A stretch of 49,154 nucleotides of DNA from Deltaproteobacteria bacterium (GTDB lineage: Bacteria > Desulfobacterota > Desulfobulbia > Desulfobulbales > SURF-16): NCBI GenBank assembly GCA_030667965.1, contig DAOUUW010000003.1:1-49154 (forward strand), read 5' to 3'. Each line of letters opens with the position of its first letter. Position 1 is the stretch's first letter. The translations under genes and the position numbers were made by a program. Positions 1-49,154 of the stretch are shown piece by piece. Under the pieces are notes generated by a model, which worked only from the letters and a program-made list of their open reading frames with translations, searched no databases and had not been told where the DNA came from.

Positions 1-111
1 GGTTCAAGACCCAAGGCACATCCCTTCTCTTTCCCATATTTAATTAAAGTTTCTACCGAAAAGAAGATTAAATTTATTTATTAACTTTTGTTTAACTTTC
101 ACCATACAAGG

Positions 112-158
112 CACGGAGTTCACAGAGTTTTTTCCTCTGTGTCTCTGTGAGCTCTGTG
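112..158. repeat. Intergenic hairpin repeat (CACGGAG/CTCTGTG type)
   Basis: The left arm (112-127, CACGGAGTTCACAGAG) pairs with the right arm (143-158, CTCTGTGAGCTCTGTG) with two non-Watson-Crick positions, across a T-rich loop. It belongs to the same style of intergenic hairpin as those near 19.8, 39.1 and 45.9 kb. No coding function is seen. Bases 1-111 are AT-rich with no recognisable gene. Confidence 0.6.
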
Positions 159-360
159 AGATATAAACTTTCATGCTTCGTTGTTCCCGCCCGCGCAGAT
201 GGAGGTTACTTAGAAGAAGCGAGGTGATCCAGGCCGATGTCGCATCTCAGGAGGTCTTGATAGGCAAGGCCTTTCCGGATGACCTGTATCTCGCCGCCGG
301 ATGTTACCATGACCGCCGCTGCGGCCGGCCGTTGTACGTGGACATCTGTTCCAGGGTGAC

Positions 361-942
361 CCCTCTCATTTTACCACCAAGGAGGTTGGTAAGGGGACCG
401 GACTCGGTCTTGCCGTTATTCATGGAATCATCCAGAGTTGTCATGGTTTTATCAGGGTGGAGAGCACTCTTGGCAAAGGAACAACCTTTCATGTGCATAT
501 CCCGGTTTTTCAGCAGGATGTGTCACGAGTAGATAAAGGTGTCAGCCAGGACCTTCCCACCGGTTCGGAACGAATTTTGATTGTTGATGATGAACAGATG
601 ATTGTTACTATCAACAAGACAGTTCTGGAAAAACTTGGCTACACGGTAACGGCTACAACGGATAGTCTGGAGGCCTTTGAGAAAATTCGTAGTAATGCCG
701 ATCAGTTTGACCTGCTCGTTACCGATCAAACCATGCCAAACCTGACTGGTGCCGAATTAGCTTATAAGGCGCTACGGATAAGGCCTGATTTGCCCATAAT
801 TATCTGCACCGGATACACTTCGGTCTTTACTGAACAGGATGCTCTGGCAATCGGCATTAAAAAATATGCCGGAAAACCAATTGGCAGGAAGGATCTTGCC
901 GGCATTGTCAGGCAGGTGCCGGATGAAAATGCAGGGGTGTAG
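361..942 (+). pseudogene. C-terminal remnant of a hybrid histidine kinase (HATPase end plus receiver domain)
   Basis: The open frame begins in the middle of a HATPase_c domain. It reads HFTTKEVGKGTGLGLAVIHG (G2 box, from about 370), then VESTLGKGTTFHVHIPV, the typical last strand of the kinase domain. A complete receiver domain follows: ILIVDDE acidic pair, phospho-acceptor Asp in LLVTDQTMPN, conserved Thr in ICTGYT and Lys in AGKP. The upstream part of the kinase (sensor, HisKA, N and G1 boxes) is absent. In-frame sequence before 313 runs into a stop, and 173-360 shows no kinase similarity in any frame. This looks like a truncated gene. The receiver alone could still be translated from GTG at 457, but no convincing ribosome site precedes it. 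The family assignment is firm; the pseudogene status is inferred. Confidence 0.7.
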
Positions 943-987
943 GCTGAAGGTAAAAGGGTGGTAACCATTCAGCGTAGGCTGAAAATT

Positions 988-1138
988 ACCCTTTACTCCA
1001 GACTTTAACTGTTCAGATGTGCTTTAGATGTGCACCCTCAAGGGGCATAAACTCCAGCAGGCTGGCACAGCATACTGGTGCTATGTAAGACAGCCTGATC
1101 GCGTGCATATGAAGTGCAGCTGAATAGTTACAAAGGGT
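988..1138. repeat. Small inverted-repeat element (MITE-like remnant)
   Basis: About 150 bp bounded by ACCCTTT (988-994) and AAAGGGT (1132-1138). Inside the ends is a second related block: TTTAACTGTTCAGATGTGC at 1004-1022 and, inverted, GAAGTGCAGCTGAATAGTTA at 1111-1130. A third copy of the motif, GTAACCATTCAGC, lies just outside at 961-973. No ORF is present. It could be the ends of a deleted insertion sequence or a miniature element; the family is unknown to me. Confidence 0.4.
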
Positions 1139-1145
1139 GAAGCAA

Positions 1146-1189
1146 AAGAAAGGGTATTAGCAGCAACCATGCTGCTAATACCCTTTCTT
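1146..1189. terminator. Strong bidirectional terminator hairpin downstream of adk
   Basis: A perfect 20-bp stem (1146-1165 with 1170-1189, core AGGGTATTAGCAGCA) closes a 4-nt loop, ACCA. On the minus strand it lies about 50 nt past the adk stop and is followed by a short T run (CTTTTGCT), so it most likely terminates adk. Confidence 0.75.
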
Positions 1190-1196
1190 GATTTCA

Positions 1197-1227
1197 TTAT
1201 CAATTGTCAATTATCAATTAATAATTG
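1197..1227. repeat. AT-rich AATTGATAATTG intergenic repeat
   Basis: This is a cluster of overlapping inverted and direct copies of CAATTGTCAATTATCAATTA, immediately 3' of adk. Closely related stretches occur at 23586-23618 and 48079-48110, and shorter matches near 11500 and 32937. Confidence 0.5.
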
Positions 1228-1239
1228 CTTTTCTTTTTC

Positions 1240-1917
1240 TTAATCAAGTTCTTTCATGATGGAGGCGAGAACTTCACCGATGGAAGCAGAGCCGTCAACA
1301 GAGATGACTTTAGGGCCGTCGATGCTCTTAAAGAAATTCACTGCGGCCATGGTGCCGGTCCCGGTGTCATAGTAGATATTGTGGCGCTTGTCGATGGCAT
1401 CTGTGTCCTGATCGTCGGCACGCATGCTCAGCTCACCGCCACAGACACGGCAAACAAGTTTACCGTCTTTTTCTACCGGTTTAATGGCTTCAAAGGCGAT
1501 GTGGTTCGGGTGGTTATTGTCGTTGGCACACAGGCGGCGGCCCATGATACGCTCTTTGGCAATCTGGCGGTCAAGTAAAATTTCAATGACGAAGTTCAGA
1601 TCGATACCGGCATCTTTCAAGGCTTTGGCCAGGGTTTCACCCTGTACCTTGTTGCGCGGGAAGCCGTCCAGCAGCCAGCCTTTTTTGCAGTCATCTTCTT
1701 TCAACCTGTCCAGGATCATCGGAATGGTGATATCATCGGGAACCAGATCACCCCTGTCGATATACTCTTTTGCCTGTTTGCCAAGTTCAGTTCCGCCGCC
1801 GATATTTTTGCGGAAGATAGCACCGGATTCGATGTGGGCAATATTGTATTTTTCTTGTACCTTGGCGCCCTGTGTACCTTTGCCGCTGCCGTTCGGGCCG
1901 AAAATTAAAATGTTCAT
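1240..1917 (-). CDS. adk: Adenylate kinase
   Basis: Catalyses ATP + AMP = 2 ADP in the cytoplasm. The 225-residue protein starts with a P-loop (GPNGSGKGTQ, residues 7-16). The AMP-binding region follows (IESGAIFRKN; GWLLDGFPRN). A long LID segment contains Cys residues (RRLCANDNN ... CRVCGGELSMRADDQD), including a CxxC that may bind a metal as in zinc-LID adenylate kinases. A GTG lies directly before the ATG. I chose ATG at 1917 because AAGGAGA sits at normal spacing upstream of it. It is a monocistronic gene with a strong terminator downstream. The call is confident; metal binding is inference. Confidence 0.93.
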   Translation of the reverse strand: MNILIFGPNGSGKGTQGAKVQEKYNIAHIESGAIFRKNIGGGTELGKQAKEYIDRGDLVPDDITIPMILDRLKEDDCKKGWLLDGFPRNKVQGETLAKALKDAGIDLNFVIEILLDRQIAKERIMGRRLCANDNNHPNHIAFEAIKPVEKDGKLVCRVCGGELSMRADDQDTDAIDKRHNIYYDTGTGTMAAVNFFKSIDGPKVISVDGSASIGEVLASIMKELD

Positions 1918-2119
1918 CACGTTTCTCCTTGCAAGTGGTTAATAAATGAATAGTCCTTCATGAGTGTGTAACGTGTAGTAATTACAATAATTTTATGAAA
2001 ACCGACGTGGAACTATAGCGCAAGTTTGTAAAGTATGCCATAAAAAAAGAGCGTCTTTGTCGGTAGGGAATGAAATAAAGAGATGCGAAGAAAAAGGTGA
2101 CAATCAGGTTGGGGCATCT

Positions 2120-2242
2120 TTATTTTTTTCTTGTGTCATGGAGTTTACAAAACTCTTTGATCAGCTCTTTCCTGTCACCCAGGCTCATGCGGAAATAAAA
2201 GGGACTCAGCATTAAAATTTTGATGGCTTCCTGACGGCTCAT
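2120..2242 (-). CDS. Small hypothetical protein, 40 aa
   Basis: The ORF reads MSRQEAIKILMLSPFYFRMS, then a short charged tail rich in Lys, Asp and Glu, ending in TAA at 2120. The composition is protein-like: an amphipathic helix, a central SPFYFR aromatic motif and a second charged helix. It resembles small conserved proteins I associate with sulfate-reducer genomes, but I cannot name a family. No clear Shine-Dalgarno precedes the ATG. It lies between adk and the broken channel gene, so it is transcribed toward adk. Function unknown. A chance ORF is possible given the short length. Confidence 0.5.
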   Translation of the reverse strand: MSRQEAIKILMLSPFYFRMSLGDRKELIKEFCKLHDTRKK

Positions 2243-2335
2243 GACTGACCAACTTTAGCAGAATTATGTTTCTCAAATCGTTTGAGAGTTTAATGAAAGT
2301 ATCGGTTTTTTCACTAATAACTTTACGAAATAGTT

Positions 2336-2353
2336 TGAATGAATACTCATTCA
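2336..2353. promoter_or_regulatory. TetR/AcrR-type operator palindrome
   Basis: TGAATGA-ATAC-TCATTCA is a perfect 7-bp inverted repeat with a 4-nt spacer. This shape is common at operators of TetR-family repressors that control efflux operons. No TetR gene is intact nearby. The sequence around it (2243-2600) is AT-rich, with long A and T runs and no convincing gene. It may be left over from a lost regulator. Confidence 0.4.
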
Positions 2354-2600
2354 TTTTTTACAAAATTGCATTTCGTTACCATGGAAACAAAAAAAAAGCA
2401 TCCTTTTTTTTAAAAAAAATGATTTCTTCTGCTGCTCAAAATGGGTGTGAGGGGCAGAATGAAAAGGTGATTCTCGCGTGTGCCGGAAGTTTTTCATATT
2501 GTTTGTTTTTTTCTGTGATTTTTGGTGGTAAAGACATTCTTGGAAATAATGAAAGGCAAGGTGTCACAGCATACAACAAGACGAAGGCATTTCCATCAGC

Positions 2601-3207
2601 ATGCATAAATCTATCACGGCAACATTACTTCTTTTTGTTATTCTCCTTTTCGGCGCATGCGGCTACCATGCTGCTTGAGCACAGTACCTTTGTAGATGGG
2701 CTGTATATGACTCTTATCACCATTTCCACGGTGGGTTACGGAGAAGTCGTGCATCTCAGTCCGGCGGGGCGTCTTTTTACCATGGTGCTCATTCTCATCG
2801 GAGTGGGATTTGTCATGTTTGTTTTCACGAAAATAACAGAGGCCGTGGTCGAGGGTGAACTTCGGGCTGTTTATGGGAGGTTGCATATGAAAAAAAAGGT
2901 GGGAGATCTGTCCTGACACCATATTCTGCGGCCCACTGTGACCGATTTTATTGATTTGACTGTCAGTGGCGGCGAACTTGGCCTGCGCCTGGAAGAACTC
3001 CGGGTTTCCGATAGCGGGGATACGGTTAATAAAACATTGATGGATTCAAACATCAGGCGCGATTTTGATCTCATTGTGGTGGCCATTAAACGAAGCTTGG
3101 GGGAAATGCTGTTTAATCCGAGCCCGAATACCAGGATTTTATCCGGAGACACACTGGTTGTGCTCGGCGAGTATGAAAAAATAAAGGAGATTGAAAAGAT
3201 TATTTAA
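2601..3207 (+). pseudogene. Broken TrkA-type potassium channel (pore and TrkA_C remain, NAD-binding domain deleted)
   Basis: The family normally has two membrane helices with a TVGYG filter, a TrkA_N (RCK) domain and a TrkA_C domain, about 330-350 residues. Three lesions are visible. Helix 1 starts at ATG 2601 (LLLFVILLFGACGY) and leaves frame at one extra C near 2666; the frame then continues as MLLEHSTFVDGLYMT, the filter TISTVGYGE and helix 2. After KKKVGDLS there is an in-frame TGA (2914-2916). The sequence then jumps, in the same frame, to LRPTVTDFIDLTVSGG, the start of TrkA_C, so roughly 120-150 residues of TrkA_N are missing. The TrkA_C part (to 3207) is intact and could be translated alone. 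Family identity is clear from the filter; the deletion size is an estimate from family knowledge. Confidence 0.75.
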
Positions 3208-3327
3208 TGAGGCAGGACATGTTGTGATACAATGTGCCTAATGTATTGAGAAATAAAGAAGTTTCGATATTTTCCGGGGCGGACAAACCGTATCTGTACA
3301 AACGCCCCACAGCGGAAAGGAAGGGTG

Positions 3328-4770
3328 ATGGCCGATCTTACTAACAAGCCGGTAAAAATCTGTAATGACCGCGTTCTGTTAAAGCTGACCAAGGACAAGC
3401 TCAAAGCTGTTTTACAACTTGCCAATCCTGATGACCATTTTGAAGCGATTGACTTCCCGGAAATATTAAAAGAGGTGCAGGAGCACGGTGTGTCATTTGG
3501 TTTTTTTTCCAAACTTCCGCCGGCCAGGGACGGTAAAACCATTATTGCCAACGGCAAGGCGGCGGTACCAGGGGAGAATGCAAAGGTGAAACCAGTGGTC
3601 AAGCCGGCTCTGCAGTTTACTCCCAAAACGAAGGAGGGGGTGAAGGACAAGGTGGATTTCCGCGAGCTTGGCAATATTGTCAATGTGCCTGCAGGGCAGT
3701 TGCTGCTGCAGAAAATAGCGGCCACTGCCGGGTCTCCGGGGAAAAATGTACTGGGGGCGGTAATTGCCACCAAAGCCGGCAAGGATGTAACCATGAAATG
3801 CGGTTCCGGCGCCGTTTTGTCTGACGATGGAATGCAGGTCCTGTCCACCCTGGATGGCAAATTTATAATGCGCGACGGCAAAGCATGCGTGTTGGAAGAG
3901 CATGTGGTGCAGGGTGATGTTGACATGAGTGTCGGCAATATTGCCTTTTTCGGTTCCCTCCTTGAAATTCAGGGAGAGGTGATCTCCGGCTTTAAAGTCA
4001 AATGTAAAGGGGACATTTCCGTTGCCAAAGGGGTCGGGAATGCTGTGCTTATTGCCGGGGGCAACCTGACCATTAACGGAGGCATGGTGGGCGAGGAGGC
4101 CGAGGTGAGGGCCAAGGGTAATATCCGGGTAGATTTTTGTGAGAATTTCGGTTTGCTTGAAGCCAGAAAATCTTTGACGGTCACTAATTATCTGATTCAG
4201 GGACAGGTCAAAGTGGGCGAAAAGTTGACCGCCCTTGAAGGCAAAGGGAAAGTCATCGGCGGCGCATTCGTTGTCGGCGGCAGTATGTATGTCAAGGAAC
4301 TCGGCTCCGACGCCGAGGTTGTTACTCATGTTACAGTGGGCTTAAAGCCCGAGCTGGAGAAGCGCAAGAGAAAAATCGAGGTGGCAAAACAGTACTGGCC
4401 GGATCGGATGAATGAGCTGTTGAAAAATATCAGCGCCATCAATGAGATGAAAAAAAAGGAGGGCAAGGATTTCGGTGGTGAAAAGGCAAAGGTGCTGGCG
4501 GAAATCAATGACATGATGCCCGAGGTGATGGAGATGAATAACAAGCTCACCGAGATGGAGGCTGAGCTTGAAGATGAGCTGAATAAGGCGGCCTGTGAGT
4601 CCGTATATGTCTATAAAACCCTCTACCCTGGAGTGCATATCAATATAGGCAGTTCCTCCCTTTTTGTGAACAAGCAGGACAGTCAGGTGGTTGTTGAACT
4701 TGATAAAAAGACTCTGAAAGTCAAAGTGCGGCCCATGACATCGGAAGAGAAAGAAGGAGTTGGGCAGTAG
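3328..4770 (+). CDS. FapA-family (DUF342) polymerisation/scaffold protein
   Basis: A 480-residue cytoplasmic protein of the FapA/DUF342 family. An N-terminal mixed region (to about 160) is followed by a right-handed beta-helix-like stretch with regular short Gly/Val-rich turns (GDVDMSVGNIAFFGSLLEIQ, then repeated G-x-I/V steps to about 335). A charged coiled coil follows (about 345-430, KRKRKIEVAKQYW onward). The C-terminal strand domain contains YPGVHINIG. Family members are linked to cell-surface organisation and polarity in other bacteria, but no enzymatic activity is established. The start is ATG 3328 rather than GTG 3325, because AAAGGAAGG precedes it. It sits 120 bp after the channel pseudogene and is not obviously in an operon with the efflux genes. 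Confidence 0.8.
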   Translation: MADLTNKPVKICNDRVLLKLTKDKLKAVLQLANPDDHFEAIDFPEILKEVQEHGVSFGFFSKLPPARDGKTIIANGKAAVPGENAKVKPVVKPALQFTPKTKEGVKDKVDFRELGNIVNVPAGQLLLQKIAATAGSPGKNVLGAVIATKAGKDVTMKCGSGAVLSDDGMQVLSTLDGKFIMRDGKACVLEEHVVQGDVDMSVGNIAFFGSLLEIQGEVISGFKVKCKGDISVAKGVGNAVLIAGGNLTINGGMVGEEAEVRAKGNIRVDFCENFGLLEARKSLTVTNYLIQGQVKVGEKLTALEGKGKVIGGAFVVGGSMYVKELGSDAEVVTHVTVGLKPELEKRKRKIEVAKQYWPDRMNELLKNISAINEMKKKEGKDFGGEKAKVLAEINDMMPEVMEMNNKLTEMEAELEDELNKAACESVYVYKTLYPGVHINIGSSSLFVNKQDSQVVVELDKKTLKVKVRPMTSEEKEGVGQ

Positions 4771-4897
4771 TGCAATTCTCTCCGGTCTTAAAACGTTTTT
4801 GACAGAAATCGTCTTTGCTTCTCTGTGAATTCCCGGAACTTTCCCTGTCCTTATTCCCTCTGCATATAAAACGATCGATAACGTAAAGGACCATTTG

Positions 4898-6277
4898 ATG
4901 CGCTGCATCTTCTCTCTTATCATACTTACCATTTCCATGTCCGCCTGCACTTTTTTCAGGCCGGACGACACCGCACCTGAACTGGAAAACATGCCCCTGC
5001 AATTTTCTCTGTATTCGGAGAAGGCGGACAATTCCGGCCTGTGGTGGAAAGATTTTAACAGCCTTGAACTGGACCTTCTCATTGATGAGGCAATTGCAGA
5101 AAATTTCTCCATCAGAGAGTCCTGGGCCAGGCTTGAGCAGGCACGTTACGCGGCCCGAAAAGAAGCTTCTTCATTCTGGCCGGAGGCAAGTGTTCCGGCA
5201 GGGGCGGCCGATAGCGAGATAAAGGAAGAAGGGGAGTCTCGTGTTAATGTTGATGAATGGAGCCTTGGTTTTTCCGCAAGCTATGAGGTTGATCTGTGGG
5301 GCAGGATCAAGGCGGACACGGAAAGTTCCCTTTCTCTTGCCGAGGCCTCCCGTGAGGATCTGAAAACGGCTGTCATGAGCGTCACCGGCCAGATCGCTGA
5401 AAACTGGATTGCTCTTCTTTCAACCAAAAAACAGCAGGCTCTTTTTGCCAGCCAGATGGAGCTGCAGAAACGGCTGCTTGACCTCATCCAATTCCGCTTT
5501 CCTCTGGCCAGATCCACAGCTCTGGACATTTACCAGCAGCAGCAGAGCATAGAGAAGATCGAGGCGGCTTTGATACCTCTGCAGAGCCGGGAGAAGGCCC
5601 TTGCGCGGCAGCTGGCCCTGTTCATGGGTAAGGCTTCCCTGGACAAAAACAGGCTGAGTCAGAATGATTTCCCTGTTGTTGATAAAATTCCTCAGATAGG
5701 TTTGCCGGCGGATCTTCTGGCCGTCCGGCCCGATGTGCGTGCCGCCGGCCTGAAGCTGCAGTCCGCCCGCTGGCAGATCGCTGCGGCAAAGGCTGACAGA
5801 TTGCCGGCCCTGAAACTGACGGCCTCCCAGACCTACTCATCTGCCGACATCGGCAGCATCTTTGATTACTGGCTTCTCAATCTGGCGGCAAATCTGACAG
5901 CACCGGTATTTGACGGTAAAAAAAGGCGGCTTGAGGTGGCGCGGACGGAGGCCTTGGCCGATGAGCGGTTTGCAGCCTATGGTCGCGTTGTTTTCACCGC
6001 CATTAAAGAGGTGGAAGATGCCCTGGCGGATGAAGAACAATATGCTGCAATCATCGAGTCTCTTGACCGGCAGCTTGAACTTTCAGAAAAAACCATGCGT
6101 GAGGCGAGGCGCCGCTACCTCAACGGCAGCAGTGACTTTATCAATGTGCTGCGGGAGGAATTAAATGTTCTGCAGCTTCAGCAGGAGTTGATTGTTGCCC
6201 ATGAAAACAGGCTTGTTGCCAGAATAAAACTCTATAAGTCCCTGGGCGGGTCCTGGGTGGCTGCGTATGTTGAATAA
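4898..6277 (+). CDS. RND efflux outer-membrane lipoprotein (TolC/NodT family)
   Basis: The 459-residue outer-membrane channel of a tripartite efflux pump. A lipoprotein signal peptide ends in a lipobox (MSAC, Cys17). Two outer-membrane efflux repeats follow, with typical long heptad helices (ESWARLEQARYAARKEAS; LFASQMELQKRLLDL; EVARTEALADERFAAY) and the GLPADLLAVRPDVRAA motif of the NodT group. ATG 4898 is preferred over TTG 4895: AAAGGA lies 7 nt upstream. It is the first gene of an operon whose adaptor starts 11 nt downstream. The substrate cannot be told from sequence. Confidence 0.9.
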   Translation: MRCIFSLIILTISMSACTFFRPDDTAPELENMPLQFSLYSEKADNSGLWWKDFNSLELDLLIDEAIAENFSIRESWARLEQARYAARKEASSFWPEASVPAGAADSEIKEEGESRVNVDEWSLGFSASYEVDLWGRIKADTESSLSLAEASREDLKTAVMSVTGQIAENWIALLSTKKQQALFASQMELQKRLLDLIQFRFPLARSTALDIYQQQQSIEKIEAALIPLQSREKALARQLALFMGKASLDKNRLSQNDFPVVDKIPQIGLPADLLAVRPDVRAAGLKLQSARWQIAAAKADRLPALKLTASQTYSSADIGSIFDYWLLNLAANLTAPVFDGKKRRLEVARTEALADERFAAYGRVVFTAIKEVEDALADEEQYAAIIESLDRQLELSEKTMREARRRYLNGSSDFINVLREELNVLQLQQELIVAHENRLVARIKLYKSLGGSWVAAYVE

Positions 6278-6288
6278 AGGCGTTAGAT

Positions 6289-7545
6289 ATGTCTGAACCG
6301 GAACAAGAAAAATTTGCCAGTGATATGCCTATTCCCAGGCGTTCCTGGAAACAGAGACTGCTGGCCGCTGGAATTATCCTGATAATTCTCGCCCTGGGGG
6401 CGCTTGTTGCCGTGTATCTGATGAAAACAGGTCCACAGGCCCAAAAAAAACCGCCGAGCAAGATGAAAGTTCTGGCAAGAGCGATGGCTGTTGCGCCAAC
6501 AGCAGTAAATGTGACCATTGATGCCCTGGGCAAAGTCATCCCGGCCCGGGAAGTGCAGTTGCAGGCCCGGGTGTCGGGCACTGTTGTCGAGCTTCATCCC
6601 GGTCTTATTCCCGGCGGATTAATCGGCAAAGATGAAGTGGTGCTGCGTCTTGATGATGTTGATTACAGCCTGACCCTGCAGCAGAAGCTCAATGCCCTGG
6701 CCCAGGCCCGCGCTGATCTGCGCATTGAAGAGGGCAGCCAGTTTGTCGCCCTGCAGGAATGGCAGCTGATTAATGGGGAGATTGAAAATATTGACACATC
6801 CAGCCAGGACCTTGCCCTGAGAAAACCGCAGCTTGCCAAGGTGCAGGCCGCTGTCAATGCGGCTGAAACAGAGGTTGAGCGGGCCAGGGTGGATCTTGAT
6901 CGGACAGTCATACGAGCGCCGTTTAACGCCATTGTTTTTGGGAAAAACATTGATATGGGCTCCCAGGTTTCAACCCAGTCAATTCTTGCCACCCTGACCG
7001 GTATTGACGAGTTCTGGGCAGATATTTCCATTCCGGCCGACAAGCTGAGCTGGATTGTTTTTCCCGGAAGAAAAGAGGCTCCTTCAAAAGTTGAAGTGCG
7101 GGATAGCCAGGGGAACCTCTACTCCGGGCAGTTGCTTCAATTGATGCCGGATATAGACAGGGAAGGTCTGATGGCCCGTCTGCTCATCGGAGTGCAGGAC
7201 CCCATGGGCATCAAAAGTGGGAAAAAACCGGTGCTGCTTGGCAGCTTTGTCCGCGTGCGCATAGAAGGAAAGAGGATTGAGAACGTGTTTCAGGTTCCCC
7301 GCTCCGCCCTGAAGGAGAATGACAGGGTGCTGCTCGTTACCGATGCCGCCACGCTGCATATCCAGCCGGTGACGGTGAAATGGCGTGATGCTGATTTTGT
7401 TTTTGTTGATTCGGGCCTGAAACAAGGGGACCGCATCATTGTTTCCAATGTGGCGGCGCCCATTGAAGGCATGGAGCTGGAGCTGACGGAAAACGGCGGC
7501 GGCGGTGTCCGGGCTGCGCAAGGAAAGGCGGATGGCCGAAAATAG
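6289..7545 (+). CDS. RND efflux periplasmic adaptor (membrane fusion protein)
   Basis: A 418-residue HlyD/AcrA-type adaptor that bridges pump and outer-membrane channel. It has a short cytoplasmic N-terminus, one membrane segment (about 24-44, LLAAGIILIILALGALVAVY), a lipoyl/barrel-sandwich half (VQLQARVSGTVVELHPG), a coiled-coil hairpin (about 125-200), the second lipoyl half (DRTVIRAPFNAIV), then beta-barrel and membrane-proximal domains. It is anchored by the helix rather than by a lipid. Its 3' end overlaps the pump gene by 14 nt, indicating translational coupling. Confidence 0.9.
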   Translation: MSEPEQEKFASDMPIPRRSWKQRLLAAGIILIILALGALVAVYLMKTGPQAQKKPPSKMKVLARAMAVAPTAVNVTIDALGKVIPAREVQLQARVSGTVVELHPGLIPGGLIGKDEVVLRLDDVDYSLTLQQKLNALAQARADLRIEEGSQFVALQEWQLINGEIENIDTSSQDLALRKPQLAKVQAAVNAAETEVERARVDLDRTVIRAPFNAIVFGKNIDMGSQVSTQSILATLTGIDEFWADISIPADKLSWIVFPGRKEAPSKVEVRDSQGNLYSGQLLQLMPDIDREGLMARLLIGVQDPMGIKSGKKPVLLGSFVRVRIEGKRIENVFQVPRSALKENDRVLLVTDAATLHIQPVTVKWRDADFVFVDSGLKQGDRIIVSNVAAPIEGMELELTENGGGGVRAAQGKADGRK

Positions 7546-10500
7546 TTATAACAAAGGCCCCATTGCCTGGATGGCGGGTAATTCCGTTGCCGCCAATTTC
7601 GTCATGATTTTTCTGCTGGTGGGAGGTTTTTTCTGGGGCAAGAACATTAAGCAGGAGGTTTTTCCGGAATTCAGCCTGGATACGGTGGTGATTTCCGTGG
7701 TCTACCCCGGCGCAAGCCCGGAAGAGGTGGAAGAGGGCATCGTTCTACCGGTTGAAGAGGCAATTCAGTCACTTGACGGCATCGAGGAAACAACGTCCAC
7801 GGCTAATGAGGGAATCGGTACGGTCACCGTGGAAGCTGTTGTTGATACGGACCTGCAGCAGCTGGCAACGGACATCAAAAATGAAGTGGACCGTATACTT
7901 GCGTTCCCTGAGGAGGCGGAAGAACCCCTTGTCACCATTCCGTCACGCAAACGGCAGGTTGTGACCCTGGTTGTCTCCGGGGATTATGAACGCAGTGTTC
8001 TGCGGGAAGTGACCGAGATGGTGCGCGACAGGCTGCTGCAGGATGAGGAGATCATCCAGGTGAATCTGCTCGGTGAACGCCCTCTGGAAATGAGCATTGA
8101 AATACCCCAGGATACCCTGCGTTTTTACGGGCTGAAGCTTGCCGATGTGGCGGCAAAAATCAGAAATACATCCATTGATCTGCCCGGCGGCAGCATCAAG
8201 ACAAGGGGCGGGGAAATTCTTGTCCGCATGACGGAAAAACGGGATTATAAGAATGAATTTTCCCTCATCCCCATCGTTGCCTCTGCCGGCGGTTCCGTCG
8301 TCACCCTCGGCGATATCGCCGATATTAAAGACAGCTTTGAGGACACCGACCAGTTTATGGTGTTTAACGGCAAGCCCGCCCTGGGCATCGAGGTCTACAG
8401 GGTGGGCGATCAGACGCCGATTTCCGTTTCCGATGCGGTGATGAAGCATCTGAGCGAACTGCGGCAGACCTTGCCCGATGGTATCTCCGTTGATTATGTC
8501 AACGACCGCTCCGAAATCTTCAAGCAGCGCATGCAGCTCCTGGTAAGAAATGGTTATATCGGTCTTGTGATGGTTTTTGTCCTGCTGGGTCTCTTTCTTG
8601 AGCCCCGGCTTGCCTTCTGGGTCACCATGGGCATTCCCATTTCCTTTCTCGGCTCGTTGCTGCTTATTCCCCAGTTCGGTATCAGCATTAATATTGTTTC
8701 GCTCTTTGCATTTATTATATCCCTCGGTATCGTGGTGGATGATACGATTGTAATCGGCGAAAACGTATATCGGTATAAACAGCTGGGCTACGGCACTTTT
8801 GAGGCGGCGGTGCGGGGTGCACGCGAAATGGCCGTTCCTGTCACTTTCAGCATTCTCACAAATATTGTTACTTTTCTGCCCCTGTATTTTGTCCCCGGGG
8901 TCATGGGGAAAATTTTCAGTAATATTCCCGTTGTTGTCGTCTCTGTTCTTTTTATCTCACTCATTGAAGCGCTTTTTGTCCTGCCTGCCCATCTTGGTCA
9001 TCAGAAAGACAAGACAAACGTCCTCATGGCCTTTCTTATCCGTCAGCAGCAGAAGTTTTCCCGTGGTTTTACCGCATTTGTCAGAAACGTCTACGGCCCC
9101 TCCCTGATGTTTTCCCTGCGCTTCAGGTATATCAGTGTGACCATCGGCGTGGTCATTCTGCTGCTTACCGTCACCTATATTAAGAGTGGCCGCATGGGCA
9201 TCATCATGTTTCCCAAGGTGGAATCGGATTTTTCTTATGTCAAGGTCATCCTGCCGGTGGGCGTGGCGGTGGAAGACACGGCTGAGGTGCATGACCGTAT
9301 CATGGAATCGGCTGTTAAACTTTCCGAAGAAATTGGCCGGGTGGACCAGGTAGAGGGCATTCTGTCCTATATTAACAAAAACACGGCATGGATCCAGGTC
9401 TATATGACCCCGCCTGAAGAACGGCCCGTGCCAACGGCGGAATTTACCGCACGATGGCGGAAGATGACCGGCAATATTGCCGGCATTGAAAATATCAAAT
9501 TTCTCTCCGACTTCGGTGGCCCGGGCTCCGGCGCCGCCTTGACTGTTGAGCTGCAGCACCGGGACACGGAGGTTCTGCGCAAAGCCAGTGCTGAGCTGGC
9601 CGAGGCCTTGAGTTATTTTCCCAATGTTTCCGATATTGACGACGGTTTTACCCCGGGCAAGGACCAGTTTGACTTTACCCTGACAGCCACGGGCTACCAG
9701 CTGGGCCTGAGCCCCATGGAAGTGGCACGCCAGTTACGCAATGCCTATTACGGTTTTGAGGTGGTGCGGCAGCTAAGGGGCCGCAATGAAATGAAGATCA
9801 TGGTTCGGCATCCGGAAGAGGAACGGGAGGCGGAATACTATCTCGATGAGATGCTTGTGACCACCCCCGGCGGAGTCAAGGTGCCGCTGAAGGAAGTGGT
9901 TGAAATTAAAAGAGGAAAAGCCTACACCACCATAGACCGGCGCAACGGCAGGCGCGTTGTTACCCTCAGTGCCGACGTGCTGCCCCAGGATCAGGCGGAT
10001 ATAGTGCTGAATGCCGTTAAAAAAGACACCCTGCCGCAGCTGCGGGAGAAGTATCACGGGCTGAATTTCAGTTTTGAAGGCAAGCAGGCGGACAGGAAGG
10101 AAAGTATGATGGGTCTGGCCAGGGGCATGGTAGTGGCCATGATGATTGTCTATGTGCTGCTGGCAATTCCCTTCAGGAGCTATATTCAGCCCCTGATTAT
10201 CATGGTCAGTATCCCCTTCGGCATTGTCGGCGCCATTGGCGGCCATCTGCTCATGGGTTACAGCCTGAGCATTCTCAGCATGTTCGGCATTGTAGCCCTG
10301 TCCGGCGTGGTGGTCAATGATTCCCTGGTGCTCATTCATGCGGCCAACCGCAGGGTGCGGCAGGGTTCCACCCATTTCGCAGCTGTCAGCAATGCGGCAA
10401 TCCAGCGTTTTCGCCCCATCATTCTGACCACGCTGACAACCTTTTTCGGCCTGACGCCCATGATATTCGAGCAGTCCCGGCAGGCGAAGTTTCTCATTCC

Positions 10501-10630
10501 CATGGCCATATCCCTGGGCTTTGGCATCCTTTTTTCCACCCTGATTATTCTGGTGCTGGTACCTGCTCTCTATATCATCACCGAGGATGCCAAACTGGGA
10601 TTTAAAAAATTACTACAGCTGGACTCTTAG
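7532..10630 (+). CDS. RND multidrug/solute efflux permease (AcrB family)
   Basis: A 1032-residue inner-membrane proton-driven pump. One helix near the N-terminus, a large periplasmic porter domain, six helices, then a second half with the same layout. TM4 carries the paired Asp (GIVVDDTIVIGENVYR, D403-D404) needed for proton relay. The VVYPGASPEEVEEGI strand typical of the family is at about 57-71. I start at ATG 7532, preceded by AAGGAAAGG, rather than GTG 7505, which would extend into the adaptor. The last 18 bp overlap the convergent M48 protease gene. It resembles the hydrophobic-solute/multidrug branch more than heavy-metal CusA; the substrate is unknown. Confidence 0.93.
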   Translation: MAENSYNKGPIAWMAGNSVAANFVMIFLLVGGFFWGKNIKQEVFPEFSLDTVVISVVYPGASPEEVEEGIVLPVEEAIQSLDGIEETTSTANEGIGTVTVEAVVDTDLQQLATDIKNEVDRILAFPEEAEEPLVTIPSRKRQVVTLVVSGDYERSVLREVTEMVRDRLLQDEEIIQVNLLGERPLEMSIEIPQDTLRFYGLKLADVAAKIRNTSIDLPGGSIKTRGGEILVRMTEKRDYKNEFSLIPIVASAGGSVVTLGDIADIKDSFEDTDQFMVFNGKPALGIEVYRVGDQTPISVSDAVMKHLSELRQTLPDGISVDYVNDRSEIFKQRMQLLVRNGYIGLVMVFVLLGLFLEPRLAFWVTMGIPISFLGSLLLIPQFGISINIVSLFAFIISLGIVVDDTIVIGENVYRYKQLGYGTFEAAVRGAREMAVPVTFSILTNIVTFLPLYFVPGVMGKIFSNIPVVVVSVLFISLIEALFVLPAHLGHQKDKTNVLMAFLIRQQQKFSRGFTAFVRNVYGPSLMFSLRFRYISVTIGVVILLLTVTYIKSGRMGIIMFPKVESDFSYVKVILPVGVAVEDTAEVHDRIMESAVKLSEEIGRVDQVEGILSYINKNTAWIQVYMTPPEERPVPTAEFTARWRKMTGNIAGIENIKFLSDFGGPGSGAALTVELQHRDTEVLRKASAELAEALSYFPNVSDIDDGFTPGKDQFDFTLTATGYQLGLSPMEVARQLRNAYYGFEVVRQLRGRNEMKIMVRHPEEEREAEYYLDEMLVTTPGGVKVPLKEVVEIKRGKAYTTIDRRNGRRVVTLSADVLPQDQADIVLNAVKKDTLPQLREKYHGLNFSFEGKQADRKESMMGLARGMVVAMMIVYVLLAIPFRSYIQPLIIMVSIPFGIVGAIGGHLLMGYSLSILSMFGIVALSGVVVNDSLVLIHAANRRVRQGSTHFAAVSNAAIQRFRPIILTTLTTFFGLTPMIFEQSRQAKFLIPMAISLGFGILFSTLIILVLVPALYIITEDAKLGFKKLLQLDS

Positions 10631-11344
10631 ACGTTCGGCCCGTTTGCCCGGGGCCGGATGGCTTGACAGGAAGCTGTGATTATTGCCCAGGGTGGCAAGT
10701 TTTTCCAGGGCGGCAACTGCGGATTGGGGATTATGGCTGGTCTGTTGCATATAGAGCAGCCCGTAATCATCCGCCTCTCTTTCCTCCTGTTGGGAAAACC
10801 GGGCATTGAGCAGCCGCTCGACAAAGCCGCCGATCTGGGAGCCTGCAATGAGGCCCACCTCGTTTCTGAGGGAGGCCGCCCCCTTGCGTACGGCCCGGGC
10901 CGCATAGGCAAGCCGCATTTTTTTGCGGATATGATCGTTCACCACATGGCCCATTTCGTGGCCGATGACAAAGAGCAGTTCCCCATCATCCATCATGTCC
11001 ATCAGGCCGCTGTAGATGCGGATGGTGCCGTCCGCCATGGCAAAGGCGTTGACCTCGGGCGCCAGGTAGACTTTGAAATTAAAGCGCATTGCATCCTGCT
11101 GCAGATGGGCGTTGGTCAGCCTTGCCAGGCGTTGGGCATAGGGATTGCTCTGCGGGGCAACACTGTTGCTGCTGTCCGCATGCTGCGATGCCTGGACAGC
11201 CATCTCCTGCACGGCCTCATCGTTCAAGGTGATGGCCTTGACCGCATCAATGCCTGCATCGGCGACAAGCATGATATCGGCGTCTTCACAGCCGGACGAC
11301 AGCAGGCAAAGAATCAGAAAGGGAATGAGAAGAAGGTTTTTCAT
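10613..11344 (-). CDS. M48-family zinc metalloprotease lipoprotein
   Basis: A 243-residue periplasmic protease. The signal peptide ends in LSSGC (lipidated Cys19). The zinc site is HEMGH at 129-133, with the third ligand Glu in EEREADDYGLLYM about 60 residues on. The C-terminal SSHPAPGKRAERL matches the M48 Oma1/LoiP/BepA-type peptidases, where SHP-x-x-x-x-R is common. Relatives act in outer-membrane protein quality control. The 3' end overlaps the RND pump gene by 18 bp on the opposite strand. The upstream region to 11585 is a divergent promoter region shared with the YcbK-like gene. Confidence 0.88.
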   Translation of the reverse strand: MKNLLLIPFLILCLLSSGCEDADIMLVADAGIDAVKAITLNDEAVQEMAVQASQHADSSNSVAPQSNPYAQRLARLTNAHLQQDAMRFNFKVYLAPEVNAFAMADGTIRIYSGLMDMMDDGELLFVIGHEMGHVVNDHIRKKMRLAYAARAVRKGAASLRNEVGLIAGSQIGGFVERLLNARFSQQEEREADDYGLLYMQQTSHNPQSAVAALEKLATLGNNHSFLSSHPAPGKRAERLRVQL

Positions 11345-11585
11345 TGTTCAAATGTAAACCTTCAACCTTTAGCCGTCAACATCTCTCTCATCTGGCACCT
11401 ATCTTGCAAGAACTCCTTGTGTGGAACACAATAAATTGTAATGACTAAGGGAAAAAATCAGTTTTTTCACGCAACGACCTGAAGTTTTTGCAAAAAATAT
11501 CAATTATTAATTGACCGGAAGTGCTTGGACTGATAGTTTCACTTGCATTTGCCATAAAGTTTTTTTCTTTTTTGATGGAGATTTC

Positions 11586-12146
11586 ATGACCTCAAGCTGC
11601 TGCAACCGAAGATTCTTTCTTAAAATGTCACTGTTCACGACTTTTAGCCTAGTGGCCGGTGATACTGCATGGGCACGACATGTGACAGGAGACGAAGAAC
11701 TTCCGGGCAAGCTGCGGTTGCTCAATACACATACCGGGGAACGCCTCAATGTCATGTACAGAAGCAAAGGCGGTTCCTATGATAAGGAGGCGCTCGATTC
11801 CTTGAACTGGCTGCTTCGCTGTCATCACAACAATGAGGTGCATCCCATAGATATCCAGATCATCGAATTTCTTAACAAGATTCATCACAATCTCAATGGT
11901 GAGCACGAAATTCACGTCATTTCCGGTTATCGTTCATCTCAATACAATGACCTTCTTCGCAAAAAGAACGGCGGCGTGGCGAAACGAAGCCTGCATTTAC
12001 AAGGAAGGGCGTTGGATATCCATATTCCCGATGTTCGTCTGTCAACTTTACGCAAAACCGCTCTCAACCTGAAAATGGGTGGAGTCGGTTATTATCCCAA
12101 AAGCAGTTTTATACACATTGATTCAGGGTCTTTTCGTACCTGGTAA
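11586..12146 (+). CDS. YcbK/MepK-like murein endopeptidase (peptidase M15A, DUF882), Tat-exported
   Basis: A 186-residue secreted hydrolase. The N-terminus has a twin-arginine signal (CNRRFFLK, then a hydrophobic stretch to ARH). The M15-type zinc site is formed by His and Asp in SLHLQGRALDIHIPD and the late FIHIDSG. E. coli MepK (YcbK) cleaves 3-3 (DAP-DAP) cross-links. The next gene abuts it (stop TAA directly before its ATG) and encodes an LdtD-like enzyme that makes such bonds. ATG 11586 is chosen because GGAG lies just upstream; the longer frame from TTG 11511 lacks support. The Tat route is inferred from the motif. Confidence 0.85.
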   Translation: MTSSCCNRRFFLKMSLFTTFSLVAGDTAWARHVTGDEELPGKLRLLNTHTGERLNVMYRSKGGSYDKEALDSLNWLLRCHHNNEVHPIDIQIIEFLNKIHHNLNGEHEIHVISGYRSSQYNDLLRKKNGGVAKRSLHLQGRALDIHIPDVRLSTLRKTALNLKMGGVGYYPKSSFIHIDSGSFRTW

Positions 12147-13835
12147 ATGGCCGGCTTTCCAATAATGCGTTCTTTCTGTTTTTTTCTCTTTTCATATTGT
12201 TTTTTTACTTTTATTGCCTTTGCAAATGTCGGCGTGGCAGGATCATCTGACTTTGACGAACAGGTGAAAAAGAGACTCTATCAGCAGCTGGATATGGCTG
12301 GTCTGACAGGTGTTCTTAACATATGCACGGAGTGTGTTTATGATCGTAATGCAGTGAGGGATTTTTATCTTTCCAGGGATTACAATCCTGCTTGGATTGT
12401 TGAAGGACAGCCCGGGCCAGGAGTCCGGGAGTTGATACAAACCATCAGTGAAGCACGAGACCACGGATTGGTTCCTGATCATTACCATCTTAAAAGCATC
12501 CATACCTTTTTAGAGGATTCCGATAGTAAGTTTTCTGTGGAGACTGCGGCTTCTCTTGATCTACTCCTTACCGATTCATTTCTTGTTCTTGGCTCCCATT
12601 TCCTCAGTGGACGTATCAACCCCACCACCATTGATCCTGAATGGCTGGTGCGGTTGCGTAACGGAAATATCATACCCACCCTGAGTAAGGCATTGGCTGA
12701 TGGTAATGTCAGGGGGGAACTTCAGGCATTGCTTCCCAGGCATTCCACCTATACCGGGTTGACAAAGGCGCTGGCCAATTATCGGAAGATTACAGATGAA
12801 GGGGGCTGGCCGATGGTGCCTGATGGTTCCACGCTGCGGATCGGCGACAGAAATCCTCGGGTTGCCTTTCTTAAGCAGCGTCTTGCTGTTGAAAGGGATT
12901 TGTCTCAAGAGGTTGCTGAAGGAGATTTTTTCGACGAACACTTGTCTGCTGCTGTCCGGCGGTTCCAGGTTCGGCACGGGCTTGAAACAGACGCCCTGGT
13001 TGGACGGAATACATTGACAGCACTCAATGTTTCCGCTGCTGAACGATTGCAACAGATCGAACTCAACCTTGAAAGGTGGCGCTGGCTGCCGGAAGACCTT
13101 GGAGAGCGATACATTATTGTCAATATTGCCGCTTTTGAACTTGACCTCATGGAAAACACGGACCCTGTGCTCGCCATGCGCGTTGTGGTCGGTAAGCCGT
13201 TTCGGCGTACCCCTGTCATGAGCGGGACAATAACATATCTTGTTTTGAATCCCGGCTGGGAAGTGCCGACATCCATTGCCTCAAAAGATATCCTTCCAAA
13301 AATCATCAAAGACAGGCAGTTCCTTTCGAAGATGGGATTTCGCCTGTTCAGTGGCTGGAGACCTGAAGACCATGAAGTTGATCCGGAATCAGTGGATTGG
13401 AACTCAATACGGCCGGGAACTTTTCCTTTCCGTCTGATTCAGGAACCTGGTCCGGGAAACGCTTTGGGAAGGATAAAGTTCATGTTCCACAATCCCCATG
13501 ATGTCTATCTGCACGACACCTCATCAAAGGCACTGTTCAGCAAGGAGTTCCGCACCTTCAGCTCAGGCTGTATCAGGCTTGAAAATCCTCTGGAGCTTGC
13601 CGGCCATCTGCTGCGGGGAACTCCCCTTGCCCATAGGGAAGCGTTGGAGATGGAACTTGCAAGCGAGGAGACCAGAACAGTGCGACTGCTTGAGCCTGTT
13701 CCTGTGCATCTTCTCTACTGGACGGCCTGGGCTGACAATGACGGCACCATCCATTTCCGCAATGATGTCTATGGACGCGATCTCATATTGGAAAAAGCCA
13801 TGGAGCAGCCTCCGCCCAGAGCGTTTTACCAATGA
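12147..13835 (+). CDS. Murein L,D-transpeptidase (YcbB/LdtD-like)
   Basis: A 562-residue periplasmic enzyme forming 3-3 peptidoglycan cross-links. Signal peptide (about 7-35, very aromatic), an N-terminal scaffold/lid region, a peptidoglycan-binding 1 domain (about 235-300, VAFLKQRL ... FQVRHGLETDALVG), then a YkuD catalytic domain (about 320-500). The catalytic motif is FSSGCIRLENP, with nucleophile Cys475, preceded by the conserved His of MFHNPHDVYLHDT. The start abuts the stop of the YcbK-like gene, implying coupling; ATG at 12165 is an alternative giving a tidier signal peptide. A maker and a likely breaker of 3-3 bonds are therefore co-expressed. Confidence 0.9.
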   Translation: MAGFPIMRSFCFFLFSYCFFTFIAFANVGVAGSSDFDEQVKKRLYQQLDMAGLTGVLNICTECVYDRNAVRDFYLSRDYNPAWIVEGQPGPGVRELIQTISEARDHGLVPDHYHLKSIHTFLEDSDSKFSVETAASLDLLLTDSFLVLGSHFLSGRINPTTIDPEWLVRLRNGNIIPTLSKALADGNVRGELQALLPRHSTYTGLTKALANYRKITDEGGWPMVPDGSTLRIGDRNPRVAFLKQRLAVERDLSQEVAEGDFFDEHLSAAVRRFQVRHGLETDALVGRNTLTALNVSAAERLQQIELNLERWRWLPEDLGERYIIVNIAAFELDLMENTDPVLAMRVVVGKPFRRTPVMSGTITYLVLNPGWEVPTSIASKDILPKIIKDRQFLSKMGFRLFSGWRPEDHEVDPESVDWNSIRPGTFPFRLIQEPGPGNALGRIKFMFHNPHDVYLHDTSSKALFSKEFRTFSSGCIRLENPLELAGHLLRGTPLAHREALEMELASEETRTVRLLEPVPVHLLYWTAWADNDGTIHFRNDVYGRDLILEKAMEQPPPRAFYQ

Positions 13836-13855
13836 CCGCTCCATCGTGTAACAAG

Positions 13856-14194
13856 TCAGGGAACAATGCTTGCTGACGATATTTCTGAATATCCGTCAAC
13901 ATCACACCCGCCGGTTACATACACACGAACATTTTTGCCGTTTGTAACAGCACCTAACAAAGCACGAAACATATGGTCGGCGCCCGTACCTGTATAGTTA
14001 CGGTAAAACCATTGCTTATTCCGGCAACCACTGGGATTGGAAGACGCATCAATTTTCACCAGAAAGCGGCCAAATGTAGTTGGGTTGAGCTCAACGACCC
14101 TTCCATATGAGGTCCAACCGGCAGCCCCCCACGCATTTGTGCCGGTAAGCATGAAGCCTAATGCCACGATCATCATTTTTCGTTTTACAGCCAT
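13856..14194 (-). CDS. Small secreted protein of unknown function
   Basis: 112 residues with a clear Sec signal peptide (KRKMMIVALGFMLTGTNAWG, cleavage probably after AWG or nearby). The mature part of about 85 residues is beta-rich and contains two Cys (PSGCRNKQW and TGGCDVDGY) that could form a disulfide. It ends with SSASIVP. No family recognised. It lies 21 nt downstream of hrpB on the same strand and runs into the convergent LdtD gene with 20 bp between stops. Export to the periplasm is inferred. Confidence 0.75.
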   Translation of the reverse strand: MAVKRKMMIVALGFMLTGTNAWGAAGWTSYGRVVELNPTTFGRFLVKIDASSNPSGCRNKQWFYRNYTGTGADHMFRALLGAVTNGKNVRVYVTGGCDVDGYSEISSASIVP

Positions 14195-14215
14195 TTAGTC
14201 ATCTCTTTTTTTTGT

Positions 14216-16702
14216 TTATTTCTTTGGTCTCACACGGCTGGTTGCTTGTGCCGTCAGCGGATCATCCGGCCAGAAGTGTTTGGGGTAGCGGCCTTTGAGT
14301 TCTTTTTTCACCTCATGATAGGTGTTCTGCCAGAAACCGGCGAGATCCCGGGTAACCTGGATGGCTCTGCCTGCCGGTGACAACAGGTGGATAAGCACCG
14401 GGATCTTTCCGCCAAATACCCTTGGAGTGTCTGTGGCGCCGAACATCTCCTGCAGACGGACGGCAAGAATGGGCGGTTCTCCGGGCTGGTACAAAAGCCT
14501 TATTTTTGATCCGCTTGGGACCTGAAAATGGGTGGGAACCAATCTGTCAAGTTTCTGCTGATCCTGCCAGGAGAGAAGAGAAAGAAGGATTGGATAGAGG
14601 TCAAGCTTTTTAAGCTGTTTTAAAGTGGTTATGGAATCAAGATACGGTTCAAGCCAGGCAAGATTGTTTATTAAATTGTCATGCGATACATCAGGCCATC
14701 TGTCTGGACCCCAGTCATGGGCGCATTGCATTCGGGCCTGGAGTTCCCTGCTTTTTTTCTGCCGGCCCAGACAATCAATTCCTGTCTGTTTTATGCCTGC
14801 AAGAAGACAGTGGCGTATCTGGTGCAGATCAATCGCAGGCAAAGGTTCCCTGGCCAGTTCCAGGCTGCCGAGTAACAGGATGGAGGTAGAATCTACACGG
14901 TTATCTTTCCATTCCACCCTGTCTTGCCTGGTCAATAAGTGACCATGATCCTCGATAATCTCCTGCCGGGACAGGGCAGCCCCCAAAAAAATACGACCCT
15001 GTTTTTTACCCCCATCCACATTGGCCGCCAGCAGAAAATCAGCCTGATGCAGATGATCACCCACAGGGAGGATCACCCCGCGACCCGAGGACAAGAGATG
15101 CTGACTGGAATCCGGTTTCTTCATGGCGATGCGATCAGGGTAAGCAAAAGCAAGTAGGGTACCAGACTCTTGGGGATTTTGTTTCCCTCCATCCACGCCA
15201 AGCAAACGCTGGTATTGGCCGGCTTCCTGGAGAATACGCCGACAGAGAGATGGGTCGGCCCCCCTGGCCCGCACAAGGCTTGGCCCTTTCTGCTCAAACA
15301 GACGCAAAATCTCCAGCCGATCCTCGATATCAACGCTTCGTTCACTATTATTTCCACGAAAGGGATCACGGTTCTGCAGCAGGGCCGCCAGCCGACAGGC
15401 CAGCAGGCCATTTCCCTGTTCACGACCACGCAGCAGCATGAGCGCCAGGCGCGGATGCAGGGGAAGGGAGGCGATTTGTCTGCCAATATCCGTGAGTCCA
15501 CCTTTTTCATCAACAGCTCCCAGCTGGGTAAGAAGCTCACGGGCCTGGTTGACCGGACCTGGACGTGGCGGATCAAGCCAGGTCAGTTCCCCCGGGTCCG
15601 TCAGCCCCCACTGCAGAACCTCCAGAAGCAAAGGGGCGAGATCAGCACCAACTATCTCCGGAGGCAGAAAATCAGCTTTTGAGTGATGTTCACCCATCGT
15701 CCACAACCGGTAACAGACCCCGGGAGCAAGTCGCCCAGCCCGCCCGGCCCGCTGGTCGGCTGAGGCCTTGGAGATGGGAATGGTGTGCAGGGTGGTTAAA
15801 CCGGTTGCCGGAGAAAAACGGGGGACTTTCATGAGCCCGGAATCAACAACAACCGACACACCTTCGATGGTGAGACTGGTCTCGGCAATGGGGGTGGACA
15901 GGATCACTCGCCTCTTATCTGCCCGGGCAAAAATCAGATCCTGCTTCTTCTGGGGCAGGTCACCATAGAGAGGCAAACAAAGGATGTCCCCGTTAATCTG
16001 CTTCTGCACCGCCTTGATTTCACCTGCCCCCGGCAGAAAGACCAGGATATCCCCGTCCTGTTCTGCCATGGCTCGGTTGATGGCTTTGACCGTGCGCTGA
16101 ATAAGAAAATCAGTGGATGGGCGGGGAAAATAGCTGGTTGTCACCGGAAAACAGCGGCCCTTGCCTGAAATCACCGGCGCTCCGCCAAGGAGTCGTGACA
16201 CCCGGGACGTATCCATGGTGGCAGACATGATCATTGTTTTCAGATCATCACGCAGTTCCAGTACATCTAAACAGAGGGCCAGGGCCAGGTCGGATTGCAG
16301 GGAACGTTCATGGAATTCATCAAAAATCACCAGGCCCACGCCGGGAAGTTCCGGGTCGCGCTGGATCATGCGGGTGAGAATGCCTTCGGTAACCACCTCA
16401 ATTCGTGTTCCGGGGCTGATTTTTCTGTCAAAACGAATGCGATAGCCAACAAGCCCGCCAACCGTATCCCCGGCAAGCTCACTCATACGTTTTGCCGCCA
16501 TGCGAGTAGCAAGACGCCTGGGTTCCAGAATGATGATTTTTTTTCCTGCAAGCCATGGTTCATTCACCAGGGCCAGAGGAACAATCGTGGTTTTACCGGA
16601 ACCGGGCTCTGCGGCAAGGATTACGGACCGGTGGTTTGCAAGGCTTTCCTGCAGCTCGGGCAGGACAGCGTGAATGGGCAAGGGAGGCAGGTCAAATTTC
16701 AT
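14216..16702 (-). CDS. hrpB: ATP-dependent helicase HrpB
   Basis: An 828-residue DEAH/RHA-type helicase. Walker A GSGKTT (34-39), motif Ia LEPRRLATRMAA, DEFH box at 128-131 within VIFDEFHERSLQ (DEFH is usual in HrpB), SAT in IMSATMD, motifs IV-VI in the second RecA lobe (LSTPIAETSLTIEGV; QRAGRAGRLAPG), then the HA2 domain and the HrpB-specific C-terminus. Length fits the family. The biological role is poorly defined; RNA metabolism is presumed. The gene precedes the small secreted protein gene. Confidence 0.93.
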   Translation of the reverse strand: MKFDLPPLPIHAVLPELQESLANHRSVILAAEPGSGKTTIVPLALVNEPWLAGKKIIILEPRRLATRMAAKRMSELAGDTVGGLVGYRIRFDRKISPGTRIEVVTEGILTRMIQRDPELPGVGLVIFDEFHERSLQSDLALALCLDVLELRDDLKTMIMSATMDTSRVSRLLGGAPVISGKGRCFPVTTSYFPRPSTDFLIQRTVKAINRAMAEQDGDILVFLPGAGEIKAVQKQINGDILCLPLYGDLPQKKQDLIFARADKRRVILSTPIAETSLTIEGVSVVVDSGLMKVPRFSPATGLTTLHTIPISKASADQRAGRAGRLAPGVCYRLWTMGEHHSKADFLPPEIVGADLAPLLLEVLQWGLTDPGELTWLDPPRPGPVNQARELLTQLGAVDEKGGLTDIGRQIASLPLHPRLALMLLRGREQGNGLLACRLAALLQNRDPFRGNNSERSVDIEDRLEILRLFEQKGPSLVRARGADPSLCRRILQEAGQYQRLLGVDGGKQNPQESGTLLAFAYPDRIAMKKPDSSQHLLSSGRGVILPVGDHLHQADFLLAANVDGGKKQGRIFLGAALSRQEIIEDHGHLLTRQDRVEWKDNRVDSTSILLLGSLELAREPLPAIDLHQIRHCLLAGIKQTGIDCLGRQKKSRELQARMQCAHDWGPDRWPDVSHDNLINNLAWLEPYLDSITTLKQLKKLDLYPILLSLLSWQDQQKLDRLVPTHFQVPSGSKIRLLYQPGEPPILAVRLQEMFGATDTPRVFGGKIPVLIHLLSPAGRAIQVTRDLAGFWQNTYHEVKKELKGRYPKHFWPDDPLTAQATSRVRPKK

Positions 16703-17198
16703 CGTTTACCCATACCACCGCTTACGATTCTCCTCAAGAAGTCCTTCAGTATAATGTAATGGAATCAGGCAGTTTGTAGGCTGTATCTCAATGAGAACCC
16801 ATAAATTGACCACACAACCTGAAGAGCAAGCTCAAGCGGTAAAAAACCGGTCGTTTATTTTACTGCAGTTGCCAGCATATTCTCTGACTTAAAACTGACC
16901 ACTTTTCTGACTGGATCGAAAAAAGGGACAAGTCTTTAGCCGTGCCTTTTTCGAAGAATTGAGCAGTGAAAATCTTAGAAAAAATAATTAAGAGAATGAT
17001 GGTTAGGATTTATACTCACGTGAGTCAAGCAGTTTTGGAATATCTTGACTCTAAGTCCTGTTTGCACCTTGACAGTTTTTGCCACTAACTGCTAATTAAA
17101 GATAGTGGCTGTTTTTTTCCCACGTTCTTTTTCTTCTTTTTTTCCGTATCATTAAGGTACAAACTGCATCAGGCTGGTTATGGGTATTGATACTGTAT
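16703..17198. other. Gene-free stretch with scattered repeat motifs
   Basis: About 500 bp without a credible gene. Two TGACCAC motifs (16807 and 16896; the second in AAAACTGACCACTTTT) resemble the multiple terminal repeats of IS21-type elements, but no istA or istB remnant is readable. A CTCACGTGAG palindrome sits near 17017-17026. The AT content is high. Confidence 0.3.
17081..17118 (+). terminator. Terminator-like hairpin with T run
   Basis: GCCACTA (17081-17087) pairs with TAGTGGC (17103-17109) around a 15-nt loop, followed by TGTTTTTTT. No intact plus-strand gene ends upstream. It may be the end of a deleted gene or part of the old mobile element. Confidence 0.35.
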
Positions 17199-17570
17199 TA
17201 GGGGACGTTGTTGTTTAGTATGCAAAAAATATATTGACATATCAATGAGACTCCTGCATACGGGAGGCGGGTGAAAGAGAACTTCGACAATTGAAAATAA
17301 AGAGGGGTGGCAAGGTAATTACTGATCTTATAGAAGAAGAGTGTTCGCAACGGTCAGTAAGTCCACAGGAATTGCAATCCGGCAGTCGGCGCCGTAATGT
17401 GAGTGAAGCTCGAGCTGTAATTGCCTTTCGGAGTATAGAGGAGTTGGGTCTGACAAGTGCTGAAATTGCCGGAACTCTTGGCGTGGCGACTTCCACAATC
17501 AGTCGAGCGATTGCCAGGGGAAAAAAACTAACCATGAGGTGATTTTGCATATTGAACAACAACGTCCCTA
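17199..17570. mobile_element. REP-associated transposase remnant bounded by inverted ends
   Basis: The left end TAGGGGACGTTGTTGTTTAG (17199-17218, continuing into TATGCAAAA) and the right end (17542-17570, ending AACAACAACGTCCCTA) are inverted copies. Both share GGGACGTTGTTGTT and TATGCAAAA. Between them is the C-terminal scrap of a TnpA_REP/Y1-type transposase. Such genes are typically flanked by inverted REP sequences. The block is only about 370 bp, so the catalytic domain has been lost. Confidence 0.6.
17249..17542 (+). pseudogene. C-terminal fragment of REP-associated (Y1/IS200-like) transposase
   Basis: The frame opens after a stop at 17246 with REAGGERELRQLKIKRGGK, then EECSQRSVSPQELQSGSRRR, then a helix-turn-helix (LTSAEIAGTLGVATSTISRA). 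This matches the DnaA-like C-terminal tail found on many TnpA_REP proteins. The Y1 HUH domain that would precede it (His-x-His and catalytic Tyr) is missing. A TTG at 17291 could start an 83-residue DNA-binding peptide, but no good ribosome site is seen. Confidence 0.6.
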
Positions 17571-17728
17571 CTCTTTCTACTCTTTGTATTGTAAACAAAG
17601 GTGACAACAGATGATGTCCTGGATGCTGTCAGAGAATCCAGATCAAGAGAATAGATTGAAATCTGATAATAGGGAAAACACTGGTTGCGTTTGCATCAGA
17701 AAGAAATATGATCAAGAGGACTTGAAAA

Positions 17729-18838
17729 ATGATGAAACAGAAAGATATACAATTTTCTCCAAAACTTATTGGCGATCTGCTGGACATCATCCACAATGCC
17801 ATTATTGTCATTGATTCTCTTAATCATATTATCTTTGCCAACAAAAGAACTGCAACGATGTTCAAGGCAACGAGAGACACATTACACGGACTGAGTATAA
17901 CCCAACTCTTTATGCCTGATGACCTGGATATTATGGTCCCCAACATCCTCTCCATTATCAGAGAAGAGGGAGAATTTGATAGTGAGATCATGCTTCAGCG
18001 TCCAGATGGCAGCACCTTCCTGGGCTTGATCGCGGGAACCTGCTTTCATTGGGACAACAAAAAAAAAGGGATGGCCTTTACAATCCATGACATTTCCGAT
18101 GTCAAGGCCATCGAGCACGCTCTCAGGCACTCTGAGCATAGTGCTTTTTTGGGCCGACTCGTTGATGATATCAGTCATCAATTACGTAATCCTGTAACAG
18201 TCATCGGCGGTTTTGCCCGGCGGCTCAGTACAGAATGCTCAAACCCAATGGCAGCCAAAGCCATCATGAAGGAGACAAGCCATCTGGAGAACCTGCTGGA
18301 TAGTCTCAACAATTTTATCAGGTTGCCAAGACCCAATCCCAGTTGTATCCGCATGGACACGCTCATGGATGCTATGGAAAAACGTCTCGGTGATATGGTC
18401 CGCGTTTTGGGGTGCAAATGGGTCAGTGAGTATGAACCTGATATAGCAGGACAGATCATTCTGGTGGATCAAAGCCTTCTTTTAGAAGCTCTTGAGACAA
18501 TTATTATTAATGCCTGTGAGTCCTATGATAGGTCTGATAGAGAAAAAAATGTTATTTTTCAAGTCAAATACAGCGATGACCCTACCATGTACTATATGAT
18601 TAAGGTTATAGATCATGGAGTTGGTATCCCAGACGAAAAATTCCGCCAAGTATTTGCCCACTTTTATAGCAACAAAACGAAGCATATCGGCATGGGCCTG
18701 ACATTTGCTCAGAGAATTCTGGAAGAACAGATGGGCAAAATAAATATCGATTCCACCATTGGCAGGGGAACAACTGTTACCTGTCACCTGATCAAAGAAA
18801 GAAGGCGGGCAATTCGGACGACAAAACGGGAGTGTTGA
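17729..18838 (+). CDS. PAS-domain sensor histidine kinase
   Basis: A 369-residue, apparently soluble kinase. PAS domain at about 14-125 (IIHNAIIVIDSLNHIIFANK ... IHDISDVK), a HisKA-type dimerisation helix with phospho-His150 in DDISHQLRNPVTVIGGF, and an HATPase_c domain with N box (ALETIIINACESY), G1 (IDHGVGIPD) and a shortened G2 (KHIGMGLTFAQRIL). No transmembrane segment or receiver is present, so it must signal to a separate regulator. AGAGGA lies 8 nt before ATG 17729. The neighbours are mobile-element debris, so its partner is not identifiable here. Confidence 0.88.
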   Translation: MMKQKDIQFSPKLIGDLLDIIHNAIIVIDSLNHIIFANKRTATMFKATRDTLHGLSITQLFMPDDLDIMVPNILSIIREEGEFDSEIMLQRPDGSTFLGLIAGTCFHWDNKKKGMAFTIHDISDVKAIEHALRHSEHSAFLGRLVDDISHQLRNPVTVIGGFARRLSTECSNPMAAKAIMKETSHLENLLDSLNNFIRLPRPNPSCIRMDTLMDAMEKRLGDMVRVLGCKWVSEYEPDIAGQIILVDQSLLLEALETIIINACESYDRSDREKNVIFQVKYSDDPTMYYMIKVIDHGVGIPDEKFRQVFAHFYSNKTKHIGMGLTFAQRILEEQMGKINIDSTIGRGTTVTCHLIKERRRAIRTTKREC

Positions 18839-18911
18839 TATCAATCAAAGCTATTTTTTTGCTACTCAGGCGAGCTATCCGGAGGCCCATTCTCGCAGCA
18901 AAAAAAGTTAG

Positions 18912-19076
18912 TGTAACGTTCTTGATCGCGTCGAGGAAGCGCTCGTGGACTTCGCGAAACGCGAAAAATGGCGTAGCGAACTCGAAGCCGAGGACAAGCC
19001 ACGCCCAAAGGCCGTTTTCCTTAAACCGTCAACAGGAAACCGCCAATTTATTTACAAAGCGCCAATATCTCCCTAA
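18912..19076 (+). pseudogene. Orphan coding fragment, unrecognised
   Basis: A frame between stops reads NVLDRVEEALVDFAKREKW, then SELEAEDKPRPKAVFLKP and STGNRQF, with coding-like GC-rich codons, unlike the AT-rich surroundings. No start codon with a ribosome site is present. The last 29 bp overlap the 3' end of pdxJ on the other strand, so the final residues are probably read-out. It looks like the C-terminal end of a lost gene; family not recognised. Confidence 0.4.
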
Positions 19077-19761
19077 CCGCCTGATCAAGGCCGACAAAGA
19101 TTGCCCGTGCCATGACCGCATGGCCGATGCTCAGCTCTTCGATTTTTTCCAGGCTGGCAATGCGTGCTGTGTTGACATAGTTCAGACCATGGCCGGCATT
19201 AATTCGCAACCCGGCCTCATGGGCCTCGTCTACAGCCTTGGCGATCAGATCAAACTCCCTATTCTGCTCAACTTTGTTCGCAGCGTCGCTGTAACGGCCA
19301 GTGTGGATTTCGACAAAGGTCGCCCCCACCTCTTTTGATGCCTGCACCTGGTCGGAATCAGGATCAATGAAAAGGCTGACCGGAATTCCGGCGCTGCTCA
19401 TGCGGGAAATGGTCGATGTCAGATGCTCTTTCTGGTCGGCCACGTTGAGGCCGCCTTCGGTTGTGAGTTCTTCTCTTTTTTCCGGCACCAGGGTGACCAT
19501 GTCGGGTTTGAGATTAAGGGCGATTTGAATAATTTCCTCGGCAGCCCCCATCTCCAGATTGAGTTTGGTTTTCACCGTCTGGCGCAGGAGTTGGACATCC
19601 CTGTCCTGCATGTGGCGGCGGTCTTCGCGCAGGTGAGCAACAATGCCGACAGCCCCTGCCAGTTCGCAGATGCCGGCAGCCAGCACCGGGTCGGGCTCAT
19701 CAATACCCCTGGCCTGCCGCAGGGTGGCGACGTGATCGACGTTGATCGCTAGTTGAACCAT
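19048..19761 (-). CDS. pdxJ: Pyridoxine 5'-phosphate synthase
   Basis: The 237-residue TIM-barrel enzyme condenses 1-deoxy-D-xylulose 5-phosphate with 3-amino-2-oxopropyl phosphate in the DXP-dependent vitamin B6 route. Hallmarks: LAINVDHVATLRQARG at the start, REDRRHMQDRDV, LNLEMGA, TLVPEKREELTTEGG, VEIHTGRYS and AGHGLNY near the C-terminus. It lies downstream of ybeY, separated by a hairpin repeat at 19790-19860. The 3' end meets an orphan coding fragment on the other strand. Confidence 0.95.
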   Translation of the reverse strand: MVQLAINVDHVATLRQARGIDEPDPVLAAGICELAGAVGIVAHLREDRRHMQDRDVQLLRQTVKTKLNLEMGAAEEIIQIALNLKPDMVTLVPEKREELTTEGGLNVADQKEHLTSTISRMSSAGIPVSLFIDPDSDQVQASKEVGATFVEIHTGRYSDAANKVEQNREFDLIAKAVDEAHEAGLRINAGHGLNYVNTARIASLEKIEELSIGHAVMARAIFVGLDQAVREILALCK

Positions 19762-19789
19762 GGTAATCTCCTTTGGAAAAATGATAAAT

Positions 19790-19860
19790 TTACCACGAAG
19801 GTCACAATGACGAAGTTATTTAGAATTATTTCTTCGTGTTCTTCGTGACCTTCGTGGTAA
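19790..19860. repeat. Intergenic ACCACGAAG hairpin repeat
   Basis: TTACCACGAAGGTCAC on the left pairs with GTGACCTTCGTGGTAA on the right (16 bp perfect). The inner parts ATGACGAAG and CTTCGTGTT extend the pairing imperfectly. It fills nearly the whole ybeY-pdxJ gap. A related hairpin lies at 39094-39143. Confidence 0.75.
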
Positions 19861-19869
19861 CAAAATGGT

Positions 19870-20331
19870 TTATGTCGACAGAGGAGCAGGTCCTTTGCCT
19901 TGAAAGAGTTTTTCCAGCAGCTCCGTTTCCCTGGCCGTCATTTTTTTTGCTTCCGCGTCGCCACGTTCATGGTCATAACCGAGAAGATGCACCAGCCCGT
20001 GGACGAGCAGAACGGTGACATGATCAAAGAGGTTTTTATCTGCGCTTGCAGCCTCACGTGCCGCAGTGTCCAGGGAGATGACGATGTCGCCGAGCAGTTG
20101 CGGGCCGACTGATATTTCATCGTCCAGCATGGGGAAGGAAAGGACGTTGGTTGTTTTATTTTTCCCCCTGTAGGAGGTGTTGAGCTCAGTCATTTTTTTA
20201 TCATCGACCAGCAGTATGCTCAGTTCGCTTTCAGCATAACCTGCCAGACGAAGTAGTTCGACAGCAGTGTTTTCCAGTTTTTCCAGAGGAAAAGGAGACG
20301 GATCAACGTCACTTCGCAACAGAACGCTCAT
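19870..20331 (-). CDS. ybeY: Endoribonuclease / rRNA maturation factor YbeY
   Basis: A 153-residue UPF0054 metal-dependent protein involved in 16S rRNA 3'-end maturation and ribosome quality control. The signature H-x3-H-x5-H is at His111, His115 and His121 (HGLVHLLGYDH). The conserved TNVLSFP motif is at 61-67. The start at ATG 20331 gives the normal family length and overlaps the end of the PhoH-like gene by 23 bp, a typical ybeZ-ybeY arrangement. A longer frame upstream only re-reads ybeZ sequence. Confidence 0.94.
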   Translation of the reverse strand: MSVLLRSDVDPSPFPLEKLENTAVELLRLAGYAESELSILLVDDKKMTELNTSYRGKNKTTNVLSFPMLDDEISVGPQLLGDIVISLDTAAREAASADKNLFDHVTVLLVHGLVHLLGYDHERGDAEAKKMTARETELLEKLFQGKGPAPLST

Positions 20332-21319
20332 GTTCCTTGTCCTTTTTTTTCGCCTTTTTCTCCTTCTTCTCGTAGGCCCTGATAATCTGCTGTACCAGAG
20401 GGTGGCGCACCACGTCAACATCAGTGAAATAACTAAAGGCAATTCCCTTGACATTTTTAAGGACCCGGGAGGCATGGATCAGGCCCGACCCCCTGTCGTG
20501 GGGCAGGTCAATCTGGGTGATGTCGCCGGTTATGACTGCCTTGGAGCTGAAGCCGAGCCTGGTCAGAAACATTTTCATCTGCTCATGACTGGTGTTCTGT
20601 GCCTCGTCAAGAATGACAAAGGCGTTGTTTAAGGTGCGGCCACGCATAAAGGCAAGGGGGGCAATTTCGATAATTTCCCGTTCAACCAGTTCCTTGGCCT
20701 TTTCCCGGCCGAGCATATCATTCAAGGCATCATGAAGCGGGCGTAGGTATGGGTTGATTTTTTTGACAAGATCACCCGGAAGAAAACCGAGATTCTCACC
20801 CGCCTCCACGGCAGGGCGGGTGAGAATGATCGATTTGACCTGGTTTGCGGTGTAAGCGGCAATGGCCATGGCAACGGCAAGGTATGTTTTGCCGGTACCG
20901 GCGGGACCGATGCCGAATGAAATATCATGGTTGCGGATTGCTTCAATATACTCTTTCTGATTGATGCTTTTCGGCGAAACAATCCGCTGTTTTGCGGTGA
21001 TATATACCTGGTCCAGAAAAATGTCTTTCAGGTTTGTCCTCGGTGAACGCTCCAGGATGTGCAGGGCGTAAACCACGTCGGAAGAATAGACGGGGTAGCC
21101 GGTAATAATGAGATCATAAAGCTGGTTCAAGGCTGCGGAGGTGATCCCAACATCATGATCAACACCTGCAATGGTCAGTGTTGTTCCCCGGGCCTTGATC
21201 GTTACGCCCATCACTTTTTCAATGGCCATCAGGTTTTTGTTCAGGTCGCCGTAAAGAAGGCGGGCAGCCTCGTTATCGGCAAAAGTAATTTCTTTATGCG
21301 CGTTTTTACTTGATGCCAT
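20309..21319 (-). CDS. ybeZ: PhoH-like ATPase (YbeZ)
   Basis: 336 residues. An N-terminal KH-like region (about 10-75) and a P-loop ATPase/helicase-like domain: Walker A GPAGTGKT (138-145), Walker B VILDEAQN, and ITGDITQIDLP. It ends in a Lys-rich tail (YEKKEKKAKKKDKEHER). It is commonly linked with YbeY in RNA metabolism. ATG 21319 lies four codons after the UGA stop of the upstream selenoprotein candidate and in the same frame. Confidence 0.92.
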   Translation of the reverse strand: MASSKNAHKEITFADNEAARLLYGDLNKNLMAIEKVMGVTIKARGTTLTIAGVDHDVGITSAALNQLYDLIITGYPVYSSDVVYALHILERSPRTNLKDIFLDQVYITAKQRIVSPKSINQKEYIEAIRNHDISFGIGPAGTGKTYLAVAMAIAAYTANQVKSIILTRPAVEAGENLGFLPGDLVKKINPYLRPLHDALNDMLGREKAKELVEREIIEIAPLAFMRGRTLNNAFVILDEAQNTSHEQMKMFLTRLGFSSKAVITGDITQIDLPHDRGSGLIHASRVLKNVKGIAFSYFTDVDVVRHPLVQQIIRAYEKKEKKAKKKDKEHERSVAK

Positions 21320-21331
21320 GGATGCTTTTGA

Positions 21332-22195
21332 TCAGCTGCCGCCTTTCAGCTTGGCCATTTCCTCGTCAATGATTGTCTGGAAGCCTTGTACGCTTCTGTC
21401 TTTGAGCCTTCTGCCGTTTATATATATGGCAGGAGTTCCCTTGACACCTGCGGCAGCGCCGTCAATCATTTCTTTTTTGATCCTGTTTTTTGTCGCAGGG
21501 TCAGCCATGTCCTTGATGAACTGTTTTTTGTCCAGGCCGAGTTTGTCGGCGATTTCCAGAAATTTCTGCGGACCAAGGGTTTTCATGTTGAGGAAGAGTT
21601 CGTCGTGATACTCCCAGAATTTCCCTTGTTTCTGGGCGGCAATCGCCGCCAGAGCAGCAGGATGGGACTGTTTATGACCGCGCAGGGGAAATTGTTTGAA
21701 GGCTATTTTGACGGTTTCAGGATTTTGTTCGAGCACCTGCTCGAATAACTGCCCGAGGCGGGCACAGTAAAGTCACTGGAAGTCGCTGAAAACGGCAATT
21801 GTAATGGGCGCATCGGCCATGCCGAGAAAGGGGGCGTCTGCGGTATCGATATCAACAATGAACGAGTAGCTGATTTCCTGGATAAGGCCGGAGCTTTCAC
21901 TGCTGAGAAAAAGCTTGTCTTCCAAGTTGGCCAGGTCAAGTCCTGAAACGGAAATCCGGTTAAAGGAAGGATCAACCGTAATTTGATCCTGCAGCTTGCC
22001 GTCTCTGCTGAAAATGTTGACAGTGCCTTTGTTTAAAACAAAGACATGTTTGCCGTTAACCGAGCTGGCCAGGTCAAGAGGGAAGCCGGCAGTCTGAAAA
22101 GAGCTGCTGACTTCCGATTCAATTTTTGCCTGTGCCGGAAGGGCAAAACCCATCGTGCCGATGAGTGCTGCCAGGAAAAACGTTTGTAGTTTCAT
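21332..22195 (-). CDS. Secreted DsbA-like thioredoxin-fold oxidoreductase, candidate selenoprotein (Sec141 encoded by UGA)
   Basis: Read with UGA 21773-21775 as selenocysteine, this is one 287-residue frame. A signal peptide (about 1-23, ending PAQA) is followed by a region of about 95 residues with beta-propeller-like strands (GKHVFVLNKGTVNIFSRDG), not the usual DsbG/DsbC dimerisation domain. The thioredoxin fold begins DAPITIAVFSDFQ, then U141-L-Y-C144, then ARLGQLFEQVLEQNP, FKQFPLRGH and the cis-Pro loop VKGTPAIYING (Pro255). Relatives have FSDFQCPYC, so UGA replaces precisely the first catalytic Cys. The frame is intact on both sides and a hairpin follows the UGA. GGAGGTG precedes the ATG. 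It would act in periplasmic thiol-disulfide exchange. The alternative is a nonsense mutation. Sec decoding needs selA, selB and selC elsewhere. Confidence 0.8.
21749..21767 (-). promoter_or_regulatory. Candidate bacterial SECIS hairpin
   Basis: Starting 6 nt after the UGA, CUG-UG-CCC-GCCUC-GGG-CAG can fold as two 3-bp stems separated by a bulged UG, with a 5-nt loop whose first base is G. An alternative is a continuous 6-bp stem, UGCCCG/CGGGCA, with loop CCU. Bacterial SECIS elements are short stem-loops just 3' of UGA with a G early in the loop and often a bulged U. This fits, but short GC hairpins are common. Confidence 0.5.
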
Positions 22196-22240
22196 AACAC
22201 CTCCATGAAATCACTGATGTTTTCTTGCGTAAAGAGATAA

Positions 22241-22278
22241 GGTTATCAAAAGATAACCCTGTTCGGGTTGATATTCAA
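22241..22278 (-). promoter_or_regulatory. Possible promoter and operator of the selenoprotein gene
   Basis: On the minus strand TTGAAT (22278-22273) and TTATCT (22256-22251) are 16 nt apart. The -10-like box lies inside a perfect inverted repeat, GGTTATC-AAAA-GATAACC (22241-22258), about 45 nt before the ATG. The repeat could be an operator or a weak terminator of the upstream gene. The 181-bp gap is the largest within the 19.8-25.6 kb gene run. Confidence 0.3.
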
Positions 22279-22376
22279 TAGTTCATGATCTGCTAATAAT
22301 TTTCAACTTTTATTTTATCGTTAATCTTCATGATTGCAACGCATATATGGTTGCCGTTTGTTGTGAAAAATGTATG

Positions 22377-23600
22377 TCAACGCTTTATCCATTCTGCCAG
22401 AAAAACTGCCAGATGGCGGGCCCGGGCTGTCTCCTTTGAGTTTTGCAGGCCCTGCTGCCATTGCAGCAGGCAGCCGCTACAGGTTGTGACCACCATGTCG
22501 GAAGATAGTTCCTTGAATTCAGCCAGGGCTCCGGACATGATTTTTTTGGAAATATCCGGGTGGGCAATTGTAAACAGTCCCCCCTGACCACAGCAATGAG
22601 GTCCGAGAGGGAGTTCCTGGGGAGGCTGTCCGCATATTTTTTCAATCAGCTGCCGGGGGGGGGAAGTGATTTTCTCTGCACCAAAACGAAGATGACAGGG
22701 ATCGTGATAGAAAACACGGAGTTCCGCTTGATTGGATCCGGGTGAAGAGCTGACTTGTGTATCAAGAAATTGAGAAAATTCCAGGAGCCGTTCTGCAAAG
22801 AGTTCTGCCTGTCTGCTCCAGTCCGGATCGTCGGCCAGCAGTTTCGGATAGGAACGTAGATGGCTGTAACAGGAGGCGCAGGAGGTGAGGATGGGCCATG
22901 TATTGTCTGTAAATGCGGTAATGTTTTTTCTGGCAAGCTTCTGGGCCTCTTTTCTGTTGCCGGAAGCAAATGAAGCAAGGCCGCAGCAGGTTTGTTTCTC
23001 CGGAGTTTCAATGCCTTTGCCGCTAAAGTGGTTGACGAGAAACTCCGTGGCCCTGCTGATGTCATGGCTTAGATATCGGGCCAGACAGCCGCTGAAATAG
23101 TTGATTTCGGCAGGAGAGGTGACAGTATCTTTTTCAGCCGGTATGGGTGTGAGGGGCTGCAGAGCAAAATCTTCCGGCAGCAGGGACAGTTTATGTCGGA
23201 GGCCGCTTGATTGCGGCAGCCGTTTTAAGAGGTTTTGCCGCAGACGGGCCAGGCCGGAGAGAAGGGATGGTGCGGTGAGGCTTTTTCTTGCCAGCAGTTT
23301 TTCGGCAAAATGGGGCTGGTTCAGCAGGGGGATTTCGTGACGTGCGGCAATCATCAAAGACAGGGTGTCTATCTGGCGGGGGCAGGCGTCCAGGCATGCC
23401 CCGCAGGCAAGACAGGCTGAAAAGAGAGCGCCGTACGTTGAGGATGACGGGCTGGTATGACGGCCCAGCAGATGGAGTCTGCCCCGGGGTGTGTGCGACT
23501 CCCTGCCTGTCACCTGATAAACAGGACAGACCGATGTGCAGGCCCCGCATTTCGCACAGCGCTCCGCCAGGCAAGAAAGGTCGTCATTATCAATTGTCAA
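22377..23600 (-). CDS. (Fe-S)-binding oxidoreductase subunit, GlcF/LutA/HdrD-like
   Basis: About 407 residues. Two ferredoxin-type 4Fe-4S motifs (CAKCGACTSVCP and CLACGACLDACP) are followed by two CCG (cysteine-rich) domains (TCCGLASFASG, SCASCYSHLRSYP, HDPCHLRFG, HCCGQGGLF, CSGCLLQWQQG). This is the layout of the iron-sulfur subunit of glycolate oxidase, and of lactate-oxidation and heterodisulfide-reductase-like proteins. No FAD-linked GlcD partner lies adjacent. The start is uncertain: the frame is open up to GTG 23684, inside prfB, while the first plausible start outside prfB is TTG 23600. That TTG lies in an AATTGATAATTG-type repeat and lacks a ribosome site. It is the gene after prfB, with 22 nt between. 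Confidence 0.82.
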   Translation of the reverse strand: MTIDNDDLSCLAERCAKCGACTSVCPVYQVTGRESHTPRGRLHLLGRHTSPSSSTYGALFSACLACGACLDACPRQIDTLSLMIAARHEIPLLNQPHFAEKLLARKSLTAPSLLSGLARLRQNLLKRLPQSSGLRHKLSLLPEDFALQPLTPIPAEKDTVTSPAEINYFSGCLARYLSHDISRATEFLVNHFSGKGIETPEKQTCCGLASFASGNRKEAQKLARKNITAFTDNTWPILTSCASCYSHLRSYPKLLADDPDWSRQAELFAERLLEFSQFLDTQVSSSPGSNQAELRVFYHDPCHLRFGAEKITSPPRQLIEKICGQPPQELPLGPHCCGQGGLFTIAHPDISKKIMSGALAEFKELSSDMVVTTCSGCLLQWQQGLQNSKETARARHLAVFLAEWIKR

Positions 23601-23618
23601 TTTGCAATAATCAATTGA
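23586..23618. repeat. AATTGATAATTG repeat at the prfB/(Fe-S) junction
   Basis: ATTATCAATTGTCAATTTGC followed by AATAATCAATTG is an inverted-repeat-rich AT element like those at 1197 and 48079. It fills the prfB to Fe-S gene gap and, in the chosen reading, supplies the first codons of the Fe-S protein. Confidence 0.5.
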
Positions 23619-23622
23619 ATTT

Positions 23623-24718
23623 TCATTTTTGCCAGAGCAGATAGTCTTTGATAAAGGGATCAAGGGCGCCGTCCAGAACAGCACTTACATTGCCTGTCTC
23701 GTGATTGGTCCTGTGGTCCTTGATCATTTGGTAGGGCTGCATGACATAAGATCTGATCTGACTGCCCCAGGCGATTTCCTTTTTCTCCCCCTGCAGTTCC
23801 TGGCGTTGCTCTTTCTGCAGCTTCTGCTCCCGTTCGTAGAGGCGGGATTTGAGCATCTTCATTGCTATGTCCTTATTGCGGTGCTGGGAACGTTCGTTCT
23901 GGCACTGGACAACGATATTGGTTGGCAGGTGGGTGATGCGGATGGCGGAATTCGTCTTATTGACATGCTGGCCGCCGGCACCGCTGGCCCGGTAGGTGTC
24001 AATGCGCAGGTCTTTTTCGTTGATATCCACTTCGATGGCGTCATCCAGTTCGGGGAAGATGAAGACCGATGCAAAGGAGGTGTGGCGTCTGCCGCAGGCG
24101 TCAAAGGGTGAAATGCGCACAAGGCGGTGAATGCCCATCTCCGAACGTAAATAGCCGTAGGCATAGCGTCCCTTGACCATGATGGTGGTGCTCTTTACCC
24201 CGGCTTCGTCGCCCGGCTGCAGGTCGAGGATATCAGTTTTAAAGCCCTTGGCTTCGGTCCAGCGCAGATACATGCGCAGCATGATGTCTACCCAGTCCTG
24301 GGCCTCGGTGCCGCCGGCCCCGGCATGGATGCTCAGCATGGCATTGGCGGTGTCATGTTCGCCGGTGAACATGCATTCCAGCTCAAAGGCATCCATCTTT
24401 TTCTGCAGCTGTTTCAGGGTTTGGATTGCTTCCGCCTCGGTTTCAGCGTCATCCTCGTCAATGGCCAGTTCCAGCAGAATCTCGGTATCTTCACTCATAC
24501 CATGAAGGGCTTCCCATCCATCAATCGGGTACTGAAGCCTGCTTATTTCCTGCTGCACCTGCCTGGCTTTCTCGGCATCGTTCCAGAAATCGGGGCGGGC
24601 GGTTTGCTGCTCAAGCTCTTCTATTTTTTCTCTCTGGCCATCTAATTCAAAGACGCACCTTTAAGGAGAGGAGCCTTGATTGGATTTCCTGGAGTTTCTG
24701 TTTTAGTTCGGCGGACAT
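23623..24718 (-). CDS. prfB: Peptide chain release factor 2, expressed by +1 programmed frameshift
   Basis: RF2 recognises UAA and UGA. The gene starts at ATG 24718 and reads 23 codons (MSAELKQKLQEIQSRLLSLK, then VRL) to UGA at 24649-24647. After a +1 shift it continues as ELDGQREKIEELEQQ and on to the stop at 23623, giving 364 residues, the normal RF2 length. The catalytic GGQ is in SGAGGQHVNKT; the stop-codon recognition SPF motif is in ISPFDACGRRHTS. A naive reading would start at an internal site and lose about 50 residues. Low RF2 allows more shifting, so the gene is autoregulated. It follows the acidic-protein gene. Confidence 0.95.
24647..24661 (-). promoter_or_regulatory. RF2 programmed +1 frameshift site
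   Basis: AAGGTG-CGT-CTT-TGA: an internal Shine-Dalgarno-like AAGGTG sits 3 nt before the CTT slip codon and the in-frame UGA. This is the spacing of the canonical RF2 site (AGGGGG-TAT-CTT-TGA). Slippage of the Leu tRNA from CUU to UUU restores the long frame. Confidence 0.92.
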
Positions 24719-24890
24719 GTTTTATCTCTTAAAATGGGGCGTTTGCCCGGGATTGTATACGGTCGGAGAGGCTCTTTGTGTAGCTTTCTCTCCTGGCAGG
24801 TGATTTTATGTAGTAAGTTGTCAATGCTGTTGAGCAAAAAATATAATACCCGAAAGAAGAAAATGCGCCAATAATAATCACGGCCTGTTG

Positions 24891-25607
24891 CTATTTGATT
24901 CGCAGTATTTTGAGAATTTTTGTGAAAAAAGATTCCTTCTCAATCGTCACCGGTTCTTCCGTTTTTTCAACCGTTTCATCCTCTGCAGCGGAGGGTTCCT
25001 CCAGAATCTCTCGTTCGACGGGACTGATTTTCGCTTCCACCGGGGCAGCAGTTTCTTCCCGGGCTTCTTGCTCTTTCTCTAGGGTTTCTTTCTGCACCTC
25101 TTCTTCAACAGGGCTGACGTCTTTCTCAAGTTCCAGTGGCGTTTCAGGTATTTCCTCCTGAACGGCTTCCTCGGCAGGAGCCGGCGGCTTTTCAATTTCT
25201 ATGATCTCAGGTTCTGCAGGAACTTCTTCAGGTGTTTCTTCAAAGGTGATTTCCTCGTCAAATATATCTTCTATATCAGGAAGTTCCTCAAGGATTATTT
25301 CATCCTGCTCGACGTTATCCGCCTCTTTAAGTAAACTGAATTCGTTGAGGTCAATGTCAAGTGAGGGCAGTTCGACCTGACCTGTATCACCGGCATGGAT
25401 CTCTGCCATTTCAATTTGTTCAACGTTTCTGCCGCTGATTATTTCACTCATATGTTGTTTTGCTTCCTGCCAATATTCAGGAAGATGTTCCTCAAGGCGT
25501 AGCCTTGCCGCTTTCTGCTCCCATTCGGCATTTAATTGAGTGATTTCCTGATCAGTAAAGCCGTATTTCAGCATATTTGCCGGAGTGAAAATTTTTGTTT
25601 TGGCCAT
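24891..25607 (-). CDS. Acidic low-complexity protein, unknown function
   Basis: 238 residues. A conserved-looking N-terminal 75 residues (AKTKIFTPANMLKYGFTDQE, then helices with an EYWQEAKQHM segment) is followed by about 145 residues of Glu/Pro-rich, probably disordered sequence (EITFEETPEEVPAEPEI and similar). It ends in a short basic amphipathic helix (ESFFTKILKILRIK) that could bind membrane. No family recognised. ATG 25607 is chosen: CAGGAG lies 8-13 nt upstream. It lies between lnt and prfB on the same strand, 48 bp after lnt. The acidic linker plus basic helix recalls adaptor or scaffold proteins, but this is only an analogy. Confidence 0.75.
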   Translation of the reverse strand: MAKTKIFTPANMLKYGFTDQEITQLNAEWEQKAARLRLEEHLPEYWQEAKQHMSEIISGRNVEQIEMAEIHAGDTGQVELPSLDIDLNEFSLLKEADNVEQDEIILEELPDIEDIFDEEITFEETPEEVPAEPEIIEIEKPPAPAEEAVQEEIPETPLELEKDVSPVEEEVQKETLEKEQEAREETAAPVEAKISPVEREILEEPSAAEDETVEKTEEPVTIEKESFFTKILKILRIK

Positions 25608-25655
25608 TATTTTACTCCTGTTGGACAATGGGGATTACGTTCAGGTTTAAACGGC

Positions 25656-27173
25656 TTATTGCCGACTTCTCTTTATCCATAGTAGCAGAAAAAAAGAATA
25701 AATGAGGCAAAGCACGGGGAAAAAATGGCCTTTTTGTGTAAAAAAAGATGTTGTGTCCAGCATTGAGACAGAGCCGTTAATAAAGCAATCGATAAAAAGA
25801 GGTGTCGGCCGGCTGATGCGACCTGCCGGATCAATAAAGCAGCTGATGCCGGTGTTGGCCGCCCGGGCCAGGCTGCGGCGGTTTTCCACGGCGCGCAGAA
25901 CGGCCATGGACATATGTTGGATTGAGGCAGGTGACCTGCCGAACCAGGCATCATTGGTGATATTGACTAGAATATTGGCCTTGTTTACCGTTTCTTTGCG
26001 CGCCAGTTCGGGAAAAATCGACTCAAAGCAGATGAGCACTCCCAGGCGGGCCGCACCATCTGTCAGGGGGAAAGCTTTTGTGCCGGTACTGAAATTGCCC
26101 ACCGATTCCACCAGCGGACCGGGCAGAGGAAGAATGTCGGCAAAAGGAATATATTCACCAAAGGGGACAAGGTGCTGTTTAAGATAACGAGATTCTCTGC
26201 CATCCCTTGTCACCAGAACGGCACTGTTATAGAGTTCCGGACCGTTCATTCCGGGTTCAAAATAGGGTGCCCCGGCAAGCAGGGAATAATTATGCTGAAA
26301 TACAGTCCTTGAGAGCAGTTCCGCAAAGAGAGGATGTGTCTGCGGGTTAAACGGCATGGCCGTTTCCGGCCAGATGACGATGTCCGGCTTGTCTTCTTTA
26401 AGCGAATCATTGCTTAAATTGATATGTTTGTAAATGGCCTCTCTCTTTTTCTCGGGATTCCATTTCTGGTTTTGGTCAATATTGCCCTGGATGATGGTGA
26501 TTTGATACTTGGGGGCAAGGGGCAGGGACTCCAGGATATTTTCATAACGATTCAGCGAATAAATCGAAGTTGCGGCAATGAGGATGAATCCTGTTACTAC
26601 AGGGAAAGTTATCTTTCTATAACCCCATGGCGCTTTCTTGTCTCCGGCTACAAGCACTGTGAAAAGAAGGCAGTTGGCAAGGATAATGAGAAAGGTGATG
26701 AAGTGATGACCGCCCAGATCGGCTGCCTGGATAACAAGAGGTGTCTTGAACTGGGAGTAGCCCAGATCCTGCCAGGGAAAGCCGCTGAACAACCGGCCCC
26801 GTATAAAGTCAAGCGCCACCCAGAGAAAGGGAAGGGTCCAGACGGGTGTCATCGTTTTCATTGTGCTTGCGGCAGCGCAGAACACAGCAGTGTACAGGGC
26901 CATATAGGCGCTGAGAAGCAGCAGGGCAATGCCGCAGAGCCACCAGGGCAGATGGCCGTAAGTGCCGAGTGAAATAACGACCCAGTAGATGAGATAGGTA
27001 TAATAGCACAGGCCGCAGACAAAACCGAGTAGAGCCGCCTTTTTTGCTTTTATCCTGGAACAGCCGAAAAGAAGCGGCACCAGACAAAACCAGGAACAGA
27101 ATGACAGACCCATTCCGGGAGAAGAAAGGCTCAGAAGCAGGGCGCTGGATAAAAACAACAAGAGGGTTTTCAT
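25656..27173 (-). CDS. lnt: Apolipoprotein N-acyltransferase
   Basis: A 505-residue inner-membrane enzyme that adds the third acyl chain to outer-membrane lipoproteins. Several membrane helices (1-205) precede a nitrilase-type catalytic domain. The triad is visible: Glu270 (IVIWPETAMP), Lys332 (YLKQHLVPFGEY) and Cys382 (LICFESIFPE). A final helix lies at the C-terminus. It lies 27 bp after corC, matching the ybeX-lnt order of enterobacteria. The window encodes several lipoproteins (efflux channel, M48 protease, binding protein) that would be its substrates. Confidence 0.95.
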   Translation of the reverse strand: MKTLLLFLSSALLLSLSSPGMGLSFCSWFCLVPLLFGCSRIKAKKAALLGFVCGLCYYTYLIYWVVISLGTYGHLPWWLCGIALLLLSAYMALYTAVFCAAASTMKTMTPVWTLPFLWVALDFIRGRLFSGFPWQDLGYSQFKTPLVIQAADLGGHHFITFLIILANCLLFTVLVAGDKKAPWGYRKITFPVVTGFILIAATSIYSLNRYENILESLPLAPKYQITIIQGNIDQNQKWNPEKKREAIYKHINLSNDSLKEDKPDIVIWPETAMPFNPQTHPLFAELLSRTVFQHNYSLLAGAPYFEPGMNGPELYNSAVLVTRDGRESRYLKQHLVPFGEYIPFADILPLPGPLVESVGNFSTGTKAFPLTDGAARLGVLICFESIFPELARKETVNKANILVNITNDAWFGRSPASIQHMSMAVLRAVENRRSLARAANTGISCFIDPAGRISRPTPLFIDCFINGSVSMLDTTSFFTQKGHFFPVLCLIYSFFLLLWIKRSRQ

Positions 27174-27200
27174 ATCAGGAATCAGGAGTCACCACTCGGA

Positions 27201-28058
27201 TCACTCCTGAACATTTTCCTTTTTGATCTTCACGCTCTTGATGTGCCTCATACTTGCCGAAAGAACGGTAAAGGTAAGCGATTCAAACTCGACTTTTTCG
27301 CCCTTCTTTGGAATGCGGTCAAGCTGGTTGATGATAAACCCGCCAATGGACTCATAGGGGCCTTCCGGCAGCTCCATATTGAAAAAATCCTCTATCATTT
27401 CAATGTCCTCTTTGGCCGAGGTGATGACGGTATTATCATCGATAACCTGCCATTCTTCTATCTGCTTGTCGGTTTCATCGTCGATTTCGCCAACAATTTC
27501 CTCCAGGATGTCTTCCATAGTGATCAACCCCCTGATGCTGCCGAATTCGTCGTTGACAACGGCCATGTGAATTTTCTGGGTTTGAAAATCCCGCAGCAGG
27601 GAGACGATTTTGTCGTTTTCGCTGACAAAGAAGACGGGATTGACCAGTTCCTTCAGCGGCGGCAGGGGCGTATCCGCAGAACAGGTGAGCAGTTGTTTGG
27701 CATGCAGGGTGCCGATGATATTGTCAGAATTTTTGTCAAATATAGGAATACGGCTGAAGCCTTTTTCCTTAATGATGTTGATGATCTCGCAGTGGGTAGA
27801 GGACAGGGGCGCACTGACGATTTCGGCGGTGGGAGTCATGATTTCCCGGACAACAGTGTCGCGGAACTCGAAAATGCTGCTGATCATCTGCACTTCCTGG
27901 CTTGTGATCAGCCCCTGTTCCTCGCCTTCATCAATAAGATCCTGGATTTCCTGCTCCAGGATTTCCGTAGTGTCCGGTTGGGGTGAGAGTTTTAAAAACT
28001 GCAGTAATCGTCGAATAGACGACTGGTTCGTTTCCGGGGGAGGTTGATTATTTTCCAT
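27201..28058 (-). CDS. CorC/HlyC-family CBS-domain transport accessory protein (YbeX-like)
   Basis: 285 residues. A short N-terminal region (LEQEIQDLIDEGEEQGLI) leads into VREIMTPTAEIVSA, a CBS-domain pair (about 70-195), and a C-terminal CorC_HlyC transporter-associated domain (about 205-280, ending with DRIPKKGEKVEFESLTFTVL). There is no DUF21 membrane domain, so this is the soluble CorC/YbeX type associated with Mg2+/Co2+ efflux and ribosome-related phenotypes. It is probably the first gene of the minus-strand run; a divergent promoter region (28059-28259) separates it from the carboxylase operon. Confidence 0.88.
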   Translation of the reverse strand: MENNQPPPETNQSSIRRLLQFLKLSPQPDTTEILEQEIQDLIDEGEEQGLITSQEVQMISSIFEFRDTVVREIMTPTAEIVSAPLSSTHCEIINIIKEKGFSRIPIFDKNSDNIIGTLHAKQLLTCSADTPLPPLKELVNPVFFVSENDKIVSLLRDFQTQKIHMAVVNDEFGSIRGLITMEDILEEIVGEIDDETDKQIEEWQVIDDNTVITSAKEDIEMIEDFFNMELPEGPYESIGGFIINQLDRIPKKGEKVEFESLTFTVLSASMRHIKSVKIKKENVQE

Positions 28059-28168
28059 TCGTGTATTTTAATGTTTTTTCATAAAACTATCAAAGAGCTG
28101 AATCTTAAAAACGAAAGGTTTTTCTGGTCATTTGCTACGGTTAATAACTCGTTATGTCAAGAAATAAA

Positions 28169-28196
28169 TTGACGCGACAGGGTGAAATCGTTATAA
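28169..28196 (+). promoter_or_regulatory. Sigma70-like promoter of the acetyl-CoA carboxylase operon
   Basis: TTGACG (28169-28174) and TTATAA (28191-28196) are spaced by 16 bp, about 115 nt before the likely accC start. Both boxes are close to consensus. It is the only strong promoter-like match I saw in the divergent 28059-28259 gap. Confidence 0.55.
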
Positions 28197-28313
28197 GCAG
28201 CTTGCTTAAAATAGGGATTAGCGATACAAAATATTCATGTTGTCTCGTTTATTTCGAAATTGACTGTTGTAAATATCAATGCATACTGCCGGCTATCCGG
28301 ATCAGGGTATAGT

Positions 28314-29720
28314 TTGAAAGAAAAAGTTTTAATAGCCAACAGAGGTGAAATTGCCATACGAATTGCCAGGTCCTGTCAGGAACTGGATCTGGATTTTGTC
28401 GTCATTTATACGGATGCAGACAAAGATTCTGAGCATGTGTTTCCTTATCTTGCGGAAAACGGCTCCGAAAAAAGGGCCTGGAGGGTGGCAAGTTACACCG
28501 ATCCCAACGACATTCTTTCCGTTGCAGACTATACGCAGTGCACGGCCATTCATCCGGGTTATGGCTTTTTCTCCGAAGATTTCCGCTTTGCCAGAAGGGT
28601 AACGATCCGTGAACGACCGTTGACCTTTATCGGCCCTAAATGGGAAGTTATACGTGATTTAGGCGACAAAATAAATACAAAGCACGTTGCCAATAAACTT
28701 GGCATTCCGACTATTCCGGGGACCGACGGACCCATTTATAATGAAATGGAGGCCGAGGCCATTGCCGAACAGCTTCTCGATGACCAGCGGGAGCAGGAGA
28801 TCAAGGATCCCTCCATCCTGGTCAAAGCGGCGGCAGGCGGCGGCGGAATGGGTATCGAGGAGGTGCATCGTATCGATGAGTTCCGCAGGATCTACCGTCA
28901 GGTGCAGAATTATGCCAAGCGGCAGTTTGGCGATGGCGGGGTTCTTATTGAACAGTGTTTGCGGGATTATAACCATCTTGAGGTGCAGCTTGTCTGTAGC
29001 CGTCATGGTGAAAGAGTGCATTTCGGTACTAGAAACTGCACTATTCAGAGCACCGGCCGGCAGAAACGGCTTGAAGCCGCGCCCGGCTTTGATGACGGCT
29101 GTTTTGCCTATGATTTTCATGCCGGGGATGTGCTTGACAAGGTTGTCAAATATTCTTTAAAACTGGCGGCCCATGTCCGTTATGATAATGTCGGCACCTG
29201 GGAATGGATTGTCAGCCGTTCGGGAATGCCTTATTTGCTTGAGGTCAATACTCGTATTCAGGTGGAGAATGATGTTTCGGCGCGGATTAGTTATGTAAAC
29301 GGCAAGCAGCCTAATTTGATTAAAGAACAAATTCGACTGGCCCTGGGGGAAAGGATCGGCTACAATCAGAAAAAAATAGATTTCAAGGGAGCCAGTATAG
29401 AATTCAGGATTGTGGCGGAAGATCCCCGCCGCGGTTTTGCTCCCTGGGTCGGTACAATTTCCACATTTGATTTCCCGCAGAAAGATTGGGCAGCCGTTTA
29501 TACCCATGTTCCCTTTGACCGTCCCTATGTAATACCCAGTGATTATGATCCGAATCTGGCTCTGGCCATTGTCTGGGGAGACAGCATAGAAGAGGTGAAA
29601 GAGCGTGGCCTGCAGTTTTTAAATGGGGTCACCATTGAAGGCACAAACGGCGCGGGGGATCCTATTTTAACGAATCTCACATACCTGAAGAATAACATCG
29701 ACAGATTGTTGACATTTTAA
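28314..29720 (+). CDS. accC: Biotin carboxylase subunit of acetyl-CoA carboxylase
   Basis: 468 residues from TTG 28314 (preceded by CAGGGTAT); the frame is open back to TTG 28260. ATP-grasp enzyme carboxylating biotin. Seen: KEKVLIANRGEIAIRIARSC, IHPGYGFFSED, the Gly-rich ATP loop VKAAAGGGGMGIE, GTWEW, EVNTRIQVEN and IEFRIVAEDP. The catalytic Glu and Arg of NTRIQVE are kept. The usual following His (QVEH) is Asn, and the region around the bicarbonate/biotin Lys (QSTGRQKRLEAAPG) has an extra residue relative to E. coli AccC, so this is a divergent branch. It is the first gene of a four-gene carboxylase operon. Confidence 0.88.
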   Translation: MKEKVLIANRGEIAIRIARSCQELDLDFVVIYTDADKDSEHVFPYLAENGSEKRAWRVASYTDPNDILSVADYTQCTAIHPGYGFFSEDFRFARRVTIRERPLTFIGPKWEVIRDLGDKINTKHVANKLGIPTIPGTDGPIYNEMEAEAIAEQLLDDQREQEIKDPSILVKAAAGGGGMGIEEVHRIDEFRRIYRQVQNYAKRQFGDGGVLIEQCLRDYNHLEVQLVCSRHGERVHFGTRNCTIQSTGRQKRLEAAPGFDDGCFAYDFHAGDVLDKVVKYSLKLAAHVRYDNVGTWEWIVSRSGMPYLLEVNTRIQVENDVSARISYVNGKQPNLIKEQIRLALGERIGYNQKKIDFKGASIEFRIVAEDPRRGFAPWVGTISTFDFPQKDWAAVYTHVPFDRPYVIPSDYDPNLALAIVWGDSIEEVKERGLQFLNGVTIEGTNGAGDPILTNLTYLKNNIDRLLTF

Positions 29721-29777
29721 TAGCACGCGGCTTTTAGCAGCATAATTTTTGCCTTAAGCTGCCTGCTTTATATATTT

Positions 29778-32030
29778 ATGGACGATATAAGAAAACGGCT
29801 TTTAAAGAGTGCGGAGCGGATCTCCTATTTGAGTCAGCTCAAGGAGGGGATGGACTGGGGAAACCTTGCCGGACTGCAGGAGCGGCTGGAAACGATTAGG
29901 GAAGCGTTTTACGATTTTTCTCTGGAGGATCTGCATAAAGAAACCGCAGCCCTGGAGGAAAGTCTTTTTTTTCTGGAACAGCGCTGTGAAGAAAATCTGA
30001 CCCCCATGGAAAGAGTACGCATTGTGCGTATTCCATTGCGTTTTTCCATGCAGGATATCCTGGAAAACGTCTATGAGGATTACACCGAATTAGGCGGGGA
30101 AGACGAAGCCAGCATTGATCCATCAATGGTTGCCGCCAAGGCGACTATTGTCCGCCAGGTAAAAAATAAAAGTTTTACCCAGCAGGTGATGGTCATTGGT
30201 CATGAAAAGGGCCATGGTGAGGAATATCGCAATGGCGGCTGCAGCATGCCCTGGGGCAATGAAAAAGCATTGCGTTTCATGCAGGTTGCCCAGACCGAGG
30301 GCATACCCATCCACTCCTATATCTTTACCCCGGGCTCTTTCCCTGTGGAAGAGTACCCTGGTGCTGCCCAGCAGATTGCCAGAAATCTTTATGCAATGAC
30401 CAAGTTACGGGTTCCCATGATTTCGGTCATTTCCGAAGGTGGGTCCGGCGGCGCCGAAGCCATCGGCCTGTCCGATTACCGCATGATGTTTTCCCATGGT
30501 TATTATTCGGTTATCTCCCCTGAGGGGGCTGCTGCCATTGAGGGAAAAATCCGGGAAGGCGAGAAGCTTCCCAAGGAACTTGTGGAGCGCTGCGCCGAGA
30601 GTTTGAAGATAACGGCTACCGATAATCTGGAATTGGGCACCATCGACCGGATTATTGATGAACCTTTACTTGGTGCCAAACGTGATGATTTTGCCTTTTT
30701 CAAAAGGTTGAAATTTGAAATGATCCGCGCAACGGACGAGGTTGTTCTCAAGACAAAAAGTTTTCGTGCCTTCAGGGCCTATGAACTCAAATTGAAGAAG
30801 AAAAATGAGGACATCAACACGGAGGATCACCTTATTCAAATTTCCTGGGATCTCAGTAAGGATGAGGTAACACGTCTTCTTCGCCTTCGTTCAAAAAAAT
30901 ACAGGGAAATGGCCACCGAGGCTTTTGTCGGCAAGATTTCGCCATTCACAGCTTTCTGTGAGAAGATGAAACTTGCCTCCAGTAAGGTCTATTACACCTT
31001 TCGTTATGATATTCTGCGCAACCAGCAAAAGCAGGTCAGGCAGGTTATCCAGGATATGTCAAGTGAGGGTTCGGTCTTTCTGAAACAGGTTCGCGAACCC
31101 ATTGCGGCAGCCTACGATTTTGTCTCTCTGAAGCAGGCCGGGAAACAGACCCGTACTTCGGTAAACAGTCAGCAGAGTGTTGAAGCCGAGTTTGGTGACA
31201 CCTATACCAGTCCCCTGGCCAACGAGGATCGTACTGTAAGTTGTCCCAATGCGGGAAAATATGGTTGCAAGGATCTCTGGGTGCCTGATCTGTACGGTGA
31301 ATTCTGCGGTGTCTGTGAAAACTGCGGCCATCATTTTCCGCTCGAATATCATTGGTACCTGCGCCATATCATAGACAAGGACTCCTTTAAGGAGTTTAAC
31401 AGGGATATTACAGCCGGCAATCCACTGGGTGCCCCGGGTTTTGATACAAGGCTGATGGACGCCAAATCAAAAACCAACCGTAAGAGCGCCATTATCACTT
31501 TTGAGGCCAGCGTCATGGGTATTGAGCTGGTGGTGGCCATGCTCTACAGTAATTTCAGGAATGGTACCGTAGGTTCGGCGGAAGGCGAGAAATTTGTAAG
31601 GGCCTGCGAGCTGGCCAAATTGAAGCGGCGACCCCTGTTGGCCTATATCCATACCACCGGCGGCATCAGGATTCAGGAAGGAACCCATGGCGTAGTGCAG
31701 ATGCCCAAGTGCACCATGACTGTGCGTGAATATGTGGACTCCGGCGGTTTATATATCGTTGTCTATGACAATAATTCCTATGCCGGTCCTGTGGCCAGTT
31801 TTCTTGGATGTTCTTTTTATCAGTTTGCCATACGCTCCAGTCGGATCGGTTTTGCCGGACCCAGGGTTATCCGTGACACTACGGGTGAGGATATTCCGCC
31901 TGGTTATCATAGTGCTAAAAACGCACTGAAACGCGGCCATGTACACGGTCTGTGGGACAGGCGCGAATTCCGCCGCAACCTGCATAAGGCGTTGATGACC
32001 ATGGGTGGCGGTAATGTGTATTATCGCTAA
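29778..32030 (+). CDS. Fused acetyl-CoA carboxylase carboxyltransferase (alpha-beta)
   Basis: 750 residues. The N-terminal half is AccA-like: a helical leader, VKNKSFTQQVMVIGHEKGHG, MPWGNEKALRFMQVA, and the oxyanion loop SEGGSGGAEAIG (219-230). The C-terminal half is AccD-like. A zinc ribbon uses candidate Cys489, Cys497, Cys510, Cys513 and Cys516 (FCGVCENCGHHFP). The crotonase-like carboxyltransferase core contains YIHTTGGIRIQEGTHG. The order alpha then beta in one chain differs from separate accA/accD genes and from the beta-alpha order of some carboxylases. It transfers CO2 from biotin to acetyl-CoA, giving malonyl-CoA. The substrate is inferred from AccA/AccD likeness and context. Confidence 0.85.
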   Translation: MDDIRKRLLKSAERISYLSQLKEGMDWGNLAGLQERLETIREAFYDFSLEDLHKETAALEESLFFLEQRCEENLTPMERVRIVRIPLRFSMQDILENVYEDYTELGGEDEASIDPSMVAAKATIVRQVKNKSFTQQVMVIGHEKGHGEEYRNGGCSMPWGNEKALRFMQVAQTEGIPIHSYIFTPGSFPVEEYPGAAQQIARNLYAMTKLRVPMISVISEGGSGGAEAIGLSDYRMMFSHGYYSVISPEGAAAIEGKIREGEKLPKELVERCAESLKITATDNLELGTIDRIIDEPLLGAKRDDFAFFKRLKFEMIRATDEVVLKTKSFRAFRAYELKLKKKNEDINTEDHLIQISWDLSKDEVTRLLRLRSKKYREMATEAFVGKISPFTAFCEKMKLASSKVYYTFRYDILRNQQKQVRQVIQDMSSEGSVFLKQVREPIAAAYDFVSLKQAGKQTRTSVNSQQSVEAEFGDTYTSPLANEDRTVSCPNAGKYGCKDLWVPDLYGEFCGVCENCGHHFPLEYHWYLRHIIDKDSFKEFNRDITAGNPLGAPGFDTRLMDAKSKTNRKSAIITFEASVMGIELVVAMLYSNFRNGTVGSAEGEKFVRACELAKLKRRPLLAYIHTTGGIRIQEGTHGVVQMPKCTMTVREYVDSGGLYIVVYDNNSYAGPVASFLGCSFYQFAIRSSRIGFAGPRVIRDTTGEDIPPGYHSAKNALKRGHVHGLWDRREFRRNLHKALMTMGGGNVYYR

Positions 32031-32149
32031 GGTGATGAAGCTATAAAATGGTTCAGGTTGAAGGTCGAAGACTGAAGGCTGAGCCCAATTATAAAAAATA
32101 CTGATTGAATCATGATGATCCCGTAAAAAGTCAAAATTTGCTAATTATT

Positions 32150-32218
32150 GTCATTCCCGCGCAGGCGGGAATCCAGTAATTTTGACACGTTATAGATTTC
32201 CGCCTACGCGGGAATGAC
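32150..32218. repeat. GTCATTCCCGCG inverted-pair repeat
   Basis: GTCATTCCCGCGCAGGCGGG (from 32150) and its inverted partner (32195-32218, CCGCCTACGCGGGAATGAC core) form a long hairpin around an AT-rich centre, with four mismatches in 24. This is a widespread intergenic repeat type; one strand reads WIPACAGMT in translation, a known false-ORF signature. It sits in the 250-bp gap between the carboxyltransferase and the carrier gene, the only large gap in the operon. Confidence 0.75.
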
Positions 32219-32280
32219 GAAATGATGTATTTTTTTACGAGACTATTATTATTGAACGAGCAAGACCAGTCATTTAAACC

Positions 32281-32934
32281 ATGCAAACAGACGAAGTAGT
32301 AGATTACGATCAGATTCTTGGTGCATACCGTAAAGATCCTTACGGTTATGTTGATATGTGCACCAAACATACCGGGCAGGTTCGTTTTCATGTCCGTCTG
32401 GACGATAAGGTTGAAGGAACATCGGGGAAATGGCATCATATTCCGGGAACCAAGCTCTTTACTCTCACCAGGGAAAGAAACAATAAGTCGCTTCACTCCA
32501 CCTCCAATGGTGTCATTTCCTTTATTCGTGATGATTTTGAAGGGAGGTTTGTCGAGGCTGGTGAGAAGATTATCACCATCAAGCATCCTTTGAAAAAGCG
32601 GGAAATTATCGAGCAGATTCTGCGCAATGTTCTTCTGCCTTTTCCGTCACCGGAGCGGGCAAAATACTTTTTTTCCATGGATATCCAGGCCAGGATAGAG
32701 AAATTCGGCCAACGCTCCATATCCATCAAACCCGGAGACGAGCTTTTTACCATGTCGCTTATGAAGCGTGACACCCCGGTATATTACCAGGGTGACCCGG
32801 GTATCATTCATTCCGTTTATTTTCAGCCGGGTGTTTCCGTTGATCAGGGTGAGCCGTTAATTGGTATCTGTCCGCCGGAAAAACTTCCCTTGATTGAAAA
32901 AATCATTACCCGGGTCAAGGCGGAATGGGAATAA
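32281..32934 (+). CDS. Biotin carboxyl carrier-like protein with two biotinyl-like domains
   Basis: 217 residues. Two segments share one pattern: LFTLTRERNNKSLHSTSNGV (59-78) and LFTMSLMKRDTPVYYQGDPG (155-174). Each is followed by a G-V/I-x-S/H strand and an EAGEKIITI or DQGEPLIGI hairpin. This looks like a duplicated lipoyl/biotinyl fold. Only the second has Met-Lys (Lys162 in SLMKRD) at the position of the EAMKM biotin site; the first has Arg66 there. I infer Lys162 is the biotinylation site. The neighbouring ligase and carboxylase genes support a carrier role. A canonical AccB has one domain, EAMKM and a Pro/Ala linker, all absent here. Confidence 0.68.
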   Translation: MQTDEVVDYDQILGAYRKDPYGYVDMCTKHTGQVRFHVRLDDKVEGTSGKWHHIPGTKLFTLTRERNNKSLHSTSNGVISFIRDDFEGRFVEAGEKIITIKHPLKKREIIEQILRNVLLPFPSPERAKYFFSMDIQARIEKFGQRSISIKPGDELFTMSLMKRDTPVYYQGDPGIIHSVYFQPGVSVDQGEPLIGICPPEKLPLIEKIITRVKAEWE

Positions 32935-32966
32935 TTTTAATTGATAATTTGTGGTAGAATTTTATT

Positions 32967-33896
32967 TTGTTATTTCCGAACCACCCTACTCCTGCCGATA
33001 TCCAGCATTACATTTCCAGCCATGAAGTAGTGCGTCGAAGCCGCCTGCTGCCTTTAGACAAGGTGCAGGCGGTTTTTCGTTATGGGGCCATTGTAGGCTC
33101 GGTCATTCATTCATATGAAAATCTGGGTCGCGGCATGGATCAGGCTAGGTTGATGATTGATGAGCATGAACGGCAAGGCCGTTCCTTTGCCAGCGGCACG
33201 GTAATTCTGGCTTCAAGTCTCTCCGGCGGCAAAGGCCGTTTCCAGCGCTATTGGCATGCTCCATCAGGCGGCATCTGGATGACTTTGGTTCTGGTGAACA
33301 CCCTGCTTCCTGAAAAAAGCCGGCTGCTGCCGCTGCTGGCGGGCATGGCCTGCTGCGAAACCGTGAACCATTTCGGCGTGCCGGGAAGGATAAAATGGGT
33401 CAATGATGTGCATGTTCAGGGGAAAAAGGTGGCCGGTATTTTAACGGAAACCGTGTTTGGCCGTAAAACGGGTGAGGAGTATGTGCTGATTGGTGTGGGA
33501 GTGAACGTGAATAACTGTGAATTTCCGGAGGAACTGCAGGGTTTGGCAACCTCCATGCGTTTGACTGCTGATCGCGATTTTGATCTGGGGCAGGTGGCAA
33601 CTTCTTTGTTAGCTAATTTTTCCTGGTATGTGGGGCTGCTTCATTATCTGGAGGACTTGGAGCTGTCGGAAGATAGCGGCGCAAAGGATGAGTTTGAACA
33701 GTTTTTTCTCCGGCGCTGGCAGGAGATGAGTGATTCTATGGGTCGCAAAGTCCTCTTTGGCTACGATGTGCAGAAAAATCCCCAGTACGAAGCAGTTCTC
33801 CTTGGACTCGAGAGTGACGGTGGCTTACGCCTGAAAAATATGGAAGACCATGTTGAACTGACCGAATATGGTGGAGAAATTGTCTATAATGACTGA
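32967..33896 (+). CDS. Biotin--[acetyl-CoA-carboxylase] ligase (BirA-like, no DNA-binding domain)
   Basis: 309 residues. The ligase core shows SLSGGKGRFQRYWHAPSGG (adenylate-binding loop; GRGR is usual in BirA, GKGR here), KWVNDVHVQGKKVAGILTE and VLIGVGVNVNN. A C-terminal SH3-like domain (GRKVLFGYDVQ ... GGLRLKN) follows. There is no N-terminal helix-turn-helix, so it is not a repressor. About 60 N-terminal residues precede the usual core. The start is TTG 32967, 32 nt after the carrier gene; no strong ribosome site is seen and an alternative start is possible. It is probably dedicated to the carrier encoded just upstream. Confidence 0.88.
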   Translation: MLFPNHPTPADIQHYISSHEVVRRSRLLPLDKVQAVFRYGAIVGSVIHSYENLGRGMDQARLMIDEHERQGRSFASGTVILASSLSGGKGRFQRYWHAPSGGIWMTLVLVNTLLPEKSRLLPLLAGMACCETVNHFGVPGRIKWVNDVHVQGKKVAGILTETVFGRKTGEEYVLIGVGVNVNNCEFPEELQGLATSMRLTADRDFDLGQVATSLLANFSWYVGLLHYLEDLELSEDSGAKDEFEQFFLRRWQEMSDSMGRKVLFGYDVQKNPQYEAVLLGLESDGGLRLKNMEDHVELTEYGGEIVYND

Positions 33897-33988
33897 CAGT
33901 CAGCCGCAAAAAAGGCCCCGTTTGGGAATTTCAAAATGGTAATCATTATTACGTGTTCTGCGATGTTGCGGTAAATGGAATAAAGAAA

Positions 33989-34846
33989 ATGTCAAAACGT
34001 GATCTCCGAATTTCTGTAATTATTCCGACATATAACAGGCTGTCGTTTCTTGATAAGGCAATTGCTTCTGTATTTTGTCAACGCAGGGATGGTTTTGAAC
34101 TGATTATCGTTGATGACGGATCAACAGATAACACTGCGGAATTTATATCTGCTTATCAGAAGGATATTAAATATATTTATCAGGCCAATCAGGGCCCTGC
34201 TGCGGCAAGAAACACCGGTATACGGGTAGCCGGCGGCGAACTCATTGCTTTTCTTGATTCAGATGACTGGTTTGCCCCGCAAAAATTACAGGTGCAGGCT
34301 GCTGCAATGGAGGCGGAGCCCCAGTATCTCATTTCCCATACGGACGAGATCTGGTACAGGCGGGGAAAACTGCTGAACCAGAAAAAAAAGCATTTTAAAC
34401 CGGGAGGCTTGATTTTTGAGAAATGTCTCAGGATGTGTGTTGTCGGTATGTCAACAGTTATGGTGCGCCGGGCACTCTTTGACCAGATAGGTCTCTTTGA
34501 TGAGCGTTTGCCGTGCTGCGAGGATTATGACTTCTGGTTGCGCGCAAGTCTGGTCTCATCATTTTTGAAAATTGATCAACCGCTCACTTTTAAAGAAGGG
34601 GGACGGTCTGATGAGGTCAGCATGCAGTTTCGTACCGGCATGGACAAATTTCGCATCCGTGCCCTTGTCGGACTTCTTGAAAAGAATACATTGACCGATG
34701 ACCAGAGGCAACTGGCAAGTGGTGAATTGTCCAGGAAATGCAGGATTTACGGTAATGGTTGCATCAGGCACGGCAGGCCCGAAGAGGGGGAGGAGTATTT
34801 GGCTCTGGGTGAAAGATATTTCGGAAAGAGAAAAAGAAGTATGTGA
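33989..34846 (+). CDS. Family 2 glycosyltransferase
   Basis: 285 residues. GT-A fold with ISVIIPTYNR, LIIVDDGSTDNT, GPAAARNTGI, the DxD-like FLDSDDW, and the acceptor-side ERLPCCEDYDFWLR (ED motif). No membrane segments, so it is cytoplasmic. It probably adds a sugar to a lipid-linked or surface glycan; donor and acceptor are unknown. ATG 33989 is chosen; the frame extends to GTG 33953 without a better ribosome site. It stands alone, with no other glycan genes around. Confidence 0.88.
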   Translation: MSKRDLRISVIIPTYNRLSFLDKAIASVFCQRRDGFELIIVDDGSTDNTAEFISAYQKDIKYIYQANQGPAAARNTGIRVAGGELIAFLDSDDWFAPQKLQVQAAAMEAEPQYLISHTDEIWYRRGKLLNQKKKHFKPGGLIFEKCLRMCVVGMSTVMVRRALFDQIGLFDERLPCCEDYDFWLRASLVSSFLKIDQPLTFKEGGRSDEVSMQFRTGMDKFRIRALVGLLEKNTLTDDQRQLASGELSRKCRIYGNGCIRHGRPEEGEEYLALGERYFGKRKRSM

Positions 34847-34918
34847 TAAGATAACAAGATAAGAACATCACGTTACATCCTATTGTCAGGAGTGAAAGAT
34901 TATTGGTTTTACCCTCAT

Positions 34919-36211
34919 CTATTCATTTTTAATTTTTCTTTGTTGTTTTTTTTCCCCCCCCCGTAAATACAGCAGCCATAATGTTCCCGGCAGTAGGAAA
35001 AGAAGGGCCAGTCGCAATACCACAAGTCTCGGTTCCACCCCGTTTTCCAGGGCTGCGCCGGTGAAATAGGTGGACAGGCTCAGTACCAGGGTGACAAGTG
35101 TCATTTCAGCGGCGAAAACCCGACCTCGGAAATGATCTTTGACGATTTTCTGCAGTAATGTGGTGGAGAAAACCCACTGTACGGCGCCGCCAAGATGCCC
35201 GCAGAAGACAAAGAGAGCTGCCCAGGCAAGATTCGGTGACATACTGAAGCAAATATAGGAGGCGGAGGAGACAAAAAAACTCGCGCCAATGGCTTTGCCC
35301 ATGCCTTCTTTGTTTTCACCGAAGAAACGCCAGGCCAGCAGTGGACCGAGAGCGGCGCCAATGCCCCGGCAGCTGTAGAGGATGCCGCTATTGCCTCCTT
35401 GGCCGCCGTTGGAAAAGACCTGCTCACCAAAAATCGTCAGCATGACAAGAATACCACCAGATAGAGCCCAGCCGCTTTTTACCAGGAGCAGAATGGCAAC
35501 TTCCTTATGGCGGACAACATAGTGAAACCCCTCTTTGAGGTCGGTCAATCCCAGGTAACCGGCCAACGATGGAGCGGATTTTTTGAGATTTCTATGGGGA
35601 GGAATTCTGATAGTGTTGATAAGCAGGGCGGAAATGAGAAAAGTTGCCGCATCCAGCACAATTGCAGTCTGCCAACCGAAATAGGCGGTGGTAAAGCCGC
35701 CAAGAGCGGCGCCGAAGGCCAGCATCACAGACCATGTGGCCCCGCCAAGTGCGTTTGCCAGGTTCAGTTCTTCCCTGCGGCAGAGATTGGGTATGGATGC
35801 GCGCCGGGCCGGATCGGCAAAGGTCCAGAGTGATTCCTGTATAAGCGCCAGGGTATAGACGATCCACACATGTTCCGCACGATGGATAAAGAGAAAGGAA
35901 AGGACCACTCCGACTCTGAGCAGATCGCAGCCTAACATGATCATTTTGCGGGGAAAGCGGTCGGCAATGACGCCGGCGACAGGGCCAAGCACACTGGTTG
36001 GGATGAATTTTGCAATAAGAAACCAGCTCACCGCCATACCGGATCCAGTCAATTCCTGCAGCAGGACAAAAATGGCGATGTAATTGAACCAGTTGCCGAA
36101 CTGGCTGATGACCCCGGCCAGCCAAAGTCTGGTGAATTGTGGGTTTGTTTTGAAAAGGGTTCTATAACTTTGCCAGTTATTTACCGATAAAGGTGGATTG
36201 ATTGAGGGCAT
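34919..36211 (-). CDS. MFS transporter (MFS_3 / EntS-like)
   Basis: 430 residues with about 12 membrane helices. The loop 2-3 motif is GVIADRFPRKMIML. Other family marks: SLWTFADPARRASIPNL (typical of MFS_3 exporters), LNLANALGGATWS, and a second-half FRGRVFAAEMT. Relatives export siderophores or small drugs; the substrate is unknown. The C-terminus is a basic tail. It is divergent from fbp, with 163 bp of AT-rich promoter region between. Confidence 0.85.
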   Translation of the reverse strand: MPSINPPLSVNNWQSYRTLFKTNPQFTRLWLAGVISQFGNWFNYIAIFVLLQELTGSGMAVSWFLIAKFIPTSVLGPVAGVIADRFPRKMIMLGCDLLRVGVVLSFLFIHRAEHVWIVYTLALIQESLWTFADPARRASIPNLCRREELNLANALGGATWSVMLAFGAALGGFTTAYFGWQTAIVLDAATFLISALLINTIRIPPHRNLKKSAPSLAGYLGLTDLKEGFHYVVRHKEVAILLLVKSGWALSGGILVMLTIFGEQVFSNGGQGGNSGILYSCRGIGAALGPLLAWRFFGENKEGMGKAIGASFFVSSASYICFSMSPNLAWAALFVFCGHLGGAVQWVFSTTLLQKIVKDHFRGRVFAAEMTLVTLVLSLSTYFTGAALENGVEPRLVVLRLALLFLLPGTLWLLYLRGGEKKQQRKIKNE

Positions 36212-36374
36212 CAGTAGTATAAATTAATGTATAAAGGGTTGAATGGTTAAGAGGCCCGTGGTAAATTTCTTTACTTGAGTACAATTTTAATTGATTAAGT
36301 AATACTTAAATCTTAAAATTTACATTTTTTTGTAGAAAATACCAGTCAATCTCATAATTGGATCGGAGTAAAAA

Positions 36375-37388
36375 ATGAATAGACCCCTTGGAATAACCGT
36401 TATAAGACATATTGTTGACAGCCAGCGTTTGCATCCCGAGGCCACAGGTGATCTATCCGGCCTTTTAAACGAGCTTATTGTTGCAGGAAAAACGATCTCC
36501 GCTGAAGTGAATATGGCGGGACTGGCAGATGTTCTCGGTATGTCGGGGAAAACAAATATTCAGGGTGAGCAGGTACAGAAGCTTGATGAATTTGCCGACA
36601 ATACCATCAAGAAACGCATGGACCGCTGCGGCTATATCTGCGTTATGGCATCTGAAGAAGAGGATGATATTATTCCGGTGAAAGAGGGATATGAGGGGAA
36701 ATATACCCTGGCCTTTGACCCGCTTGACGGCTCTTCGAATATTGATGTCAACGTTAATATCGGTACGATTTTTTCCGTACATCGCCGCCGGTCCACTGAT
36801 GGTCAGGGAGATGTGACCGATCTTTTGCAAAAGGGTCGGGAGCAGGTGGCGGCAGGCTATATCCTCTATGGCTCCAGCACCATGATGGTTTTTACCACCG
36901 GTGAAGGGGTGCAGGGGTTTACCCTGGACCCCAGTGTTGGTGAATTTTATCTCTCCCACGCCGATATCAGGACGCCGGAACGGAGTAAATACCTCAGTGT
37001 CAACGAAGGAAACAGTAAATTCTGGATGAAAAATGTCCGTGATTATATTGATTTCCTCAAAGAGGAGGACAAGGAAAAGGGCAGGCCGTACAGTTCCCGC
37101 TACATAGGTTCACTGGTGGCTGATTTCCATCGTAATCTGATTTCCGGCGGTATTTTTGCTTATCCAAGTGACAGCAAAGATCCGGAAAAACCCTATGGTA
37201 AACTGCGCCTGCTTTATGAGGCCTCTCCTCTTGCCATGTTGATTGAACAGGCCGGTGGTCGTGCAATAACTGATGACGGCATCAATATCCTTGATATCGA
37301 ACCGGCTTCACTACATGAGAGGGTTCCCCTTATTATCGGCAGTAAAAATGATGTAGATGAGGCAGAGGCCTTCTTGAAAGGAAAGTAG
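36375..37388 (+). CDS. fbp: Fructose-1,6-bisphosphatase, class I
   Basis: A 337-residue enzyme hydrolysing fructose 1,6-bisphosphate in gluconeogenesis. Metal and substrate motifs: ASEEEDD (92-98), AFDPLDGSSNID (113-124), the YGSSTMMVFTTG loop, and LLYEASPLAMLIEQAGGRA with the metal-binding Glu. GGAG lies 8 nt before the ATG. It is convergent with glnS with only 4 bp between stop codons. Confidence 0.95.
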   Translation: MNRPLGITVIRHIVDSQRLHPEATGDLSGLLNELIVAGKTISAEVNMAGLADVLGMSGKTNIQGEQVQKLDEFADNTIKKRMDRCGYICVMASEEEDDIIPVKEGYEGKYTLAFDPLDGSSNIDVNVNIGTIFSVHRRRSTDGQGDVTDLLQKGREQVAAGYILYGSSTMMVFTTGEGVQGFTLDPSVGEFYLSHADIRTPERSKYLSVNEGNSKFWMKNVRDYIDFLKEEDKEKGRPYSSRYIGSLVADFHRNLISGGIFAYPSDSKDPEKPYGKLRLLYEASPLAMLIEQAGGRAITDDGINILDIEPASLHERVPLIIGSKNDVDEAEAFLKGK

Positions 37389-37392
37389 ATTC

Positions 37393-39084
37393 TTATTTTT
37401 TCCCTTTCACCTTCTCCCAGCTATCCCGCAGGGTAACCGTACGGTTGAAAACCGGTCGGCCGGTTCTGCTTTCTTTGTCGTCCAGACAGAAAAAGCCAAG
37501 TCGTTCAAATTGAACCCGGTCATCGCTGGTGGCGTCGGCAAGAGAAGGTTCAATGCAGCAGCCGGTTAAAATGTCCAGGGAAGCCGTATTAAGATGGGTC
37601 TTGAATTCTGTGTTCTTGTCTCCATCCGGATTTTCCACGTTAAAGAGACGGTCGTACAGCCGCACTTCAGCGGCAAGCCCGTGCCGGGCGGATACCCAGT
37701 GCAGGGTGCCTTTGACCTTGCGGCCGTCAGGGGCTGATCCGCCCCGGCTGGCCGGATCATAGCTGCAGCGCAGTTCAGTGATTTCCCCAGTCTTTTCGTC
37801 TTTGATCACCTCGTCGCAGGTGATGAGATAGGCCGCCCGCAGACGCACCTCCCGTCCCGGTGAAAGCCGGAAGAATTTCTTGGGCGCCTCTTCAAGAAAA
37901 TCATCCTGTTCAATATAAATCTCCCGGCAGAAAGAAATCTGTCGAGTACCCATGTCCGGATTTTTCGGGTGATTGGCGATTTCCAGCATCTCCTCCTGAT
38001 CTTCGGGATAATTGGTGATGATAACTTTGATGGGCCTGAGCACGGCCATGCGCCTGGGGGCGCTGTCGTTAAGGTCGTTGCGGATGGCGTTTTCCAGTAC
38101 GCCCATGTCAATCCGGCTTTCCCTTTTGGCAAGACCGATGGTGTCACAGAAATTACGGATGGACGCCGGGGTGTAGCCCCGCCGCCTGAGTCCTGAGATG
38201 GTCAGCATGCGCGGATCGTCCCAGCCGCTGACATGGTTGTCGTTGACGAGCTGCAGCAGCTTTCTCTTGCTCATCACTGTATAGGTCAGGTTCAGGCGGG
38301 CAAATTCTATCTGCTGTGGATGGCTGGGCGTCTGCAGGGTGTCAAGCACCCAGTCGTACAGAGGCCGGTGGTCTTCAAATTCCAGGGTGCAGAGGGAATG
38401 CGTGATGTTTTCAATGGCATCGGACAGCGAGTGGGTATAATCGTACATGGGATAAATGCACCAACTATCCCCGGTGCGATGGTGGTTTTCATGCAGGATG
38501 CGGTAGATAACCGGATCCCTCATATTGATATTGCCGGATGTCATGTCAATCCTGGCCCGAAGCACATGGCTGCCGTCGGCAAACTCACCGTTCTTCATGC
38601 GGGTAAAAAGATCAAGATTCTCCTCGACAGAGCGGTTGCGAAAGGGGCTCTCTTTGCCCGGTTCGGTAAGTGTCCCGCGGTGTTCCCTGATTTCATCGGC
38701 GCTCAGGTTGCAGACATAGGCCATGCCCATCTTGATGAGTTGTACGGCATAGTCGTAAAGTTTGTCAAAATAGTCCGAGGCAAAAAAGAGGTTGTCTCCC
38801 CAGTCAAAACCGAGCCAGCGCACATCTTTTGTGATGGCTTCAACATATGATGCTTCCTCTTTGCTGGGGTTGGTGTCATCAAAGCGCATGTGGCAGACGC
38901 CCTTGTTTTCCAGGGCAACGCCAAAATTGAGGCAGATGGACTTTGCATGGCCGATATGGAGAAACCCGTTGGGCTCAGGCGGAAAGCGAGTGATGACCCT
39001 GCCGTCGTTTTTATTGTTTTTCAGGTCATCGGCAATGATGGCCCGGATAAAATCTTTGGATTTTGTTGGCTCTTGCGTTGTCAT
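37393..39084 (-). CDS. glnS: Glutaminyl-tRNA synthetase
   Basis: A 563-residue class I synthetase. HIGH at 43-46 ([11 protein letters not shown]), the KMSKS equivalent VMSKR (in [13 protein letters not shown]), the GlnRS-specific FDDTNPSKE, and the two C-terminal anticodon-binding beta-barrels ([25 protein letters not shown]). Its presence means tRNA-Gln can be charged directly. It is followed upstream by a hairpin repeat and then gltX on the same strand. Confidence 0.95.
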
Positions 39085-39093
39085 AGTTTTTTT

Positions 39094-39143
39094 ACCACGA
39101 AATCCACTAAAGAAAAGAAAGAATTTTTCGTGGGTTTCGTGAC
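39094..39143. repeat. Intergenic ACCACGAAA hairpin repeat
   Basis: CACGAAATCCAC (39096-39107) pairs with GTGGGTTTCGTG (39130-39141) with one mismatch. It fills the 65-bp gap between gltX and glnS and is a relative of the 19790 hairpin. Confidence 0.65.
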
Positions 39144-39149
39144 TTGTAA

Positions 39150-40631
39150 TTAGTTTTCGAAATACTTCCCGGCATCGCGCAGTCGGGCCACAACCTTTTC
39201 TTTTCCCATGTGGGTGAATAAATCAAACATGCTTGGGCCTTTGACCAGTCCTGTGATGGCAGCTCGGCAGGCATTGATGGGAATCCCTGGTTTGACGCCG
39301 ACTTCGTCGGCAAAATCCCGGGCAGCCTGTTCGGCGCTTTCCTTGGTGAACTCGTCCAGCGCCTCAAAGCGGTCGGCTAGCATGGGCAGCCATTCTTTCA
39401 GGCCGGGATGCTTAAGGAGATTTTTTTGCAGGGCTTTTTCTTCAATATCAAAATCATCGGTAAAATAGGCCCGCCCCAGGCTGGTAAAATCCTTTAATGT
39501 ATGAAAACGGTCGCGGATCATGTCCAGGGTTTTTAAGTACCACTCCTTTTTGTCGCCGTCATATGAGTCATGCCAGATGTCGGATTCCTGCAGCTCCTTT
39601 TTGACCAGTTCGCCGATTTCCTCAATGGGCATGGTGCGCAGGTAATGGGCATTAATGTTGATGGCCTTGGGGTCGGTGAAAAACTTGGGGTCATCCTTGC
39701 GGTAGTTGAAAATGGAGTTTGATTTGTTGATACGCTCCAGGGTGAAGGCCTCTATTAATTCCTCCCTGCTGAAAATTTCCTGATCGTTGCCCGGAGACCA
39801 GCCGAGTAGCACCAGGAAATTCAGCAGAGCCCAGGGAATGAAGCCGCTTTTCCTGTAAAATTGTACGGCAACAATTTCACCGTGGCTCCTTTTGGAGATT
39901 TTGGCCTTTTTCAGGTCAAGGGTAAGCGGCATATGGGCAAAGACCGGCACCTCTGCTCCAAGGGCCTCGTAGAGAAGGATCTGGCGGGTGGTGTTGGTCA
40001 GATGATCCTGTCCCCGGATGACATGGCTGATACGGTCGCGGATATCGTCCACCAGATTGCAGAGCAGGTAAAGAGGTTTGCCGTTTGAACGGACAATGAC
40101 AAAATCCTCGATGTCTGCATATTTGCGCTCGATGCGACCAAGTACCTTATCGTCGTATCCCGCCACGCCATCCTCATCCGGTACTCTGAAGCGGATAACG
40201 TAGGGGATGCCAAGGGATTCTTTTTCAGCCACTTCTTCGGGGCTGAGCTTTCGGCAGGTGCCGTCATATTTCACGTCCTGCTTGGCTGCCAGCGCGGCTT
40301 CCCTTTTAGACTGAAGTTCCTCTTTGGTGCAAAAGCATTTATAGGCCTTGCCTTCATCCAGCAGCTTATTGGCTGCGGCAATATGATCCTGGGAAAAATC
40401 GGTCTGAAAATAGGGGCCTTCATCCCAGTCGATGCCCAGCCAGGTCAGTCCATCAATGATGCCTTCAATGGAATCCTGGGTGGAGCGTTCCGCATCGGTG
40501 TCTTCGATGCGCAGGATCAGTTTGCCGTTATGTTTTCTGGCAAAGAGCCAGTTGAGGATGGCGGTGCGTGCTCCCCCGATATGAAGATAGCCTGTCGGGC
40601 TCGGTGGGAAGCGGACTCGTACTTCTGTCAT
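39150..40631 (-). CDS. gltX: Glutamyl-tRNA synthetase
   Basis: A 493-residue class I synthetase. The HIGH-equivalent is [10 protein letters not shown] (HIGG at 17-20), KISKRSHGE is the KMSKS loop, the connective-peptide region contains CFCTKEELQ, and an anticodon-binding helical domain forms the C-terminus ([15 protein letters not shown] near the end). The discriminating type, with glnS next to it, would charge only tRNA-Glu. The upstream 40632-40853 gap is AT-rich with short GGAATGTG repeats and no gene. Confidence 0.94.
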
Positions 40632-40892
40632 GGTAAAAACTCCATCTATGTTATTTCGGAATGTGGAATGTGGATTTAGGATTTAAAGAGGGATTTGCAG
40701 AGATTTATGAAGAATAAAATCAACTGGGAATCATCATTAAATCGTGAATAATTAATATGGGAGTGCAGAATTTATTAATATACAGGGAGAGCGGCAGACT
40801 GTCAAAAAATGTTTGAATAGAATGAAAACATTGTGGTAGCATTCAAATAGTAAGTGATTTCCATAACTCCGAATCTGAAAATGGGGTTCGTC

Positions 40893-42017
40893 ATGCGTCA
40901 ATATTTACTGCAGTTTTGGATTGTTTCCTCTTTCCTTATTTTTATTACATCTTTTCTTTCCTCCTGTGATAAGGCCCCGCCGGAGCCGGTTAAAATTGGG
41001 CTTGCCATAAATCTCAGTGGTTGGGGCGGTGCCGCAGGAGAGCATATCCGGGATGGTGCCATGCTGGCCGTACGGGAAGTGAACGACAGCGGCGGCATCC
41101 ATGGCAGGCCGCTTAAGCTGATTGTGCAGGATGATGAGAATAATGCGGCAACTATCAAAAGAGTTGATCAGGCTCTTATTGACCAGGGAGTTGTGGCTAT
41201 TTTCGGGCACAGTTATTCTTCCAATACCATTACAGCCTATCCCCTCGTTACTTCACAGCAAACGTTACTTGTCACCGCCTATACGGCAACGAATGAATTG
41301 AGCGGTAGGGATGATTTCTTTTTAAGGACATCGGTGGACTGTGTTCTCTACGGCAAAAAGACGGCAATCCTTCTCCGGGACAAAGGCGTCAAATCTCTTG
41401 CCGTGTTGATGGATATGAGTAATGAGGGATTTGTGCTTGATTATGTCGATGTGCTGAAAAAACATTTTCCCGGCCGGCTTGTTGAGGTAGGCTTCACCTC
41501 AAGGGAGCATGTTGACTGGCAACAGGTTGTCTCCGATCTTTTGTCCAAGACTCCGGATGGTGTTCTCATGCTGACCGAGGCTGGTATGACAGGAGTTGCC
41601 GCACAGAAACTGCGACTTGCAGGGTATGACGGTCCGTTTATTGCCAGTGTCTGGGCCCAGACGCCGACCTTGTTTGACTACGGTGGAGAGGCCGTTGAGG
41701 GTATGTCGCTTGTTTCCTATATTGATCCGCAAAACAGGCATCCTGCCTATCTTGCATTTGCCGAGAAAATGAAAGAGACCTTCAGGAAAGAGGCAACTGC
41801 CCGTTCTGTAAGGGCTTATGAGATGATCATGATTCTGTCCGACGCTTTGAAACGCTGTGACGGGATAAGTGCGGCAGAATTGAAAAGAGCATTACTGGAT
41901 AAAGAATATGATACCCTCATGGGGCATGTGGCCTTTGACGCCAATGGAGATGTGATACGCCCTGTGTTTGAGATAAAGGTTTCCGGCGCTCATTTTCAAC
42001 GCAGCAGGGAACTTTAG
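40893..42017 (+). CDS. Periplasmic ligand-binding lipoprotein (Leu/Ile/Val-binding family)
   Basis: 374 residues. The lipoprotein signal peptide ends in FLSSC. A type I periplasmic-binding fold follows (KIGLAINLSGWGGAAGEHIRDGAM, GIHGRPLKLIVQDDEN, FGHSYSSNTITAYPL, DYVDVLKKHFPG). No ABC permease or ATPase genes are near. Instead its stop is directly followed by the ATG of a large hybrid kinase, so it probably acts as a ligand sensor for that kinase rather than in uptake. ATG 40893 is used; ATG 40881 is possible. Ligand unknown, perhaps an amino acid or aromatic acid. Confidence 0.85.
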   Translation: MRQYLLQFWIVSSFLIFITSFLSSCDKAPPEPVKIGLAINLSGWGGAAGEHIRDGAMLAVREVNDSGGIHGRPLKLIVQDDENNAATIKRVDQALIDQGVVAIFGHSYSSNTITAYPLVTSQQTLLVTAYTATNELSGRDDFFLRTSVDCVLYGKKTAILLRDKGVKSLAVLMDMSNEGFVLDYVDVLKKHFPGRLVEVGFTSREHVDWQQVVSDLLSKTPDGVLMLTEAGMTGVAAQKLRLAGYDGPFIASVWAQTPTLFDYGGEAVEGMSLVSYIDPQNRHPAYLAFAEKMKETFRKEATARSVRAYEMIMILSDALKRCDGISAAELKRALLDKEYDTLMGHVAFDANGDVIRPVFEIKVSGAHFQRSREL

Positions 42018-44966
42018 ATGAGTCTCCGTCCCTTTGAATGCAGGATCAGGAGGCTGCTGATCCTTATATTTCTTCTTTCTTTTCTTGTTGTTGCCATTTT
42101 TACAGGCATAACGAAATTTGTTGAAATCCGCAGCAGCTATATTGATCAGATGACGGCACAAATGAATATTGCCCAGAATCTGATTAGCGGTTTTGTTTTG
42201 AGGTATGATAACCATTTTATAGAGGTTGCCGATAAATGTCGTGGTTATTCTACCGATGAAGTGGGGGAGAATCTGTTGCAAAGTGTCCATTCCCTCGATG
42301 TGGGTGACATCTTTTACCTGATTGACCATGAACAGCGTATTGTTCTGATTTCCCAGCCATATCAGGACTACGTCGGTATGAGTTTTGTCCATACACCTTT
42401 TTTTGATTCGCCTCATAAAATTTCAGCTGTTCATCAATCGTTTTTTACAAACAAGTCCGTCGTTACCATGCAGTATCCCACAAGCTGCGGCATGACACTG
42501 GTCATTGAAAGGGATATTGTCAATATCATGGGCGCCATGGATTTTTTTGAGAACGGTAAAATATTTTCTTCCCAAATCATGTTTGTTCTGACCAGTGAAG
42601 GTGTTGTTGCCTATCATCCGGATGAGAAACTGGTGCGTAGCCGGCATAATCTTGGCTTTGACATGAAGGAGTGGGCAATGCCCGCAGCCGGAAAATTGTT
42701 TTCGTATGGTCTTGATGGGGAAAAGTTTTTTGCCCTTAAAAAAGAATTTGACCTGCTTAAAGGATGGACGCTTTATTTTTCCGTGCCGGCCCGTTCCCTG
42801 TTTAATCCTATTCTGCAAGCGATCATGAAGCAGTTCATCATGGTTCTTTTCTTTTTTGGAATCTTCTATTTTGTTTTGCAGTTTTTTCTGAACCGTTATT
42901 TTTCCAGGCCGGTAAGAAATATTGTTGCAGCACTCAACGAGTATGAATTCCCACAGAAGAGTATGGTTGTGGATGAGAAACATGCTTTGGGGGTGGAGGA
43001 ATTTGCAGCACTTATTCAAGGGCTTAATGCCATGGCTGCTGAAATAGACCGTTCTTCCAGGGATCTGCGGGAAAATGAGATACAGATACGGTTGCTGTTA
43101 AATTCAACAGCAGAAGGGATTTACGGGCTTGATACCAGCGGAAACTGCACATTTTGTAACAGCTCTTTTCTGCGTATGATGGGGTATGAAAATGAAAAAG
43201 AGTTGCTGGGCAGAAATATGCATCAGCTCATACACCATAGTCACGCTGACGGCAGCAGCTATCCGGTGGATGAATGCCTGGCGCATGCGGGGGTTCTGCG
43301 GGGCGATAAAGCCCATAGTGATGATGAGGTTTTCTGGCGGTCAGACGGCAGTTCGTTTTCTGTTGAGTACCGGTCCTACCCCGTTCTTGACGAGGAAGAT
43401 GTTGTCGGTGCGGTGGTTAGCTTTGTTGATATTACAGAGCGGAAAGAGGCGGCAAGAAGGCTTGAGGCGGAAAAGGAGCAGTTGGCTGTCACGTTGAGAT
43501 CAATCGGTGACGCGGTTATTACAACAGATATTGATGGTCGCGTTGTGCTGGTTAACAGGGTTGCCGAAGATATTACCGGCTGGAGCCAGCAGGAGGCTTG
43601 TGGAAAATCGCTGCAGGAAATTTTTCATATTGTTGATGGGCATGACGGTACGCCCAGGCATAATCCGGTGGACAAGGTGCAGAGCAGCGGAATTGTCGAA
43701 TTGGAGAGCAATACGAAGCTTATTACCCGGGATGGAAGGGAGAGGGAGATAGCCGATAGCTGTGCTCCCATCCGCGACAGGCAGAACCGCATCATTGGCG
43801 TGGTGCTCGTGTTTCGCGATGTCACTGTGCAGAATAAGATGCAGGCAGAGGCCATCAGGGCACATAAACTCGAATCCGTCGGCATACTTGCAGGCGGTAT
43901 TGCCCATGATTTTAATAATGTTCTGACGGCAATTCTGGGTAATATCAGTTTGGTTGAGCGGATAAAAGATTTTGAAAAGCAAAAACCTCTTCTGGCAAAT
44001 GCAGAAAAGGCATGTATGCGGGCCAAAGGTCTGACCCAGCAATTGCTTACCTTTGCCAGAGGCGGGGAGCCGATAAGGGAAACAGCCTCTATTCATGATG
44101 TGATTCGCGACTCGGCAGACTTTGTTCTGCAGGGCAGTAATGTGGCCTGCAATTTCACTATTCCGGACACCCTCTGGTTGGTCAAAATTGACAAGGGGCA
44201 GATCAGTCAGGTGGTGCAGAATATTGCCTTAAATGCCAAGAATGCCATGCCGAAAGGAGGGGTTATTGACATTGTCTGCGAAAACTGGGCCTGGGAAAAA
44301 AATGGAGCATGTCCAGCCCCGGGTAATTACGTCCGTGTTACCATAAAGGACACTGGTATTGGGATCAGTGCGGAAAATATTGAAAAGATTTTTGATCCGT
44401 ATTTTACAACCCGGGACGTGGGCCATGGACTGGGTCTGGCTGTTACCCGTTCAATCATCGCCAAGCATAATGGGTATATCGAGGTTGTATCGAAGCTGGG
44501 TGAAGGAACGGCTTTTATCATCTATTTGCCGGCGGAAAGGGGACATCCAATCCTGGAAAAACACCCCGTCAAGGAAGTTGACGCAAAAGGAGCGGGTAGG
44601 ATTCTGATCATGGACGATGAGGAAATAGTCAGGGATGTGGCCGCCAATATGCTGGGTCTGTTCGGGTATGATGCGCTGTTGTGTGCTGATGGCGAGGCAA
44701 TGCTTGAAATATATAAAAGAGAGACTCGATTGGGCAATCCTGTTGATCTGGTCATCATGGACTTGACAATCCCGGGCGGCATGGGGGGCAAAGAGGCGGT
44801 TGGAAGACTTCTTGAGATTGATGCCAATGCCAGGGCAGTTGTTGCCAGTGGTTATTCAAACGATCCGGTCATGGTGGATTGTCTGAGATTCGGTTTCAGG
44901 GAGGCAATCGTAAAACCGTTTCAAATGGAGGCTTTGGCCGGGGTTGTCAAAAAAGTTATGGAGTGA
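42018..44966 (+). CDS. Hybrid sensor histidine kinase (Cache-HAMP-PAS-PAS-HisKA-HATPase-REC)
   Basis: 982 residues. Helix 1 (about 12-32), an extracytoplasmic double-Cache-like sensor (about 35-270, with IDHEQRIVLISQPYQDYVG and LTSEGVVAYHPDEKL), helix 2 (about 275-295), HAMP, PAS 1 (about 355-475), PAS 2 (about 480-600), HisKA with phospho-His in GGIAHDFNNVLTAILGN, HATPase (KDTGIGISAENIEKIFDPYF; DVGHGLGLAVTRSI), and a C-terminal receiver with Asp in LVIMDLTIPGGMGG. The start abuts the binding-protein stop, so the two are co-translated. No DNA-binding regulator is adjacent. Confidence 0.92.
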   Translation: MSLRPFECRIRRLLILIFLLSFLVVAIFTGITKFVEIRSSYIDQMTAQMNIAQNLISGFVLRYDNHFIEVADKCRGYSTDEVGENLLQSVHSLDVGDIFYLIDHEQRIVLISQPYQDYVGMSFVHTPFFDSPHKISAVHQSFFTNKSVVTMQYPTSCGMTLVIERDIVNIMGAMDFFENGKIFSSQIMFVLTSEGVVAYHPDEKLVRSRHNLGFDMKEWAMPAAGKLFSYGLDGEKFFALKKEFDLLKGWTLYFSVPARSLFNPILQAIMKQFIMVLFFFGIFYFVLQFFLNRYFSRPVRNIVAALNEYEFPQKSMVVDEKHALGVEEFAALIQGLNAMAAEIDRSSRDLRENEIQIRLLLNSTAEGIYGLDTSGNCTFCNSSFLRMMGYENEKELLGRNMHQLIHHSHADGSSYPVDECLAHAGVLRGDKAHSDDEVFWRSDGSSFSVEYRSYPVLDEEDVVGAVVSFVDITERKEAARRLEAEKEQLAVTLRSIGDAVITTDIDGRVVLVNRVAEDITGWSQQEACGKSLQEIFHIVDGHDGTPRHNPVDKVQSSGIVELESNTKLITRDGREREIADSCAPIRDRQNRIIGVVLVFRDVTVQNKMQAEAIRAHKLESVGILAGGIAHDFNNVLTAILGNISLVERIKDFEKQKPLLANAEKACMRAKGLTQQLLTFARGGEPIRETASIHDVIRDSADFVLQGSNVACNFTIPDTLWLVKIDKGQISQVVQNIALNAKNAMPKGGVIDIVCENWAWEKNGACPAPGNYVRVTIKDTGIGISAENIEKIFDPYFTTRDVGHGLGLAVTRSIIAKHNGYIEVVSKLGEGTAFIIYLPAERGHPILEKHPVKEVDAKGAGRILIMDDEEIVRDVAANMLGLFGYDALLCADGEAMLEIYKRETRLGNPVDLVIMDLTIPGGMGGKEAVGRLLEIDANARAVVASGYSNDPVMVDCLRFGFREAIVKPFQMEALAGVVKKVME

Positions 44967-45004
44967 AGGGTTGTTCGTTGTTTCCCGTCTGATGAATCGG
45001 TTTA

Positions 45005-45901
45005 TCAGAAGCCGATTTCCTTTAAAAAATTCCCATCCTTTGACCAGTCTTTCTGCACTTTGACAAAGAGTTTCAATATCACATTGATGCCGAGCAGTTC
45101 TTTCAACTCCAGGCGGGCGGTCTGGCCGATTTTTTTAAGCATGGACCCTTTTTGGCCGATAATAATGCCTTTCTGCGATTTTCTTTCCACACAGATGGTG
45201 GCATGGATGGTGATTTTCTTTTCATCCTCTTTGAAACTTTCAACGATGACTGCGCATGCGTAGGGAATTTCCTGGTTGGTAAGGTGAAATATCTTTTCGC
45301 GTATGATTTCCGCGGCAAGAAAACGTTCGGTGGAGTCGGTGGGAATGTCTTGCGGATAAAGCCTGGGGCCAGTCGGTAAAACTTTCAGCAGTTCATCAAG
45401 CAGAATGTCAGTGCCGTTATTTTTGAGGGCGGAAATCGGTATCATTGCCTTGAAATGAAAGAGATTCTTGTAGGCGTCAAGAATGGGCAGCAGATTCTGG
45501 GGATTGATCAGATCCACCTTGTTTATCAGGAGAATGACGGGATGGCGGACATTTTCCAGATATTTTGTGGCGGAGTGGATTTTTTCAGGCAGGGGGAAGG
45601 TGGTGTCTATCATGAAGATGATGGCATCCACTTCGGTAAGACTGCCCGTGGCAATTTTTACCATCTCCAGATTGAGCGGGCTTCTGGCATTATGAATGCC
45701 GGGGGTGTCAATCATGACAATTTGATAGTTGTCATCGTTGATAATACCAAGAATTCTGTTTCTGGTCGTCTGGGGTTTGGGAGAAACAATGGAAATTTTC
45801 TGGCCCAGCAAAGTGTTCAGCAGGGTGGATTTGCCCACATTGGGCGGTCCGATGAGGGCCACGACTCCCGATTTCACTTGCTTTTCGTCAGGGTAATCCA
45901 T
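45005..45901 (-). CDS. era: GTPase Era
   Basis: A 298-residue ribosome-assembly GTPase. G1 GPPNVGKS (18-25), the switch region PKPQTTRNRILGI, G3 DTPGIHNA, G4 NKVD, and a C-terminal KH domain (KGIIIGQKGSMLKKIG) that binds the 3' end of 16S rRNA. ATG 45901 is preceded by AAGGAGA, so the 14-residue upstream extension is rejected. It works in the same process as YbeY, encoded about 25 kb away. It is convergent with the hybrid kinase gene, 38 bp apart. Confidence 0.95.
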   Translation of the reverse strand: MDYPDEKQVKSGVVALIGPPNVGKSTLLNTLLGQKISIVSPKPQTTRNRILGIINDDNYQIVMIDTPGIHNARSPLNLEMVKIATGSLTEVDAIIFMIDTTFPLPEKIHSATKYLENVRHPVILLINKVDLINPQNLLPILDAYKNLFHFKAMIPISALKNNGTDILLDELLKVLPTGPRLYPQDIPTDSTERFLAAEIIREKIFHLTNQEIPYACAVIVESFKEDEKKITIHATICVERKSQKGIIIGQKGSMLKKIGQTARLELKELLGINVILKLFVKVQKDWSKDGNFLKEIGF

Positions 45902-45927
45902 TAAGGTCTCCTTTTTTCTAAAAAGAT

Positions 45928-46000
45928 AACGCAGAGACGCCAAGGTGCAAAGTTGTAAAAGGATTTTTGTTTTTTTTGCGGCTCTGCGCCTTGGCGTTAA
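45928..46000. repeat. Intergenic CGCAGAGACGCCAAGG hairpin repeat
   Basis: ACGCCAAGGTGCA (45937-45949) pairs with TGCGCCTTGGCGT (45985-45997) with one wobble. Alternative pairing of GCAGAG (45931) with CTCTGC (45982) is possible. It occupies most of the era / nuclease divergent gap. Confidence 0.65.
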
Positions 46001-46062
46001 AAAATGCGGACATTATTCATAACTTACCTTAAAACGCCAAAGTTAAAACGTAAAATTTTCAT

Positions 46063-48072
46063 TTGAGAATACCATTGCAGGGGAAAATTATAGAATATGT
46101 TGATCAGGGCAGGTTTTTCTGTGGCCTGGTGTTGCAGGAACAGGCAAAGAGGCTGCGTCTGATGAATCAGAATGGCAGGGAAATGAATTTGCCTGCCGCC
46201 CGTGTAGTACACACCGGCAGCCGGACGCATGCAGTTTCTCTTCCCCGGGAAGACACCATGCGTTTGCTGCAGGAGATTGCCGCAATAAGGCAGGAAATGG
46301 CCGACCGTATTGAGCTTCAAGAGGTATGGGAGCTTGTTTGTGAAGAGGAAAAGGAGGTTTTTTCTCCGCTCTTTTTGGCCGAACTTTGCTTTGGCGATGG
46401 GATTGGGGATGATCAGACTGCTGCTTTCCTGCGTGCGGTTTTTGCAGACCGTCTTTTCTTTAAATTTAAAGACGGCAAAGTAATTGTGCATTCGGCTGAG
46501 GCGGTTGAGCAGCTGAAGGAAAGGGCTGAAAAAGAGCAGGCCCGTGAGGAGATGATGGAAAAGGGGGCGCAGGTTATGCCGGCCATTATGGCTGGAGAAG
46601 AACCCCCTGAATGGCCGGAAAAACAGCGATGCCTTGATTTAATTAAGGACTATTATCTTCTGGGTAATGATGCTGCTGAAGCTGATTTGTGCCGGAATCT
46701 GCTCAAGATGGCAAATCTTAATCGACCCCATGACCCTTTTAAATTGCTGGTCAAGGCCGGTATATGGCAACGGGATGAAAATATAGGGCTTCTCAGGCAG
46801 GAACTGCCGGTTGATTTTAATGATGAGGTCCTGGCGCAGGCCAGGCAGGTGGCAGCTTCTGATGGCGAGTCGCTTCTGGCCGATGGGCGTCGTGATTTCA
46901 GGGAGTTGCATTTGCTGACAATTGACGGGGAGTTTACCCGGGATTTTGATGATGCCCTCCACCTTGAAAGCAAGGGCAAAAATTTTCTGGTGGGCATTCA
47001 TATTGCCGATGTCAGTGAGTTTGTCAAAAAAGGAGACAAGATATTCCAGGCGGCCCTGGAGCGGATCACTTCCATTTATTTTGCCGATCAGCAGATTCCC
47101 ATGCTGCCCCGGGAATTATCCGAAGGTGCATGCAGCCTTATTAAGGGAGAGGTGAGACCGGTTGTCAGCTGTCTTGTGGAATTGACGCCTGCCGGAGAAG
47201 TTGTCGACTATCGTATGGCGCGAAGCGTGGTTCAGGTAAAACGACGCATTACTTATATTCAGGCAGAAGAGATACTGGCGAAAGGTGAAGACAGTGAGCT
47301 GAAAATTTTAGCTGATTTAAGCTTGAAAATTCAGGAAAGAAGGTTGGAAAACGGAGCACTCATCATCCCTGTTCCTGACGTGAATATTTCCGTCAACAGC
47401 AGCGGCAGGGTGAATGTCTGTCTGGAGGAGGTGGACAAGGCGGCCAGGACATTAGTTGCAGAATTTATGGTGCTGGCCAATACGCTGTCGGCCCAGTATC
47501 TGGCTGACCGAGAGATTCCTGCGCTTTATCGATGTCAGGAACCGCCGCGTAAACGGCTGTTTGCCGGTATTGCCAGGGACCTGTTTGTCAATTTCCGTCA
47601 GCGCCGCTTTCTTTCCCGTGGAAATCTGCTGACCGAGGCAAAGATGCACAGCGGTGTCGGCGCACCGCAGTACACCACGATAACCTCTCCCATCAGGAGA
47701 ATGCTTGATCTGATTATACAGCAGCAGTTGTCCCATGTTTTGCAGGGGAAAGGTCCGCTTTATTCGGTAAGTGAATTAAAGGATTATCAGGCATCAATCC
47801 TGGTTTCCCAGGCCGGCGTCAACCAGGCCCGCCGGCTCCGTCATCGCTACTGGCTTCTTAAATATCTGGCCATGGAGGTGGGGGTCGGCAGCCGCGTGGA
47901 TGTTTTGGTGCTCGACATTCAGCCTCGACGCATCCAGGTCGTCATGACGGATATATTGCTGGAGGCGGATTTGCCGCTTAATCAGGGGCCAAGGGTGGAA
48001 CCGGGTGATATTATCAAGGTGAAACTGGCCAGAGTGAGCCCTCTGGACAACAGCTTCAGGTTGGAATGGTAG
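46063..48072 (+). CDS. RNase II/RNase R family (RNB-domain) exoribonuclease
   Basis: 669 residues. The first ~280 residues are a divergent N-terminal region with a small beta-barrel (PLQGKIIEYVDQGRFFCG) and helical segments. The RNB domain (about 280-600) has the metal-binding Asp cluster TRDFDDALHLES (Asp294, 296, 297), VGIHIADVSEFV, and MLPRELSEGACSL. A C-terminal S1-like barrel follows (about 605-669). Canonical RNase R has two cold-shock domains at the start; they are not recognisable here, so it is a variant. The start is TTG 46063; no in-frame ATG occurs for the next 33 codons. It probably degrades mRNA 3'-5'. Confidence 0.85.
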   Translation: MRIPLQGKIIEYVDQGRFFCGLVLQEQAKRLRLMNQNGREMNLPAARVVHTGSRTHAVSLPREDTMRLLQEIAAIRQEMADRIELQEVWELVCEEEKEVFSPLFLAELCFGDGIGDDQTAAFLRAVFADRLFFKFKDGKVIVHSAEAVEQLKERAEKEQAREEMMEKGAQVMPAIMAGEEPPEWPEKQRCLDLIKDYYLLGNDAAEADLCRNLLKMANLNRPHDPFKLLVKAGIWQRDENIGLLRQELPVDFNDEVLAQARQVAASDGESLLADGRRDFRELHLLTIDGEFTRDFDDALHLESKGKNFLVGIHIADVSEFVKKGDKIFQAALERITSIYFADQQIPMLPRELSEGACSLIKGEVRPVVSCLVELTPAGEVVDYRMARSVVQVKRRITYIQAEEILAKGEDSELKILADLSLKIQERRLENGALIIPVPDVNISVNSSGRVNVCLEEVDKAARTLVAEFMVLANTLSAQYLADREIPALYRCQEPPRKRLFAGIARDLFVNFRQRRFLSRGNLLTEAKMHSGVGAPQYTTITSPIRRMLDLIIQQQLSHVLQGKGPLYSVSELKDYQASILVSQAGVNQARRLRHRYWLLKYLAMEVGVGSRVDVLVLDIQPRRIQVVMTDILLEADLPLNQGPRVEPGDIIKVKLARVSPLDNSFRLEW

Positions 48073-48078
48073 GAGCTG

Positions 48079-48110
48079 CAATTGATAATTGAAAATGGAC
48101 AATTGATAAT
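48079..48110. repeat. AATTGATAATTG repeat pair
   Basis: CAATTGATAATTG (48079-48091) and CAATTGATAAT (48100-48110) are direct copies separated by AAAATGGA, immediately after the nuclease gene and before the insertion element. Relatives lie at 1197 and 23586. Confidence 0.5.
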
Positions 48111-48119
48111 GAGTTGAAG

Positions 48120-49154
48120 TTGTGGGCTTTGAATAAGGCAAACTGGGGTATGCACTTGACTCCAGCGACCACTACATGTAGTGTGTCGAGTTATGGCTGA
48201 AAAATTTCCCCGCACTTTGCAGGAATTCGAAAATATCTTTAGTACAGAATCTGGCTGTCTTGAATATTTGCAGAATCTACGATGGCCAGATGGATTCATT
48301 TGCCCCAAATGTGGCTCTGCTGACAAATGGCGGACAAAACGTAATTTGTATCATTGTTCCCAATGCGGAATACAGACTTCGGTGACCGCTGGAACAATTT
48401 TTCATCGTACTCGAAAACCTTTGTCTCTGTGGTTTCGAGCTATGTGGCACATTACTGGCCAAAAATATGGAGCAAATGCTCTTGGTTTGCAACGTATTCT
48501 TGCCCTTGGCAGTTATCATACAGCTTGGCAGTGGCTTCATAAATTACGCCGTGCAATGGTTCGGCCTGGTCGTGACCAGTTGAACGGCACCGTAGAAATT
48601 GACGAGACTTACGTTGGTGGTAAAAAACCTGGCAAGCGTGGACGAGGTGCTGCGGGAAAAGCGTTGGTCGGTGTTGCCGTTGAAGATAAAGATGATAAAG
48701 GGATTGGACGAATACGCCTGTGGCACCTGGAAGATGCTTCCGGTGACAGCTTGTTGCCTTTTGTTCAAGGCGTTGTTGAGCCGGGCTCCGTCGTCCATAC
48801 TGACGACTGGTCTGGCTATAACAGCTTGAGTAAGAATGGTTTTATTCATCGAGTGTTACCGTCAAAAAAGATGAAAATTGTTCATTTAGTTGCGTCTCTA
48901 TTGAAGAGATGGCTTTTGGGCACATATCAAGGTGCGGTGAGACCTTCACATCTTGCATATTATTTAGACGAGTTTACTTTTCGTTTCAACCGCAGGACTT
49001 CTGCCTCACGAGGAAAATTGTTTTACAGGCTAATGCAACATGCTATCTCGGTGGATCCTGCACCAGTGTCTACTCTCAAGGGGCCAGCTTTGCCATTTTT
49101 AGAGGGTGCGGATAACTCTAATCTTGACCCAATTGACGAAGACAAAGACCACAA
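48120..49154 (+). mobile_element. IS1595-family insertion sequence, right part beyond the window
   Basis: This contains the transposase at 48193. The left boundary is approximate: it probably lies near TGTGGGCTTTGAATAAGGCA (48120-48139), with a CACTACATGTAGTG palindrome (about 48169-48182) just before the gene. The right end is not in the window, so terminal repeats and target duplication cannot be checked. Confidence 0.65.
48193..49154 (+). CDS. IS1595-family transposase (3' end cut by window edge)
   Basis: 320 codons are visible with no stop. An N-terminal zinc ribbon (CPKCGSADKW ... YHCSQCGIQTSV) is followed by TAGTIFHRTRKPLSLWF, then the DDE-like core: VEIDETYVGGKKPGKRG (first Asp), VVHTDDWSGYNSL (second Asp) and IVHLVASLLKRWLLGTYQG, which usually holds the third catalytic residue region, then DEFTFRFNRR. 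The frame is intact. It catalyses cut-and-paste transposition of its element. Start ATG 48193; no strong ribosome site is seen. Confidence 0.9.
   Translation, partial: MAEKFPRTLQEFENIFSTESGCLEYLQNLRWPDGFICPKCGSADKWRTKRNLYHCSQCGIQTSVTAGTIFHRTRKPLSLWFRAMWHITGQKYGANALGLQRILALGSYHTAWQWLHKLRRAMVRPGRDQLNGTVEIDETYVGGKKPGKRGRGAAGKALVGVAVEDKDDKGIGRIRLWHLEDASGDSLLPFVQGVVEPGSVVHTDDWSGYNSLSKNGFIHRVLPSKKMKIVHLVASLLKRWLLGTYQGAVRPSHLAYYLDEFTFRFNRRTSASRGKLFYRLMQHAISVDPAPVSTLKGPALPFLEGADNSNLDPIDEDKDH

Follow-up and report, generated by a model that had tools for sequence, protein, structure and literature searches.

A predicted selenocysteine thiol-disulfide oxidoreductase with two propeller blades, encoded beside phoH in Desulfobulbales

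Results

An in-frame UGA in an exported thioredoxin-fold protein

We asked whether the UGA codon at 21773-21775, on the minus strand of a 49,154-nucleotide stretch of a Deltaproteobacteria draft genome (contig DAOUUW010000003.1; the window), ends a gene or is read as selenocysteine (Sec) within one. Translation of the minus-strand frame 22195-21335 yielded 287 residues with this as the sole in-frame TGA, at codon 141, in agreement with a first-pass annotation that had proposed a candidate selenoprotein with a single UGA in an otherwise open frame. Automated callers had been expected to split the gene, and the mechanical ORF list does exactly this, presenting the readthrough frame as separate ORFs of 140 aa and 134 aa. 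The readthrough protein matched Pfam Thioredoxin_4 (PF13462; 85.8 bits against a cut-off of 23.2, residues 121-278) and DSBA (PF01323; 70 bits against 25.6, residues 132-264), and the TGA falls within both matches, confirming the thioredoxin-fold sequence reported on either side of it. The DsbA-like identity given to the protein holds in that the DSBA domain is above cut-off, but the family sits closer to the DsbG/Thioredoxin_4 side than to DsbA proper. The signal peptide, ribosome site and cis-Pro loop that had been named were all found in the sequence, the first by eye. Positions 21332-22195 form one unbroken gene of a sulfur-cycle bacterium, coding for an exported enzyme that handles disulfides, with these features:

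21332-22195, minus strand: complete gene of a predicted DsbA/DsbG-like selenoprotein, 287 codons followed by the stop TGA at 21332-21334
22199-22204, minus strand: ribosome binding site GGAGGT, from the sequence
22127-22195, minus strand: signal peptide, residues 1-23, by eye (MKLQ...PAQA/K); AlphaFold helix at residues 2-15
21362-21835, minus strand: thioredoxin-fold domain of DsbA/DsbG type, residues 121-278, from Pfam, AlphaFold and structural matches
21773-21775, minus strand: in-frame UGA, predicted Sec141 at position 1 of UxxC (U-L-Y-C)
21431-21439, minus strand: cis-Pro loop G-T-P (Thr254-Pro255) in VKGTPAIYING; no variation at T254 or P255 in alignment A2

The active-site motif spans U141-L-Y-C144. 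The gene ends in another TGA, and phoH starts four codons on in the same frame (21319-21334). A SECIS-like hairpin was looked for after the terminal TGA (21332-21334) and was absent; we therefore read that codon as a true stop.

The genome (G000; 3.06 Mb, 94.5% complete, a draft in 263 contigs) encodes SelA (621 bits), SelB (376 bits), SelD (380 bits) and tRNA-Sec (70 bits; called by ARAGORN as tRNA-SeC, anticodon UCA), so that the search for selA, selB, selC and selD proposed at the outset found the full set that a bacterial selenoprotein requires. The selD gene likewise carries TGA in frame at the active site of its product. Among 58 genomes drawn from the genus, family and order of G000, selA was above cut-off in 53. 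The tRNA-Sec model also matched extra genes at 56-62 bits in six relatives (G051:C55, G042:C158, G056:C19, G050:C16, G028:C104 and G023:C61); in most of these genomes they accompany a higher-scoring tRNA-Sec, and in G056 the extra gene is the best match. The gene for release factor 2, which reads UGA (prfB, 23623-24558), lies two genes upstream of the UGA-recoded gene and remains close to it in several relatives, a proximity that is probably coincidental.

A syntenic family with Sec or Cys at one codon

Homologs were found in 57 of the 58 genomes searched. The first active-site codon was TGA in 31 of 69 readable homologs, TGC in 27 and TGT in 11, with no other codon. Five TGA rows (L087-L091) belong to a separate short paralog and were left out of ortholog counts, leaving 64 orthologs with a readable site: 26 with TGA (Sec) and 38 with TGC or TGT (Cys). 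The UGA thus lies, as had been claimed, at the first Cys of CxxC, and the alignment at residue 141 revealed Cys or TGA at precisely that codon, with no homolog broken there. A congener ortholog (L023, 77% identity) has TGA at the same codon, which makes sequencing error untenable. The loci were treated as orthologs because two flanking genes are conserved:

20309-21319, minus strand: phoH, downstream neighbour and synteny marker, immediately adjacent at almost every locus with sufficient flank
22377-23684, minus strand: GlcF-like Fe-S/CCG protein, upstream neighbour at most loci where the flank is long enough

A plasmid collection contained distant homologs only. The window motif is ULYC, as against UPxC in most relatives, and the redox potential of the window protein may differ accordingly. 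The left-out paralogs are shorter DsbA-like proteins from five relatives, with TGA at the first active-site position (for example FIDFQUPHC) and a different fold downstream of it; they are apparently another selenoprotein subfamily.

A covarying SECIS element downstream of the UGA

Published criteria for bacterial SECIS (bSECIS) elements specify a loop of 3-9 nt, a stem of 4-16 bp, a distance of 16-37 nt from the UGA, a G within the first two loop positions and a minimum free energy (MFE) of at most -7.5 (PMC13188914). Two hairpins follow the UGA:

21728-21745, minus strand: SECIS apical hairpin UUCGAGC-AGGU-GCUCGAA, 7 bp, loop beginning 34 nt past the UGA
21750-21764, minus strand: second, smaller hairpin UGCCCGCCUCGGGCA, between the UGA and the SECIS core, from per-sequence folds

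The hairpin at 21728-21745 (loop AGGU, 7 bp, 34 nt, -19 kcal/mol) falls within every one of these limits. The bacterial SECIS for which the annotation proposed a search is present and covaries, although the range it gave (21740-21775) would cut the conserved hairpin. Of the window's 33 in-frame TGAs flanked on either side by at least 60 open codons, only 21773-21775 is followed by a bSECIS-spaced hairpin with seven of seven Watson-Crick pairs. Because the peptide encoded by the hairpin, LEQVLE, is itself conserved, we used synonymous recoding as a control; the full seven-pair Watson-Crick stem arose in 378 of 100,000 recodings of the window sequence. A scan of the whole window against Rfam at the gathering threshold gave no matches.

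Across 25 Sec sequences, 96% of 175 stem cells were paired, with compensatory changes on both sides at three stem pairs. RNAalifold predicted the main hairpin alone. Most Sec orthologs fold a similar small hairpin between the UGA and the core, of varying sequence and register (57% of cells paired, the register shifting between sequences). Stems averaged 6.4 Watson-Crick pairs in Sec orthologs versus 3.2 in Cys orthologs (p 8e-11, a value that ignores relatedness), and the Gln codon of the hairpin was CAG in 26 of 26 Sec orthologs, whereas 23 of 38 Cys orthologs had another residue or another codon there. When a covariance model built from the 25 Sec orthologs was run on other genomes, 11 TGA homologs outside its training set, including Desulfopila sp. 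IMCC35006 and metagenome-assembled genomes (MAGs) of Desulfuromonadales, Deferrisomatales and Desulfobacula, kept 5-7 stem pairs, and 8 Cys homologs outside the training set had 0-4. Three TGA loci (L095, L107 and L109) kept pairing despite quite different stem sequences, with one pair in L095 flipped from G-C to C-G. Cys orthologs have lost the SECIS hairpin, except for L058, which retains a perfect 7-bp fossil SECIS. In the genome of L058 (G043), tRNA-Sec was present and selA was not found, possibly because the Sec trait was lost recently or because the assembly has a gap.

These comparisons bear directly on the readings in which the UGA is not decoded. Conversion of a Cys codon to a stop, through pseudogene formation or sequencing error, would take a single base change from TGC or TGT, and the draft state of the assembly leaves room for error. 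However, the TGA is shared by 26 orthologs and 11 homologs from independent genomes, the frame is otherwise intact, the SECIS covaries and the Sec machinery is complete, rendering this reading vanishingly improbable, much as the annotation had judged a chance nonsense mutation unlikely. Were the UGA a true stop, translation would yield an N-terminal piece of 140 residues and, from a start of its own, a C-terminal piece of 134 residues; a GTG start does exist at 21736, and a truncated product is plausible under low selenium. Yet that C-terminal piece would be without the entire active-site motif and without a signal peptide, and the Cys orthologs are single continuous proteins, so a true stop is very improbable. 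The conserved TGA together with the SECIS leads us to reject pseudogene, sequencing error and true stop alike. Machinery, ortholog codons and the covarying bSECIS support the selenoprotein reading that was first proposed, and on this comparative evidence the UGA at 21773-21775 is almost certainly decoded as Sec.

Repeated Sec/Cys changes among orthologs

A tree of 64 orthologs and 5 paralogs, built with the active-site residue masked, required 13 Sec/Cys changes over its 69 rows, at least 7 of them forced by well-supported branches. With 17 more loci (86 rows), 17 changes were needed in all, 16 of them within orthologs; over all 86 rows at least 9 were forced. Because the locus is syntenic, with phoH downstream, it is orthologs that have switched between Sec and Cys many times. 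Apart from L058, most Cys orthologs come from genomes that have both selA and tRNA-Sec, so more than loss of the trait underlies the switch. In a two-state model, log likelihoods were -47.0 for Cys-to-Sec only, -43.6 for two-way change and -43.9 for Sec loss only, values that depend on a quick tree, paralog rooting and sampling; under those conditions they disfavour the Cys-to-Sec-only model and do not reject Sec loss only.

Propeller blades precede the catalytic domain

In the AlphaFold monomer model (mean pLDDT 93.8), a signal helix is followed by two propeller blades and then by a domain of DsbA type. The blades occupy a region of ~90 residues between the signal peptide and the thioredoxin-fold domain:

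21860-22090, minus strand: two beta-propeller blades, about residues 36-112, from profile match, AlphaFold strands and Foldseek

The N-terminus matched profiles of the YVTN propeller 1l0q (E 1.2e-13) and of WRAP-T. Foldseek searches with the N-terminal model alone returned nearly all propellers as top matches, every one with E > 0.01; against the designed two-blade Cake2, the module gave a TM of 0.65 and E of 0.03 over all 80 aa. The nearest relatives of the catalytic domain were 3gyk, BdbD, Corynebacterium DsbA/TsdA, alpha-DsbA2 and ScsC, with structural alignments to 6nen, 7rgv and 6eez. A propeller cannot be closed by two blades on their own; Pizza2, a designed double repeat, completes its propeller as a self-assembled trimer (PMC7337062), and known isomerases with this fold are trimers (PMC5524982, PMC6450060). 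From this we infer an oligomer, and tentatively suggest that the two-blade module might position or oligomerise the catalytic domains.

Redox partners point to a probable reductase or isomerase

Neither DsbB nor VKOR was detectable in G000 (draft, 94.5% complete), so the partner expected of a DsbA/DsbB oxidative pathway was not found in this draft, which does encode a CcdA/DsbD-type protein beside an exported thioredoxin-like protein. DsbB occurred in 17 of 58 relatives and VKOR exceeded the cut-off in 3, whereas the selenoprotein family was present in nearly all; all 18 DsbB genes found adjoin a different DsbA paralog. The congener G001 does encode a DsbB, which weakens the case from its absence in G000, although this DsbB too adjoins a different DsbA paralog. 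Selenocysteine favours reducing chemistry. Because G000 has no detectable DsbB or VKOR but does have a CcdA/DsbD-type exporter, and because the protein combines a T-cisPro loop with a domain similar to those of ScsC and alpha-DsbA2 and also BdbD, we favour, with some reserve, a periplasmic reductase or isomerase over an oxidising DsbA. The alternative, in which the selenoprotein oxidises its substrates as DsbA does and relies on a membrane oxidase not yet recognised, would accord with the above-threshold DSBA domain and with the presence of BdbD, an oxidase, among the best structural matches. Against it stand the sparse distribution of DsbB and VKOR, the pairing of each DsbB with another paralog and the reducing bias of Sec, and we consider an oxidising role rather unlikely.

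Discussion

The account that we regard as highly probable is of an exported Sec thiol-disulfide oxidoreductase, decoded through a SECIS element, with, less surely, a reductase or isomerase role. Sec would stand in for the nucleophilic Cys of the CxxC motif. SelB carrying Sec-tRNA-Sec would bind the hairpin 34 nt downstream, and the UGA would be read as Sec; after export to the periplasm, the U-L-Y-C motif would exchange with protein disulfides through its Se-S pair.

Knowledge of DsbA-like and DsbG-like selenoproteins with a UxxC motif dates back to 2005-2006 (PMC1088965, PMC1794560), and such proteins are catalogued (PMC13188914); the annotation was right that Dsb-like selenoproteins occur in deltaproteobacteria, from which, as from elsewhere, DsbA-like selenoprotein form 1 with UxxC has been reported (PMC1794560, PMC1088965). 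The window protein resembles the DsbG-like selenoproteins (COG1651/PF13462; the NF041057, Rcas_1661 family) in its Thioredoxin_4 domain and in a UxxC motif with Sec first (PMC1088965, PMC9312934, PMC13188914). It differs from the Rcas_1661 DsbG-like selenolipoproteins in scoring 73.1 bits against the NF041057 cut-off of 190, and the match covers the catalytic half only (model 81-246), whereas the N-terminus here consists of two propeller blades. It shares the DSBA domain and UxxC with form 1 (PF01323; COG2761 in the Sargasso Sea paper), a form known to us by description only, but Thioredoxin_4 is the better match here (85.8 versus 70 bits). The catalytic domain aligns with those of the trimeric isomerases ScsC and alpha-DsbA2, which likewise have an N-terminal part before it but are Cys enzymes whose trimers form through different N-terminal segments (PMC5524982, PMC8900818, PMC6450060). 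BdbD and 3gyk, its best sequence and fold matches, are Cys enzymes whose similarity spans the catalytic domain and not the blades; Cake2 and Pizza2 resemble the N-terminal module, but both are artificial, whereas the assembly of the module here is predicted. In the literature on selenoproteins of Desulfobacterota, Desulfobulbaceae and Desulfocapsa, searched mostly outside subscription journals, no title or abstract described the family, and within the same limited coverage we found no description of propeller blades joined to a Sec DsbA/DsbG-like domain. By sequence, then, the protein appears to belong to the known UxxC Dsb-like kind, with an architecture that we did not find described.

The 2006 survey recorded Sec-to-Cys conversion in four families only, mostly formate dehydrogenase and SelD, and Cys-to-Sec change only in the DsbA-like and DsbG-like families (PMC1794560); the fit of the two-way model and the fossil SECIS of L058 contrast with the latter (PMC1794560). 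The syntenic orthologs offer an exceptionally favourable natural series in which to ask why one site keeps switching between Sec and Cys. As standard gene callers split such genes, this phoH-adjacent redox family is probably mis-annotated in the order wherever it carries Sec. More speculatively, the blades of several chains could close one propeller, so that a ring-like oligomer presents several Sec thioredoxin domains and acts as a selenium-based isomerase, its orthologs switching between Sec and Cys repeatedly and mostly by Sec loss. If true, a natural split propeller would be the scaffold of a disulfide isomerase that works with selenium, with orthologs across Desulfobulbales and other Desulfobacterota.
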